DNA of 64,000 nt from assembly GCA_015491905.1 (NCBI GenBank), contig WGGC01000169.1:1-64000 (forward strand), read 5' to 3'. This DNA is from Bacteroidales bacterium (GTDB lineage Bacteria; Bacteroidota; Bacteroidia; Bacteroidales; F082). The position numbers were made by a program, and so were the translations under genes. The notes under the pieces were generated by a model, which was not told where the DNA came from, did not search any database, and worked only from the letters and a program-made list of their open reading frames with translations. Positions 1 to 64,000 of the stretch are shown here, in pieces (position 1 is the stretch's first letter; every line of letters begins with the position of its first letter).

Positions 1-48
1 TGACTAGTCCTAAATAACCGTTACAGGTTTTTAGCAAAATTAATTAAT

Positions 49-909
49 TTAATTAAAACCACAGAAAGAAATTTCTTTTTGTGGTTTTTTTGATTTATAA
101 GTTCTAATTTTTATTTCTTTCTGTAAGTGCATTTGTTCAGGAGTTTTCATATAGCAAGAATAATGAGGTCTGTCTATATTGTATATTTTAATACTTTCAT
201 AAACAACTTTCTTCATTAAATTTAAAGGGAGCTTATAGCCATAATAATCTAAGAATTCTGACTTTAATATACCATTTACTCTTTCTGCCACTGCATTTGC
301 ATAAGGATCATAAGACTCCGTCATACTTGTTTTAATGTTATTTTTATTTAATATTTTTTGATATTCATTACTACAATATTGTAAACCTCTATCCGAGTGG
401 TGGATCAGTTTATTTTTAATATATTTTCTACTTTTAATTGCAGACTTTAATGCTCTTATACTCCCGGAAGCATCGAGACTTGATGAGACATCATAACCAA
501 CAATTTTTTTAGAATAAGCGTCTGTGATTAAAGCTAAGTAAATTGGATTCTCTCTATTGCCAATATAGGTTATATCTGCAACCCATACCTGTTCAGGACG
601 TTCTATATGTAATTTCTCTATTATATTTTTATGTTTTCTAAATCTATGATGTGAATTGGTAGTTATATGATATGAGCGTGAAGGTTTTATTAACATATGG
701 TTAGCTCTTAGTATCTTAAATAATTTATCTCTCCCTATTGATAATATCGATAATTCTTCTTGTAGCATATAATATAATTTTCGTGTACCTATTTTAGGCA
801 TATTAATACGTATAGAGTGAACCATATCTATAACTTTTTTAGCTTTTTCTTGACGCAGTTTAGTGTTTTTGATTGCTCTATAATAGACCTGCCTTGAAAT
901 CCCAAGCAA
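49..909 (-). CDS. IS3-family transposase OrfB, DDE integrase core
   Basis: HTH_21-like N-terminus, then VWVADITYIG, HHSDRGLQYCS and AVAERVNGILKSEF motifs. Track start is TTG; probably expressed mainly as an OrfAB fusion. Confidence 0.93.
   Translation of the reverse strand: MLGISRQVYYRAIKNTKLRQEKAKKVIDMVHSIRINMPKIGTRKLYYMLQEELSILSIGRDKLFKILRANHMLIKPSRSYHITTNSHHRFRKHKNIIEKLHIERPEQVWVADITYIGNRENPIYLALITDAYSKKIVGYDVSSSLDASGSIRALKSAIKSRKYIKNKLIHHSDRGLQYCSNEYQKILNKNNIKTSMTESYDPYANAVAERVNGILKSEFLDYYGYKLPLNLMKKVVYESIKIYNIDRPHYSCYMKTPEQMHLQKEIKIRTYKSKKPQKEISFCGFN
55..91 (+). terminator. Terminator-like hairpin inside the IS left end, overlapping the 3' end of orfB
   Basis: aaaaccacagaaagaaa/tttctttttgtggtttt near-perfect inverted repeat followed by a T tract on the + strand. 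Confidence 0.55.
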
Positions 910-956
910 CTTACAGGTAAAAGTTATACTTTCTTCTTGTTGATTAACAAATTGTC

Positions 957-1358
957 CTATTGCTTGGGCTTGAACTTTTTTCTGATAGGTATATCAAATT
1001 CTTTTTCCGCAAGCGTGATCATCATATCAAATAAAATAGCTTTCTTATCTGATTGTTCTACTTGATTTTCTAAAAAATTCTTTTGTTTTTCCAAGAGCTT
1101 TACCTTGGCTTCCAGCTCCATAATTCGTTGTTCCGGTGTTTTTTGCATATTTAATGGTGTTTGATTTTCCCAATCAAAGTTACCATATTTTCTTAACCAA
1201 TCAACTACCGTTGAACGAGATTGGATACCATATTTTCGTTGAGCAGAGGTTGTACTTAACTTGCCTTGTTCAATTTCTTTGACTACTTGTAATTTTAAGG
1301 ATAAAGTGTAATCTTTTTGTGTTCGTTTTACATAAGTTTTTTTGTCTTTTGAATGCAT
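957..1358 (-). CDS. IS3-family transposase OrfA (helix-turn-helix plus leucine-zipper-like region)
   Basis: SLKLQVVKEIEQGKLSTTSAQRKYGIQSRSTVVDWLRKYG HTH and a coiled-coil EQRIMELEAKVKLLEKQKNFLENQ. Confidence 0.92.
   Translation of the reverse strand: MHSKDKKTYVKRTQKDYTLSLKLQVVKEIEQGKLSTTSAQRKYGIQSRSTVVDWLRKYGNFDWENQTPLNMQKTPEQRIMELEAKVKLLEKQKNFLENQVEQSDKKAILFDMMITLAEKEFDIPIRKKFKPKQ
975..981 (-). promoter_or_regulatory. Programmed -1 ribosomal frameshift heptamer A_AAA_AAG for OrfAB
   Basis: Minus strand reads ATC AGA AAA AAG TTC in the orfA frame. A -1 slip opens GTT CAA GCC CAA GCA ATA GGA CAA TTT GTT AAT CAA..., which runs without a stop into orfB. Confidence 0.85.
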
Positions 1359-1411
1359 AATAACGTTTTTTTGTGTAACGCTATTTTAGGACGAGACAAT
1401 GGTAATAATTT

Positions 1412-1440
1412 AAAAGCTGCTAAATATTTAGCAGCTTTTT
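1412..1440. terminator. Rho-independent terminator (palindrome) just outside the IS right end
   Basis: aaaagctgctaaat/atttagcagctttt 14+14 nt palindrome followed by Ts. Confidence 0.75.
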
Positions 1441-1548
1441 TTATATACGCGTTTTGCTTAAATTATTAGGCAAATCACTCATTTTTAATGTGAAATTATC
1501 ACTACATAAGTATTTCATTGTAACTTCGAAGTCAGAAAAATTATTTAA

Positions 1549-2913
<1,365 letters not shown>

Positions 2914-2940
2914 AAAAATTATTTTACAGCTTATCATTTT

Positions 2941-2970
2941 AAAGGTTGTAGCATGTATGCTACAACCTTT
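2941..2970. terminator. Rho-independent terminator downstream of gdhA
   Basis: 13-bp perfect stem aaaggttgtagca/tgctacaaccttt, 4-nt loop, T-rich tail. Confidence 0.85.
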
Positions 2971-3098
2971 TGTTTTTACATTTTTAAAACAATCATCTTC
3001 ATGAGTTTATAATTATCAAAATTTTTATCTATAAACATTATAAATAAGAAAATTTAGACTATTTTTGCTGTGATGATTTTAACATAAAAATAGAAACA

Positions 3099-3743
3099 AT
3101 GATAATTGATAAAAATACTGTAGCCAATGTTGCTTATAAAATCCATATTGACAATAATAATGGTGAAATGATAGAATTTGTTGACGAGAGTAATCCTAAA
3201 CAAATGGTGTTCGGAATCAATAAATTAATTCCCGGTTTTGAAGAAGGTTTATTTGGAAAGGGAAACGGAGAGTTTTCATTTTATATTGAACCTGAAAAGG
3301 CTTTTGGAGAATTTATTGATGATTTAAAAGTAAACGTACCCAAAGAAGCTTTCATGGACCAGGGAGAAATAAGAGAGGATCTTTTATTTATTGGTAATAA
3401 AATAAACATGCTTGACGACCGTGGTAACCAAATGAAAGGCACAATATTAGAGGTAAAAGACAAAGAAGTCCTTATGGATTTCAACCATCCGTTAGCCGGA
3501 AAAAAACTTTTTGTAGAAGGAAAAATTATGTCAATAAGAACGGCAACCGAATATGATCTTGCTCCCGTTTCAGGTGGATGTGGTTGTGGTTCCGGATGTG
3601 GTTGTTCTAGTAATTCTGCAAATTCAGAGGTTCAAAACTCATGTGGATGTGAAAGTGAGAATGAAAGTGGAGGTTGTGAAGCATGTGGAACCCCTATGGA
3701 AAATGACGGAATGTCCCACCATCACCACCATCATCACAATTAA
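3099..3743 (+). CDS. slyD: FKBP-type peptidyl-prolyl isomerase, SlyD-like, with Cys/His-rich metal-binding tail
   Basis: N-terminal FKBP/IF-domain pattern (LIPGFEEGLFGKGNGE, PEKAFGE); C-terminus CGCGSGCGCSS...SCGC...CEACG...SHHHHHHHN. Confidence 0.88.
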   Translation: MIIDKNTVANVAYKIHIDNNNGEMIEFVDESNPKQMVFGINKLIPGFEEGLFGKGNGEFSFYIEPEKAFGEFIDDLKVNVPKEAFMDQGEIREDLLFIGNKINMLDDRGNQMKGTILEVKDKEVLMDFNHPLAGKKLFVEGKIMSIRTATEYDLAPVSGGCGCGSGCGCSSNSANSEVQNSCGCESENESGGCEACGTPMENDGMSHHHHHHHN

Positions 3744-3808
3744 TTTAAAATTCGCACTTTTATTTAGTATTATAAAAAAGGTCGTCTTAATTGATAATGC
3801 CAACTTTT

Positions 3809-4891
3809 TTATCGATATATATTCCTATCATTTAAGGCTTTCTGATATTTTAAAGCATTTAAAACATGTTGCGCATTAGTTTTAGAAAATGCGTGATATC
3901 CGGAAAAATCAGCTTTTGCACAAAAATAAAGGTAATGAGTTTTAGCAGCATGTAGAACAGCATCAATAGCTGTAATGGAAGGTATACAAATTGGTCCCGG
4001 AGGAAGTCCCCTATGCAAATATGTATTATAAGGCGATTTTACTTTCTTCTGAGCATTCAATACTCTATGAATATGGTAATCGCCCAGAGCAAAAATTACC
4101 GTAGGGTCTGCTTGCAACCGCCAGCCTCGTTTCAATCTGTTTAAATAAACGGAGGCAATTACAGGCCATTCATCAATTTTATTACTTTCTTTTTCAATAA
4201 TTGATGCTACTGTAGCAACTTCTACAGGATTCAAACCCAGCGAGTCAGCAAGTTTTTTTCTGGCTGGATTCCAAAACTTATTATATTCAATATTCATCCT
4301 TTTAACAAACCCCTCCGGAGTGGTAGTCCAATAAAATTGATAAGTATTTGGGATAAACATTGCTGGTAGAGTATATTTATTAAACCCCATTTTTGCAATG
4401 TATGCACTATCCGACAATAACCGCATTATTGCAGAAGAATCCGGTTCTAGTTGCCTGCCTATAACTCCGGCAAGCGATTTTACATTATTAAGGCTATTAA
4501 ATATAACCTTTACCGGTGTTTGATTTCCTGTCCTAAACATTTTCACCAAATCATAGTTATTCATTCCATTATTTAGCACATAATGACCAGGCTTAATTAA
4601 TTCAGGAAGTTTTTTAAATTTCGCCCATATTTCAAAGTTTTTTCTATGTATTATAAGTCCTTTTGAAAACAAAATTTCTTTCAACCCTTTAAAGTTTGTT
4701 CCTTGTGGTATATTAACACCTTCAGGCTTTTTATTAAAAGTCCAAACATTTGGTTTATAAGCAATTTCATAATAAGAATATCCTAATCCAAGAATAGTAA
4801 TTATTACTATCACAAAAAACCATATAAAGATTTTATTAGATTTTTTCTTTTTTCTTTTTTGATTAGAATAATTAGATAAATAATAAGCCAT
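3809..4891 (-). CDS. mltG: Endolytic murein transglycosylase MltG (YceG-like)
   Basis: Single N-terminal TM; VATVASIIEKES, LQADPTVIFALG, SPYNTYLHRGLPPGPICIPS motifs. Confidence 0.95.
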   Translation of the reverse strand: MAYYLSNYSNQKRKKKKSNKIFIWFFVIVIITILGLGYSYYEIAYKPNVWTFNKKPEGVNIPQGTNFKGLKEILFSKGLIIHRKNFEIWAKFKKLPELIKPGHYVLNNGMNNYDLVKMFRTGNQTPVKVIFNSLNNVKSLAGVIGRQLEPDSSAIMRLLSDSAYIAKMGFNKYTLPAMFIPNTYQFYWTTTPEGFVKRMNIEYNKFWNPARKKLADSLGLNPVEVATVASIIEKESNKIDEWPVIASVYLNRLKRGWRLQADPTVIFALGDYHIHRVLNAQKKVKSPYNTYLHRGLPPGPICIPSITAIDAVLHAAKTHYLYFCAKADFSGYHAFSKTNAQHVLNALKYQKALNDRNIYR

Positions 4892-4935
4892 TTCCTTAGT
4901 CCTTTTCTATTAAATATTTATTTAAAACATTTGTC

Positions 4936-5460
4936 TTAATTAGAACGCATTTTCTGTAGCATATATTCTCCAATCCAGCCACTATTATTTTTGTTCCAAT
5001 CTTTTTTTAAACCTACAACTGTAAATCCGTGTTTTTCAAATAATCTCAAACTAGATAAGTTATTTTCTTCAACGTTACAATACAATTGATGCAAATTTAA
5101 AATTTCAAATGCATATTTTTCTATTAAATCAATAGCATAATTGCCATAATTTTTCCCTCTAAACTTTTCAATTATAACAATTCCAATCCCTGCACGTTGG
5201 TTTATTGGGTTTATATTAAATAAATCGACAAAACCAATAGGTTGGTCGTTTTCTACAAGTGTAATTACAAACCTAACCTGCCCGGCTGCAAAAGGATCTT
5301 GTTTTTGAACGGAAAGAATATATTGTTCCATATCAAAACGTGAAAATGGCACCAATGTCTGAGTTATATGCCATAATTTCATATCATTTTCCAAATCAAA
5401 AAGAAAATCAATATCATTTGGTTCAATTGCCCGTAAAATAATTTGATTATGTTTTAACAT
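4936..5460 (-). CDS. GNAT family N-acetyltransferase (SpeG/RimJ-like)
   Basis: ILRAIEPNDIDFLFDLEND, GIGIVIIEKFRGKNYGNYAIDLIEKYAF, LRLFEKHGF motifs. Confidence 0.9.
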   Translation of the reverse strand: MLKHNQIILRAIEPNDIDFLFDLENDMKLWHITQTLVPFSRFDMEQYILSVQKQDPFAAGQVRFVITLVENDQPIGFVDLFNINPINQRAGIGIVIIEKFRGKNYGNYAIDLIEKYAFEILNLHQLYCNVEENNLSSLRLFEKHGFTVVGLKKDWNKNNSGWIGEYMLQKMRSN

Positions 5461-5952
5461 AACAATTTAAGCTTTATTGACACTTTTTTGCATCAAATTT
5501 TTAAATGCCAAAAGTAAAATTAAAAAAAGATTCTGGATAATTAATTATTATATTTTATTTACAATAATTACAGTATTAAAAAATCTAATCTAAATAGATA
5601 ATTATCAATTAATTCAATAAATTAAATAAAAAAAACGTTTTACTTATTTTTCAATAAAGCATTCTTTATTTTTCTCCAAATGCAAAATTTTTTTATATCT
5701 ATTATTTAAAAATTCATGAAAGATAATAAAATAAAAAGGCAGTTAGAAAATTTTCCAATAAAAAACATCTTTTATATAAAAGTCAATAAATCATAAATTA
5801 TTATGTTAATATATATCTCAAGGCATGATTTTTGATAAATTATTTATATATAATTGAAAAAAGATGTATCTTTACAAGAGTAATCGTTCTTCATTTATTA
5901 AATACTAGTCGAATTACAAAAAGAAAATGTTTAACCGTTAAAAATTAAAGCC

Positions 5953-6231
5953 ATGAGTGACCGTTGTTCGAATTCAGGATTCGCCTTTTTTTCAGGTATT
6001 ATAGTTGGCGCTGCTATTGGCGCTATTACAGGCTTATTAATGGCCCCCGAACCTGGCGAAGAAACCCGCAAGAAAGTTTCTGACAAAACCAAAGAAATTC
6101 AAGATGATTTGTTAGATCGTTTTGATGATTTGAAAGATAATGTAAACGAAATTCTTGATGAAGTTAAAGACAAAGGGAATCAAATAATTAATGATGTAAA
6201 AAAACCTTTAGCAAAAGAGTCAAAAGCTTAA
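5953..6231 (+). CDS. YtxH domain-containing protein
   Basis: Gly-rich TM followed by GLLMAPEPGEETRKKVSDKTKEIQDDL and an amphipathic helix. Confidence 0.88.
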   Translation: MSDRCSNSGFAFFSGIIVGAAIGAITGLLMAPEPGEETRKKVSDKTKEIQDDLLDRFDDLKDNVNEILDEVKDKGNQIINDVKKPLAKESKA

Positions 6232-6248
6232 TTAAATTATTTATTTAG

Positions 6249-6290
6249 TAATAACATTATACTTTGCCAGTATAATGTTATTACTTTTTT
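6249..6290 (+). terminator. Rho-independent terminator after the YtxH gene
   Basis: 15-bp perfect stem taataacattatact/agtataatgttatta, loop ttgcc, T tract. Confidence 0.8.
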
Positions 6291-6314
6291 GTTGTTAAGT
6301 AATAATGTATTATT

Positions 6315-6953
6315 ATGCCACACGAAAACATAAAAGCCCCTTTTAAGATTGCCATTGAAGAATTAAAAAAATATGTAGATCTTCAGTTGGAATATAATAA
6401 AGTTTACGTCCGTAAAAAAATGGGGGAATTGTCAGGACAATTAATTTTATTTGCGATTTTAATGGGGATCTTTGTTTTTATTTCATTATTCCTTTCCCTA
6501 TCATTTGTTAATTGGTATGGTGAAGCTGTTGGCAGTAAAACAATTGGCTATTTAATTGTTTCTGCTTTTTATCTGTTTGTTGCATTGATTGTTTTTGCTT
6601 TTCGTGAGTCATTTGTATATACCCCCTTAAGAAAATTTTTAGTTAAACATTTTTCAGATCAAAAAGAACAGGAATTTTTTACCGGTAATCCTTCTTATTC
6701 TGACAAAAACTCCACAAAAAAGTATTTACAGTTTTTAAACACAAAAATTAGAAATCAGGAAAATAAAATTAGAGAAAACTTTAAAGAAATAGAAGAGAAA
6801 TTAAATTGGATAAACATTACTAAAAATGTTGTTTCAACAATGATGCAGTCCTTTTCAACTACAACATACCTTATTAAAACAGCTTTTGATTTTGGTAAAA
6901 AATTAACATCTGGAAAAAAGAAAAGATTATCTAAAAAGAACCAAAAAGAATAG
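6315..6953 (+). CDS. Membrane protein, holin-X/DUF1469-like
   Basis: Two TM segments (LILFAILMGIFVFISLFLSLSF; GYLIVSAFYLFVALIVFAF) with a charged C-terminal coiled region; adjacent to the YtxH gene. Confidence 0.6.
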   Translation: MPHENIKAPFKIAIEELKKYVDLQLEYNKVYVRKKMGELSGQLILFAILMGIFVFISLFLSLSFVNWYGEAVGSKTIGYLIVSAFYLFVALIVFAFRESFVYTPLRKFLVKHFSDQKEQEFFTGNPSYSDKNSTKKYLQFLNTKIRNQENKIRENFKEIEEKLNWINITKNVVSTMMQSFSTTTYLIKTAFDFGKKLTSGKKKRLSKKNQKE

Positions 6954-6980
6954 AATATTATACTTTTAATTATAGATTAA

Positions 6981-7020
6981 AAAATAAGCGCTTTATTGAA
7001 TTCAATAAAGCGCTTATTTT
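6981..7020. terminator. Bidirectional terminator between convergent genes
   Basis: Perfect 40-nt palindrome aaaataagcgctttattgaattcaataaagcgcttatttt. Confidence 0.88.
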
Positions 7021-7046
7021 CTATTACACTGTATTATAATAATCAA

Positions 7047-7619
7047 TTATATAGTCATAATATCCTTTTCTTTAGTTTCAAAAAGTTTATCGGCTTTATC
7101 AGTATATTTATCCGTTAATTTCTGAATTTCATCAGTTAAATTTTTAACCTCATCCTCCGAAAGGCCATCATTTTCAAGTTTTTTTGCTTCTTCATTAGCA
7201 TGTCTTCTTGCATTTCTAATTCCAACTTTTGATTCTTCCACAGCATGTTTGGCACGTTTCACCAACTCCAAGCGTCTTTCTTCAGTTAAAGGCGGCACCA
7301 TAATACGAAGTTGTGTTCCTTCGTTAGAAGGGTTGAATCCTAAATTTGCATTTAAAATAGCCTTTTCAATATCATGAATAGAGTTTTTATCAAATGGCTG
7401 GACTATAATAGAATGTGGGTCAGGAGTATTAATACTTGCTGTTTGCTCAATAGGAGTTAAAACACCATAATAATCAACTCGTAGGCCATAAAGCATGCCG
7501 GGGTTAGCTTTTCCCGCCCTAATTTTTTGAAATTCAACCTCCAAATGTTGAAGAGCATGCTGCATTTTTTCTTCAGCTTCTTCTAAAACTAAAATCGCAT
7601 CATCAGTCATTGTTTTCAT
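7047..7619 (-). CDS. frr: Ribosome recycling factor
   Basis: EVEFQKIRAGKANPGML, VQPFDKNSIHDIEKAILNANLGFNPSNEGTQLRIMVPPLTEERRLELVKRAKHAVEESKVGIRNARR. Confidence 0.97.
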   Translation of the reverse strand: MKTMTDDAILVLEEAEEKMQHALQHLEVEFQKIRAGKANPGMLYGLRVDYYGVLTPIEQTASINTPDPHSIIVQPFDKNSIHDIEKAILNANLGFNPSNEGTQLRIMVPPLTEERRLELVKRAKHAVEESKVGIRNARRHANEEAKKLENDGLSEDEVKNLTDEIQKLTDKYTDKADKLFETKEKDIMTI

Positions 7620-7818
7620 ATTTTATGAACTACAAATGTACGTTAATTTTTTTTTATTAAAAACCTATTTCTTTTTAAGGAAGCGTTAATTTCATTATCT
7701 TCTTATATTATAATCACTTTAAACTTTCTATAAAGAAATAAAAAACCAAAAAAAACTGAATAGTTCGGAATATCATATAAATGAAAAGATTTATTAATTT
7801 TGTTGAAAAACAAATTAC

Positions 7819-8490
7819 ATGACGGATGATAATGTCTTATCCTTAAAAGGGGTTTCTGTATTTCAAAAAAATAAGTTGGTACTTACAAATGTAAATCTAG
7901 ATATAAAAAAGGGCGAATTTGTATATGTTATAGGAAAAACAGGAAGCGGAAAATCTAGTTTGTTACAAATGATATACGCTGATATACCTGTAGAAGGAGA
8001 AACCGCTGAAGTATGTGGTTTTGACATTACAAAATTAAAAAAACGTAAAGTTCCTTTTTTAAGAAGAAACCTTGGAATTGTTTTTCAGGATTACCAGTTA
8101 TTTGCAGACCGCAGCATTCAGGAAAACCTTTTGTTTGTTATGAAGGCAACAGGTTGGAAAGACAAATCAAAAATGTCTCATAGAATTATTGATGTTCTTT
8201 CTCTGGTAGGATTAATTGGGAAGCTAAATGCCATGCCACATCAGTTGTCGGGAGGAGAGCAGCAGCGTGTAGCTATTGCAAGAGCTTTACTTAACAAACC
8301 AAAACTTATCTTAGCTGATGAACCTACAGGGAACCTCGATCCGGGGACGTCAAATGAAATAATGCGTATTTTAACAGACATTTGCCAGGAAGGAACAGCG
8401 GTTTTTATCGCTACTCATAATTACAACCTAATCCAAAAGTTTCCCCACCGTGTGGTTAAATGCGAAGAAGGTACTCTTGTCGAATCTTAA
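7819..8490 (+). CDS. ftsE: FtsE-like ABC transporter ATP-binding protein
   Basis: Walker A GKTGSGKSSL, LSGGEQQRVAIARALLNKPKLILADEPTGNLDPGTS; length 223 aa. No ftsX neighbour. Confidence 0.85.
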   Translation: MTDDNVLSLKGVSVFQKNKLVLTNVNLDIKKGEFVYVIGKTGSGKSSLLQMIYADIPVEGETAEVCGFDITKLKKRKVPFLRRNLGIVFQDYQLFADRSIQENLLFVMKATGWKDKSKMSHRIIDVLSLVGLIGKLNAMPHQLSGGEQQRVAIARALLNKPKLILADEPTGNLDPGTSNEIMRILTDICQEGTAVFIATHNYNLIQKFPHRVVKCEEGTLVES

Positions 8491-9605
8491 AATATTATAT
8501 CACTTATTATCTTTGCGTTTTCAATATTATTGTACATTTTTTTTAATCCTTTGGCCCTAACGTCTTTCATTTCCAAACTAAATTCTTTTTTCATATTTTT
8601 TATTACAGATTCTTTTAGGTCATTAGCACTATTTGACCTTTCGCAAAATGATTCAAGACCAGTTCCCTTTATCATCTTATCATTTACAATAACAAACCTT
8701 CCGTTATACAAACTATTTAACAGTTTTAGTTTTAATCCTGTTTCCTGAAATGTAACCAAAATATTAATTTGTGCATTTTGAATCAATTTTAACATCTCAG
8801 GATCAGAAGGATTGGGAAAAACTTTTATATTTTGGAAAGAATTTAAAAACTTAACTAAATTTTTAGAAGGGTTTAACCCGGCAACAAAAAATGGAACCTT
8901 TAAATCTCTAAAAATATGTGAAACTAAAAAACGCACTGCATTTTCATTTTCAGGGACAGCTAAATGACCATGGTATAATACATAATCACCTCTTCCTGTA
9001 ATAATATTCACAATATTATTTTGATGAAAAGCAGGAACATAAGATACATTATTATATTTTTCAGAAAAGTACTTAAAGTCTTCTTTTGACAAAGCCAGTA
9101 TATTATCAGCCTTATCGAGTACTATTTCATATTGCTTAAGTTTAGCAGCTTCCTGATGAAAATATATTTTCTTAACTATATTTTTCTCGACATTTGATAA
9201 GCTGGAATAATAAAAATGCTCAATATTATGGGTTCTTACTATTTTCTTTCTATTTATAAAACGTTTATCATTTAGCAAACCTGTTGTATGTAGCCCTTCC
9301 ATCAATATTGGGTAATCATCATTTAACAAATTTTTTATCAGCAATTTATTATTTCTCGTACTTACAATATATGGGATTTTACTAAAAAACCGGGTTATAG
9401 AAAGGTCTCTTTTATAATAATAAACTTTATAAAAAAGGTTATTCATATCCGGAGCGATTGACCGGCCATATTCATAGCAGTGCAGATGAACTTTTACTCC
9501 AAGTTGAGAAAGTGCTATTGCTTTGTAATAAACATCAATAACCCCTCCATAATTAGCGGGCCATGGAATATCAAATGAAACAATATGTATATGCTTATCA
9601 CTCAT
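8487..9605 (-). CDS. Glycosyltransferase (GT4-like)
   Basis: N-terminal SFDIPWPANYGGVIDVYYKAIALSQLGVKVHLHCYEYG and C-terminal Rossmann region LYHGHLAVPENENAVRFLV. Confidence 0.8.
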   Translation of the reverse strand: MSDKHIHIVSFDIPWPANYGGVIDVYYKAIALSQLGVKVHLHCYEYGRSIAPDMNNLFYKVYYYKRDLSITRFFSKIPYIVSTRNNKLLIKNLLNDDYPILMEGLHTTGLLNDKRFINRKKIVRTHNIEHFYYSSLSNVEKNIVKKIYFHQEAAKLKQYEIVLDKADNILALSKEDFKYFSEKYNNVSYVPAFHQNNIVNIITGRGDYVLYHGHLAVPENENAVRFLVSHIFRDLKVPFFVAGLNPSKNLVKFLNSFQNIKVFPNPSDPEMLKLIQNAQINILVTFQETGLKLKLLNSLYNGRFVIVNDKMIKGTGLESFCERSNSANDLKESVIKNMKKEFSLEMKDVRAKGLKKMYNNIENAKIISDIIF

Positions 9606-10713
9606 ATTTACTAAATAATTTCCTTAATTTTTCAGATTCCTTTTTCCAGTTTAACTCTTTTCTTAACCTCTGGGTATTTACTTTCCATTTTTTAATTTTT
9701 TCAGGTTTAGAAAAAATATCATTAATAGTTTCAGCAATACTTTCAGGTTCATGGTTTGGAATAAATGATCCTACCTGATATTTCTCGATAATTTTCTTTA
9801 TTTCAGGCAGTGGGGTTGCCAAAACAGGAATTCCTGCATGTAAATAATCAAACAGCTTGTTCGGTAAACTATAAAGATAATTTAAATTAGTACCTTTATC
9901 TAATGACAATCCTAAATCTGCAACTGCAGTATATTCCATCATCTGCTGATAGGGTATGCGGGATTTAAATAAAACTTTTTTTTCAAGATGCAATTCTTTC
10001 ACCTTTATTTTTAAATCATTAATAACATCTCCTCCACCAATAATCAACAATAATGTATTATTAATGTATTGCATTGCCTCAACCATCTCTTCAGCACCTC
10101 GATTTACATTTATACCTGAACCTTGCAGAATAATAATATTCATCTTAACCGGCAACCCCAGAGCTTTCCTGCCATGGGACTTTTTATCTTTTAAAGGGGG
10201 TATATTCCGTATAATTATTGAAGATACTCCATAGTCTTTTTGATATAAAGATGCTATTGATTCATTAACGGTAATGAATTGATTAACTCCTGGCAGAAGT
10301 CGTTTCTCCAGCATTTTCCATATTTTTTGTTTAATTGGATGAGCTTCCAACTCAGGAACCCCTGTAAAGTACTCATGTGCATCATAAATTACAGGTTTGC
10401 CGGTAAGCTTTGCCTTTATATAGTTAGGAAGTAAAGTATCCAAATCATTGGAAAAATAGATTTGGTAGTTTTTAAATAATAAAATTAAAAAAAGCCGCAA
10501 CTGGTATTCCAGATAAAAAAGCGGACCACTTTCAAATATGAGTTTCATCCTTCTAAATTTATAAGGACGTTCGTCCATCGGAGGACTATTTTTCAATTTT
10601 CTACCTATCAATAATACTTCCCATCCCATATCGGAAAGCAACATGCAGGTTTTATTAACTCTTTGGTCAGTTACCAAATCGTTAATTACAGAAACAACAG
10701 CCTTCTTTTTCAA
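9598..10713 (-). CDS. Glycosyltransferase family 4 protein
   Basis: DLVTDQRVNKTCMLLSDMGWEVLLIGRK, PVIYDAHEYFTGVPEL, LPNKLFDYLHAGIPVLATPLPEIKKII. Confidence 0.88.
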   Translation of the reverse strand: MKKKAVVSVINDLVTDQRVNKTCMLLSDMGWEVLLIGRKLKNSPPMDERPYKFRRMKLIFESGPLFYLEYQLRLFLILLFKNYQIYFSNDLDTLLPNYIKAKLTGKPVIYDAHEYFTGVPELEAHPIKQKIWKMLEKRLLPGVNQFITVNESIASLYQKDYGVSSIIIRNIPPLKDKKSHGRKALGLPVKMNIIILQGSGINVNRGAEEMVEAMQYINNTLLLIIGGGDVINDLKIKVKELHLEKKVLFKSRIPYQQMMEYTAVADLGLSLDKGTNLNYLYSLPNKLFDYLHAGIPVLATPLPEIKKIIEKYQVGSFIPNHEPESIAETINDIFSKPEKIKKWKVNTQRLRKELNWKKESEKLRKLFSKYE

Positions 10714-10906
10714 ATTTTAGAAATTAAATACTTAATCTTTTTCAAAAATACGGACTTATTTTAGAATGATAAATTATAAAAAATCTTTTTATAATAAATT
10801 ACATTCATAGTATTTAAATTTTAAACGATATTTTTAAATCATTGATCAGATATTGCATAAAAAAATTGATGTACATTTGCCATCAATAAAAAGATTAGCA
10901 TTTCGG

Positions 10907-12727
10907 ATGAAAAAATTTTATCGTGTTTTGGCATATGCACTTCCTTATTGGGGTGCAGCAGTTATGAATGTTCTTTCAAATCTGTTAACTATAATTTTTT
11001 CATTATTTTCTTTTGCTTTACTTATTCCATTCCTAAATTTATTATTTGGAATAAATGATTTGGTAACAACTAAACCTGAGTTACATTTTACTACTAAGTC
11101 TTTTTTAAATATGCTGAATTATTATGTTAGCCAGGTAATTATTTCGCATGGAAAAATTGAGGCTTTAATTTTAATTTGTGGTATTATTTTAGGTTCTTTT
11201 TTATTACGCAACCTGGGGCGTTTTTTAGCAATGTTTTTCATGGCTACTGTACGAACAGGATCTATTTATGGAATAAGAAATGACGTTTACTCCAAATTAT
11301 TAGTTCTTCCTTTATCATTTTATTCAAAAAATAAAAAAGGTGACCTTATGTCACGTACTACTACTGATGTTCAGGAGGTTGAATTCTCAATAATGAATTA
11401 TCTTGAAATGATTTTTCGTGATCCGATAACTATTATTGCATACCTGGCATTTATGATTAGCATGAGCTGGAAGTTAACAATTTTTGTATTGGTTATTTTA
11501 CCTTTAACGGGGATTGTAATAGGTTGGATTGGAAAAAGCTTACGGAAACAATCTAATGAAGTTCAGATAAGTTTTGCAGGATTAATGGCCTTAATAGAAG
11601 AAACCATATCCGGACTTCGAATTATTAAAGGTTTTAATGCTATTCCATATTTTGAAAGGAAATTTCATTCTGACAATGCATCCTATCGAAAAAAACTTGT
11701 AAGTGTATATAGAAGGAGGGATTCTGCCTCACCATTAAGTGAGTTTTTATCCTCAATAGTCATTGTAGTAGTATTATGGTTTGGAGGCCAAATGGTACTG
11801 GAACCCCACTCTACACTAAAAGCTGCCGACTTCATAACATATATTGTGGTATTCTCTCAAATTATTCCGCCGGCGAAATCTCTTACCCAAAGTTATTATA
11901 ATATTCAAAAAGGTATTGCCTCGGCCGACAGGATATTTGCCATTTTGGATGCAGATGAAGAGATTACTGAAAAACCCGATGCTATTCCCGTAAAGGAATT
12001 TAAAAAGGAAATCTTATTTGACCATGTATATTTTAAATATGAGCATCATTGGGTGCTTAAAGATATTGTATTAACTATCCCTAAAGGAAAAACGGTTGCC
12101 ATTGTTGGAGAATCAGGCGGAGGAAAGTCGACACTGGTAGATTTACTACCCCGGTTTTATGATGTTACTAAAGGGCGTATATTATTAGATGGGCAAGACA
12201 TTCGTAATTTTGAAATAGATTCGTTACGACAGTTAATGGGAATAGTTTCTCAGGAGAGCGTATTATTTAATGATACTGTTTTTAATAACATTGCATTTGG
12301 TTTAAATAACGTAACCCAGGAACAGGTTGAAATAGCAGCTAAAATTGCCAATGCACATGACTTCATAGAAAAAATGGAGAATGGTTACCAAACAAACATA
12401 GGTGACAGGGGTGTAAAACTTTCAGGAGGCCAAAGACAACGAATAAGTATTGCACGTGCAGTACTTGCCAACCCTGATATTTTAATTTTAGATGAAGCTA
12501 CTTCTGCTTTAGATACTGAATCGGAGAAACTTGTGCAAGATGCCCTATCAAAGATAATGAAAAACCGGACTACTCTGGTCATTGCACATCGCCTGTCTAC
12601 TATCCAAAATGCTGATGAAATTGTTGTTTTTCAAAAAGGAAAAATTGTAGAGCGTGGAACACACGATTCTTTAATGAAAGAAAATGGCTTATATTATCGC
12701 TTGCAAAAAATGCAATCTTTTCAATAA
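10907..12727 (+). CDS. ABC transporter permease/ATP-binding protein, MsbA/lipid A exporter-like
   Basis: Track ORF begins at a TTG (10853); ATG 10907 (MKKFYRVLAYALPYW) is preferred because TACATTTG at 10872 lies between. Walker A GESGGGKSTL and LSGGQRQRISIARAVLANPDILILDEATSALDTESE. Confidence 0.93.
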   Translation: MKKFYRVLAYALPYWGAAVMNVLSNLLTIIFSLFSFALLIPFLNLLFGINDLVTTKPELHFTTKSFLNMLNYYVSQVIISHGKIEALILICGIILGSFLLRNLGRFLAMFFMATVRTGSIYGIRNDVYSKLLVLPLSFYSKNKKGDLMSRTTTDVQEVEFSIMNYLEMIFRDPITIIAYLAFMISMSWKLTIFVLVILPLTGIVIGWIGKSLRKQSNEVQISFAGLMALIEETISGLRIIKGFNAIPYFERKFHSDNASYRKKLVSVYRRRDSASPLSEFLSSIVIVVVLWFGGQMVLEPHSTLKAADFITYIVVFSQIIPPAKSLTQSYYNIQKGIASADRIFAILDADEEITEKPDAIPVKEFKKEILFDHVYFKYEHHWVLKDIVLTIPKGKTVAIVGESGGGKSTLVDLLPRFYDVTKGRILLDGQDIRNFEIDSLRQLMGIVSQESVLFNDTVFNNIAFGLNNVTQEQVEIAAKIANAHDFIEKMENGYQTNIGDRGVKLSGGQRQRISIARAVLANPDILILDEATSALDTESEKLVQDALSKIMKNRTTLVIAHRLSTIQNADEIVVFQKGKIVERGTHDSLMKENGLYYRLQKMQSFQ

Positions 12728-12747
12728 TCAATTTTCTTAAATCCTTT

Positions 12748-13671
12748 TTATTTATTACTAAAATTACTCTTTTTTAACTTTTCCGCAATAGCATGATAAT
12801 ACTTTGCTTTTTGATTATTACTTAGTCTGGCGTAAGTATCACCTAAATATAATGCATTCCGATAAGTTGATTTTAAGGGATATAGTTTCCGGAAATAGTA
12901 TAGAGCTCTTTTAAAATTTATGGTTATCAGTTTATAAGCTTTTAATAAATGGGCATATTGTGTTCGTGATGGGTTTTTCTTATAGGCTTTGTTTTCTGCC
13001 TGATATGAATTTTCTGCTAACCAAAAATACTTCTTTGCAAGAAATGATAAAGCAGTTATGTTTTTACTATCAGATTTTAATATTTCATGGGATAAAGCAG
13101 TTGCCTTTTTTTCTTCTTTCAACCCTATATAAGACTTTAACAAACCTGTTTTATATTTAATTTCATTACGTACTTTTTCTGAAACTTTTGGCCACAAATC
13201 AACAGCTTCCCGCCAGTTTTCACTTTCCACGTAAGTTTCAAATAAACGATTTGTAAAAGGAACAATATCTTTTCCATTTGGGAAATGCTTGACATAATAT
13301 TCCAATGTGGTTATTTCCAAAGACAAATTATTTACCTTTCTATAAATTTTAGCCAATAATATATAGGTTTCTTGATTAGCAAATGGAGTATAGCGTCCTG
13401 CTTCCAAATATTTTCTGGCCAAATCTATTTTACCAAGTTTATAGGCAACTTCTCCGGCTTTTGTATAGTAAGGACATTTTAAGGCTTTATTTCGTCGTTC
13501 ATATTTAGCTATATCTTTGGACCATATAGCTAAAGCAATTTTATAATCTCCTTTTTTATATGCAATTAACCCCTTATCTTTAGGCTTAATAGAAGCATAA
13601 GAAAAAGAAGAAAATATAATAATTATCATTAATGCAGATAAGAAGTTCTTATATTTTATTAAACTATTCAT
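12748..13671 (-). CDS. Secreted TPR-like repeat protein
   Basis: Signal peptide-like N-terminus, helical repeats with YKKGDYKIALAIW, AYKLGKIDLARKYLE and LGDTYARLSNNQKAKYYHAIAE. Confidence 0.65.
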   Translation of the reverse strand: MNSLIKYKNFLSALMIIIIFSSFSYASIKPKDKGLIAYKKGDYKIALAIWSKDIAKYERRNKALKCPYYTKAGEVAYKLGKIDLARKYLEAGRYTPFANQETYILLAKIYRKVNNLSLEITTLEYYVKHFPNGKDIVPFTNRLFETYVESENWREAVDLWPKVSEKVRNEIKYKTGLLKSYIGLKEEKKATALSHEILKSDSKNITALSFLAKKYFWLAENSYQAENKAYKKNPSRTQYAHLLKAYKLITINFKRALYYFRKLYPLKSTYRNALYLGDTYARLSNNQKAKYYHAIAEKLKKSNFSNK

Positions 13672-13896
13672 TTATAAAATTTTATATTAATATTCAAGTA
13701 TTGAAAAATGCTTACAACATAAAAACTCAAATGTTATAAAAGGCGCAAAAATAATATATAATCTTTATTGAAAAGAATAAAAATTCATAAACCAGTCCTG
13801 CCGGCGAATTATAAAAAACAATTATTGATTATTTTTATTAATAAATTAAAGAGGTTTATTACATCAAAAAGTTATTTTTGCATAAAATTTTTTAAA

Positions 13897-14352
13897 ATGG
13901 ATTTAAGTAAGATATTATCAATTTCAGGAAAACCAGGTTTATATAAACTGGTTGGAGAAGCAAAAAATAATTTAGTTGTAGAATCCTTGTCGGATGGTAA
14001 AAGAACACCTGCTTTTCCTCATGAACACATCAGTTCATTAAAAGAAATTAGTATTTATACCGCTTCGGAAGATGTTCCTTTAGAAGATGTTTTTAAAAAA
14101 ATATATGAAATTCGTGAAGGCAAACAGATAGAAAACCCAAAGAAAATGAATAGTAATTCTTTAAAAGCATTTTTTGAAGAAGTTCTTCCGGATTACGATA
14201 AGGAAGCTGTGTACACCTCTGACATAAAGAAAGTTTTTACTTGGTATAATCAATTATTGAGTAAAAATTTAATTTCATTTAACAAGGAAGAAACTGATAC
14301 AGAGAAACCTGGAAATGATAACAAAGAGAGCAGTGAGATGATAACTGAATGA
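13897..14352 (+). CDS. DUF5606 domain-containing protein
   Basis: MDLSKILSISGKPGLYKLVGEAKNNLVVESLSDGKRTPAF; track start 13768 extends upstream, ATG 13897 preferred. Confidence 0.8.
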   Translation: MDLSKILSISGKPGLYKLVGEAKNNLVVESLSDGKRTPAFPHEHISSLKEISIYTASEDVPLEDVFKKIYEIREGKQIENPKKMNSNSLKAFFEEVLPDYDKEAVYTSDIKKVFTWYNQLLSKNLISFNKEETDTEKPGNDNKESSEMITE

Positions 14353-15395
14353 CACTATATAAAAAAATATTCAGACCTTTATTATTTAGTTTTGCCCCTG
14401 AAAGTATCCATACTTTTGTGAGTAAAACTCTAAAAGCTTCTTTCTCTATTCCAGGTTTTTCTAAAACCTTTCACAGGGTTAGTACAGTACAAGATAAATC
14501 CCTGGAGAAAACTGTATTTGGTTTAACTTTTAAAAATCCTGTAGGGATAGCTGCCGGATTCGATAAAAATGCAACTCTATACAATTATCTTGGTAAAATG
14601 GGATTTGGATTTGTAGAAGTTGGCACTATTACCCCTAAACCTCAACCGGGAAATCCTAAACCCCGCTTATTCCGACTTACCAAAGACCAAGCACTTATTA
14701 ACAGAATGGGGTTTAATAATAATGGAGTTAAAGAAGCAAAAAAACATTTACAAAATAAAAAAACAAAAGCTTTGATTGGCGGAAACCTGGGGAAAAATAC
14801 TTTAACCCCTAATAGCCAAGCCGTAAATGATTATGCCTTTTTATTCGAAGAATTGTTTGATGTTGTTGATTATTTTGTTGTTAATGTAAGCTGTCCTAAT
14901 ATCAGCGATTTAAGAGAATTGCAAGATCAATCGGCTTTATTGGAAATATTAAACCGGCTACAGTATTTAAATTCTCAAAAAGAAAAAAGAAAACCTATTT
15001 TATTAAAAGTTTCTCCCGATTTAAACAATAACCAACTGGATGAAGTAATTGAGATTGTTAAACAAACCAATATTGATGGTGTTGTAGCCGTTAATACTAC
15101 TATATCACGTACTAATTTATCTACTTCGGCAGAAAGAATTAAATATATCGGTAAAGGAGGGTTAAGTGGAAGGCCAATTTATAACCGTGCGATTGAAGTT
15201 GTGCGTTATTTATCTGAAAATAGCAATCATGCCTTCCCAATTATTGGTGTTGGTGGGATTTTTACACCGGAAGATGCTCTGAATATGTTAAAGGCAGGGG
15301 CTGATCTAATTCAGGTATATACCGGCTTTATTTATGAAGGCCCTCTTATCGCACGACGCATTAATAAAGCTTTAGTTAAACATTTTAAATCTTAA
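14349..15395 (+). CDS. pyrD: Dihydroorotate dehydrogenase (quinone), class 2
   Basis: NPVGIAAGFDKNATLYNYLGKMGFGFVEVGTITPKPQPGNPKPRLFRL, NRMGFNNNG, VNVSCPNI, GKGGLSGRPI; ATGA overlap with the upstream gene. Confidence 0.97.
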   Translation: MTLYKKIFRPLLFSFAPESIHTFVSKTLKASFSIPGFSKTFHRVSTVQDKSLEKTVFGLTFKNPVGIAAGFDKNATLYNYLGKMGFGFVEVGTITPKPQPGNPKPRLFRLTKDQALINRMGFNNNGVKEAKKHLQNKKTKALIGGNLGKNTLTPNSQAVNDYAFLFEELFDVVDYFVVNVSCPNISDLRELQDQSALLEILNRLQYLNSQKEKRKPILLKVSPDLNNNQLDEVIEIVKQTNIDGVVAVNTTISRTNLSTSAERIKYIGKGGLSGRPIYNRAIEVVRYLSENSNHAFPIIGVGGIFTPEDALNMLKAGADLIQVYTGFIYEGPLIARRINKALVKHFKS

Positions 15396-15440
15396 TAAAG
15401 ATAAAATGTATTTTTTATCCTAATTTCTTACTTTTGGTGT

Positions 15441-18257
15441 ATGAAAATCAAATTAATTTATCCCGTTTTATCTCTATTTTTTTTATTTTTATTTTTTCCC
15501 TCAGCAAACGCTCAATATTACCTTACAGGGCAAGAACCTGCATCTACTAAATGGATGCAAATTAAAAATAATAGGTTTCAAATTATTTTTCCAACAGGCT
15601 ATGATTCTATAGCTCAGATGTACGCAAGGTTTCTCAATATTTCAGCACCTTATATAAAACAGCCTTATTTAAAGAAAGTAAGACGCATTCCCATTGTTCT
15701 TCACAATAAAACAACTATTTCCAATGCTATGGTCTCGCCGGCTCCATTTCACGCCGACTTTTTTGAAATGCCTTCACAAAAAATTTATCCGGAAATTTGG
15801 CAAAAACAATTAACGCTACATGAATACCGTCATGTAGTCCAAATGAATGTTATGCGCAAAGGATTTGGAAGGTTCTTATATTTTTTACTTGGCCAACAAG
15901 GTACTGCATTATTATTTAATGGGTTACCTCAGTGGTTTTATGAAGGAGATGCTGTTTTCAGTGAAACAATACATAGTAAAAGCGGGAGAGGTCGCGTACC
16001 TGATTTTACATATCCTTTAAAGGCTCAAATTATTGAAAAAAAAATATACCCATACGACAAAGGCCAATTCGGGTCATATAAAAACTTTGTTCCAGACCAT
16101 TACACCCTTGGATACCAGTTGGTACTTAATGGTTTGATTAATTATAAAAATAATATATGGAAAAATATAGCATACAATGTTGCCAGAAAGCCATTTACAT
16201 TGTTTCCTTTTTCGTTAAGATTACACCACATTACTAAAATGGGTAAAGTAAAATATTATCATCATACTTTAGAAACTTTAAAAGAAAAATGGAGTAAAGA
16301 AATTACCAGTTACGACTCATGCAATATTATTAGCCAGGAAAGTAAGTTTTATGCCAGTTATCTTTTTCCCGTTCCCCTTTCCAATGGAAATATATTAACT
16401 GAAAAAACCGGAATTAATGATATAAACAGGTTTATATCTCTTTCACAAAAAGGAAAAGAAACAGTTTTGTTTACCCCGGGATTTGATTACACATCTTCCT
16501 TATCCGGAAATGACAGTTTAATTGTATGGAATGAAATGGCTTTTGACCCCCGGTGGAGTAATAGAAACTATTCTGTGATAAAGGTTTACAATTCAAACAC
16601 AAAAAAGGAACATACCTTAACACAAAAAAGCAGATACTTTGCCCCTTCCCTATCTCCTGACGCAAAAAAAATTGTAGCTGTTAAGATTAGTGAGTCTCAA
16701 CAAAATTACCTTGAGGTGCTGGATATCACAACCGGGAAAGTCATTAATACTTTCCATACTCCTGACAATTTACTTTTTTTAACCCCTCATTGGTCGGTAA
16801 ATGGCAAATTTATTGTGAGTATAGTATTAGGAAATCATGGGAAATCCATATTAAAATTAAATCCTGAAACCAAAGAGTATTCCATTCTGCTACCTTTTTC
16901 ATTTTCAGAGATAAAATGGCCTGTTTTGTTTAAAAATAAGATTGTTTATTCCGGAACTTACGAAGGCCGCGACAACTTATACATGTTAAATACCCTTTCG
17001 GGGAAAATTTACCGGTTGTTTCAGGCAAAATATGGTGCTGTAAATCCTGCTTTTTCAAAAAGCGGTTCAGTTGTTTACTTTTCAAATTATACTGCGAATG
17101 GTTATCAACTTTCTAAAATAGATTTAAACAGAAAAACTAAACATCTTCTACCAATAAATCCAAAACCTTTTATTTACCCTATACAAAAACTAGTAACAAA
17201 AAATACTTTTATTTTGGATGATAGCCTTATACCACAAAAAAAGTATTCTGAACATAAATACAGTAAAATCGGACATGTTTTTAATCCATATGGCTGGGGT
17301 CCTTTTGTTATAAATCTCAATAACTATTCCATAAAACCGGGGCTTTCAGTTCTGTCGCAAAACAATTTAAGTACTGCCGTAACTTCTATGGGTTATTTAT
17401 ACGACTTTAATCAACAAACCGGAAAATGGCACTTTTCGTTTAATTATTTAGGATGGTATCCAACAATTAATTTCGGTATAACTACCGGAAAACGACATGC
17501 TTATGCCTTAAGTAATAATGGCTTTTCACGTCTTATTAGGTGGAAGGAAACAAATATAGGATTAACCACAAGTATTCCGTGGAATTTAACTCAAGGTAAA
17601 TGGCTTTCCGGGGTACGTCCTTCCTTCGGGATAAATGCAAGGTATCTGAAAATAGTAAATACTTCTTCTTTTTATTTTAAGAATAACAGATTATACTTGC
17701 TTTCATACGGACTTTCTGCTTATAGGTTTTTAAAACGATCACCTAAAGATATTATGCCACGTTGGGGGCAGCAGGTATTTTTTAATTTTCAACAAACGCT
17801 ACAAGGAAAGAATTCCAGTGAAGTTTTTTCTGCTGAAGGAAAATTCTATTTTCCAGGATTTGCATTTCATCAGGGGTTCTCAGTATATGCAGGATATCAA
17901 AATCAAAACCTAGGGGATTATTTATTTTCAAATCAGATAGCAGTACCGAGGGGGTATACGGGATTATTTCCAACAAATTACTTTGTAATAAGAACCAATT
18001 ATGCATTACCCTTAGCATATCCTGACTGGAACTGGCAAGGAGCAATGTATTTAAAACGTATTTATACTCAATTATTCTATGATCAAATAGAGATATACCG
18101 TCCACAAAAACGGTATTTAAATAGTTTAGGTATAGAATTGTACTCTAACTGGAACCTAGTCAGCCTGTTTCCTGCTGTAACAATAGGAATGCGCTTTAGC
18201 TTCCTTCCAATAAAAAAAAGTACTACTTTTGACTTCCTTTTTGGGATTAGTTTTTAA
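15441..18257 (+). CDS. Secreted HExxH metallopeptidase-like/beta-propeller/outer-membrane barrel multidomain protein
   Basis: Signal peptide to ANAQ; HEYRH at 15819..15833; GLPQWFYEGDAVFSE; TolB-like repeats (FAPSLSPDAKKIVAV, GAVNPAFSKSGSVVYFSNY); C-terminal amphipathic beta strands ending in F. Confidence 0.7.
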   Translation: MKIKLIYPVLSLFFLFLFFPSANAQYYLTGQEPASTKWMQIKNNRFQIIFPTGYDSIAQMYARFLNISAPYIKQPYLKKVRRIPIVLHNKTTISNAMVSPAPFHADFFEMPSQKIYPEIWQKQLTLHEYRHVVQMNVMRKGFGRFLYFLLGQQGTALLFNGLPQWFYEGDAVFSETIHSKSGRGRVPDFTYPLKAQIIEKKIYPYDKGQFGSYKNFVPDHYTLGYQLVLNGLINYKNNIWKNIAYNVARKPFTLFPFSLRLHHITKMGKVKYYHHTLETLKEKWSKEITSYDSCNIISQESKFYASYLFPVPLSNGNILTEKTGINDINRFISLSQKGKETVLFTPGFDYTSSLSGNDSLIVWNEMAFDPRWSNRNYSVIKVYNSNTKKEHTLTQKSRYFAPSLSPDAKKIVAVKISESQQNYLEVLDITTGKVINTFHTPDNLLFLTPHWSVNGKFIVSIVLGNHGKSILKLNPETKEYSILLPFSFSEIKWPVLFKNKIVYSGTYEGRDNLYMLNTLSGKIYRLFQAKYGAVNPAFSKSGSVVYFSNYTANGYQLSKIDLNRKTKHLLPINPKPFIYPIQKLVTKNTFILDDSLIPQKKYSEHKYSKIGHVFNPYGWGPFVINLNNYSIKPGLSVLSQNNLSTAVTSMGYLYDFNQQTGKWHFSFNYLGWYPTINFGITTGKRHAYALSNNGFSRLIRWKETNIGLTTSIPWNLTQGKWLSGVRPSFGINARYLKIVNTSSFYFKNNRLYLLSYGLSAYRFLKRSPKDIMPRWGQQVFFNFQQTLQGKNSSEVFSAEGKFYFPGFAFHQGFSVYAGYQNQNLGDYLFSNQIAVPRGYTGLFPTNYFVIRTNYALPLAYPDWNWQGAMYLKRIYTQLFYDQIEIYRPQKRYLNSLGIELYSNWNLVSLFPAVTIGMRFSFLPIKKSTTFDFLFGISF

Positions 18258-18276
18258 TTAAAAAAATATATATAAA

Positions 18277-18639
18277 ATGATTATTTATTCTGTTATAAAA
18301 TTTTTAATTGCAGTTGTTTCAATTTTAATCATAGGAGGCATATTACCAGGCATTAGATTGAGAGGAAATAGTTTCTGGACAGCATCTCTGGTAGCACTTG
18401 TTATAGGGTTACTCAATTTTCTTGTTTATCCTTTTATGGTAATAATTACTATTCCTATAACAGTTTTTTCATTTGGAATTTTCTTATTTATTCTTAACGG
18501 CTTAGTTGTTTGGTGGGCATCAAAAATTGTTGGTCGTTTTGAAGTAGACAACTTCTGGTGGGCCATTCTCTTCAGTATTCTGGTAAGTTTTATTACTTTT
18601 ATTTTTGAATGGTATGTTTTTCCAACTGGAAGCTATTAA
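18277..18639 (+). CDS. Phage holin family 4-like small membrane protein
   Basis: 120 aa, four TM segments, GGILPGIRLRGNSFWTASLVALVIGLLNFLVYP pattern. Confidence 0.75.
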   Translation: MIIYSVIKFLIAVVSILIIGGILPGIRLRGNSFWTASLVALVIGLLNFLVYPFMVIITIPITVFSFGIFLFILNGLVVWWASKIVGRFEVDNFWWAILFSILVSFITFIFEWYVFPTGSY

Positions 18640-18718
18640 AAAAATATCCCGATAAAAAGTTTTTTCGTTTTCACCCTAAAAGTTTACTTTTACCGTTAGT
18701 ATTTCGGTAGGTTACATT

Positions 18719-21178
18719 ATGTGGACGATATTTAAAAAAGAAATCATTAGTTTTTCAACTTCCCTTACCGGTTTTCTGGTATTCGGAATTTTTGTTCTAA
18801 CTACGGGTTTACTTTTATGGGTATTTCCTACCGGAATAAATATTCCTGATAATGGATATGCTAATTTAAACGGATTATTCATAATTTCCCCTTTTCTATT
18901 TTTATTTTTGGTTCCTGCGGTAAGTATGAAAAGTTTTTCTGATGAATATCGCATAGGCACCATTGAACTACTGCTAACACGTCCTATCAGCGAAAGAAAA
19001 ATTATTTTTGGTAAATATCTGGCCATAATATCGCTCATAATTTTATCACTGATTCCTACGCTTATTTATTATTTATCTGTTTATCTTCTTTCCTACCCAA
19101 TTGGAAATATTGATAATGGAAGTATTTGGGGATCTTATGCAGGGTTATTATTTTTAGGAGCTGTTTTTGCCTCCATAGGAATTTTCTCTTCATCCATAAC
19201 TCAAAATCAAATTATTGCCTTTTTACTCGCCATTATAATAAGTGCATTTTTATATTTAGGTTTTCAGCTGATAGCCCCTTTATCCGGGAATTTAGCTTTT
19301 ACTATTGATTATTGTGGCATTGCCTATCATTATCAATCTATTAGCCGAGGTGTAATTGACATAAGAGACATCATATATTTTCTGACTTTAATTTGGTTCT
19401 TTCTGTTTCTTACAAAAATCAAAATACTCAGAATCAGGGGTAAGAAAAAAATTAAGCATTTTATTAAGGGAAATTCAGGTATTCAAATTATATTGGGATT
19501 AATTTTTATTTTATTTATAAATTGGATTTTTTTCAATATTTATTTACGTATCGACCTTACTTCTGATATGCGATTCACTTTATCAACTGCTACTAAGAAA
19601 ACATTAAATACATTAAAAAAAACCGTTACTTTTAATGTTTATCTTAAGGGAGAAGATTTGCCCGCCGGATTCAAAAGACTTCAAAGGGAAACAAAAGAAA
19701 TGCTTGAGGAGTTTCAGGCATTCAATTCAAAAATACATTTTCGGTTTATTAATCCATCTGGTACAACAAACACCAGAGAAAAAGCCAAATTATATCAATA
19801 TCTCACCAAACATGGCTTAAACCCTACTAATTTACAGGTAAAAACAAAAGAAGGGCTACAACAGAAAATTATTTTCCCCGGAATTTTGGCCTTTTCCGGA
19901 AACAAAACTATTCCAATTCATCTTTTAAATAATGAAATAGGCATCCCCCCTGAGCAAGTGCTAAATCATTCAGTTGAGAATATCGAATATCAACTAACCA
20001 AAGCCTTATATATGCTTTCACTTAAAAGAAAGCCTACAGTTGCCTTTTTAAAAGGTCAAAAAGAAATTTCCGGAGCTTACATTGCTGATTTCAAAAACAG
20101 TTTGAAGAGAGATTTTCATGTTATTGACATTAATATAAGTTCACAACCTGAAAAAACGTTATTACAAAAGGACAAGAAATCAGGAAAAATTGTTCCCACA
20201 ATAAAAACTCTAATTATTGCCAAACCAACAAAACCCTTTAACGAGCAAGATAAATTTGCCATAGACCAGTACATTATGTATGGAGGGAAAATTTTATGGC
20301 TTATAGATCCGGTTTTAGCGAGTATGGACAGCATAAAAAACAGTGATGCCACAGTCTCTATAGATATGAATCTGGGAATACAAGAACTACTCTTTCATTA
20401 TGGGGTACGTTTAAACAAAGATCTCATTCTTGATTTAAATGCAACAAGTATACCTGTTAAAACCGGAGAAATTGAAGGAAGATCACAAATATCATTACTT
20501 CCATGGTATTATTTCCCTTTAATCTCTTCAGAGAGTAAAAACCCTGTTGTTAAAAACATTAATAGTATTCAGCTACAATTTGTTAGCAGTATGGATACTC
20601 TACCGGTAAAAGGTGTAAAAAAAACAATTCTTCTTAAAACATCCCCTTATGTGGCAACAGAAAAAGCACCTGGAATTATAAGTTTATCAATTTTAGGAAA
20701 AAAACCAAAACCAGGCTTTTTTAGAGGCCCTGCAAAAAATGTAGCTGTTTTATTGGAGGGGCATTTTTCTTCAGACTTTAACAACCGCATAACTCCAAAA
20801 AGTATTGCAATTTTTCCATTTAAAAAAGTTAGTACATTTACAAAAATGATTATTGTTTCTGACGGAGACATTATTAGGAATCAACTACAAATTCCAGGTA
20901 AAGAACCACTACCTCTTGGCTATGATCAATATACTGGAATAAGTTATGGCAACAAGCAGTTTCTTTTAAATGCCATTGAGTACCTTTCTCAAAGTTCAGA
21001 TCTTATAACCCTCCGAAACCGGGTCTTAAAACTAAGAATGCTTGATAAAGTAAAATTAAATGCCCACTTACTTCAATGGCAGCTAATTAATGTTGTAATT
21101 CCGATTTTGATATTAATAATCATACAATTATCATTTTATTTCATCAGAAAGAAAAAATACAATAATAAAAACCTTTAA
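18719..21178 (+). CDS. Fused GldF-GldG gliding-motility-type ABC transporter permease/auxiliary protein
   Basis: N-terminus like GldF (SDEYRIGTIELLLTRPISERKIIFGKY); C-terminus like GldG (RIDLTSDMRFTLSTATKKTLNTLKKTVTFNVYLKGEDLPAGFKRLQRETKEMLEEF) with one C-terminal TM. Confidence 0.9.
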   Translation: MWTIFKKEIISFSTSLTGFLVFGIFVLTTGLLLWVFPTGINIPDNGYANLNGLFIISPFLFLFLVPAVSMKSFSDEYRIGTIELLLTRPISERKIIFGKYLAIISLIILSLIPTLIYYLSVYLLSYPIGNIDNGSIWGSYAGLLFLGAVFASIGIFSSSITQNQIIAFLLAIIISAFLYLGFQLIAPLSGNLAFTIDYCGIAYHYQSISRGVIDIRDIIYFLTLIWFFLFLTKIKILRIRGKKKIKHFIKGNSGIQIILGLIFILFINWIFFNIYLRIDLTSDMRFTLSTATKKTLNTLKKTVTFNVYLKGEDLPAGFKRLQRETKEMLEEFQAFNSKIHFRFINPSGTTNTREKAKLYQYLTKHGLNPTNLQVKTKEGLQQKIIFPGILAFSGNKTIPIHLLNNEIGIPPEQVLNHSVENIEYQLTKALYMLSLKRKPTVAFLKGQKEISGAYIADFKNSLKRDFHVIDINISSQPEKTLLQKDKKSGKIVPTIKTLIIAKPTKPFNEQDKFAIDQYIMYGGKILWLIDPVLASMDSIKNSDATVSIDMNLGIQELLFHYGVRLNKDLILDLNATSIPVKTGEIEGRSQISLLPWYYFPLISSESKNPVVKNINSIQLQFVSSMDTLPVKGVKKTILLKTSPYVATEKAPGIISLSILGKKPKPGFFRGPAKNVAVLLEGHFSSDFNNRITPKSIAIFPFKKVSTFTKMIIVSDGDIIRNQLQIPGKEPLPLGYDQYTGISYGNKQFLLNAIEYLSQSSDLITLRNRVLKLRMLDKVKLNAHLLQWQLINVVIPILILIIIQLSFYFIRKKKYNNKNL

Positions 21179-21185
21179 CTTTATA

Positions 21186-23249
21186 TTATTCCAATAATCC
21201 CTTAAAGTATTTATAAAGTACTACTTGAGACCTAACATGCGGTTCACCCGGACGTGGTTTTTTATACTTATTAACAGGGATACTATTTATAATACGGGCT
21301 TTCACATTATCTTTCAATTGAGTTTGCAACATAAACATCAATTCATTTTGAATATCTTTATCATAAACAGGGCAAGCAACTTCAAAGCGATGATCAAAAT
21401 TACGTATCATCATATCTGCAGAAGAGATAAAATAATCAGGATTACCTTCATTAGCAAACACAAAAATTCTGGAGTGCTCAAGGTATCTGTCCACATGACC
21501 AATAATCGAAATATTTTCACTAAAACCCTTTATTCCAGGTACGAGAACGCAAATACCACGACAAATAATCTTAATTTTAATACCAGCTCTTGAGGCGGAC
21601 ACCAACTTATTAATAATTTGTTTATCTACCAGATTATTTAATTTAATAATTATCCAGGCTTCTTTACCCTTTTTTACATTTCGTATTTCTCTGTTTATCA
21701 ATTTTATTAGTTGATCTCTCAACATATATGGCGCAACAAGTAAATGTCTAAATGTAGGCGGTGTATAAGGAGATTCAAAAAGATGAAATAACATATCAAC
21801 TTCTTTTGCTATTGACTGATTGGCAGTAAACAAAGCATCATCAGCATAAACCCTGGCTGTAGATTCGTTAAAATTACCAGTGCTCACATTAGTATAATAA
21901 ACATTTTTACCATCTTCTTTTCTACGGATAAGCAATAATTTAGCATGCACTTTGTAACCAGGTAAAGTTTTAATAATATTAACCCCTTCTTCCCTAAGCC
22001 TTTCAGTCCAGTATAAATTAGCTTTTTCATCAAAACGAGCCTGCACCTCCAGGAAAACCGTAACATATTTACCATTTCTTGCTGCATTAATCAAAGCATT
22101 TATAACATTAGAATCACGTGCGGCCCTGTAAAAAGTCATTTTAATGGCTTCCACTTTAGGATCCAAAGATGATTCGCGAAGTAAATCGATTAAGAAATGA
22201 AATGAGTGATAAGGATAATGGAGCATAATATCTTTTTCACGAATCAGTTCTATTAAAAGTTTATTGTGATTCTTCACTATAGGATGTTGCAAAGGGTTTT
22301 GTGGAGGAAACAATAAGTTCTTTTTTCCCATATCAGGAAAAGACATGAAATCTCTAAAGTTATGATAACGCCCTCCACCTCTAAGGCTGTCATCTTCAGA
22401 AATTTTTAATTTTTTCAGCAGATATTCAAGTAATGACTGAGGCATATTATTGTCGTAAACAAAACGAACCGGTAATCCTTTTTTTCTTTTCTTCAAACTT
22501 TCATTCAGCAGTTCATAAAAGCTTTTTGATATGTCATTGTCAATATCCAATTCCGCATCTCGCGTTATTTTAATTGTAAAAGCTTCAAAGGTATCATATC
22601 CGAAATTTTTAAATATATCTGCCAAACCATGGCGAATAACATCATCAAGCATCATTACGAACTTCTTATTACCTTCTTCAGGAAGCAGTAAAAATCTCGA
22701 CAAGTCTTCAGTAGGAACCATTAGTAAAGCATAATCAGTATTTTTTATACCTCTGGAATCTTCTAACACAATAATTAAATAAATAAATTTATCTCTTAAG
22801 GTTTCTGGATTTTTAAAATTTTTAAGTAAAATTGGAAACAACTGTGGTCTGACTTCTTCATTAAAATATTTACTAACATATTCGCTTTGTTTTTCTGATA
22901 TTTCCTTTTCATCAACAAAAAAAATGTTATTCTTTTTTAGTTCTTCTTTTATTTCATAAAATGTAATATTAAATCTCTTTTCTTGTTCTCCAACCTCCTT
23001 ATCAATTTCTTTTAAAATGTGTTTTGGTTTAAAACCATATTCCTGATCTGTAGCAACTTTAACATTCATCATACGTCGTAACGTAGCCACCCTGACACGG
23101 AAAAACTCATCTCTATTATTTGAAAAAATACCCAGAAAACGTAATCTTTCTATTAATGGTGTTTTTTTATCAGTTGCTTCCTGCAATACACGTTCGTTGA
23201 AATGCAACCATGAAATTTCCCTATTTATAATATTTTTTTGTACAATCAT
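21186..23249 (-). CDS. ppk1: Polyphosphate kinase 1
   Basis: REISWLHFNERVLQEA, LRFLGIFSNNRDEFFRVRVATLRR, TFYRAARDSNVINALINAARNGKYVTVFLEVQARFDE, KVHAKLLLIRR. Confidence 0.97.
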   Translation of the reverse strand: MIVQKNIINREISWLHFNERVLQEATDKKTPLIERLRFLGIFSNNRDEFFRVRVATLRRMMNVKVATDQEYGFKPKHILKEIDKEVGEQEKRFNITFYEIKEELKKNNIFFVDEKEISEKQSEYVSKYFNEEVRPQLFPILLKNFKNPETLRDKFIYLIIVLEDSRGIKNTDYALLMVPTEDLSRFLLLPEEGNKKFVMMLDDVIRHGLADIFKNFGYDTFEAFTIKITRDAELDIDNDISKSFYELLNESLKKRKKGLPVRFVYDNNMPQSLLEYLLKKLKISEDDSLRGGGRYHNFRDFMSFPDMGKKNLLFPPQNPLQHPIVKNHNKLLIELIREKDIMLHYPYHSFHFLIDLLRESSLDPKVEAIKMTFYRAARDSNVINALINAARNGKYVTVFLEVQARFDEKANLYWTERLREEGVNIIKTLPGYKVHAKLLLIRRKEDGKNVYYTNVSTGNFNESTARVYADDALFTANQSIAKEVDMLFHLFESPYTPPTFRHLLVAPYMLRDQLIKLINREIRNVKKGKEAWIIIKLNNLVDKQIINKLVSASRAGIKIKIICRGICVLVPGIKGFSENISIIGHVDRYLEHSRIFVFANEGNPDYFISSADMMIRNFDHRFEVACPVYDKDIQNELMFMLQTQLKDNVKARIINSIPVNKYKKPRPGEPHVRSQVVLYKYFKGLLE

Positions 23250-23364
23250 ATAATTATCTTTTTAACTAACAGTAAGAAGGCCTGCCATTTCAACAAAAAT
23301 AAAACAAAAATTGTCCGATATAGCAGTTAGAATTAACAAACTCACCGATTAAATAAATATCTAA

Positions 23365-26300
23365 TCAAAAAGTTTCCACATAAATATCTTGATTTAAGTA
23401 AACCAATTTTTTTTCAATTTTATCATATCCCATGTCAAGAAAAATAGTAGCATAATTTTCAAGTTGCTTGTAATGCTCTTTTCTTTTCTCACCGGTTTTA
23501 TAATCAATAATAACCAGCTTATTATTAATCATGACAACCCTGTCAGGGCGAAAAATTTTATTCGTATTAAAGTCAAAAATTTCAGATTCATTTTTTATAT
23601 GTAACCCTTTCTGATAATAAGCAGCAATATCAGGGTGTTCTAAAGTTTTTTTAATTTTAATTATTAAATCAGGTACCTCAATTTTATCTACAAGTCCTTT
23701 CAGTAAATATAAATTTACAACATTTTCAACATCGTCTATTGTGTTGATTTCAGATAACATTTCATGAACCACCTCTCCATAAAGGCGTGGAGAATCGGCT
23801 GTAAGAGATTCTATTTTATGGTTTTCTACAGGTGCAATTATAAGATGATTATACCATAAATCAGAAGGTATTTTAGATTCTGTATCAGTAAAAACCTCTT
23901 TTTGTTGTTTTATAGCAGATGATAATTCAGGAAACTTTCCAAAGTCATACTGCAGCTTTTCATCGCTCCATATACTTTTTCGTTTAAGAAACTCTTTTAG
24001 AAGGCCAAAGAACTTATCTCCCTTCTTCTTTTTATAACTAAGAATATATAATGCATCTACAGGACGGGTAAAAGCAACATATATTAAATTAAAAAAGTCG
24101 AGAAATGTTTTGGATTTTTCATAGTTATAAATTTCTCCCATCCCAACTTTATCCAGGGCAGAAGATATTTTTAACAAGCCTCTAGAAAAATTATTTAATT
24201 CCGGAATATCCAGCTCTACCCATAAATCTTCTTTAGTAAATTTATTGTTAAAATTATATAAATCAGCAATTACAGTTCCGAATTTCAAACCTTTAGCTTT
24301 ATGAGCCGTCATAACTTGTACGGCATCCAAACCTTCAGGCAAAACAATACTCAACCCTGACTTTTTTTCTTCCCACAGTAATAAAAAATTTTCCAATCCA
24401 TGATAAACATTTTTTTTATCATGAACAAAATCCAGAAAAAAACGAAAGAATAAATTCTCCTGGTAATTTATTAATAAATAACGCGCGACAGCCACAACCA
24501 TTTCATATACAGAAAAAGTTTCCAGATGTTTTGGATCAGGTAATGAGTTAAGAATATTTTCCTTAAACCATATTAGCGGGTTTTCTTTTTCTTTAGCTAC
24601 ATCAAACAATGAATAAAATAATGATTCATCCTGTTGAATTTGGGCATAGGCAACAATAAACTCCGACAATGCCAACTTATCATTTTTATTCGATATTAAC
24701 TTTAAAAAACTAATTAGAATCCTTACAGAAGGTGATGCACTTAATTTTAAAGAATCGGCAGAAACCACCGGAATCCCATTCTGCAGCAAAAATGCCGCCA
24801 CAGAAGCCCCCTCTTTATTACCTCTTGTTAAGATACAGATATTTTTTAACGGGTAATTTTTTTTCTGCAACTCTTCTATAATTTCTTTCACAGCGTTTTG
24901 ACGCTCTTTATCAATTGAAGTTTCTGTTACATCTTTAATTCGTACTGAAACCAGGCCATTTTCTTTGTTGTTGGTTTCCGGAACAACCTGTTCATGATTT
25001 TCATATACTTTACTAAAATTTTCTCCCAGATTAATTTTTGTTTGTGAAAAGAAATCATTATTAAAGTTAATTATATTCTCTCTGGAACGGTAATTAATAT
25101 TTAAACTTTCTTCTTTGTAATTAGCGATTAACGCTGTTTCAATTTGTTCTTCCTGAGGGGTTTCAGGATTGGGATATACTCTTGGCAGATGTGTAAATAA
25201 CTCAACCTCTCCATTTCTAAAACGGTAAATGGCTTGTTTGGCATCTCCAACAACCATATTAAAATTTCCATTTCCCAACGACTCATTGATTAAAGGCAAA
25301 AGATTTTTCCATTGTAATACTGAGGTATCCTGAAATTCATCAATTAAATAATGACGATAACGCAAACCAATTCTTTCATAAATAAAAGGAATTGGTTGTC
25401 CTGCAATTTCCTGATGAATACGTTTATTAAACTCTGAAATGTGAACTTGTTGTGTTTCCTCTATAAATATTTGAAGCAAGGTTTTTATTTCAGTAATTAG
25501 TGCCCATTCAAAAATTTTATCATAAATAAGTTTACGTATAATGTATTTTTTAGATAACGTTGCAATCTTGAGAACTATGTCCGACAGATAAGGAGAAATA
25601 CTATCAATAGAGGATTTAGAACTTTCATCTAATGATTTACCATACCATATGTCATCATTAATTGCTTTTTTAACATAAGAATTTGGAGATAAGTCATTTA
25701 TAATGTTATTAAATTTCCAATTTTTTATTTTTAACAGATACCCTCCAACACCCTGTACTCCATGATAAAAACTTTTTATGTCAATTGCATTTTTTTCAAT
25801 TATATCAACTCCATCTGAAGCCACACTAACTAATTCATTTTTAATATTCCTAAGACTTTCGGCAATAGTATAAATAACTTTCAGAAGCTCATCTGAAGTA
25901 TGTTTGGTAAGTTCACCTCCATGGAGAATAATGTCTTCGCTAAATTGTTTTTTTATAAACTCTGTCAGATTTTTAGTCAAATCATAACTTTTTTCTTCAT
26001 CAATTTTTTTCAAAACAAAGCGTGTGATGATTTCTGTAAACGCTTTATCCTTACCAATTTTACCGTAAATATTTTCAATAATAAAAGGAATAATATCATC
26101 ATCATCAAGAATAACATCAAATCCCTGTGGTAATTTTAAATCGTTGGAAAAAGTTCTAACAATTTGATGTACAAAAGAGTCGATAGTGCTAATACCAAAA
26201 TCATCATATCTGTGAATAATCAGGCTGCGAAGTTTCAATGCATTTTTAGATAGTAATTCTTTAGAAAGTCCCAATTCAACTATTAACAATCGGATAATTT

Positions 26301-26505
26301 CGTGGTTATAATCATTATCAGATAAAAGATTAAGCACCTCTAAAACCCTTGATTTCATTTCATTGGCAGCCTTATTAGTAAAAGTTATCGCCAATACGCT
26401 ATGAAACAGAGAAGGATTTTTCAAAGTAATTTTCAGGTATTCCTTCACCAGAGTTGTTGTCTTTCCTGATCCGGCAGAAGATTTATAAACCAGAAAATTT
26501 CGCAT
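23365..26505 (-). CDS. UvrD-family helicase-exonuclease (AddA/RecB-like) with C-terminal PD-(D/E)XK nuclease
   Basis: SSAGSGKTTTLVKEYL Walker A, ITFTNKAANEMKSRV, DEFQDTSVLQWKNLLPL, GDAKQAIYRFRNGE, VMTAHKAKGLKF, nuclease VIIDYKTGEKRKEHYKQLENYA. Confidence 0.93.
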   Translation of the reverse strand: MRNFLVYKSSAGSGKTTTLVKEYLKITLKNPSLFHSVLAITFTNKAANEMKSRVLEVLNLLSDNDYNHEIIRLLIVELGLSKELLSKNALKLRSLIIHRYDDFGISTIDSFVHQIVRTFSNDLKLPQGFDVILDDDDIIPFIIENIYGKIGKDKAFTEIITRFVLKKIDEEKSYDLTKNLTEFIKKQFSEDIILHGGELTKHTSDELLKVIYTIAESLRNIKNELVSVASDGVDIIEKNAIDIKSFYHGVQGVGGYLLKIKNWKFNNIINDLSPNSYVKKAINDDIWYGKSLDESSKSSIDSISPYLSDIVLKIATLSKKYIIRKLIYDKIFEWALITEIKTLLQIFIEETQQVHISEFNKRIHQEIAGQPIPFIYERIGLRYRHYLIDEFQDTSVLQWKNLLPLINESLGNGNFNMVVGDAKQAIYRFRNGEVELFTHLPRVYPNPETPQEEQIETALIANYKEESLNINYRSRENIINFNNDFFSQTKINLGENFSKVYENHEQVVPETNNKENGLVSVRIKDVTETSIDKERQNAVKEIIEELQKKNYPLKNICILTRGNKEGASVAAFLLQNGIPVVSADSLKLSASPSVRILISFLKLISNKNDKLALSEFIVAYAQIQQDESLFYSLFDVAKEKENPLIWFKENILNSLPDPKHLETFSVYEMVVAVARYLLINYQENLFFRFFLDFVHDKKNVYHGLENFLLLWEEKKSGLSIVLPEGLDAVQVMTAHKAKGLKFGTVIADLYNFNNKFTKEDLWVELDIPELNNFSRGLLKISSALDKVGMGEIYNYEKSKTFLDFFNLIYVAFTRPVDALYILSYKKKKGDKFFGLLKEFLKRKSIWSDEKLQYDFGKFPELSSAIKQQKEVFTDTESKIPSDLWYNHLIIAPVENHKIESLTADSPRLYGEVVHEMLSEINTIDDVENVVNLYLLKGLVDKIEVPDLIIKIKKTLEHPDIAAYYQKGLHIKNESEIFDFNTNKIFRPDRVVMINNKLVIIDYKTGEKRKEHYKQLENYATIFLDMGYDKIEKKLVYLNQDIYVETF

Positions 26506-26628
26506 TATAATTTTTTTAATTGGTTTGATTACAAATATTAATGAAAAGAAGTAGGTTATTTTTTACTAAAATAATAATTTTATCAATGGATACCCAGTAT
26601 TAATAATAATTAATACAAACAAACATTA

Positions 26629-29600
26629 TTATTTATTCTTTTTTACTGATTTATGTTTTTTCTTTTTTCGTTTACCAAATATTTCGGCGATATTGTTAAA
26701 AGATTTCTGGAAAGCAATACCCACTCCTTGTGTATATGGAGAAATTTTATCATAATTATTATAATAATACCATGAATTAACATTAGAGTGATTGAAAGCC
26801 TTAAGCATCCAGGTTCCGTCTTTTGTAAGTTTATATCCTATATCAACATCACCGACAAGATTTGATGCAGAGCGTTTTTGACGATCATAAGACATGCCGA
26901 AATTTCCATTAATTACAAGTCTTTCATCAAAAAGTTGAGTGGATAAAGCAACATCAAACTCTTCCTTAGTAAGTCTGGATCCGGGATTATAACTTAAGCC
27001 CACATCAAGATTCTGACTAAAACTGGATAGTAACCCGCTAAGTTGATTAGTCAATATATTATAATAAGATGATGTTAAATTAACATTAGAACGATTATTC
27101 GGGACAAATGATTTTAGCACTAGTAGAGAAATCATTTCCTGGTTCATTAGCGCCTGGTTTGTGGTATCTAATTGGGCATATGCCATTCTTTGGAGGTCAG
27201 GATCCAGATCTGGAAATTTAATCTGAAATTTCATTTGTGGGTTAAGCAAATCTTTTGTTAAAACTACATAGCAATCAACATTAACTCTGTTTCTATAGTT
27301 TGATGTAGTGTCGATAGTAACACCTAAAGTGCTTAAATCAGCTTTTACTTTATAAAGACCTCTTAAATTGACAGTTGCTTTATAAGGATCCCCCGTCCAT
27401 GAAATTCGTCCTCCCTTAACCAGAGAAAAATGTTTTTTAATAAAATCTGCAAGAGTTAAGTCAAACGACCCCTTATCCACTATATAGTCTCCTGCCAAAC
27501 TCACATTACCGGCAGAATTTACCGAAAGATTTAAACCACCTTGCCCTTGTGATTGAATATTACCTAACCCATATGGAAGAAAAATTGTTAATAATGCATT
27601 AGGGTTAACATTCATATTGATATTAATTTCATATTGACTAGGTGGCGGTTTAGGGATATTTAGTACTGTTACTTTTTTCCTGTGTTTCTTTATTTTTAGT
27701 GGAGGCTTTACAAAACTTATAAATTTTTTATCTGATATTTCACCCGTATAATCTAAGGGCAATATAACTGAAGTTCCGGCATCTGTACTGGCATTTATAT
27801 TAAGATTAATATTATCAACAGGCCCGGTGATAAATATATTACCAGAGGCAATCGCAGTACCATAATAAACATCTCCTGGTTTCCTTTGTGTATTAAAAAA
27901 CAATAATCGTTTTGTATTAACCGAAACATCAAAGGCAGTATTTTTAAAACCAGGGAAAAGTAATTTTCCTGAAACATTAGCTATATTACCTAAGGTATCT
28001 CTTAAAATAAAATTACCAAAATCAACATCATTTTTATTTAAGGTGAACCTTGCTTTTGGTATAAAATATTTAGTATTTAAATAATTCACTTTCAACGAGG
28101 TACTATCTAGAGTAATGTAACCCCTAAACTCAGGCTTTGTAATCAATCCAAACAAATGTATTTTACCACTTGCTTTCCCATTCAATTCTGTAACATATTC
28201 TCTAACAAATGAATTAATACCATTTATTTTAATAGTATTTAAGGATATGTTTAAATCTAGTTGACTTGTATCCCGGTAAGGGAAGTAAAAACCATCCATC
28301 CCAAATATTTTTTTATTTTCTCCATTTACATTTTTTATGACTTGTGATTTAATAAATGCTGAATTATTTACATTATCCCAGGTACTTAACAAATATGCAG
28401 TTCCCATTCCTGTTTTATTAAACGACAACCCCTTAATGGTTAAATTTCCAACTCTTGAAAGAGTTTTACCGGTTTTTGTCATATTTAGGTAACCGTTAAT
28501 AATACCATCCAAATCGAAGCCAGCATAATGCCAAACCATATCCAAATTTGATAAATTCCAATTTGAAAAAACTATTTCCAATGAATCTCCCGATTTTTCA
28601 GGGATTTTTCCTTTGATATCAACTAAAGAATTACCGCCATGAATAGTGAAATTTTTAAATTCCCATCCTGTAGGAGATAAAAACATTCTATTCTTAGGGT
28701 TTATCCACCATAAGGTATCGTTTACAAACACTCTGGTTTTAGAAAATTTTAGTAACTCTGAATTCTTTTTCAAAGAAAAAACACCATCAATTTCTCCAAT
28801 ATTTTTCTTTTTAGACTTTAAATTATCCCAGTCAAAAGCAAAACGAAGGGAGTCAGTAAAAACTTTTAATTTAAAAGCTAAGCTGTCGAGGCCGAAAACT
28901 GATTTATCTTTTTTGGTACTATCCTTTAAAATCAAGTGAGAGATATTTAATCCTAATTTTAAAGAATCCGGTTTACCATTTGCTGAAATAAGGTTATTAC
29001 GAAATTCTATACCCTGATATTTTATTAAATTAGAATTAAACCTTGCTTTAATAGAAGGCTTATAGAAATTCATTTGTGCTTCCAACATAGTGTTAGGACT
29101 AATGTTAAGTCCTTTGATAAACTGCTCTCCAATAATTTCAGGTTCCCATAACTGAACATTTAATGCTAAATTTTTTGATTTTAATTTATTTGTTACTCCA
29201 AAATAAGGAACCCCTTTATAAAAAGAATGTAATAATTTCTGAATAGAAAAACTTATATCGCCAAAATCAAAATCTCCTGTCATTTGCACATTTAAAAGAT
29301 CTGAAATCAAGTTCCAATGCTGTCTATTTGAAGTACCTGATTTTTTTACAATTAAAGTTTTTACAGGATAATTTATAGTATCAAAAATAAGATGAGTATT
29401 TCTTAATGAAAGACTGCCAATAAGAGATTGTAAATCCATACCCTTAAATGTGAAAGTTCCTTCAGAAACAATATGAAATTTCTTTTCTTTCCAAATTCCT
29501 AAAGACGCAAAGTCAGCTTTATTTATCTTCAGCTTATAATTAAAAGAAGGAACCTTATTTAATTTTGTTATGCCATTAATTAGTACTTTAAGGTTAGGAT

Positions 29601-31128
29601 CATCAATTTGTAAATTATTGTTAAGTATCTCATTATCTATAAAACCATGATATGCCAATTTATGATAAGAATATCCTAAAAAGTCAATAGAATGAATGTA
29701 AAACCTTCCCCAGTTATTGTTTTTACCCGGTTGGGCAGGGTTATAGCGTAATGCAGCCTCAAGAGTTACTTTTCCCAATGGAATACTTTTTAACAACATT
29801 TCATTTAAAGGAAATTCACGTGCTTTAACATCCAGCCCTAACCGAAATTGCCCGCTTTTTTTGCTAAACAGAGAAATATCAAAATTTATAATCCCTGAAT
29901 CAGGAGACTGAATATTTATACCTGAAATAAAGTTATCATAATAGCCATTAAAATTTCCGGAAATATTAAAATCTTTTAAATGCTGAATAATTTTCGGCAT
30001 TTGAATAGTCATTTTTTGCGGTAAAAGAAAAGCCTGAATATCATTTACTGTAGTTTTCAACTTAGAAATATTTCCGGTTATTTGAGTGGTAAAGAAATCA
30101 GGAAGACCTTTCATAGAAACATTTCCGGTAAAATTGGTTGCTTCCCCAAAACCAATATTCATATTTTTAGTATGAAAATTATTAACTGTTCCCAATGCCT
30201 TACCGCCATTAATCTTTAAAACATTCTTCATGTCAAATAGTTCCTGTGCAAAATAACCCAAGTCAGACATATCAAGGATTGACTTTTTTAACGTTGCATT
30301 CATTCGAACACTATCAATATAATAAGCATAAGTATTCCAGCTTTTTGCCCGCATTGAATAATTTAACTTTAAATGAGAATGATTTGTTTTAATATCGATA
30401 CCATTAAAAACAAATATTTTAGGACTAACAATAATATCAGATTTTAAATTTATTATTTTAAATCCCGATCGTTCAACTGCAGAGAACTTTTTTAATATAA
30501 AATGAATAGAATCATCAACAAGGCTGAATTTATCGGCTAATATTCTGCCATCATTCATTTGTAAATTTTCAAAATCAATCGTATGAGGAAGAATTTTATT
30601 ATGAGCATTAGAATTTTTTAATTGAAAACGGACGTTATTTAAATCTAAATGGTCTATCTTAAGTTTAAAAGGAGTTCCTTTACCGGGAACAGTATCATGA
30701 GGAAGAAGAAAATTAAGAAATTGAATAAATGTATATTCCTTATCTCCGGGAGGAATATATAATCGAAAATCCAGGCTGTCAATTTTTACAGAGTGCAGAT
30801 TTAACCTTCCTGTTAAAAGTTCAAAAAAATTTAATTTCACTTCCAGGCTGCCTGCATTTAAAATAGGATTTCCGGAGGTATCATTTAAGAAAACTCCAGA
30901 AGCCGTAAAACCATGTAATAAATTAATATTTATTGTTTTTATTCCCATTGCCGAATGGGTTCGATAAGCAATATTCTTTGTTACTTCATTGGCAATAAAT
31001 GTTTGTATCCGTGGCTGGCGAACAAGAAAAGCAAGTAAAACAAGCAATATCAGTAAACTAAGTATTATAAACACCAAAGCTCCGATAATCTTTTTTTTAA
31101 TACTTTTGCTATGTTTTTTTTCTTTCAA
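26629..31128 (-). CDS. tamB: Translocation/assembly module TamB domain protein
   Basis: 1499 aa, N-terminal TM anchor, long beta-rich AsmA/TamB body, C-terminal DUF490-like ILLPLDYTGEISDKKFISFV ... ISLLVLKSFVPN. TTG start; no in-frame ATG upstream before a stop. Confidence 0.88.
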   Translation of the reverse strand: MKEKKHSKSIKKKIIGALVFIILSLLILLVLLAFLVRQPRIQTFIANEVTKNIAYRTHSAMGIKTININLLHGFTASGVFLNDTSGNPILNAGSLEVKLNFFELLTGRLNLHSVKIDSLDFRLYIPPGDKEYTFIQFLNFLLPHDTVPGKGTPFKLKIDHLDLNNVRFQLKNSNAHNKILPHTIDFENLQMNDGRILADKFSLVDDSIHFILKKFSAVERSGFKIINLKSDIIVSPKIFVFNGIDIKTNHSHLKLNYSMRAKSWNTYAYYIDSVRMNATLKKSILDMSDLGYFAQELFDMKNVLKINGGKALGTVNNFHTKNMNIGFGEATNFTGNVSMKGLPDFFTTQITGNISKLKTTVNDIQAFLLPQKMTIQMPKIIQHLKDFNISGNFNGYYDNFISGINIQSPDSGIINFDISLFSKKSGQFRLGLDVKAREFPLNEMLLKSIPLGKVTLEAALRYNPAQPGKNNNWGRFYIHSIDFLGYSYHKLAYHGFIDNEILNNNLQIDDPNLKVLINGITKLNKVPSFNYKLKINKADFASLGIWKEKKFHIVSEGTFTFKGMDLQSLIGSLSLRNTHLIFDTINYPVKTLIVKKSGTSNRQHWNLISDLLNVQMTGDFDFGDISFSIQKLLHSFYKGVPYFGVTNKLKSKNLALNVQLWEPEIIGEQFIKGLNISPNTMLEAQMNFYKPSIKARFNSNLIKYQGIEFRNNLISANGKPDSLKLGLNISHLILKDSTKKDKSVFGLDSLAFKLKVFTDSLRFAFDWDNLKSKKKNIGEIDGVFSLKKNSELLKFSKTRVFVNDTLWWINPKNRMFLSPTGWEFKNFTIHGGNSLVDIKGKIPEKSGDSLEIVFSNWNLSNLDMVWHYAGFDLDGIINGYLNMTKTGKTLSRVGNLTIKGLSFNKTGMGTAYLLSTWDNVNNSAFIKSQVIKNVNGENKKIFGMDGFYFPYRDTSQLDLNISLNTIKINGINSFVREYVTELNGKASGKIHLFGLITKPEFRGYITLDSTSLKVNYLNTKYFIPKARFTLNKNDVDFGNFILRDTLGNIANVSGKLLFPGFKNTAFDVSVNTKRLLFFNTQRKPGDVYYGTAIASGNIFITGPVDNINLNINASTDAGTSVILPLDYTGEISDKKFISFVKPPLKIKKHRKKVTVLNIPKPPPSQYEININMNVNPNALLTIFLPYGLGNIQSQGQGGLNLSVNSAGNVSLAGDYIVDKGSFDLTLADFIKKHFSLVKGGRISWTGDPYKATVNLRGLYKVKADLSTLGVTIDTTSNYRNRVNVDCYVVLTKDLLNPQMKFQIKFPDLDPDLQRMAYAQLDTTNQALMNQEMISLLVLKSFVPNNRSNVNLTSSYYNILTNQLSGLLSSFSQNLDVGLSYNPGSRLTKEEFDVALSTQLFDERLVINGNFGMSYDRQKRSASNLVGDVDIGYKLTKDGTWMLKAFNHSNVNSWYYYNNYDKISPYTQGVGIAFQKSFNNIAEIFGKRKKKKHKSVKKNK

Positions 31129-32145
31129 ATGAGTATATATATATTAGGTATAGAATCTTCTTGCGATGACACATCGGCAGCTGTTTTAAAAGACCAGCAA
31201 ATATTATCAAATATCATTGCAAATCAAAGTATCCACCAGTCTTTTGGAGGTGTAGTTCCTGAATTAGCTTCAAGAGCTCACCAGCAAAATATAATTCCCG
31301 TAGTTGAAATCGCTTTACGTGAAGCAAAAATAAGGAAAAATCAATTGAATGCCATTGCTTTTACAAGAGGCCCCGGATTATTAGGTTCATTATTGGTAGG
31401 CACCTCTTTTGCAAAGTCGTTTGCAATGGGTTTAGGCATTCCTATTATTGAGGTTAATCACCTGAGAGCACATATTTTATCACATTTTGTCAAAGAAAAA
31501 GAAGGACAAAAAATGCCATCTTTTCCTTTTCTGTGCTTAACAGTTTCCGGAGGTCATACTCAAATTGTTAAAGTATCAAGCCCTTCAAAAATGGAAATAC
31601 TGGGAACAACTATTGATGATGCTGCCGGAGAAGCATTTGACAAAGCTGCAAAAATAATGGGATTACCTTATCCGGGAGGGCCACAAATAGATAAACTTGC
31701 TGCCAAAGGCGATCCGCTAAGATTTTCTTTTCCTGAACCAAAAATTCAAGGATTAAATTATAGTTTCAGCGGTTTAAAAACTTCCTTTTTATATTTTATA
31801 AGAGACAATTTAATAAATGATCAGAATTTTATTGAAAAAAACAAATCAGACCTGGCAGCATCCATTCAATACACAATAATAAAAGTTTTATTAAGCAAAC
31901 TAAAAAGAGCTTCAAGAGAATCTGGCATTAAAGAAATTGCAATTGCCGGAGGGGTATCAGCAAATTCAGGGTTAAGAAAAAGTTTAATGGAAACTGCCAG
32001 TAAAGAAAAATGGAATGTTTATATTCCAAGTTTTCAGTTTACAACCGATAATGCCGCAATGATAGCTATTGCCGGATATTTTAAATACCTTGATAAGGAT
32101 TTTGCAACACAGGATATAACTCCTTACGCAAAAAGCAAACTTTAA
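31129..32145 (+). CDS. tsaD: tRNA N6-adenosine threonylcarbamoyltransferase
   Basis: ILGIESSCDDTSAAVL, GGVVPELASRAHQQNIIPV, FTRGPGLLGSLLVG, VSGGHTQIV. ATG 31129 preferred over track start 31111. Confidence 0.97.
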   Translation: MSIYILGIESSCDDTSAAVLKDQQILSNIIANQSIHQSFGGVVPELASRAHQQNIIPVVEIALREAKIRKNQLNAIAFTRGPGLLGSLLVGTSFAKSFAMGLGIPIIEVNHLRAHILSHFVKEKEGQKMPSFPFLCLTVSGGHTQIVKVSSPSKMEILGTTIDDAAGEAFDKAAKIMGLPYPGGPQIDKLAAKGDPLRFSFPEPKIQGLNYSFSGLKTSFLYFIRDNLINDQNFIEKNKSDLAASIQYTIIKVLLSKLKRASRESGIKEIAIAGGVSANSGLRKSLMETASKEKWNVYIPSFQFTTDNAAMIAIAGYFKYLDKDFATQDITPYAKSKL

Positions 32146-32189
32146 TTACAAAAAATCTAAAAAAAATAATAATTCAATATCAATATTTA

Positions 32190-32197
32190 TATCTTTG
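32190..32197 (+). promoter_or_regulatory. Candidate -7 promoter element for the lysC leader transcript
   Basis: TATCTTTG matches the Bacteroidota consensus TAnnTTTG, 14 nt before the leader ATG; no clear -33 element. Confidence 0.5.
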
Positions 32198-32211
32198 TCT
32201 CAATTCAAGTA

Positions 32212-32280
32212 ATGATAAAAATGATAAAAAATATTAAACATATAAAACATAGTAAACCGAGCATATTACGCGACCGGTAA
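32212..32280 (+). CDS. Candidate attenuator leader peptide MIKMIKNIKHIKHSKPSILRDR
   Basis: ATG ATA AAA ATG ATA AAA AAT ATT AAA CAT ATA AAA CAT AGT AAA CCG AGC ATA TTA CGC GAC CGG TAA; 5 Lys and 5 Ile in 22 aa, directly before a terminator and lysC. Confidence 0.75.
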   Translation: MIKMIKNIKHIKHSKPSILRDR

Positions 32281-32323
32281 TAAATGTTATTTTTATAAAC
32301 TATCATAAAAAATAAACCCGGTC
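32272..32323 (+). promoter_or_regulatory. Candidate antiterminator hairpin of the lysC attenuator
   Basis: GACCGG (32272..32277, inside leader codons) is complementary to CCGGTC (32318..32323, 5' arm of the terminator); an inner helix GTTATTTTTAT/ATaAAAAATaAAC adds about 11 bp with two bulges. Confidence 0.6.
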
Positions 32324-32345
32324 AAAAACTTGACCGGGTTTTTTT
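32314..32345 (+). terminator. Intrinsic terminator in the lysC leader (attenuator)
   Basis: 12-bp perfect stem aaacccggtcaa/ttgaccgggttt, 4-nt loop aaac, seven-T tract; 24 nt before the lysC ATG. Confidence 0.9.
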
Positions 32346-32368
32346 ATGCTTAATTCAATCAAAACAAA

Positions 32369-33682
32369 ATGAAGGTTTTAAAATTTGGAGGTACCTCGTT
32401 AGGAAATTCCGAAAGAATTAAAAATGCAGTTGAAATTGTATTACAAGAAAGTAAAGCATTTGTTGTCTTGTCAGCAATGAGTGGTACTACAAACCGGCTT
32501 ATTGATATAAGTGATCATGTATTAAAAAATAATAAGCAAAAAGCACTTAAGTCTGCTTACAAACTTAGAAATCAATATCATTCTATTGCCGCAGATTTAC
32601 TGAAAGAGCCTGAAAAAGCAATAGAGCAGATTAATAAATACTTTGCAATTTTAGAAAATCAAATCCAAGTATCGCCAAAACCATATACAGAAAAGCATAT
32701 AGTTTCATTTGGCGAACTTCTTTCTACAAATTTATTCTATCAGTATTTAAAACAAAACAACATCAAAAGCACGCTTTTAAATGCTACTGAGTTGATTCGT
32801 CTGAACAGTAAAAATGAACCGGAAGTTGAAGATATTAAAAGCAAATTAGAAAATAAGATACAGCTATATAATGAATCAAGAATATTTATTACTCAAGGAT
32901 TTATATGCAGTGATATAGAAGGAAACATTTCTAATCTTGGCCGGGGAGGCAGTGATTATTCAGCTTCATTATTTGGAGCTGCCCTTAATGCAGATGAAAT
33001 TCAAATATGGACTGATATTGATGGTGTACAAAATAATGACCCAAGGATTATTGATAGCACACAACCCATTAGAAAATTGCTGTTTGATGAAGCGGCAGAA
33101 CTGGCATATTTTGGAGCAAAAATTCTTCATCCCTCATGTGTTTTACCGGCTAAAGAAAACAATATTCCTGTTTTATTAAAAAACACTCTTCATCCAGACG
33201 ACCCAGGCACATCCATAAGTAAGAAAACAGAAGGAACAGGTTTTAAAGCAGTAGCTGCAAGAGATAATATTACAGCTATACGCATTAAATCGAGCCGTAT
33301 GTTACTGGCTTATGGCTTTTTAAGAAAAGTTTTTGAGGTTTTTGAAAAATACGAAACTCCAATTGATATGATTACAACATCTGAAGTAGCAGTATCATTA
33401 ACCATTGATAATGAAATACATTTAAGCAAAATTATAGCTGAATTACAGACATACGGCACTGTATCAGTTAACAATAATAAAACAATTGTTGGAATTGTAG
33501 GAAATATAATGGCTGAAGAACCGGGGCATGCGGAAAAACTTTTTAGCGCCCTGGCAGACATTCCAATCAGAATGATTTCTTATGGAGCCAGTGCCTACAA
33601 TATGTCCATATTAATTAATACTGAAGATAAAAAACGTACCCTTCAAGCATTAAACGATAACTTATTTAATAGAAGAAAATGA
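32369..33682 (+). CDS. lysC: Aspartate kinase, monofunctional with C-terminal ACT domains
   Basis: MKVLKFGGTSLGNSERIKNA, SAMSGTTNRLIDI, GRGGSDYSASLFGAALNADEIQIWTDIDGV. Confidence 0.95.
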   Translation: MKVLKFGGTSLGNSERIKNAVEIVLQESKAFVVLSAMSGTTNRLIDISDHVLKNNKQKALKSAYKLRNQYHSIAADLLKEPEKAIEQINKYFAILENQIQVSPKPYTEKHIVSFGELLSTNLFYQYLKQNNIKSTLLNATELIRLNSKNEPEVEDIKSKLENKIQLYNESRIFITQGFICSDIEGNISNLGRGGSDYSASLFGAALNADEIQIWTDIDGVQNNDPRIIDSTQPIRKLLFDEAAELAYFGAKILHPSCVLPAKENNIPVLLKNTLHPDDPGTSISKKTEGTGFKAVAARDNITAIRIKSSRMLLAYGFLRKVFEVFEKYETPIDMITTSEVAVSLTIDNEIHLSKIIAELQTYGTVSVNNNKTIVGIVGNIMAEEPGHAEKLFSALADIPIRMISYGASAYNMSILINTEDKKRTLQALNDNLFNRRK

Positions 33683-34848
33683 TACCAAAAAAACTTATAG
33701 AACATATTAAATCTGCAAAAACGCCATTGTACTTTTACAATATGCAATTGCTTAGCCAAACTTTAGAACAGTTAAAAACGGCATCTTCCAAATACGGATA
33801 TCACATACATTATGCTTTAAAAGCAAATTTTAATTCTAAAATATTAAAAGAAATTAGCAGAATTGGATTGGGTGCAGACTGTGTAAGTGGAAATGAAATT
33901 GAAAAAGCACTGGAAAATGGTTTTCCGGCTGAGAAGATAGTTTTTGCCGGTGTTGGGAAAACCAATGATGAAATTTTATTGGCATTAAAAAATAACATTC
34001 AAGCTTTTAATTGTGAATCTTATCAGGAAATAATTATTATAAATGACCTGGCAAAAAAAACAGGCAGAAAAGCAAAAATATATTTGCGGTTAAACCCTGA
34101 TATTATAGCGGACACGCATAAAAATATCACAACCGGAAAGGCAGAGAATAAATTTGGCCTGCAGCCTTCCGAAACAGAGAAGTTTCTTCAAAACAGAGAT
34201 AATTTAAAAAACATTGAAGTAGAAGGATTACATTTCCACGTTGGATCACAAATCAGTGATATGAATGTTTTTAAAAACTTATGTTTTAAAGTAAACAAAT
34301 TACAGAATGATTTTTATAAAAAAGGGTTAAATATAAAAAATCTAAATATGGGCGGAGGTTTGGGAGTTGATTATTTAAATCCTAAAGAAAATGCCATCCC
34401 TGACTTTCAAAAGTATTTCGATACTTTTCATAATCACCTTAACCTTAAAGCAAACCAGCAGGTTCATTTTGAACTTGGAAGATCCATTGTGGCACAGATG
34501 GGAACTTTGTTCTCCAAGGTTTTATATATTAAAGAAGGTTTTCAAAATCCATTTGTAATTATTGATGCATCTATGACCGACTTATTGCGACCGGCACTAT
34601 ATGAAGCATTTCATAAAATTGAAAATCTTTCTAACACAAACAGACCAAAAATCAAAAGTATTTATGATGTTGCCGGTCCCGTATGTGAATCTTCAGATGT
34701 TTTTGCCCGAAATATTTCATTAGGAGACACACGAAGAGGAGATATTATTGCGATTTATTCAACAGGTGCCTACGGACAAGTTATGTCCTCTTCTTATAAT
34801 CTTCGGCCTGCAGCATCAACATTATACAGCGATGAATATTTATTTTAA
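33679..34848 (+). CDS. lysA: Diaminopimelate decarboxylase
   Basis: PLYFYNMQLLSQTLEQL, YALKANFNSKILKEI, GLHFHVGSQISD, GGGLGVDY, DVAGPVCESSDVFA; ATGA overlap with lysC. Confidence 0.95.
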   Translation: MIPKKLIEHIKSAKTPLYFYNMQLLSQTLEQLKTASSKYGYHIHYALKANFNSKILKEISRIGLGADCVSGNEIEKALENGFPAEKIVFAGVGKTNDEILLALKNNIQAFNCESYQEIIIINDLAKKTGRKAKIYLRLNPDIIADTHKNITTGKAENKFGLQPSETEKFLQNRDNLKNIEVEGLHFHVGSQISDMNVFKNLCFKVNKLQNDFYKKGLNIKNLNMGGGLGVDYLNPKENAIPDFQKYFDTFHNHLNLKANQQVHFELGRSIVAQMGTLFSKVLYIKEGFQNPFVIIDASMTDLLRPALYEAFHKIENLSNTNRPKIKSIYDVAGPVCESSDVFARNISLGDTRRGDIIAIYSTGAYGQVMSSSYNLRPAASTLYSDEYLF

Positions 34849-35019
34849 AAACACATGGGTTTATATTTTAAACCAATCTTATTTGTAATTTTCCTTTTGT
34901 CTTAAAAGGTTTAGAAAATAAAGGCAAATTATTATCCGAAAGCTAATTTTTGACTATTTATACCTCTCTTTACAAACTTTAATTATTTTTGTCCACAAAT
35001 AATTATAAAATAAGATATT

Positions 35020-36813
35020 TTGAAAAAACAAAACATAAATGAGTTGGATGGTAAAACTCTATATAACTGCGTTATAACAGGAGCTTCCAAAATATTTGAC
35101 AATCAAAATTATATTAATAAAATAAATGTCTTTCCTGTTGCCGATGCAGATACCGGTACAAATATGGCCTCTACCATGCGTGCTATTATTGAAACAGCAA
35201 AATCTGACAATAGTATAAAAATAACTGCCGAAGCCGTTGCAGATGCTGCTTTAATAGGTGCCAGAGGAAACTCCGGAATTATATTTGCACAATTTTTATT
35301 TGGTTTTAGTAATGAACTTCCTGACAAAGAGTCAATTTCAATAGAAGAATTTGCTGTCACCATAAAAGGAGCAGTTCAATATGCCTATGATGCCATAGCA
35401 AATCCAAAAGAGGGCACAATAATAACAGTAATTAGAGAATGGGCTGAACATTTAATTACCCGTACAGATAAAGAAAACGATTTCTATCACTTTTTAAATC
35501 ATAGTTTAAGGCTTGCCCGTGAAGCACTGAAAAACACCACAAAACAAATGGATAAATTAGCCAAAGCCAAAGTTGTTGATGCAGGAGCTTTGGGGTTTGT
35601 GAATTTTTTAGAAGGAATCGTTGAATACTTAAAAACCGGTGAAATTCCTGACCTGGAAGAATTAAAATCAGTAGTTATTGAATTTAACGAAGACCATCTT
35701 GAACACGATCAAATTACTTATAGATTTTGTACAGAAGCTTTAATCAAGGGAGAAAATCTAAATAAAAGTACAATTAAAATTCTTTTAGAAGGATTTGGCG
35801 ACTCAATGGTTATTGCCGGATCTACAAAAAAAATGAGAATTCATATTCATACAGACAGGCCATGGGATTTATTTGAAAAACTATCTCATGAGGCTACTAT
35901 CATAGCACAAAAGGTTGACGATATGGTTATGCAAAATGATATTGCTTCCCATCCTTTTTCAAAAATAGCTATTGTAACAGATTCTGCATGCGATTTACCT
36001 GTCAGCATAATTGAAAAATATCAAATTCAGATAATTCCACTAAACATTCATTTTGGCAACACTTATTATCTTGATGGAATTACTATGCAACCACATCAAT
36101 TTTACAAACAACTAGACTCCTCACCTGTTTATCCAACCACGTCTCAACCATCATTTAAAGATTTTTATAATAGATACAATTACCTTTCATCGCATTTTAA
36201 GTCTGTTATAGGAATAAATCTGAGTGCAAAATTAAGTGGTACATGGCAAAACAGTTTAAACGCTGCAAATAAAGTTTCAGATCAAACAGGGAAAACCATA
36301 GAAATAATTAACAGTAAAAAAGTTTCAGGAGGACAAGGGCTTTTAATACTACGTGCTATAGAGGCTATTGAAAAAGGAAAGACTCATGAAGATATTGTGG
36401 CAATGTTACCATTATGGGCACATAAAACAAAACAATTTGCCTCCCTCACAACATTAAAATATCTTGTGAAAAGCGGAAGAATTACCAAAGGAAGAGGGTT
36501 AATTGGAAACCTGTTAAATTTAAAACCTATTATAGAAGTTACTTCTGCAGGAATTGTAGAAAATGTTGGAAAAGCCACTTCAAATAAAAAAAGTAGTGAT
36601 TTGCTTTTTTCAAAGATGGAAAAAGTAATCCGCGGAAAAAAAATATGGGGATATGCTATTAACCATGCCAATAACCAAAAAGCAGCAGATAGAATAGCAT
36701 ATAAAATGGAAATGCTTACAGGTAAAAAGCCAAAATATTTTCATACAATTACGCCTGTTTTAATTGCACATGTTGGTATTGGAGCTGTTTCACTAGCAGT
36801 AATGCTAGAATAA
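35020..36813 (+). CDS. DAK2 domain-DegV domain fusion protein (FakA/FakB-like)
   Basis: N-terminus NVFPVADADTGTNMASTMRAI...GARGNSGIIFAQFLFG (DAK2); C-terminus IAIVTDSACDLPVSIIEKYQIQIIPLNIHFGNTYYLDG (DegV). TTG start. Confidence 0.9.
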   Translation: MKKQNINELDGKTLYNCVITGASKIFDNQNYINKINVFPVADADTGTNMASTMRAIIETAKSDNSIKITAEAVADAALIGARGNSGIIFAQFLFGFSNELPDKESISIEEFAVTIKGAVQYAYDAIANPKEGTIITVIREWAEHLITRTDKENDFYHFLNHSLRLAREALKNTTKQMDKLAKAKVVDAGALGFVNFLEGIVEYLKTGEIPDLEELKSVVIEFNEDHLEHDQITYRFCTEALIKGENLNKSTIKILLEGFGDSMVIAGSTKKMRIHIHTDRPWDLFEKLSHEATIIAQKVDDMVMQNDIASHPFSKIAIVTDSACDLPVSIIEKYQIQIIPLNIHFGNTYYLDGITMQPHQFYKQLDSSPVYPTTSQPSFKDFYNRYNYLSSHFKSVIGINLSAKLSGTWQNSLNAANKVSDQTGKTIEIINSKKVSGGQGLLILRAIEAIEKGKTHEDIVAMLPLWAHKTKQFASLTTLKYLVKSGRITKGRGLIGNLLNLKPIIEVTSAGIVENVGKATSNKKSSDLLFSKMEKVIRGKKIWGYAINHANNQKAADRIAYKMEMLTGKKPKYFHTITPVLIAHVGIGAVSLAVMLE

Positions 36814-37073
36814 AAAAATTATTTCATGTGTTAATAATTTTATTTTTCATTGGCCACATGAAACTTATTATGGATAATCTTTTAGCTTGCCCTGTGAAAT
36901 ACCAAAAATTTCACAGGGTGAATGTAATTTAATAATTATTCAATCATGGACATTTCATTTTAATGAAAAGAAACGTACTTATTTTTCATTCGTAATCATT
37001 CTAAATACTATAATTTTATCTATGTGCAGGATTGTTTTCATTAAATTTGCTGTTGGAAAAATTACAGTATATT

Positions 37074-39134
37074 ATGATAACAGAACAGCTTATTAATCCT
37101 CGCAGCATTGTTGTTGTAGGAGGATCAGAAAACATTCAGAAACCGGGTGGAAAAGTCTTAAAAAATTTAATTGACGGCGGCTATAAAGGGAAACTGTATG
37201 TAATCAACCCAAAAGAAAATGAGGTTCAGGGAATAAAGAGTTATTCCGATCCAAAAGATTTACCGGAAACTGATATGGCAATTATTGCTATTGCTGCAAA
37301 ATACACTCCCGAAACTGTTGATTTCCTTGCTAAACACAAAAACACCAAAGCATTTATAGTACTTTCTGCAGGATTTAGTGAAGAAAGCGTTGAAGGCAAA
37401 AAATTAGAAGATAAACTTGTTGAGACTGTAAATAAAGTTAACGGGTCTTTAATTGGCCCCAATTGCGTAGGAGTTTTAACTCCTAACTATCATGGCGTTT
37501 TTACAGAACCCATTCCAAAAATACATCCCGATGGTTGCGATTTGATTAGTGGTTCAGGAGCTACAGCATGCTTCATTATGGAAGCCGGAATTCCAAAAGG
37601 ACTCACTTTTAATCAGGTTTTTTCTGTTGGAAATTCAGCTCAAATGGGTGTTGAAGATATTATACAATACATGGATGAAAATTTTGATCCGGAAAAAGAT
37701 TCGAAAATAAAACTTTTATACCTTGAGAAAGTAGAAAAACCACAGCTATTACTAAAACATGCAACATCTTTAATAAAAAAAGGATGCCGCATTGCAGCTA
37801 TAAAAGCAGGATCATCAGCAGCAGGAAGCAGAGCAGCATCTTCTCATACCGGAGCACTGGCAAGTCCGGATGCTGCGGTTGAAGCCCTATTCAGAAAAGC
37901 AGGAATAACAAGGTGCTATGGAAGAGAGGATTTAATTGATGTTGCAACCGTTTTAACTTATCCCAAATTAAAAGGAAAAAATATAGCCATTATTACACAT
38001 GCCGGTGGCCCCGCAGTGATGCTTACAGACAAGCTTTCTTCCGGAGGACTTAGTATTCCCGTATTAGAAGGAAAAGCAGCCGAAGAATTAAAGACAAAAC
38101 TTTACCCTGGATCATCAGTAGCGAATCCAATTGACTTTTTAGCCACAGGAACAGCAGAACAACTGGGAATAATAATTGATACCATCCATAAAGAATTTAA
38201 AGACATTAATGGAATTGTAGTTATATTTGGGACTCCGGGATTATTTAAAGTTTTTGATGTGTATAAACTACTAAATCAAAAAATGAAATCTCTAGATAAG
38301 CCAATTTTCCCTGTTCTCCCATCAGTAACTACTGCTAAAGAAGAAATAGAGGATTTTATAAAAAAAGGAAATGCTTATTTTCCTGATGAGGTTTTGCTTG
38401 GAGAAGCCCTGACGAGAGTATACAACACCCCCAAACCGGCAATGACAAATATAAAATCTAATAAAGATATTAATAAAAATAAGGTTCGTGCTATTATTGA
38501 CAACTCACCAAATGGTTATTTAAAACCTGAAACTGTCGGAGAACTTCTTGATGCAGTTATGATTCCCAGAGTTAAAGAATTTATTGCCACAACAATGAAA
38601 GAACTGGATACCATAGAAAAAGAGTTATCTTACCCGGTAGTTATGAAAGTTATTGGGCCTATACATAAATCAGATGTTGGTGGCGTACGGTTAAACATAA
38701 AAAACAAAGCAGACCTTACAACAGTAATGGGTGAAATGATGAAAATTAAAGACGCAAAAGGAGTACTAATACAACCTATGCTTAACGGGACAGAATTGTT
38801 TGCGGGTGTTAAAAGAGAAGGAAAATTTGGTCATTTAATTCTCTTCGGTCTTGGTGGAATTTTTATTGAAATTTTAAAAGATATAAGAACAACACTTGCT
38901 CCGGTAGGAAAAGAAGAAGCCCAATACGAACTGAATAAATTAAAAGGACGCAAAATTTTTGAAGGCACCAGAGGACAAAATCCTGTCAATCAATCAGAAT
39001 TTATTTCTATTTTAACAAAACTTTCTGCTTTAGTACAAGTTGCACCAGAAATTTCTGAAATGGATTTAAATCCATTAATTGCATCAAAAGATAAAGTAAT
39101 AGCTGTTGACGCAAGGATTAGAATTGAAAAGTAA
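37074..39134 (+). CDS. Acetate/acyl-CoA ligase (ADP-forming), fused alpha and beta subunits
   Basis: LINPRSIVVVGGSENIQKPGGKVLKNLI, SGSGATACFIMEAG, SHTGALASPDAAVEALFRKAG, YPVVMKVIGPIHKSDVGGVRLNIKN. ATG 37074 preferred over 37032. Confidence 0.93.
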   Translation: MITEQLINPRSIVVVGGSENIQKPGGKVLKNLIDGGYKGKLYVINPKENEVQGIKSYSDPKDLPETDMAIIAIAAKYTPETVDFLAKHKNTKAFIVLSAGFSEESVEGKKLEDKLVETVNKVNGSLIGPNCVGVLTPNYHGVFTEPIPKIHPDGCDLISGSGATACFIMEAGIPKGLTFNQVFSVGNSAQMGVEDIIQYMDENFDPEKDSKIKLLYLEKVEKPQLLLKHATSLIKKGCRIAAIKAGSSAAGSRAASSHTGALASPDAAVEALFRKAGITRCYGREDLIDVATVLTYPKLKGKNIAIITHAGGPAVMLTDKLSSGGLSIPVLEGKAAEELKTKLYPGSSVANPIDFLATGTAEQLGIIIDTIHKEFKDINGIVVIFGTPGLFKVFDVYKLLNQKMKSLDKPIFPVLPSVTTAKEEIEDFIKKGNAYFPDEVLLGEALTRVYNTPKPAMTNIKSNKDINKNKVRAIIDNSPNGYLKPETVGELLDAVMIPRVKEFIATTMKELDTIEKELSYPVVMKVIGPIHKSDVGGVRLNIKNKADLTTVMGEMMKIKDAKGVLIQPMLNGTELFAGVKREGKFGHLILFGLGGIFIEILKDIRTTLAPVGKEEAQYELNKLKGRKIFEGTRGQNPVNQSEFISILTKLSALVQVAPEISEMDLNPLIASKDKVIAVDARIRIEK

Positions 39135-39207
39135 ACCTCCAAAATATTTTAATAACTTTGTATAGTGAAACCGGACATTTCTTATCTCAAAACAAATTGT
39201 ATTTATT

Positions 39208-40533
39208 ATGAAAAAAACACCCATTGATTATAATATTGTTCAAGAAAAAATAAAACAAAGCGGATTAAAATCCATAGGAAAAGCTTCTATACGAGAAATA
39301 AAAAAACTAATTGACCAGATTGAAGATGCAAGTGGCGAAAAATTTATCAGGATGGAAATGGGAATTCCAGGACTCCCACCGGTTAAAATTGGCGTAGATG
39401 CTCAAATAGATGCCCTTAACAAAGGTATTGCAGGGATATATCCTGATATTCAAGGCGTTTCCGAACTAAAGAATGAATTTTCAAAGTTTTTAAAACTATT
39501 CATGGATGTAGAAGCAAAGCCGGAAACATGCATCCCCACTGTCGGATCAATGCAGGGAAGTTTTGCTGCCTTTTTATGTATGAGCAGAACCAATAAAAAT
39601 CAAGATTCTACCTTATTTATGGATCCTGGATTTCCGGTTCATAAAATGCAACATAAAGTACTCAATCTTCGTTATGAAAGTTTTGATGTATATAATTTCA
39701 GGGGAGAAAAACTAAGAGAAAAACTTGAATCATATTTTAGCACAGGCAGGTTCCATTCCGTTTTATATTCAAACCCCAATAATCCTTCATGGATATGTTT
39801 TACAGATGAAGAATTAAAGATTATTGCTGAAGTTGCTGATAAATACAAAGTTGCAATATTAGAAGACCTGGCTTATTTCGGAATGGATTTCCGAAAAGAT
39901 ATTTCCGTTCCGGGAAAACCTCCTTATCAGCCTACTATTGCAAAATATTCAGATAATTATATTTTATTTATTTCCAGTTCAAAAATATTCAGTTATGCAG
40001 GTGAAAGAATTGGAATGATGGTTATTTCTGATAGATTATTTAATATGAGTATTCCCGACTTAAAAAGATTTTACACCACTGACAGGCTGGGATATTCATT
40101 AATATTTGAAACACTTTACCCTTTAAGTTCAGGAACATCTCATTCAGCTCAGTATGCTCTGGCTGCAATTTACAAAGCAGTAAATCAGGGCAAATTCAAT
40201 TTTGTGGAATATGTAAAAGATTACGGAGTTAAAGCACATGAGATGAAAAAATTATTTACAGAAAATGGCTTTAAAATAGTATATGATAAGGATCTTGATC
40301 AGCCCATAGCCGACGGTTTCTATTTTACTTTTTCATATCCCGGTATGGATTCAGAATTTTTATTGAAGGAGCTTGTTTATTATGGAATCAGCGCCATATC
40401 ACTACTTATTACAGGAAGTTCTCATAAAGAGGGAATAAGAGCATGTACATCCCTCATTCGTCATGATCAAATGCCTGTTTTAAAAGAAAGACTGATACAA
40501 TTTCATAAAGATCATCCTGTTAACCTGAGTTAG
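39208..40533 (+). CDS. Pyridoxal phosphate-dependent aminotransferase (class I/II)
   Basis: YSNPNNPSWICFTDEELKIIAEVADKYKVAILEDLAYFGMDFR, SSSKIFSYAGERIGMM. Confidence 0.93.
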   Translation: MKKTPIDYNIVQEKIKQSGLKSIGKASIREIKKLIDQIEDASGEKFIRMEMGIPGLPPVKIGVDAQIDALNKGIAGIYPDIQGVSELKNEFSKFLKLFMDVEAKPETCIPTVGSMQGSFAAFLCMSRTNKNQDSTLFMDPGFPVHKMQHKVLNLRYESFDVYNFRGEKLREKLESYFSTGRFHSVLYSNPNNPSWICFTDEELKIIAEVADKYKVAILEDLAYFGMDFRKDISVPGKPPYQPTIAKYSDNYILFISSSKIFSYAGERIGMMVISDRLFNMSIPDLKRFYTTDRLGYSLIFETLYPLSSGTSHSAQYALAAIYKAVNQGKFNFVEYVKDYGVKAHEMKKLFTENGFKIVYDKDLDQPIADGFYFTFSYPGMDSEFLLKELVYYGISAISLLITGSSHKEGIRACTSLIRHDQMPVLKERLIQFHKDHPVNLS

Positions 40534-40540
40534 ACATAAT

Positions 40541-40573
40541 AAAAAAGGTGATATTTATAATATCACCTTTTTT
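40541..40573. terminator. Bidirectional terminator between convergent genes
   Basis: 14-bp perfect stem aaaaaaggtgatat/atatcacctttttt, 5-nt loop. Confidence 0.9.
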
Positions 40574-40584
40574 ATTTATATTCA

Positions 40585-42501
40585 TTACTTAGCAGGTGGA
40601 GAATAAATATTGGAATTAACTCTGTAACCTGCCTTATCGGAATACCAATCCGGATATTGACTTCCTGCTGATTCTGCCCATGTGGCAAAATGATTGTAAG
40701 CATTTAATATTGCAACTTGCTCAACCGGATATGCAAAGGAAACCGGTATATCAAGTGCCCAAGGAAGGTTGTTTGCAGTTTGATAATATTTACCCGTTGC
40801 AGGATCAGTATCATCAGCCATTGTTTTAAAATAAGCAGGATTAGCTAAATCTGTAGGTTTATGTCCTGCCAAATGAACCTCTTTACCCCTATCTTTATTA
40901 ATTATCATAAATGGATTATAAGGAGCGGTACCTGTTACCTGCTTTGATACAGGATTACTATATACAACATGAAGTTGATTAGTATCAGGTAATACATAAG
41001 GTACATTTTCTTTTGTATTAATAAATGCTGAATTTGAACTTCCAATCATACTAAAAGCATCATCAAAAAGAATAATTACCGTATTGGTTTGTCCTTTCTC
41101 AGTACCATTGGTATTATTTTGAATATAGTTTTGTGTATATCTTGTTCCTGACACACTTTCAACATTTGTAGGATCACCGCCAAGCATTAGTCCGAAACCG
41201 TTAGTAAGACTGGCACCTACAGCTCTAACAGAATAACCCATATAAAATTCAACTAATTTATTTTCTGCATTCAAAACCGATTTGTAATGATAATCAACAA
41301 CTAAATCGTTAAAATCATAATCTCCCATTCCCGGCCATAAATCTTCAAATGCCAAGGTACCCCAATCTGTCTTATTAGGATAATATACATTAAAGGCTCT
41401 TGTAGCATCATTAGGATAATCGTCTAATTCATCATTTACTCCATCTCCATCGCTATCAGCAACAGGACCGGTAACAATGACATTATCAAAATAAACAGAT
41501 GAATTAGATGCTAAATCCCAACTCCATAACAACACATTTACTTTGACAGTATTGGCAGGCATAGTAGCAGCAATTGTTTTTGTTTTCCATTGACTGGAAG
41601 GGTAATTGTATCTTACATAAAAATATTCTAAAGCATTTCCCTGCGAATCAACCGGAATCAGGTATAACCAAGAATACAGTCTGCTTTTATTACCTACACT
41701 TTTTATATCAGCTGAAAGTGTTATTAAATCTCCTGGATTAGCATTAACCATTTGTGATGCACCACCATACCAATAACCATTAGAATAAGGAGTCCTAATA
41801 ACATGATTGCTACCATCAGCGTGCCATTCCATATTACCAGAATAATAATGGGTGAAATACCATTTTCCATCAACCGGATGCGAAGAATACCACCTGCTGA
41901 TTTGTCCAAAATTATCAGCTTCAAAATTTCCATTCTGAATAATGTTAGCAACTGAAGATTTTGGAGAGTCGAATACAAGATTATTATTTGAATAAGCATA
42001 AGTAGACTTTGTGGCAGTAGAAATGGCAGTATCAGGAGGATTGTTTCCATAATTTTCCCCAAAATTAACTACAACCCCTCCGGCTTTTGTCCCCACACCT
42101 GGCAAAGCCACTTTTGCATTACCCGCAATTGTCTGAATATATATCGAATCTAAAGCTGTAGGAACACGAAGCTTTCCATCATACATCCCTTGATTATCAA
42201 AGCTTCCTGCAGTTATAAGCACACCACCCTCTGCTGGGCTACCAGTATAAAAGTTAACACGGCTCCTGTTATTAATAAAATTAATTGACGAAGGCATATT
42301 AACGGTAATATCTTCAATTTTTGAGGTGTTAAAAATAAAACCGTTTGGAACGTTTAACTTAGTCATAGGATTTTCCTTTGCTGGTGCCGGCAAGGGATTC
42401 TTATTACAAGAGGATAATCCAAAAGCCAGAATTACTGTAAGTCCTAGCAGAGCAAAAATAATCTTGTTATTAATTTTCATTTTTTTCATTATTTTATTCA
42501 A
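40585..42501 (-). CDS. LruC domain-containing lipoprotein with TSP3-like calcium loop and CBM-like module
   Basis: Lipobox LSSC; NGNFEADNF...FDNVIVTGP beta-sandwich-like module; DSDGDGVNDELDDYPNDATRAFN; DWGTLAFEDLWPGMGDYDFNDLVVDYHY. Confidence 0.88.
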   Translation of the reverse strand: MNKIMKKMKINNKIIFALLGLTVILAFGLSSCNKNPLPAPAKENPMTKLNVPNGFIFNTSKIEDITVNMPSSINFINNRSRVNFYTGSPAEGGVLITAGSFDNQGMYDGKLRVPTALDSIYIQTIAGNAKVALPGVGTKAGGVVVNFGENYGNNPPDTAISTATKSTYAYSNNNLVFDSPKSSVANIIQNGNFEADNFGQISRWYSSHPVDGKWYFTHYYSGNMEWHADGSNHVIRTPYSNGYWYGGASQMVNANPGDLITLSADIKSVGNKSRLYSWLYLIPVDSQGNALEYFYVRYNYPSSQWKTKTIAATMPANTVKVNVLLWSWDLASNSSVYFDNVIVTGPVADSDGDGVNDELDDYPNDATRAFNVYYPNKTDWGTLAFEDLWPGMGDYDFNDLVVDYHYKSVLNAENKLVEFYMGYSVRAVGASLTNGFGLMLGGDPTNVESVSGTRYTQNYIQNNTNGTEKGQTNTVIILFDDAFSMIGSSNSAFINTKENVPYVLPDTNQLHVVYSNPVSKQVTGTAPYNPFMIINKDRGKEVHLAGHKPTDLANPAYFKTMADDTDPATGKYYQTANNLPWALDIPVSFAYPVEQVAILNAYNHFATWAESAGSQYPDWYSDKAGYRVNSNIYSPPAK

Positions 42502-42843
42502 AATTAAAGGTAAAAAATATAAATCACAAATATATTTATAATATTTTTAGATTTATTATACCAAAAAAGATGCCAAAACTAAAACATAAAAATAAAATAT
42601 TATCAATCAATTAAATACAAATAGTAATTATAATTTATTTTATTCCCATTTTGAGAGTAAATTATTATATCGAGACTCATTTAATAATTAATTATTCTTC
42701 TTAAAAAAGAATTACAGTATTATATTTTATAAAAAATATAATTACAATCGATTGAAATACAGCAAAGAAATTAAATAACATTTTTTAATAAAAAACTAAC
42801 ACATTAATTTCAAACGGCAGGCATATTCGTTAACAGTATTGCT

Positions 42844-42851
42844 TACTTTTG
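42844..42851 (+). promoter_or_regulatory. Candidate -7 promoter element for the glycogen cluster
   Basis: TACTTTTG matches TAnnTTTG, 39 nt before ATG 42891. Confidence 0.45.
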
Positions 42852-42890
42852 TAAAAATAAGTTTGAAAAAACATTGAAAAAAGCCTAATT

Positions 42891-44825
42891 ATGGGATACA
42901 TTCATTTTGATAAAAATCAATTAGTAAATTTAAATTTTACATTAAGCAGGGAAAAGCTTAGAACCAATCGGGCAGGCGGCTATGCCAGCTCATCTCTTAT
43001 TAACTGTAATACCAGGCGTTACCATGGTTTATTAGTAGTTCCGCAACCTCTTATTGATGATAATAATCATGTTTTACTTTCCGGGATTGATGAGGATTTA
43101 ATTGCTAATAATTATGAATTCCACCTTAGTTCAAGAATGTATGATGGAGGAATAATGGAACCCAAAGGGCATAAATACATGCTTGAATATGATATGGATC
43201 AGAATCCAAGTTTGGTTTATCAATTAGGTAATATCCGTTTAGTAAAAGAAATGATATTTGCTCAAAAAGAAGATAGATTTTTAATTAGATATACTCTTAA
43301 AGAAAGTCAGACTTCTGTAAAAATGAAGGTTAGACCTTTTCTTGCATTTAGAAATGTTCATTCACTTACAAAATCTAATGTTTATGCAAACACTCATTAT
43401 AAGCCTGTACAAAATGGAGCCAGTTGGCAAATGTATCCCGGCTATTCAAAAGTGTATTTACAATTATCTAAAAAAAACGAATATATACACACTCCGGATT
43501 GGTACTATAATGTAGAATACATAAGAGAAAAGGAACGTGGGTATGATTATTTAGAAGATTTGTTTTGCCCGGGTTATTTTGAATTCTCACTAAAACCTGG
43601 AGAAAGCATTATAATTTCAACAGGATTAGAAGAAAAAGTTCCTTCCGGTTTTAAAAAACAATTTGATAACGAAATAAAAAAACGTATTAAAAGAGATAGT
43701 TTCGAAAATTGCTTACTTAATGCAGCCGAAGAATTTTTTGTCCACACAAAGCGAAATGTTGAAATTATTGCAGGATATCCTTGGTTTGGCAGATGGGGAC
43801 GAGATACTTTTATTTCCCTTCCAGGGCTTTCCTTAGTAAAACAAGATGATAAAATCTTTCATGAAGTTTTAAAAACTATGTTGAAAGAATTAAAAAATGG
43901 ACTATTTCCCAATTTAGGACATGGTAAAAATGCAAGTTATAATTCTGCCGATTCATCTCTTTGGTTTTTATGGGCATTACAGCAACACTATAATAAATTT
44001 AATAAAGCAAATAAATTGTGGGAAATGTATGAAAAGCCCATAAAATCAATTCTTAACAATTATAAAAAAGGTACTCTTCACAATATAAAAATGCAAGATA
44101 ACGGACTTTTATGGACCGGGGAAAAGGGAACTCCTGTAACATGGATGGACGCAATTGTAAATGGAAAAGCAGTAACTGAACGGAGTGGTTTTGCTGTGGA
44201 AATAAATGCATTATGGTATCAGGCAATTGTTTTCAGCTTAGAGATTGCCAAAAAATCAAGAGATGATTCATTTGTAAACAGATGGAAAAAATGGCCTGAA
44301 ATTATTCGAAATTCTTTTGTAGATAATTTCTGGGATAAGGATAAAGGTTACCTTGCTGATTACACAACTCAAGAAAACAAAGATTTTTCCATAAGGCCAA
44401 ACATGGTTATTGCTGCCGGGCTTACATACTCGCCTCTTGATAACTTAATGAAACAATCTATATTGGAGATAGCCAAAAAACATTTACTTACACCAAGAGG
44501 ATTAAGGACTTTGTCGCCTCAATCGGAATTATATCGTGGCAAATGTATAGGAAATCAACAGGAACGCGATCTTGCATATCATCAAGGCACTGCTTGGCCA
44601 TGGTTATTAGGCTTTTATGCTGAGGCATGGCTATCAGTATATGGACAAACCGGGAAGGAGTATATTAGGTCTATTTATTTAAATTTTGAAGAAGTAATGA
44701 CAGAAGCAGGAGTAGGAACCATATCTGAAATTTATGATGGAGACCCCCCATACACAGCTCGCGGAGCTATTTCTCAAGCATGGAGCGTTGCAGAGCTATT
44801 AAGAATTAAACAATTAATAGATTAA
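42891..44825 (+). CDS. Amylo-alpha-1,6-glucosidase / glycogen debranching enzyme
   Basis: NRAGGYASSSLINCNTRRYHGLLV, PWFGRWGRDTFISLPGL, QQERDLAYHQGTAWPWLLGFYAEAW. Confidence 0.95.
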   Translation: MGYIHFDKNQLVNLNFTLSREKLRTNRAGGYASSSLINCNTRRYHGLLVVPQPLIDDNNHVLLSGIDEDLIANNYEFHLSSRMYDGGIMEPKGHKYMLEYDMDQNPSLVYQLGNIRLVKEMIFAQKEDRFLIRYTLKESQTSVKMKVRPFLAFRNVHSLTKSNVYANTHYKPVQNGASWQMYPGYSKVYLQLSKKNEYIHTPDWYYNVEYIREKERGYDYLEDLFCPGYFEFSLKPGESIIISTGLEEKVPSGFKKQFDNEIKKRIKRDSFENCLLNAAEEFFVHTKRNVEIIAGYPWFGRWGRDTFISLPGLSLVKQDDKIFHEVLKTMLKELKNGLFPNLGHGKNASYNSADSSLWFLWALQQHYNKFNKANKLWEMYEKPIKSILNNYKKGTLHNIKMQDNGLLWTGEKGTPVTWMDAIVNGKAVTERSGFAVEINALWYQAIVFSLEIAKKSRDDSFVNRWKKWPEIIRNSFVDNFWDKDKGYLADYTTQENKDFSIRPNMVIAAGLTYSPLDNLMKQSILEIAKKHLLTPRGLRTLSPQSELYRGKCIGNQQERDLAYHQGTAWPWLLGFYAEAWLSVYGQTGKEYIRSIYLNFEEVMTEAGVGTISEIYDGDPPYTARGAISQAWSVAELLRIKQLID

Positions 44826-44878
44826 AAAATATAATTAACCTGCATAATAATGATTAAAACCACTAAAAATATTAACCC

Positions 44879-46162
44879 ATGAGAGTTTTAATGTTTGGAT
44901 GGGAGTTTCCCCCTCACATAACAGGCGGACTAGGAACAGCCAGTTATGGGATCACTAAAGGATTAGTAAAAAATGGCACTGAAGTTATTTTTGTTGTTCC
45001 GAAAGCCTATGGTGACGAGGATAATAGAACAGTTATTTTAAAAAACGCTTCAGAGATTCCTTTTGACTTTAAAGATGAAGAATACAAAGAGTACTGGAAT
45101 AGAATTAAATACCTTGAAATTGGGTCTAATATTGTACCTTATGTCGCTCCTGAAAGGTTTCAGCAAACTGTTGAAAAAAATATTAAAACGGGAGAAGAGT
45201 TTAAAAGTCATGTTTTTTCCAGGAATTATGAATTTTCAGGAAAATATGGAAATAATCTAATGGAAGAGGTAGCCCGCTATGCATTAATAGCCTCGGCTAT
45301 AGCTTTAAAAGAAGATTTTGATATTATTCATGCTCACGATTGGCTAACTTATCCTGCCGGAGTAGCTGCAAAAAAATCAACTGGTAAAAAGCTGGTAGTT
45401 CATATGCATGCAACAGAATTTGACAGAACAGGAGGAAATGTTAACCAACAAGTTTACGATATTGAAAAACAAGGTATGGAAGAAGCCGACATGGTTATTG
45501 CAGTTAGCAATTTAACCAGGAATATTGTTATTGAAAAATATGGAATTCCTCCTGAAAAGGTGGTAACAGTGCATAATGCAGTGGACCAAAACACTATTCC
45601 TGCAGGTAGTTTTATAAAACCATTTAATGAAAAGTTAGTAACTTTTCTTGGAAGGATAACTTTCCAAAAAGGGCCTGATTACTTTATTGAAGCAGCTTAT
45701 AAAGTTCTAAAAAAATCCAATAATGTTCGTTTTGCCATGGCCGGATCCGGGGACATGTTAGAAAAAATGATTAAACGTGTTGCCCAATTAAAAATTGCAG
45801 ATAAATTTCATTTTACAGGATTTCTAAAAGAAAATGATGTACAACGAATTTTTTCTCTAAGCGATGTCTTTGTTATGCCTTCTGTATCGGAACCTTTTGG
45901 AATTGTCCCGTTGGAGGCAATGCGGTCAAGTGTTCCCGTAATAATCTCTAAACAAAGTGGAGTAGCAGAAATATTAAATCATGCAGTTAAAATTGACTTC
46001 TGGGATATTGATGCTATGGCTGATTCCATATACGGATTATGTCACTATGAAGGACTATCCAAAATGTTTATTAAGTATGGAAAAAAAGAAATTGAAAATT
46101 TAAAATGGGAAGATACTTCTCTTAAAATTATTGATATATATAAAAATTTATTAAATCGCTAA
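44879..46162 (+). CDS. Glycosyltransferase family 4 (glycogen-synthase-like)
   Basis: MFGWEFPPHITGGLGTASYGITKGL, IIHAHDWLTYPAGVAA, VFVMPSVSEPFGIVPLEAM. Confidence 0.93.
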   Translation: MRVLMFGWEFPPHITGGLGTASYGITKGLVKNGTEVIFVVPKAYGDEDNRTVILKNASEIPFDFKDEEYKEYWNRIKYLEIGSNIVPYVAPERFQQTVEKNIKTGEEFKSHVFSRNYEFSGKYGNNLMEEVARYALIASAIALKEDFDIIHAHDWLTYPAGVAAKKSTGKKLVVHMHATEFDRTGGNVNQQVYDIEKQGMEEADMVIAVSNLTRNIVIEKYGIPPEKVVTVHNAVDQNTIPAGSFIKPFNEKLVTFLGRITFQKGPDYFIEAAYKVLKKSNNVRFAMAGSGDMLEKMIKRVAQLKIADKFHFTGFLKENDVQRIFSLSDVFVMPSVSEPFGIVPLEAMRSSVPVIISKQSGVAEILNHAVKIDFWDIDAMADSIYGLCHYEGLSKMFIKYGKKEIENLKWEDTSLKIIDIYKNLLNR

Positions 46163-46180
46163 CCCTTTAATATAATTATA

Positions 46181-47761
46181 ATGAAATCTATTTGCTTTTA
46201 CTTTCAGGTACATCAACCACAGCGTTTAAGAACATATCGTTTTTTTGATATAGGAGAAAAACACGATTATATAGACGAATATAAAAACCGAACTATTTTA
46301 AGGAAAGTAGCAGAGAAGAATTACCTTCCCATGAATGCGCTACTTTTAGATTTAATAAAAGAATATGGAAGTAAATTCAAGGTTGCTTTTTCAATTTCAG
46401 GCACAGCTATAGATCAGTTTGAGGCTTATGCTCCGGATGTAATGGATAGTTTTAAAGCACTAGCAAAAACAGGAAATGTAGAATTTCTTGCCGAAACTTA
46501 TGCCCATTCCCTGTCATCATTAAAAAGCCCTGAAGAGTTTACGCATCAGGTAAAACAGCAATCAGCAAAAATTGAAGAGCTTTTTGGACAAAAACCGACC
46601 ACTTTTAGAAATACTGAGTTAATTTATTCAGATGAAATTGGTGCAATGGTAGCTGATTTAGGTTATAAAGTTATGCTTACCGAAGGCGCAAAACACATAA
46701 TGGGTTGGCGCAGCCCAAACTACATGTATACCAATGCAATAAACCCAAAACTCAAACTTTTATTAAAAAATTTTCAACTTAGTGATGATATTGCATTCAG
46801 ATTTTCACAGCAAAGCTGGAATGAATGGCCCCTAACTACCGAAAAGTTTGTAGGCTGGTTAAATAACCTTGACCCTAAAGAAGAAGTTGTTAATCTGTTT
46901 ATGGATTATGAAACTTTTGGTGAACATCAATGGAAAGAAACAGGTATTTTTGAATTTATGAAAGCTCTTCCGGGACAGGTTTTCTCGAAAACAGATTTTT
47001 CTTTTAATACCCCGGAGGAGTTAGGTAAGCTTTTACAACCAGTATCATCTATTCACGTTCCTCATCCCATTTCATGGGCAGATGAAGAACGTGATTTAAC
47101 AGCCTGGCTGGGAAATGAATTGCAAGATGAAGCATTTGATAAATTATATGCCCTTGAACCAAAATTAAAAAATTGTACAGATCCGGTATTATTAAAAGAT
47201 TGGTTATACTTACAAACATCCGATCATTTTTATTATATGTGTACTAAGTGGTTTTCTGATGGTGACGTACACAAATATTTTAATCCTTACGGTTCACCGT
47301 ATGAAGCATTTATAAATTATATGAATGTCCTTTCAGATTTTATTATTCAAATTAATGAAAAATGTAAAGAGTCCTATCAGCAAGAAGAAAATAATGTTAA
47401 TGAAAAAGAGGATATTAAAAAGTCGGCTTCTGAATTAGTCCATAAAACAGTAAAATACGCTAAAAAAACCGTAATAAAAAAGAAACAGGATTTTGAAAAG
47501 AACATCAATATTGAAGATATTAAAAATCTATCAAATGCTTCAATAAAAAAATTGATTAAAGAAACAGATATTGAAACCCTTAGTGCGGCATTAAAAAATG
47601 CTGACAAGGAAGTTATAGAAAAAGTATTAACAAACATGGGCAAACGAGCAGGAGAACGGTTTGTCTTACTTCAATCTGAAATTAAAAGAATCAAAAAATC
47701 AGATTTAAACAAATATCAAAAAGAGGTTCTTGAAAACGTAAAAAAAATGTTTAAAAAATAA
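46181..47761 (+). CDS. Glycoside hydrolase family 57 (alpha-amylase-like) with C-terminal FliG-C-like domain
   Basis: ICFYFQVHQPQRLRTYRFFDIG, FRNTELIYSD, LFMDYETFGEHQW; residues ~441-526 resemble FliG C-terminus. Confidence 0.92.
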   Translation: MKSICFYFQVHQPQRLRTYRFFDIGEKHDYIDEYKNRTILRKVAEKNYLPMNALLLDLIKEYGSKFKVAFSISGTAIDQFEAYAPDVMDSFKALAKTGNVEFLAETYAHSLSSLKSPEEFTHQVKQQSAKIEELFGQKPTTFRNTELIYSDEIGAMVADLGYKVMLTEGAKHIMGWRSPNYMYTNAINPKLKLLLKNFQLSDDIAFRFSQQSWNEWPLTTEKFVGWLNNLDPKEEVVNLFMDYETFGEHQWKETGIFEFMKALPGQVFSKTDFSFNTPEELGKLLQPVSSIHVPHPISWADEERDLTAWLGNELQDEAFDKLYALEPKLKNCTDPVLLKDWLYLQTSDHFYYMCTKWFSDGDVHKYFNPYGSPYEAFINYMNVLSDFIIQINEKCKESYQQEENNVNEKEDIKKSASELVHKTVKYAKKTVIKKKQDFEKNINIEDIKNLSNASIKKLIKETDIETLSAALKNADKEVIEKVLTNMGKRAGERFVLLQSEIKRIKKSDLNKYQKEVLENVKKMFKK

Positions 47762-47929
47762 AGCCTTTAATGCCAATTAAATTAGTCTTTTTTAAATAGA
47801 AGGCTAACTTATTAAAATAAAATTCAGGAATTCCGGTTTAGAAAATAATGATACACATTGCCATTATGTATTGGTGTGATGATGTATTAAGACAAGTGAA
47901 CAGGAAAATAATTATAAATATTAAAGTTA

Positions 47930-50900
47930 ATGAAAGCGACAAATATATTTGAAACAGGCTGGGAAGTATGCAACAAGGTAGGAGGAATATACACAGTAAT
48001 TTCTACCAAATGTAAAAGTATGGTAGAAGAGTATGGAGACAATTATATTTTAATTGGCCCGGATGTCTGGAAAGAAACAACTGAAAACCCTGATTTTATT
48101 GAAGATAAAAAATTATTTCCCGACTGGGAATCCGTTGCGGAACAGCAAGGGTTAAAAATTAAAATAGGAAGATGGAATATCCCGGCCAAACCTATTGTTA
48201 TCCTTGTTGGGTTTACCTATTTATACCCTAAAAAAAATGAAATTTTTGCACATTTCTGGGAAGAATATAAACTTGATTCTCTTTCAGGAGGCTGGGACTA
48301 TATTGAGCCTGCAATTTTTGGTTATGCAGCCGGTCAGGTCATAGAAAGTTTCACAAAATTTTACCTGACAAAGGGACAGGAAATCGCTGCTCAATTTCAT
48401 GAGTGGATGACCGGAACAGGTATTTTATACCTTAAAGAAAATATGCCTGCAATAGGAACTATTTTCACAACTCATGCAACAGTTTTGGGTCGTTCCATTG
48501 CTGGAAATGGACTTCCTCTTTATGAAAAATTATCAGAATACAACCCACAGAAAATGGCAGAGCAATTTAATGTGATAAGTAAAAATTCACTGGAAACATT
48601 AAGTGCCAAACATGCTGATTCATTTACAACTGTAAGTTTAATAACATCTAAAGAATGTGAATATTTTCTTGGAGAAGATGCTGATTTTATTACTTTGAAC
48701 GGGTTTGATAATCAATTTATTCCTTCAGATGAGAAATTAAAGGAAATAAAAAATTCTGCAAGGAACAAAATTTTAAATATTGCCTCAAAACTTACACAAA
48801 TCACTTATGATTCTAACACGCATTTAATTCTTAATAGCGGCAGATATGAATTTAAAAATAAAGGAGTAGATGTTTTTATTAAATCACTTGCAAAATTAGA
48901 CAAAAACCCAAATGTCTCAGACCGGATTATTGCAGTTATAGCTGTTCCCACAGCACATAAGGGTGCCGAAGATATATTTACAGGAAATGTCCTTGAAGGA
49001 GTTTCTTCAAAAAATCCTTATTTAACACATAAACTTTCTAGTCCGGAAAATGATCCCATTTTAAAAGCTGTGAAAGAAAACGGGTTGCTCAATAATCAGG
49101 AAAACAAAGTACATATTATTTTTATTCCTGCATATTTAAATAAAAATGATGGAGTTATTAATCTATCTTATTATGATTTTCTTCCGGCATTTGATTATAC
49201 AGTATTCCCATCTTATTATGAACCTTGGGGATATACACCAATGGAAAGTATAGCTTTTGGAATTCCAACAGTAACTACAAATTATGCAGGCTTTGGTTCA
49301 TGGATTGAAGAAAATTACGGAGATGATACCGAATCTATTCTGGTAGCAAACAGAAAAAAGCTGTCAGACGAAGATGTTGCAAATAAAATTGCAGATAAAA
49401 TAGCAACTTTTTTTAAATCAGGAGATGAAAAGTCCGCTTCTCAGGAAGCAAAAAAGATTTCCAAAAAATTATTATGGACAAATCTTAAATACAATTATTT
49501 TAAAGCCTGGAATCAGGCAATAGAAATAGCAAAAGACCGAAAAGACAGCGACAATCAGCAATGGAAAATACCTGAGAATTTACTTATTGAGCCTATCGGT
49601 GATGGAAGCAGTCCCACATGGAAACATGTTATTGTAGAACCCGAATTACCAAAAACATTACTTCCTCTTAAAGAATTAGCATTTAATCTTTGGTGGTCGT
49701 GGAATACGGAAGCTGTTGAATTATTTGAAAGCATTGATCCCGTACAGTGGTTGGAAAAAAACAGAAATCCTGTAGTATTTATAGAATCCTTTTCACTGGA
49801 AACAATTGAAAAGCTAAGTAATGATGAGATTTTTTTAAAAAAATTAAATACAGTTTATAACTCTTTTAAAGAGTATATAGATGAAGGCAGAAGGAAAAAG
49901 TCTGATTTAATAGCATACTTCAGTATGGAGTATGGATTACACAATAGTGTGAAAACATATTCAGGCGGTTTAGGTATACTTGCCGGAGATTATTTAAAAC
50001 AAGTTAGCGATAGCAATGTTAACCTTGTAGCTATTGGACTGATGTATAGACAAGGATATTTTACTCAGATTATCAGCCACTTGGGTGATCAGATATCAAA
50101 TTACGACATTCAGGATGCCAGTCAGCTGCCTCTTACATCTGTTAGAGACAAAGAAGGAAATTCAATTCGGGTTTCTGTTGCTTATCCGGGAAGGATAGTA
50201 AAAGCAAAGGCCTGGTTATTAAAGGTTGGAAGAGTGCATCTTTATTTATTGGATACTAATATTGCTGACAATAATGATACAGACAGAAAGCTTTCTGCAC
50301 AACTTTATGGTGGTGATAATGAACACAGGTTAAAGCAGGAAATGCTTTTAGGCCTTGGTGGAATCAGGCTTTTGGAAGAACTAAATATAAAACCCGCAAT
50401 ATTCCATAGTAATGAAGGGCATTCTGCTTTTATTGGTCTTGAAAGGATAAAAAACCTGATTGAAGAGGAACATTTAACTTACGATGCAGCCGTTGAATAT
50501 GTGCGGGCAACAACTTTATTTACCACACACACACCTGTTCCTGCAGGCCACGACAGGTTTGAAGAACATTTAATACGGGCATACCTATCTCATTTTGCCG
50601 ATCATTTTTCCATATCATGGGATGAATTTATGGCGTTAGGGAGGTTTAAACCTAAAGATCTTAATGAAAGTTTTTCTATGAGTGTACTTGCCACAAAACT
50701 TTCAAGAGAGGTAAACGGAGTTAGTAAGATTCATGGACGTGTTTCCAGAGAAATGTTTCAACCCTTGTACCCAGGTTATTATACTGAAGAAATAAATATT
50801 GGGTATGTTACTAATGGTGTGCATTATTTTACATGGGCAGATAAATTGTGGCAAAATTTATATGCTGACAATTTTAACGATGGGTTTATAAAACATCAGT

Positions 50901-52147
50901 CTGAAGAACAATATTGGGAAAAAATTTATGACGTCTCTGATGAAGACATTTGGAGCAATCGTAAAAAAATTAAAACTCAACTTATTTCTTATGTAAAAGA
51001 ACATTTAAAACATGATTTAACACAACGGCAGGAAAACCCAAAACTTACTATAAAATCATTGGAATTTATCAATGAAGATTGTCTGATATTTGGATTTGCA
51101 CGAAGATTTGCAACATATAAACGCGCACACCTATTATTTACTGACACAAATCGCCTGGCTAAAATAGTAAACAACCCTAATCAACAGGTTATATTTCTTT
51201 TTGCAGGAAAAGCTCATCCTAATGATAAAGCCGGGCAAGATTTAATAAAAAGAATAATTGAAATCTCAAAACAAGATGCCTTCGTTGGGAAAATAATTTT
51301 CCTGGAAAATTATGACATGATAATGGGTAAAACGTTAACAAGTGGCGTTGATGTGTGGCTCAACACACCTACGCGACCATTAGAAGCATCCGGAACCAGT
51401 GGAGAAAAAGCAGTTATGAATGGTGTAATGAATTTTAGTGTTTTAGATGGCTGGTGGGCAGAAGGTTATCGTCCAAATACCGGCTGGGCAATAACTGATT
51501 CCAGAACTTATCCAAATCAAGAATTACAAGATCAACTTGATGCGGAAATTATATATAATACAATTGAGAATGAAATTATTCCTACATTTTTCGATAAAAA
51601 TAAAAAGGGCTATTCTCAAAAATGGATAGATAGAATAAAAAATACTATTGCCACAATTGCACCACATTTTACCATGGAGAGAATGTTAAATGATTATCAA
51701 AATAAATATTATATACCATTAGCAAAAAATAGTGATATTTTCAAAAAAGATCACTTTCATAAAACAAGATTACTAGCATTATGGAAACAAAAAGTTTTGC
51801 AAAATTGGGAACAAATTAATGTTGAGTCAATTTCAATTCCAGATACAAAACACAGGCATCTAACCTACGGAAAACACTTTTCAGCAAAAATAATTATCGA
51901 TTTGGCAGGACTTTCTGTTAATGATATTGGAATAGAAATAGTAATGGGAACGAAAATAGATAGTGATATTCAAAATATTTTATTTAAAAAAGAATTAAAA
52001 GGAAAACAAGAAAAAGAAGGAAGAGCAATTTATTCTTGCAGATTCCCACTAACTATAGGTGGTAAGATTAATTATTCATTCCGAATTTTTCCAAAAAATG
52101 AAATGCTATCTTCCAGAATGGATTTCCCCCTTGTTAAGTGGATATAA
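47930..52147 (+). CDS. Fusion of GT3 glycogen synthase and GT35 alpha-glucan phosphorylase
   Basis: N-terminal ETGWEVCNKVGGIYTVISTK, FPSYYEPWGYTPMESIAFGIPTVTTN; C-terminal AYFSMEYGLHNSVKTYSGGLGILAGDYLK, EGHSAF, RPLEASGTSGEKAVMNGVMNFSVLDGWWAEGY. Confidence 0.95.
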   Translation: MKATNIFETGWEVCNKVGGIYTVISTKCKSMVEEYGDNYILIGPDVWKETTENPDFIEDKKLFPDWESVAEQQGLKIKIGRWNIPAKPIVILVGFTYLYPKKNEIFAHFWEEYKLDSLSGGWDYIEPAIFGYAAGQVIESFTKFYLTKGQEIAAQFHEWMTGTGILYLKENMPAIGTIFTTHATVLGRSIAGNGLPLYEKLSEYNPQKMAEQFNVISKNSLETLSAKHADSFTTVSLITSKECEYFLGEDADFITLNGFDNQFIPSDEKLKEIKNSARNKILNIASKLTQITYDSNTHLILNSGRYEFKNKGVDVFIKSLAKLDKNPNVSDRIIAVIAVPTAHKGAEDIFTGNVLEGVSSKNPYLTHKLSSPENDPILKAVKENGLLNNQENKVHIIFIPAYLNKNDGVINLSYYDFLPAFDYTVFPSYYEPWGYTPMESIAFGIPTVTTNYAGFGSWIEENYGDDTESILVANRKKLSDEDVANKIADKIATFFKSGDEKSASQEAKKISKKLLWTNLKYNYFKAWNQAIEIAKDRKDSDNQQWKIPENLLIEPIGDGSSPTWKHVIVEPELPKTLLPLKELAFNLWWSWNTEAVELFESIDPVQWLEKNRNPVVFIESFSLETIEKLSNDEIFLKKLNTVYNSFKEYIDEGRRKKSDLIAYFSMEYGLHNSVKTYSGGLGILAGDYLKQVSDSNVNLVAIGLMYRQGYFTQIISHLGDQISNYDIQDASQLPLTSVRDKEGNSIRVSVAYPGRIVKAKAWLLKVGRVHLYLLDTNIADNNDTDRKLSAQLYGGDNEHRLKQEMLLGLGGIRLLEELNIKPAIFHSNEGHSAFIGLERIKNLIEEEHLTYDAAVEYVRATTLFTTHTPVPAGHDRFEEHLIRAYLSHFADHFSISWDEFMALGRFKPKDLNESFSMSVLATKLSREVNGVSKIHGRVSREMFQPLYPGYYTEEINIGYVTNGVHYFTWADKLWQNLYADNFNDGFIKHQSEEQYWEKIYDVSDEDIWSNRKKIKTQLISYVKEHLKHDLTQRQENPKLTIKSLEFINEDCLIFGFARRFATYKRAHLLFTDTNRLAKIVNNPNQQVIFLFAGKAHPNDKAGQDLIKRIIEISKQDAFVGKIIFLENYDMIMGKTLTSGVDVWLNTPTRPLEASGTSGEKAVMNGVMNFSVLDGWWAEGYRPNTGWAITDSRTYPNQELQDQLDAEIIYNTIENEIIPTFFDKNKKGYSQKWIDRIKNTIATIAPHFTMERMLNDYQNKYYIPLAKNSDIFKKDHFHKTRLLALWKQKVLQNWEQINVESISIPDTKHRHLTYGKHFSAKIIIDLAGLSVNDIGIEIVMGTKIDSDIQNILFKKELKGKQEKEGRAIYSCRFPLTIGGKINYSFRIFPKNEMLSSRMDFPLVKWI

Positions 52148-52154
52148 ATACATA

Positions 52155-52200
52155 AAAATACTTTCTTTCTATATTTAAAAGAATAGGAAGAAAGTATTTT
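52155..52200. terminator. Bidirectional terminator between convergent genes
   Basis: 13-bp stem aaaatactttctt/aagaaagtatttt with 20-nt loop. Confidence 0.6.
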
Positions 52201-53183
52201 CATAATTTATCACCTTCTTTCATCTCACCTTTTAATTTCTTTTTTAATCCAATTTTTTCCCTTATAATTTTAGTACTATAGTCCATTTCAAAACCAATTA
52301 AAATAATCAGAGAATTATAATATATCCAAACAAGAAGTAAAATTAATGAACCTATAGAACCATATAGCAGATTATACCGAGAAAAGTTCTCAAAATATAA
52401 CTTTAGCAATATTCCACCACCAAGAAATAAAAATGTAGCAAAAAGAGATCCTATTGTAATAAATTTATATTTTATTGAAGTAAGGGTCTTTAATTGCCCA
52501 AAATAATACAAAATAGATGTACTGAACATTGCAGCCATTAATATGATAAGCCACCGTATAACTTGTAAAGCCAGAATAGACAAACTGCTAGTAATAATTT
52601 TGTTAACCACTAACTCTTTAATCATTAATTCACCAAAAGCTAAAAGGGATACAGAAACAAATGTTAATAACGCTAAAATAATCATTAAAAAGAATGCCAC
52701 AATTTTTTGTTTCCACCATGGTCTTGACACAGGTTGGTGATAACTTTGATTAAAACCTTCAATAATAGCATCTACACCATTGGTCGCAAAATAAATAGCT
52801 GTAAAAAATACTAAAGACAACAATTTTTGATTGGGTCTGGTTACTACCCCTTCAATAGTACTTTTAACGAGAGAGTATATATTGGATGGAATTAATTCAG
52901 AAATCATATCCATTAAATAATCCTGATAATGCAAACTCGTCATAAATGGAATAAGTGTAAAAACAAATAAAATAAAAGGAATCAATGCCAAAAAGAAATT
53001 AAAAGCAATAGCAGAAGCCCTATATGTTATCACACCATTAAAAACCCCTTTAAAAAAAATCCGCATTACCAAATAAAGAGGAATCCCGGCAGACCCTGGT
53101 ATTAAGATAGTCCTATAATAACTCCTCCATTTTATTAAAAATGGCTGCAATGCTTGCTTTAATTTTTGCGGAATAATTTTCAT
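52200..53183 (-). CDS. YihY/virulence factor BrkB family membrane protein
   Basis: YRASAIAFNFFLALIPFILFVFTLIPF, TNGVDAIIEGFNQSYHQPVSRPWWKQKI, LYGSIGSLILLLVWIYYNSLIILIGFEMDYS. Confidence 0.93.
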   Translation of the reverse strand: MKIIPQKLKQALQPFLIKWRSYYRTILIPGSAGIPLYLVMRIFFKGVFNGVITYRASAIAFNFFLALIPFILFVFTLIPFMTSLHYQDYLMDMISELIPSNIYSLVKSTIEGVVTRPNQKLLSLVFFTAIYFATNGVDAIIEGFNQSYHQPVSRPWWKQKIVAFFLMIILALLTFVSVSLLAFGELMIKELVVNKIITSSLSILALQVIRWLIILMAAMFSTSILYYFGQLKTLTSIKYKFITIGSLFATFLFLGGGILLKLYFENFSRYNLLYGSIGSLILLLVWIYYNSLIILIGFEMDYSTKIIREKIGLKKKLKGEMKEGDKL

Positions 53184-53230
53184 AAAATAATTTAAATATA
53201 ATTAGCCGCCTATTTTAAATATATAAGTAA

Positions 53231-54067
53231 TCAAATTACAGCTTTTAAACTTATATCAAGACTTTTTATTTGATGAGTTAAAGCACCAATAGAAATATAA
53301 TCAACACCTGTTTCTGCATACAATCTCAGTGTTTGTTCATTAATTCCTCCTGAAGCTTCAGTTTCATATTTTTTATCAATTATTTTTACAGCTTTCTTCA
53401 AATCAGCAGGGCTAAAATTATCCAACATAATCCGGTGTATTCCTCCTACAGAAATAATTTCATGTAATTCTTCAAAGCTCCTTGCTTCAATTTCAATTTT
53501 TAAATCAAGGTCATTATTCTCAAGATAAGTATGTATTTTCTCAATAGATTGTTTTATGCCTCCGGCAAAATCAATATGATTATCTTTAATCATTACCATA
53601 TCATACAAACCAAAACGATGATTATAACCACCACCAGCTTTTACAGCCATTTTTTCAACAAGTCGGTTACAAGGAGTAGTTTTACGGGTATCCAACAATT
53701 TCACAGGAAGATCATCAACCATATTTAAAAGAACCCTAGTATAAGTAGCAATACCACTCATCCTTTGTATAAAATTTAATGACAATCGTTCTGCAGATAG
53801 CATGGATAAGGCACTTCCGGAAATTTCCATTAAAATATCACCTTTCTCAATTTCTTGTCCATCAGAAACAAACCTGTTAATCTGCAAATTACTGTCAACA
53901 GTTTTAAAAACGAGGGCTGCAACATCAATTCCGGCAACAACACCACTTTCTTTGGCAATCATAACCGTTTTTCCTTTTTCTGTTTTAGGAACCAAGGCAA
54001 GGGAAGTATGATCACCCTCACCTAAATCTTCTTCAAGGGCTTTATTAATTAAATCTTCTAAATTCAT
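53231..54067 (-). CDS. nadC: Nicotinate-nucleotide diphosphorylase (carboxylating)
   Basis: LLDTRKTTPCNRLVEKMAVKAGGGYNHRFGLYDMVMIKDNHI, EIEARSFEEL, EASGGINEQTLRLYAETGVDYISIGALTH. Confidence 0.97.
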   Translation of the reverse strand: MNLEDLINKALEEDLGEGDHTSLALVPKTEKGKTVMIAKESGVVAGIDVAALVFKTVDSNLQINRFVSDGQEIEKGDILMEISGSALSMLSAERLSLNFIQRMSGIATYTRVLLNMVDDLPVKLLDTRKTTPCNRLVEKMAVKAGGGYNHRFGLYDMVMIKDNHIDFAGGIKQSIEKIHTYLENNDLDLKIEIEARSFEELHEIISVGGIHRIMLDNFSPADLKKAVKIIDKKYETEASGGINEQTLRLYAETGVDYISIGALTHQIKSLDISLKAVI

Positions 54068-54098
54068 ATTCTATACATTAATTAAAGTTCTCCAATTT

Positions 54099-54494
54099 TT
54101 AATAAAATTCTTTTTGAATTTCAATTTGCTGAATAAACAAACCTTTAGGGTCAGGAGAAAACAAAAAATAAGAACTCCAAACAGATTTTCCATTCTTAAA
54201 CCGTCCAATTATATAATAATTTTCACCGGTAACTCCTGATTTATCAATAAAAAATTTAATTGAGGGGTGCTTTTTCAAAAAGTTTTTTAATCTTTCTTTT
54301 GCTGGCTGGGCTTCCAGAAAATCGTTTTTATTATTTATACTTAAGCTTACAAACCCCTTAAAATATTTATTTATTGATGTAATATCATCATTATTTAAGG
54401 CAGAGACAATGTCGTTATTTATCTGACTATTATCCTGGTATCCTAAAGAAACAAAAATAAATATAAAAAAAACAGTTAAAATTCTGGTTAACAT
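54099..54494 (-). CDS. DUF4783-like secreted small protein
   Basis: Signal-like MLTRILTVFFIFIFVSLG (ATG at 54494 rather than track start 54518); adjacent to nadC; INNDIVSALNNDDITSINKYFKGFVSLSI. Confidence 0.65.
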   Translation of the reverse strand: MLTRILTVFFIFIFVSLGYQDNSQINNDIVSALNNDDITSINKYFKGFVSLSINNKNDFLEAQPAKERLKNFLKKHPSIKFFIDKSGVTGENYYIIGRFKNGKSVWSSYFLFSPDPKGLFIQQIEIQKEFY

Positions 54495-54607
54495 TTCTAT
54501 TTTTCTCTTTTTTTTCAAAAGTAATCATTTCAAGGATATTTATTTACTAAAAAAGTTTTTTTATAAAAGCTGAATTTCTATTACATTTGAAGCATATTTT
54601 AAAATTT

Positions 54608-55333
54608 ATGAAAAGCAGGAATATAACTTTATTTTTTAGCAGTATTTTATTTTTAATAATTTTATTTCCCGCATGTCATTCATCAAAAAATGACAACAAC
54701 ACTAAGGAATTTAATTCAAGAGTCAAAAAGCTAAATAAAAGTATCAATAAGGTAGACAATACTATTACATTATTTGATAGCTTACAAAATGAGTTAAATA
54801 AAATAAACAAGGATTTAGCTGAAGGAAAAATCACTGTTAAAGAAGCCCTAAATAAAAAAAATATTCTGGAAAAAAATCTGGGTAGAAAGGTTGCACGTAC
54901 AACAAATTATCATCCGGCAAAAAATTTTCCTGATTGGGCAAAAGCATTGGGTTTAACTCCTCCAAAGGGTATGAAGCTGGATTCCGACTATTCCCAAATA
55001 ACTTCTGTTAACAATCCAGACGAGGGCTTTAACTCTGTTTTAATGGTATATAAAAGCAATTACAATATTGCTATGCAACAAGCCGCCGAAATTGCAAAAA
55101 AAGCTCATATTCCATTAATTAAAGAATATAAGGCAGCTTTTGAAATGAAAAAAAAATATAATGAAGAGATTGTAAAAGGAGCCGTTTATATGAATTTTGA
55201 ACCTGGAGATCCATCACAACCTAAATATGCCATTGCTATTACTGTTGATGAAAATGGTTTATTAACAATTAGTGCTACTAACACTCGTCAAATGGAAAAC
55301 CAACTAATTAAAGATAAAACTAATTTACCTTAA
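54608..55333 (+). CDS. Hypothetical lipoprotein
   Basis: MKSRNITLFFSSILFLIILFPACHSS lipobox; coiled-coil; track start 54587 (TTG) overlaps a TACATTTG promoter motif. Confidence 0.65.
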   Translation: MKSRNITLFFSSILFLIILFPACHSSKNDNNTKEFNSRVKKLNKSINKVDNTITLFDSLQNELNKINKDLAEGKITVKEALNKKNILEKNLGRKVARTTNYHPAKNFPDWAKALGLTPPKGMKLDSDYSQITSVNNPDEGFNSVLMVYKSNYNIAMQQAAEIAKKAHIPLIKEYKAAFEMKKKYNEEIVKGAVYMNFEPGDPSQPKYAIAITVDENGLLTISATNTRQMENQLIKDKTNLP

Positions 55334-55376
55334 TATATTCATTATAAAAAACACTTCATCTTAATAATTATAAAAC

Positions 55377-56057
55377 ATGAATATTGTAGTTACCGGGGCG
55401 GGAAAAGGGATAGGTAAAGAAACTGTTATAGAATTGGCAGATAAAGGCCACAAGGTTTTTGCACTTTCCAGAAACATTTATTCATCTGATTTTCCTGAAC
55501 ACCTGCAAAAAAATATTTCAATTCTTCCTTTTGATTTAACCAAAAAAGATTTCACTCCTTTAACAGAATTAATAAAAGATTCATTTAATAAAATTGATGG
55601 GTTAATTAATAATGCCGGAGTGTTAATAGCAAAACCTTTTATGGAATTTACAGAAAAAGATTTCGATTATCTTTTTAATGTAAATGTTAAAGCACCTTTT
55701 CGTCTTATTCAAGCTCTTTCACCTATGATGTCAAAAAACAGTCATATTTTAAATATTTCAAGTATTGGAGGCTTTCAAGGAAGTGTTAAATTTCCAGGAT
55801 TATCGTTATATAGTGCAGGAAAGGGGGCTCTTTCAATATTAACAGAGAGTTTAGCTGAAGAACTAAAAGAAAAAGATATCAGGGTGAATGCTTTGGCGTT
55901 AGGAGCAACCCAAACAGAAATGCTGGAAAAAGCTTTTCCCGGTTACAAAGCACCACTTTCAGCTCATAAAATGGCTCAATTTATTAGCTATTTTATTCTT
56001 AATGGGCATCATTTTTTTAACGGAAAAATACTACCGGTATCGCTTTCAACACCTTAA
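55377..56057 (+). CDS. Short-chain dehydrogenase/reductase
   Basis: VVTGAGKGIGKETVIELADKGHKV, LINNAGVLIAKPF, LYSAGKGALSILTESLAEEL. Confidence 0.93.
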   Translation: MNIVVTGAGKGIGKETVIELADKGHKVFALSRNIYSSDFPEHLQKNISILPFDLTKKDFTPLTELIKDSFNKIDGLINNAGVLIAKPFMEFTEKDFDYLFNVNVKAPFRLIQALSPMMSKNSHILNISSIGGFQGSVKFPGLSLYSAGKGALSILTESLAEELKEKDIRVNALALGATQTEMLEKAFPGYKAPLSAHKMAQFISYFILNGHHFFNGKILPVSLSTP

Positions 56058-56080
56058 TTCATCAAAATCAGTAAATAAAC

Positions 56081-56860
56081 ATGCGATTTATTAAGACAAA
56101 AATAGAAGGGAAATTAGGCCGTTTAATACTTGATAATGATAATAAAAGTAATTCTCTAAACTTAACTATGCTTGAAGAATTTAAAGCTGCTTTCGATAAT
56201 TTTAAACAAGAAAAATGCAGAGTAGTTTTAATTGAAGCAAAACCGAAAGCAAAAGTATGGTGTGCAGGTCTTCAAATCGATCAACTTCCAGACCCTTCAT
56301 TTGACCCAGTTCCATACGAATATGCGTTGGAAAAAATATTAAAATGTGTGGAAAATTTCCCGGGAATAGTAATTGCTATGATCAGTGGAAGTGTATGGGG
56401 AGGAGGATGTGAACTTGCTTTTTCCTGTGATATATTAATAGGTTCTCCATCAGCATCTTTTTCCATAACTCCTGCTAAGATAAGCGCACCTTATAATCCA
56501 AATCAGGTAAACCGTGTATTACAACGTGTAGGAAGCAATATTGCTTTGGAAATGTTTTCTACTGCTAACATCATGAATGCCAAAAGGGCAATAGAATTAG
56601 GAATTCTTAATCATCTCGTATCAGAAAATAAACTAAAAGATTTTACAAATAATTTGGCTGATAAGATTTTACAAAATGCACCATTAACAATAGCTCTGAT
56701 AAAAAAGCAGATTCATGAATTAGGCACAAGAACAGTAGAGCAATTAACAGCAGATGAGCAAAACAGAGCACTGATAAAACAAGTTTATAATAGTCATGAT
56801 TATAAGGAAGGTAAAAAAGCTTTTCTGGAGAAAAGAAAACCAAATTTCACAGGAGAATAA
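56081..56860 (+). CDS. scpB: Methylmalonyl-CoA decarboxylase-like enoyl-CoA hydratase/isomerase family protein
   Basis: ISGSVWGGGCELAFSCDILIGSPSASFSITPAKISAPYN and C-terminal HDYKEGKKAFLEKRKPNFTGE resemble E. coli ScpB (YgfG). Confidence 0.8.
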   Translation: MRFIKTKIEGKLGRLILDNDNKSNSLNLTMLEEFKAAFDNFKQEKCRVVLIEAKPKAKVWCAGLQIDQLPDPSFDPVPYEYALEKILKCVENFPGIVIAMISGSVWGGGCELAFSCDILIGSPSASFSITPAKISAPYNPNQVNRVLQRVGSNIALEMFSTANIMNAKRAIELGILNHLVSENKLKDFTNNLADKILQNAPLTIALIKKQIHELGTRTVEQLTADEQNRALIKQVYNSHDYKEGKKAFLEKRKPNFTGE

Positions 56861-56863
56861 TGA

Positions 56864-57520
56864 ATGTTCAAAACTATTTTATCCTTTTTTAAACCCCGGA
56901 AAAATATTTATAACAGTAAATATAATTATTTAGAAATAAAACAAGAAAAGGGTAAACAGGTATTAAACTCAACAGATGTTAATTATTCTTTTGGTAGTCT
57001 TCATAAGGTTTTTCAGAATACTTTTAAGCATATAAACCTAAATCTGTCGGACATTAAAAATGTATTGATTTTAGGATTCGGAGCTGGAAGTATTGCTCAT
57101 ATTTTAAGGTATGAATATAACTGGAATGGAAAAATAACAGGAGTAGAAATAGACAAAGAAGTAATAAATTTATCAAATAAGTATTTTAAACTTCAGCAAT
57201 TAAAAAATGTTCAGATAGAAATTACAGATGCCGAATATTTCGTTAACCAAACTACTCAAAAATTCGATTTAATAATAATTGATATTTTTCTTAATCTTGA
57301 AATACCAATAAAGTTTGACAGCAATCTATTTATAAAAAAAGTATATGAAATTCTCAATCCGGGAGGCTCTCTTATTTATAACAGATTAGCTATATCTTAT
57401 TCTGAAAAAGAAAGAACAAAAAAGTTATTAAAAATAATAACCAATCAGTTTTCTACACCAGGCTGTGTAAAAATACTAAACGTAAATAAATTTAATCAGG
57501 TTATAGTTTCAAAAAAATGA
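56864..57520 (+). CDS. Spermidine synthase-like class I SAM-dependent methyltransferase fold protein
   Basis: VLILGFGAGSIAHILRYEYNWNGKITGVEIDKEVINLSNKYF, DAEYFVNQTTQKFDLIIIDIF. Confidence 0.82.
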   Translation: MFKTILSFFKPRKNIYNSKYNYLEIKQEKGKQVLNSTDVNYSFGSLHKVFQNTFKHINLNLSDIKNVLILGFGAGSIAHILRYEYNWNGKITGVEIDKEVINLSNKYFKLQQLKNVQIEITDAEYFVNQTTQKFDLIIIDIFLNLEIPIKFDSNLFIKKVYEILNPGGSLIYNRLAISYSEKERTKKLLKIITNQFSTPGCVKILNVNKFNQVIVSKK

Positions 57521-59646
57521 ATGATAAAATAATATATAAAATAGCAGAACTTCTGAATATAGAACCCTTTCAGGTTTCCAACACTTTGAATATGAGCTCG
57601 GAAGGCGCGACAATACCATTTATGGCCAGGTATAGAAAAGAGAAAACAGGAGGATTAACAGACCTTCAAATTATTGAATTGATGCAATATTATAAACAGC
57701 TTAATGATTTGGAGGACAGGAAAAAAGTAATCTTAAATAGCCTTAAAGCACAAAATATTTCTAATTCTATACTAATACAAAAAATAAAAGATAGCGATTC
57801 ATTATCTGTTTTAGAAGATTTATATTTTCCTTATCGCCCTAAGAAAAAGACCAGGGCAGTTATAGCAAAAGGAAAAGGTTTAGAACCACTCGCAAAGAAA
57901 ATAATGGCAGAGGTACATGAAAATCCGGAAAAAACAGCATTAGCATTTATTAATAAAGAAAAGGATATACTTAATGCTGAAGAAGCCCTTAAGGGAGCAT
58001 CAGATATTGTAGCGGAATGGATAAGTGAAACAGAATGGGTAAGAAACAGTATAAGAAATTTGTTTCATAGGGAAGCAGTGATAAAAAGCAATGTTGTAAA
58101 AGGAAAAGAAGAGGAAGCCATTACCTATAAAACTTATTTTGAATGGGAAGAATTTTCTAAAAAAGCTCCATCTCATCGGATATTAGCAATGTTTAGAGGA
58201 GAAAAAGAAGGTTTACTTAAAATAAAAATCCTTCCTGAACTAAATAAAATAACAGATTATCTTCAAAAAAAACTTCTACGGGAAGATAATTCTTTTTCTA
58301 AAATAAAAGCTAATGCTATTACTGATTCTGTTAAGAGAATCCTTTTTCCATCTATGGAGACAGAATATAGAAAAGAGCTTATAAAAAAATCTGAAAGAGC
58401 AGCCGTAAAAGTATTTTCAGAAAATTTACGCCAATTATTGCTGGCACCACCAATGGGAAGAATTAATGTTTTAGCAATTGATCCTGGTTTTCGTACAGGT
58501 TGTAAAATTGTTTGTCTTGATAAAAATGGAAATCTCCTCCACAATGAAACCATATATCCACACCCCCCTCAAAAGCAAACCACTTCTGCAATAAAAAAGA
58601 TAAAATCACTTGTCTCAGCTTATAATATAGAGGCTATATCTATTGGGAATGGTACCGGGGGAAGGGAAACAGAAGATTTGATACGTCGAATTCCTTTCGA
58701 CAGAGAAATTAAAGCTGTAATGGTAAATGAAGACGGAGCATCTGTTTATTCTGCATCAAACGCAGCTCGAAAAGAATTTCCAGATTATGATGTTACTGTC
58801 AGGGGAGCTATTTCTATAGGACGCAGACTGCAGGATCCTCTTGCTGAAATAGTTAAAATAGATCCAAAATCAATGGGTGTTGGTCAATATCAACATGATA
58901 TAAACAGCACCTTACTTAAGGACACACTACAAACAACAGTAGAATTATGTGTTAATACAGTAGGGGTAGATTTGAACCTGGCAAGTGAAGAATTATTGTC
59001 ATTTGTTTCAGGTATAGGACCATCTATGGCATCAAAAATTATTACTTATAGAAATGAAATAGGGACATTCAAAAACCGAAAAGAATTAAAAAATATAAAA
59101 GGATTTGGCGATAAAGCTTTTGAACAAGCTGCAGGATTTTTGCGTATAGCAAATGGTGACGAGCCACTGGATGCAAGTTCCGTACATCCGGAAAATTATG
59201 ATATTATAAAAAAAATAGCTGATAAAACAGGATTATCGGTTAAAGAATTAATTGGAAACAAGAAACTAAAAACTATGATTAATCTGGAGGATTTTGTTTC
59301 TGATAAAGCAGGAATTCCTACCTTACAAGATATTTTAAATGAATTGGAAAAGCCAGGCAGAGATCCCAGAAAGTCATTCCAGTTATTCCATTTTGATCAA
59401 AACATACGTACAATCGACGATATAAAACCAGGAATAATGCTTCCGGGAGTAGTTACTAATATAACAGATTTTGGGGCTTTTATAAATTTAGGAATTCATG
59501 AAAACGGATTACTACACAAAAGTCAGATTGCAAATGAATATGTAGCTCATCCTTCTGATTATCTCAAAATTAATCAGCAATTAAAGGTAAAGGTTATTGA
59601 TATTGATAAAAAGCGTAAACGCATTTCCTTAAGTTTAAAATATTAA
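57517..59646 (+). CDS. tex: Tex family transcription accessory / S1 RNA-binding protein
   Basis: GATIPFMARYRKEKTGGLTD, DPGFRTGCKIVCLDKNGNLL, SIGNGTGGRETE, SASNAARKEFPD, C-terminal S1 domain GMLPGVVTNITDFGAFINLGIHENGLLHKSQI. Confidence 0.97.
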   Translation: MNDKIIYKIAELLNIEPFQVSNTLNMSSEGATIPFMARYRKEKTGGLTDLQIIELMQYYKQLNDLEDRKKVILNSLKAQNISNSILIQKIKDSDSLSVLEDLYFPYRPKKKTRAVIAKGKGLEPLAKKIMAEVHENPEKTALAFINKEKDILNAEEALKGASDIVAEWISETEWVRNSIRNLFHREAVIKSNVVKGKEEEAITYKTYFEWEEFSKKAPSHRILAMFRGEKEGLLKIKILPELNKITDYLQKKLLREDNSFSKIKANAITDSVKRILFPSMETEYRKELIKKSERAAVKVFSENLRQLLLAPPMGRINVLAIDPGFRTGCKIVCLDKNGNLLHNETIYPHPPQKQTTSAIKKIKSLVSAYNIEAISIGNGTGGRETEDLIRRIPFDREIKAVMVNEDGASVYSASNAARKEFPDYDVTVRGAISIGRRLQDPLAEIVKIDPKSMGVGQYQHDINSTLLKDTLQTTVELCVNTVGVDLNLASEELLSFVSGIGPSMASKIITYRNEIGTFKNRKELKNIKGFGDKAFEQAAGFLRIANGDEPLDASSVHPENYDIIKKIADKTGLSVKELIGNKKLKTMINLEDFVSDKAGIPTLQDILNELEKPGRDPRKSFQLFHFDQNIRTIDDIKPGIMLPGVVTNITDFGAFINLGIHENGLLHKSQIANEYVAHPSDYLKINQQLKVKVIDIDKKRKRISLSLKY

Positions 59647-59667
59647 GTTTTAAAGGCCATTATAACC

Positions 59668-60237
59668 TTATTTTTCACAGGAATAAACAAATGCAGGAGG
59701 AAAATTTTTCCAGACAACTTTAGTCTTTTTTACACTTGAAAATCTATTTTTTAAAATTTTATCATATCTCCTTCCCCCAGGAAGAAATTGGTTATAGACA
59801 TATTCGAAAGTTAAAAAAATACCGCCGGGATTTAAAATATCAAACGAAATATCCATTAACTCTGATTGTAGAGACTCACTAAAACCTGTCCAGGGAAGAC
59901 TTGAAATAATACAATCACATTTTTTTACATTATAATCAGATAGTATTTTTTGAACAGTTTGAGCTGAAGCATGATAAACAAGTGCTTCGGGACATTTTCT
60001 ATGGATTTCTTTTACAAAATCCTCATTAATTTCTATTGCAAAAGAAACTGCATCAGCAGGAACCCTTTTGGTTATTTCACAAGTAAAGACTCCAGTTCCA
60101 GGGCCGAATTCCACCACACACCTTTTATGTGATAAATCAGCAGTTTCAGTTATTACCTTGGCAAGACTTCTGGATGATGGGATAACAGACCCCACTTCAA
60201 TTGGATTTAAAATAAAATGTTTTATGAACTTTATCAT
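59668..60237 (-). CDS. Phospholipid N-methyltransferase (PmtA)-like SAM-dependent methyltransferase
   Basis: GSVIPSSRSLAKVI, VVEFGPGTGVFTCEI, IISSLPWTGF. Confidence 0.82.
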   Translation of the reverse strand: MIKFIKHFILNPIEVGSVIPSSRSLAKVITETADLSHKRCVVEFGPGTGVFTCEITKRVPADAVSFAIEINEDFVKEIHRKCPEALVYHASAQTVQKILSDYNVKKCDCIISSLPWTGFSESLQSELMDISFDILNPGGIFLTFEYVYNQFLPGGRRYDKILKNRFSSVKKTKVVWKNFPPAFVYSCEK

Positions 60238-60505
60238 TTATCTATTCAATATTTATTTTACTGATTAACAACTGATTATATACACAAACAAAACTTGTTA
60301 ACAATTATTTATTAATTAACTAATATAATAATAAATTCAGACTTTTTTATTTTTTAAAAAATGAAATTATATTTGTGAATTAATAACTTTAAAAAATAAA
60401 TCATATAGAAAATCTATTATTGAATAATTATTAAAATTCACAGAGAAATAATTATCCATTTATGGTATGTACCATATTATTAATGAAAAACAAAATTATA
60501 AACAG

Positions 60506-61999
60506 ATGAAAAAAATTTTTACTTTTTTAATTCTCTTATTAATAATGGCATCGTGTTCAAAACACGAACCTATTGTAAAAAGTACAAAACTATCTACAAT
60601 AGAGAAAGAAAAACCCATGACTCCAAAAAAAATTAATGGCATAATTAAAAGGTCTCTTAACACTACAGGAAACTTTTCGTGGAGTCAGCAAAGTGACTAT
60701 TTAATATGGAGTGCTGCAATGAACGGAGACAGTATAATAACAATAGGCTATGGTTCAGATTCATTTAAAGGTTATAAAAGCAAAGCTGCTACTGATGTAA
60801 AAGAACAAATAATAAAGTTAGTCTTTAAATACGACCAAATAAATAAAAAAAGTAGTCAAACACCAATTTTTTATGACGACAAGACTTTGAACTATATAGA
60901 TATACGCATTAAAAATCTGGAAACCATAAAACAATTGCATAAAGACAAAAATGTAAGGTATATAGAACCTTCAGGTTATCGCTTTTTCAAGTATGAAACC
61001 ACATATAAAAGTTCAAAAGGATGTTCTAAATCTCCTGATATTATCAATCCTGCAGATTACACACAGATTAACCCAGGTTGTTTAGTATCATGGACTTATT
61101 ACAAACATAATATTCCAAAGGCATGGAATTACAGTTCTGGAAAAGGAATAACTGTAGGGCTTATTGACACAGGCATATCACCTGATCAACCGCTATTAGG
61201 AAGTAAATTTAACGATGGATATTCTTCCGGACGCACAATATATAAATATGGAACTTACGTTGACTCATGGAAATGGTGGTCGAACGATACAGACGGTCCA
61301 AATGATAAATGCGGACATGGAACTTCTATGAGTGCCACAATTGCAAGCCCAAGAAATGACGAACATTTACCTGTAGGAGTAGCATATAATTGTAATTTTA
61401 TAGCTTATAGAGGAACATCCGATGTTGTTTTAGACGGGTATCAGGAGCAAAGAGGAGTAGCAAATGCCTTAGTAGATTTGGCCAACAACCCCAATGTAAA
61501 AATAATCTCAATGTCTATAGGATATATTTTTAGTATTGATAAAATAAAAGATGCTGTAAAATACGCATATTCACGTGGAAAAATGATAATAGCAGCGGGA
61601 GGAACCTCTACGGACTATACAACATGGTTTGGAGTAATATTCCCTGCTAATATGAATGAAACAGTAGCTGTAACAGGGATCAAAGACAATGGCTTTAATG
61701 CCTGTGACGTATGTCATAAAGGAAGTGAAATAGATTTTACCGTAATAATGGAAAGAGCTAATGATCCTAACAGGCACTCTGTATGCCTGGGATACTATAC
61801 AAATACAATGAATTATATTGGAGGATCATCAGTTGCAACAGCTACTACAGCCGGTATTGCAGCTCTTATTTGGGCAAGGCATCCTAATTGGACAAGAGAT
61901 CAGATATTAAATAAAATGAAACAGTCCGCCACCTTTTATCCATATAAAAATGCAAGTTACGGTTATGGTAATATTGATGCATATAAGGCTGTTTTATAA
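60506..61999 (+). CDS. S8 family (subtilisin-like) serine peptidase, lipoprotein
   Basis: MKKIFTFLILLLIMASC lipobox (ATG 60506 preferred over 60467); catalytic motifs GLIDTGI (Asp), CGHGTSMSA (His), GGSSVATATTAG (Ser). Confidence 0.93.
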   Translation: MKKIFTFLILLLIMASCSKHEPIVKSTKLSTIEKEKPMTPKKINGIIKRSLNTTGNFSWSQQSDYLIWSAAMNGDSIITIGYGSDSFKGYKSKAATDVKEQIIKLVFKYDQINKKSSQTPIFYDDKTLNYIDIRIKNLETIKQLHKDKNVRYIEPSGYRFFKYETTYKSSKGCSKSPDIINPADYTQINPGCLVSWTYYKHNIPKAWNYSSGKGITVGLIDTGISPDQPLLGSKFNDGYSSGRTIYKYGTYVDSWKWWSNDTDGPNDKCGHGTSMSATIASPRNDEHLPVGVAYNCNFIAYRGTSDVVLDGYQEQRGVANALVDLANNPNVKIISMSIGYIFSIDKIKDAVKYAYSRGKMIIAAGGTSTDYTTWFGVIFPANMNETVAVTGIKDNGFNACDVCHKGSEIDFTVIMERANDPNRHSVCLGYYTNTMNYIGGSSVATATTAGIAALIWARHPNWTRDQILNKMKQSATFYPYKNASYGYGNIDAYKAVL

Positions 62000-62005
62000 G
62001 TTCCT

Positions 62006-62719
62006 TTAATAAAGATAATAATCTGATACAAATTTTAAATACTGAGTGGTTAACTTACCATCTTCATCCCGAATTATAAACTTTTCATCAGTAGGTACCT
62101 TTCTGGTAAAACCCAATTGCAAATTTATGCGATTGGGTTCTTTGCATGGTTTCGGGAAAATCAGCATTTTTTTATGCAAAAACAACCCATGCTTTTTGGC
62201 AATATCTAAGAAATTAAAATGATGCATATACGGAAGTACTACAACTAATTTCCCGGTAATATTCAATAAATTAACAGCTCCACTAATCAGTTCCGAATAA
62301 GTAAGCGAATCTGTATGCCTGGCTATGCGCCTGGTAACCTCTTTTGGTCTCAAATCATTAATAAAAAAAGGAGGATTACTAATAATTAAATCATATTTCT
62401 TATTTGTTTGCCTGCTATAATCTTTAAAATCAGCATGGATAATATTTAACCTATCTGAAAATGAAAAATTTTTAAAATTTGTTTTTGCTTCAGCGGAAGA
62501 AGCATTATCCAGTTCAACTGCATCAACTAAAACTTGAGCTCTTGATGCAATCAATAAGCTTATTATACCACTGCCAGTACCAATGTCGAGAACAGTTTTT
62601 ACATTGTTTAAATTAGCCCAGATACCAAGTAAAACAGCATCCGTTCCAACTTTCATAGTAGATTGATGATGATGCAAACTAAACTGCTTAAAATGAAAAG
62701 GGCGTGTATCTTTTTTCAT
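62006..62719 (-). CDS. trmN6: tRNA1(Val) (adenine(37)-N6)-methyltransferase
   Basis: FKQFSLHHHQSTMKVGTDAVLLGIWAN, VLDIGTGSGIISLLIASR, DLIISNPPFF. Confidence 0.93.
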   Translation of the reverse strand: MKKDTRPFHFKQFSLHHHQSTMKVGTDAVLLGIWANLNNVKTVLDIGTGSGIISLLIASRAQVLVDAVELDNASSAEAKTNFKNFSFSDRLNIIHADFKDYSRQTNKKYDLIISNPPFFINDLRPKEVTRRIARHTDSLTYSELISGAVNLLNITGKLVVVLPYMHHFNFLDIAKKHGLFLHKKMLIFPKPCKEPNRINLQLGFTRKVPTDEKFIIRDEDGKLTTQYLKFVSDYYLY

Positions 62720-62722
62720 TTA

Positions 62723-63250
62723 CTATTCATTCAAATACATATCAATAAGACCATCCGGTACATTAATATTAATATTTTTTGTTGTTCTGTCTACATTTAA
62801 TATTACATCATCATTAACAGGAATTAATACTTCTTTTCCCTTAAAAAAAACACTAAACAATGTTTGATTGGGATAATCAAGAACATCGGCTATAGTACCA
62901 AGTAAACCATATTGTTTATCTGTAACATTGAAGCCAACTACTTCATGAAAATAAAACTTATTACCCGTTAAGGGAGGAAGAACAGATAATGGGAGGAATA
63001 CTGGTTGATTTACAAGCTTTTCCGCCTGTTCCACGTTATTAACATCCTGTAGCTTAACAACTAATTTGGAGCCTTTTAGAGAAGAAGACTCGATAAAAAA
63101 TGGAATCTTAATACCATCTATTTGAATAAAAATTATATTTAACTCTATATATTTCTTTGGGTCATCAACATCCAAAAACAAAATAACTTTTCCATTATAG
63201 CCATGTAAACGAGTAATTTTACCCAAATAAAAATATTCTTCTTGTTTCAT
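62723..63250 (-). CDS. rimM: Ribosome maturation factor RimM
   Basis: YFYLGKITRLHGYNGKVILFLDVDDPKKY, GTIADVLDYPNQTLFSVFFKGKEVLIPVNDDVILNVD. Confidence 0.95.
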   Translation of the reverse strand: MKQEEYFYLGKITRLHGYNGKVILFLDVDDPKKYIELNIIFIQIDGIKIPFFIESSSLKGSKLVVKLQDVNNVEQAEKLVNQPVFLPLSVLPPLTGNKFYFHEVVGFNVTDKQYGLLGTIADVLDYPNQTLFSVFFKGKEVLIPVNDDVILNVDRTTKNININVPDGLIDMYLNE

Positions 63251-63303
63251 TATTAATTTTTATAATTTAGATATTCAACAAAATTACCTGAAATAAAAAT
63301 AAT

Positions 63304-63329
63304 AAAAAAGCCCGGATAGTTCCGGGCTT
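63304..63329 (-). terminator. Rho-independent terminator after rpsP, before rimM
   Basis: 9-bp stem aagcccgga/tccgggctt; on the minus strand it is followed by TTTTTT. Confidence 0.82.
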
Positions 63330-63356
63330 AAAAATATCTGTTAAAAAAATATTTAT

Positions 63357-63932
63357 TTACGCTTCAGTTTTTTGTTCTTCAGCTGCAGTATCATCGTTAG
63401 CTTGGTTATCATCTTTTTCAGGTTCAGCATTGTCAGATGCTTTTTCTATTTCAGCTTTTGCAGCATCTGATTCAGCAAGTTTTCTCTTTGCAATTTCAGC
63501 AGCACGAGCTTCTTTTATTTTAGTTTCAGATTCCAATATCTGATCCATTTTACCTTTTTCAGTATCTTTAACAGTCTGTTCTTTAAGGGCAATTCTATTT
63601 TCTTTATCCTGTAGCCAGGCCTGAAATCTTTTTTCAGCCTCTTCTTCACTAAAAGCACCTTTTTTAACACCACCAAGCAAATGTTTTTTATAAAGAACTC
63701 CTTTATAAGAAAGAATTGCTTTAACAGTATCTGTTGGCTGAGCACCATTTTGCAACCACTTTAATGCTGCATCAAAATCTAGCTCAATTTGTGCAGGTAC
63801 TTTAGTAGGATTATAAGTACCAATTTTTTTAATAAACTTTCCGTCACGTGGTGCACGACCATCCGCAATAACGATATGATAAAAAGGACTTCTTTTTTTA
63901 CCAAATCGTTGTAATCTCATTTTTACCGGCAT
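63357..63932 (-). CDS. rpsP: 30S ribosomal protein S16 with long Ala/Glu/Lys-rich C-terminal extension
   Basis: [42 protein letters not shown]; extension to 191 aa. Confidence 0.97.
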
Positions 63933-64000
63933 AACATTCTAATTTTTAAATAAATAATACGGTTTAAAATTGGGGTGCAAATATCGGATAACTTTTTCAA

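Follow-up and report, generated by a model that had tools for sequence, protein, structure and literature searches.

The locus lies in a 64,000-nt stretch of Bacteroidales DNA (the window), where NCBIfam identifies the neighbouring genes as tsaD, an aspartate kinase gene, lysA and a gene for a FakA/DegV-type protein. The aspartate kinase gene, lysC (32369..33682, plus strand), is the putative controlled gene. Its product scores above the cut-off for the aspartate kinase subfamily TIGR00657; it is closest to the lysine-sensitive type, and against the NCBIfam lysine-sensitive aspartokinase 3 it reaches 436.8 bits, slightly below the curated cut-off of 455. lysC overlaps by 4 nt with lysA (diaminopimelate decarboxylase; 33679..34848, plus strand; NCBIfam TIGR01048, above cut-off), and the two are presumably on one transcript. 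The tsaD gene ends 66 nt before a short open reading frame (ORF) that precedes lysC.

The region 5′ of lysC contains a promoter element, a leader ORF and a terminator, all on the plus strand. The promoter element, TATCTTTG (32190..32197), is of the Bacteroidota −7 type (TAnnTTTG) and can be read directly from the sequence. From the known Bacteroidota promoter consensus, transcription is predicted to start at about 32202-32205, a few bases 5′ of the leader ATG. A gap of 14 nt separates the −7 box from the leader ORF of 22 codons (MIKMIKNIKHIKHSKPSILRDR-stop, 32212..32280), in which Lys occupies codons 3, 6, 9, 12 and 15 and Ile codons 2, 5, 8, 11 and 18. The control region (32236..32256) consists of Lys codons 9, 12 and 15 (32236-32238, 32245-32247 and 32254-32256), 36, 27 and 18 nt 5′ of the antiterminator segment. 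That segment is GACCGG (32272-32277), which together with ATGTT (32284-32288) makes up segment 2 (32272..32288). GACCGG is complementary to CCGGTC (32318-32323) in segment 3, the terminator 5′ arm AAACCCGGTCAA (32314..32325), and has a second copy at 32332-32337 in segment 4 (32330..32345), which comprises the terminator 3′ arm TTGACCGGGTTT (32330-32341) and a T tract. CCGGTC thus has two alternative partners, segment 2 or segment 4, and the pairings are mutually exclusive. The terminator, AAACCCGGTCAA-AAAC-TTGACCGGGTTT at 32314-32341, forms 12 perfect pairs; its T run ends at 32345, and lysC starts 23 nt 3′ of the terminator end. Segment 1 (32246..32258), made up of AACAT (32246-32250) and ACCG (32255-32258), provides the 5′ side of a protector (1:2) helix that is closed by ATGTT. 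An initial annotation of this DNA, made from the sequence alone, had placed the leader ORF, the terminator and the GACCGG/CCGGTC/GACCGG triad exactly to the base, as re-reading confirmed, and the NCBIfam assignments of aspartate kinase and LysA bear out its statement that the genes 3′ of the leader make lysine.

In the window by itself, the leader region folds more stably than shuffled sequences (z = -3.97) and the complementarity between leader and terminator arm exceeds that of shuffles (P = 0.003). The Lys content of the leader is not above that of dinucleotide shuffles (4 Lys per 10-codon window versus 3.3 expected, p = 0.36). The case rests on comparison because Lys richness alone is unremarkable in such AT-rich DNA; it is the conserved placement of Lys across the genus, and not Lys content, that puts the window leader above chance.

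The genus is represented by 11 genomes besides that of the window, eight of them with a full lysC, which with the window gives nine loci. In all nine the same module (TAnnTTTG promoter, short leader ORF, antiterminator segment and terminator) stands directly 5′ of lysC, and it is kept where LysC itself is only 56-67% identical to the window protein. The promoter box is found 7-20 nt 5′ of the leader start in 9/9 genus leaders and at the same distance in L027, L280, L290, L302, L329 and L142, loci from the wider survey described below. The other eight genus leader peptides are MSITMKNKKHMKRSEHRNR, VNFTDKNMKHMKRSGTHDR (GTG start), MRNIIKNKKQLKRSETTDRQQLFYMD, MLNTIKNRKQLKRMCDHDRRLLI, MMNTIKQNKQLKRRGNYGRRLLL, MMNTIKQNKQLKRRGNHDRRLLL, MMNEMMNSIKQNKQLKREGDFDRRLLF and MLSMLYTKHNKQLKRMGNHDRRLLF. 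Lys codons occur at exactly −18, −27 and −36 nt from the antiterminator in every one of the nine, with exchanges between AAA and AAG, and changes within the KxxKxxKR core fall mostly at codon position 3 (19 versus 7 and 4 at the other positions).

The RNA pairings are conserved as well. Across the nine genus sequences the antiterminator core is paired in 54/54 cells, including G-C to A-U and G-U changes, and the helix extends to nine pairs in G004 and G005. Leader segments fit their own 5′ arm better than arms swapped between genomes (P = 0.007), and the same test applied to the terminator arms gives P = 0.067; at one locus, L008, the antiterminator is weak and its own pairing scores below the swapped ones. 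Column shuffles, which have little power with nine sequences, gave no significant covariation for the antiterminator core alone (150/500), the value for the extended antiterminator helix being 104/500. The terminator is paired in 96.7% of cells, with compensatory changes. RNAalifold, to which no model was supplied, returned the terminator and a second helix, which connects segment 2 and the bases immediately after it with the stretch of Lys codons. This is the 1:2 protector helix, with 90.1% of cells paired (2/500 shuffles as high) and three pairs changed on both sides, and the same hairpin is contained in the window's own minimum-energy fold; it is weaker than the 2:3 and 3:4 helices, and its columns are also coding. 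The trp-type set of 1:2, 2:3 and 3:4 is therefore complete. The initial annotation had named conservation in close relatives and compensatory changes in the triad as the things to look for: Lys leader, triad and terminator are kept in 9/9 genus members and co-varying changes in the triad are present. Its architecture was correct for segments 2, 3 and 4, and lacked the segment-1 protector helix, which comparison added. If a ribosome is placed in a stall at the last Lys codon and the RNA it does not cover is folded thermodynamically, the predicted probability of the antiterminator is 1.00 in 9/9; once the ribosome has moved beyond segment 2, the terminator is predicted to form, at -16.8 to -27.5 kcal/mol across the genus.

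The lysC leader is very likely a real regulatory element, and we propose with considerable confidence that it controls lysC-lysA by ribosome-mediated transcription attenuation in response to charged tRNA-Lys. From the arrangement of codons and helices we infer translation of the leader, stalling, termination and a response to lysine, in the following way. When lysyl-tRNA is plentiful, the ribosome would pass the Lys codons and cover or disrupt segment 2 (GACCGG) near the stop, segments 3 and 4 would form the terminator, and transcription would end about 23 nt 5′ of lysC. When lysyl-tRNA is scarce, the ribosome would stall when its A site reaches Lys codon 9, 12 or 15, and its front edge would stop a little before segment 2; pairing of 2 with 3 would then preclude the terminator and lysC-lysA would be transcribed. 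The front edge of a ribosome usually lies at about +13, so that stalling with the last Lys codon, at −18 nt, in the A site should leave segment 2 free by a few bases. With no translation at all, the 1:2 helix could mask segment 2 and favour termination. In one relative (L004) the leader stop is 21 nt past segment 2, and a terminating ribosome there may therefore not cover segment 2 fully.

Beyond the genus, a survey covered 351 distinct lysC upstream regions, and in 69 of them a terminator lies no more than 140 nt from lysC. In this set of 69, only Lys shows strong enrichment relative to shuffles (p<=0.05 in 19/69, followed by Val in 7/69), although the 19 are not independent cases, since close relatives enter the count one by one. 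Among the carriers are ten Hymenobacter-type loci, together with five further loci of the Hymenobacteraceae. Peptides of this family, for instance GKKGKCAKRVKRTRS-stop, have their last Lys five codons before the stop and TGACCG at the stop, and are followed by a terminator of the type GCGCCGGTC...GACCGGCGC; in the leaders checked, the last Lys codon lies 16 nt 5′ of GACCG. The GACCG/CGGTC pairing is conserved in Hymenobacter, but not beyond chance for GC-rich sequence. In the Hymenobacter loci L136-L144 the sequence CGGGTG-AAACA-CACCCG is conserved as a hairpin whose loop holds the last Lys codon and whose stem shows G-C to A-U changes; this is likely the 1:2 helix of that lineage. Another locus of the family, L361, showed no leader on inspection.

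In Marinifilaceae, fifteen loci have YKKHYKRNKRS-like peptides. An unbroken antiterminator was sought there and not found; TGTAAAGCT and AGCCTGCA could pair with a bulge. At these loci (L330-L344) a strongly conserved AATGTRAAGCT occurs about 35 nt after the last Lys codon, between leader and terminator, and could be a candidate side of such a bulged antiterminator. Further lysine leaders occur in other Bacteroidales families (L027, L290, L280), with L302 and L329 as weaker candidates. No such leader was present in the other Marinifilaceae or in most Bacteroides, Prevotella, Parabacteroides and Chitinophaga lysC loci surveyed, and the majority of other lysC loci of the order and class are without one. 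On a tree of LysC the leader appears in four separate groups when L361 is counted as a carrier; as that locus has no leader, at least one change has to be added to the four. This scatter would fit either repeated gain or an old origin with losses.

The three-codon spacing of Lys, a pattern noticed post hoc, is in excess when one leader per lineage is counted (16 pairs versus 7.3, P = 0.0002), and spacings of 1, 2, 4 and 5 show no excess in the same set. Our guess is that it avoids runs of AAA, which promote slippage. In two other Bacteroidales families, four loci (L258, L274, L314 and L322) have a terminator of the type GGCCTGCAGG...CCTGCAGGCC shortly 5′ of lysC, preceded by Met-rich ORFs (e.g. 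MQTICMKQMVITMKKQTHKQAVDALIKSA); these are possibly leaders of another specificity, perhaps for Met.

The other aspartokinase genes of the genus provide a control for specificity. thrA, which encodes a bifunctional aspartokinase-homoserine dehydrogenase, has a Thr-codon leader 5′ of it in 9/9 loci examined (e.g. TTTTTSTP, TSTTTTTP and TTSITTTP; MGHTTSFMTPLGV in the window genome). The window-genome leader is found in L381 (G000:C145:6898-7400) and those of eight relatives in L382-L389, with a TAnnTTTA-type promoter box 5′. The threonine leader gave no Rfam match in the three loci scanned. These sequences suggest a threonine attenuator before thrA, and likely a set of such switches in these genomes. 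No such leader was found for the third aspartokinase-like gene (L390-L396; G000:C198 and relatives), which lies directly 3′ of a conserved ORF that we take to resemble class 3 fructose-bisphosphatase. Lys codons before lysC and Thr codons before thrA are as codon-based attenuation predicts.

The same comparison bears on a TnaC-like arrest peptide, in which the nascent chain, inside the ribosome tunnel, would respond to free lysine or some other ligand in place of slow Lys decoding. Such a peptide could account for the pattern that recurs across lineages, a hydrophobic residue or Asn followed by Lys and usually Arg, with the Lys three codons apart. However, the remaining peptide varies in length and sequence, three Lys codons at a fixed distance from an RNA segment are a requirement of codon-based stalling, and the Thr runs before thrA in the same genomes point to codon identity; we consider an arrest peptide improbable.

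Lysine genes are usually tied to an L-box riboswitch or a T-box, and the Lys codons, having a 9-nt period, form A-rich repeats that could be read as RNA. A leader RNA that binds a metabolite or protein (a riboswitch, or a target for an RNA-binding protein that recognises the 9-nt repeats), in which the ORF would play no part, nevertheless appears very improbable. The AAA/AAG swaps keep the amino acid and variation concentrates at third positions, the leader is short, and no Rfam family matches it at curated cut-offs in the window or its relatives. The lysine riboswitch (RF00168) gave no match at the gathering threshold, nor at E up to 1 over the window leader, in agreement with the doubt about an L-box expressed at the outset, and at that same E limit the window showed no T-box. 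Thr_leader (RF00506; 22.9 bits, cut-off 55) and Leu_leader (RF00512; 23.7 bits, cut-off 50) remain below threshold in the window.

That the hairpin is the terminator of tsaD only, and the Lys-rich ORF a chance product of AT-rich DNA, is suggested by the short distance to tsaD and by a Lys content within the range of shuffles. The module is kept at L002, L003 and L006-L009, whose upstream flanks yielded no tsaD, and in L002 and L003 the gene that does lie upstream has a terminator of its own, farther 5′. lysA is 3′ of lysC in L002, L003, L005 and the Hymenobacteraceae and Marinifilaceae loci, and was not found downstream of lysC in L004 and L006-L009. The leader is therefore tied to lysC, and since the module accompanies lysC even where a different gene lies upstream, and the Lys codons keep both their positions and their spacing from the antiterminator, with changes concentrated at third codon positions, a tsaD terminator is largely refuted by the relatives and was rejected as most improbable. 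Dual control by Lys and Ile, proposed in the initial annotation on the five Ile codons of the window leader, is hardly tenable and Ile was ruled out as a second control residue, the Ile counts across the nine leaders being 5, 1, 0, 2, 2, 1, 1, 1 and 0 (0-2 in the eight others) versus three invariant Lys positions; the rest of that interpretation is supported by the genus comparison.

To our knowledge, no leader-peptide attenuator has been established for lysine. We see an even chance that lysC in Bacteroidota is recurrently controlled by lysine-specific ribosome-mediated attenuation, which several lineages would have gained or retained separately, with no L-box or lysine T-box seen at these loci and with a distinct design of one Lys per third codon, perhaps because AAA runs slip. 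Amino-acid control in the phylum is poorly described, and the lysC leader offers a clear, testable regulator for its lysine branch. The fixed 18-nt distance from codon to antiterminator and the every-third-codon spacing form a natural data set for attenuator geometry.

Bacteroid-trp is a trp attenuator. The lysC leader, which has no Rfam match, belongs to the same phylum as Bacteroid-trp RNA (RF01692), listed as a Bacteroidetes motif (PMC2864571). Two further papers report clues to leader-peptide attenuation before amino-acid operons of Flavobacterium psychrophilum (PMC9723704) and, for B. thetaiotaomicron, leader-like sORFs (PMC7366714); the terms 'lysC' and 'lysine' are absent from the main text of both. 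In Actinobacteria, a survey detected no conserved regulatory RNA structure for lysine, and it named the L-box as the lysine element elsewhere (PMC1262725). The initial annotation knew of no characterised lysC example of this design in Bacteroidota, and our literature search, partial in coverage and so compatible with an earlier report, found no published lysine leader-peptide attenuator.

Like the L-box and the lysine T-box, the lysC leader is predicted to combine a leader RNA with a terminator in the control of lysC or other lysine genes; unlike them, it would rely on a translated ORF and not on a ligand aptamer or a tRNA-binding stem. Its working principle agrees with the trp/his/thr leader logic first proposed for it. 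As in the enterobacterial trp, his, thr and leu attenuators, a short ORF with many codons for the operon's end product precedes exclusive 1:2/2:3/3:4 pairings, with an intrinsic terminator shortly 5′ of the first structural gene. It differs from the enterobacterial systems in using lysine instead of Thr, Leu, His or Trp, in placing its control codons at every third position and not in a run, and in having few bases between promoter and leader start. The lysC leader thus appears to follow a known attenuation principle with a lysine specificity that is apparently new.
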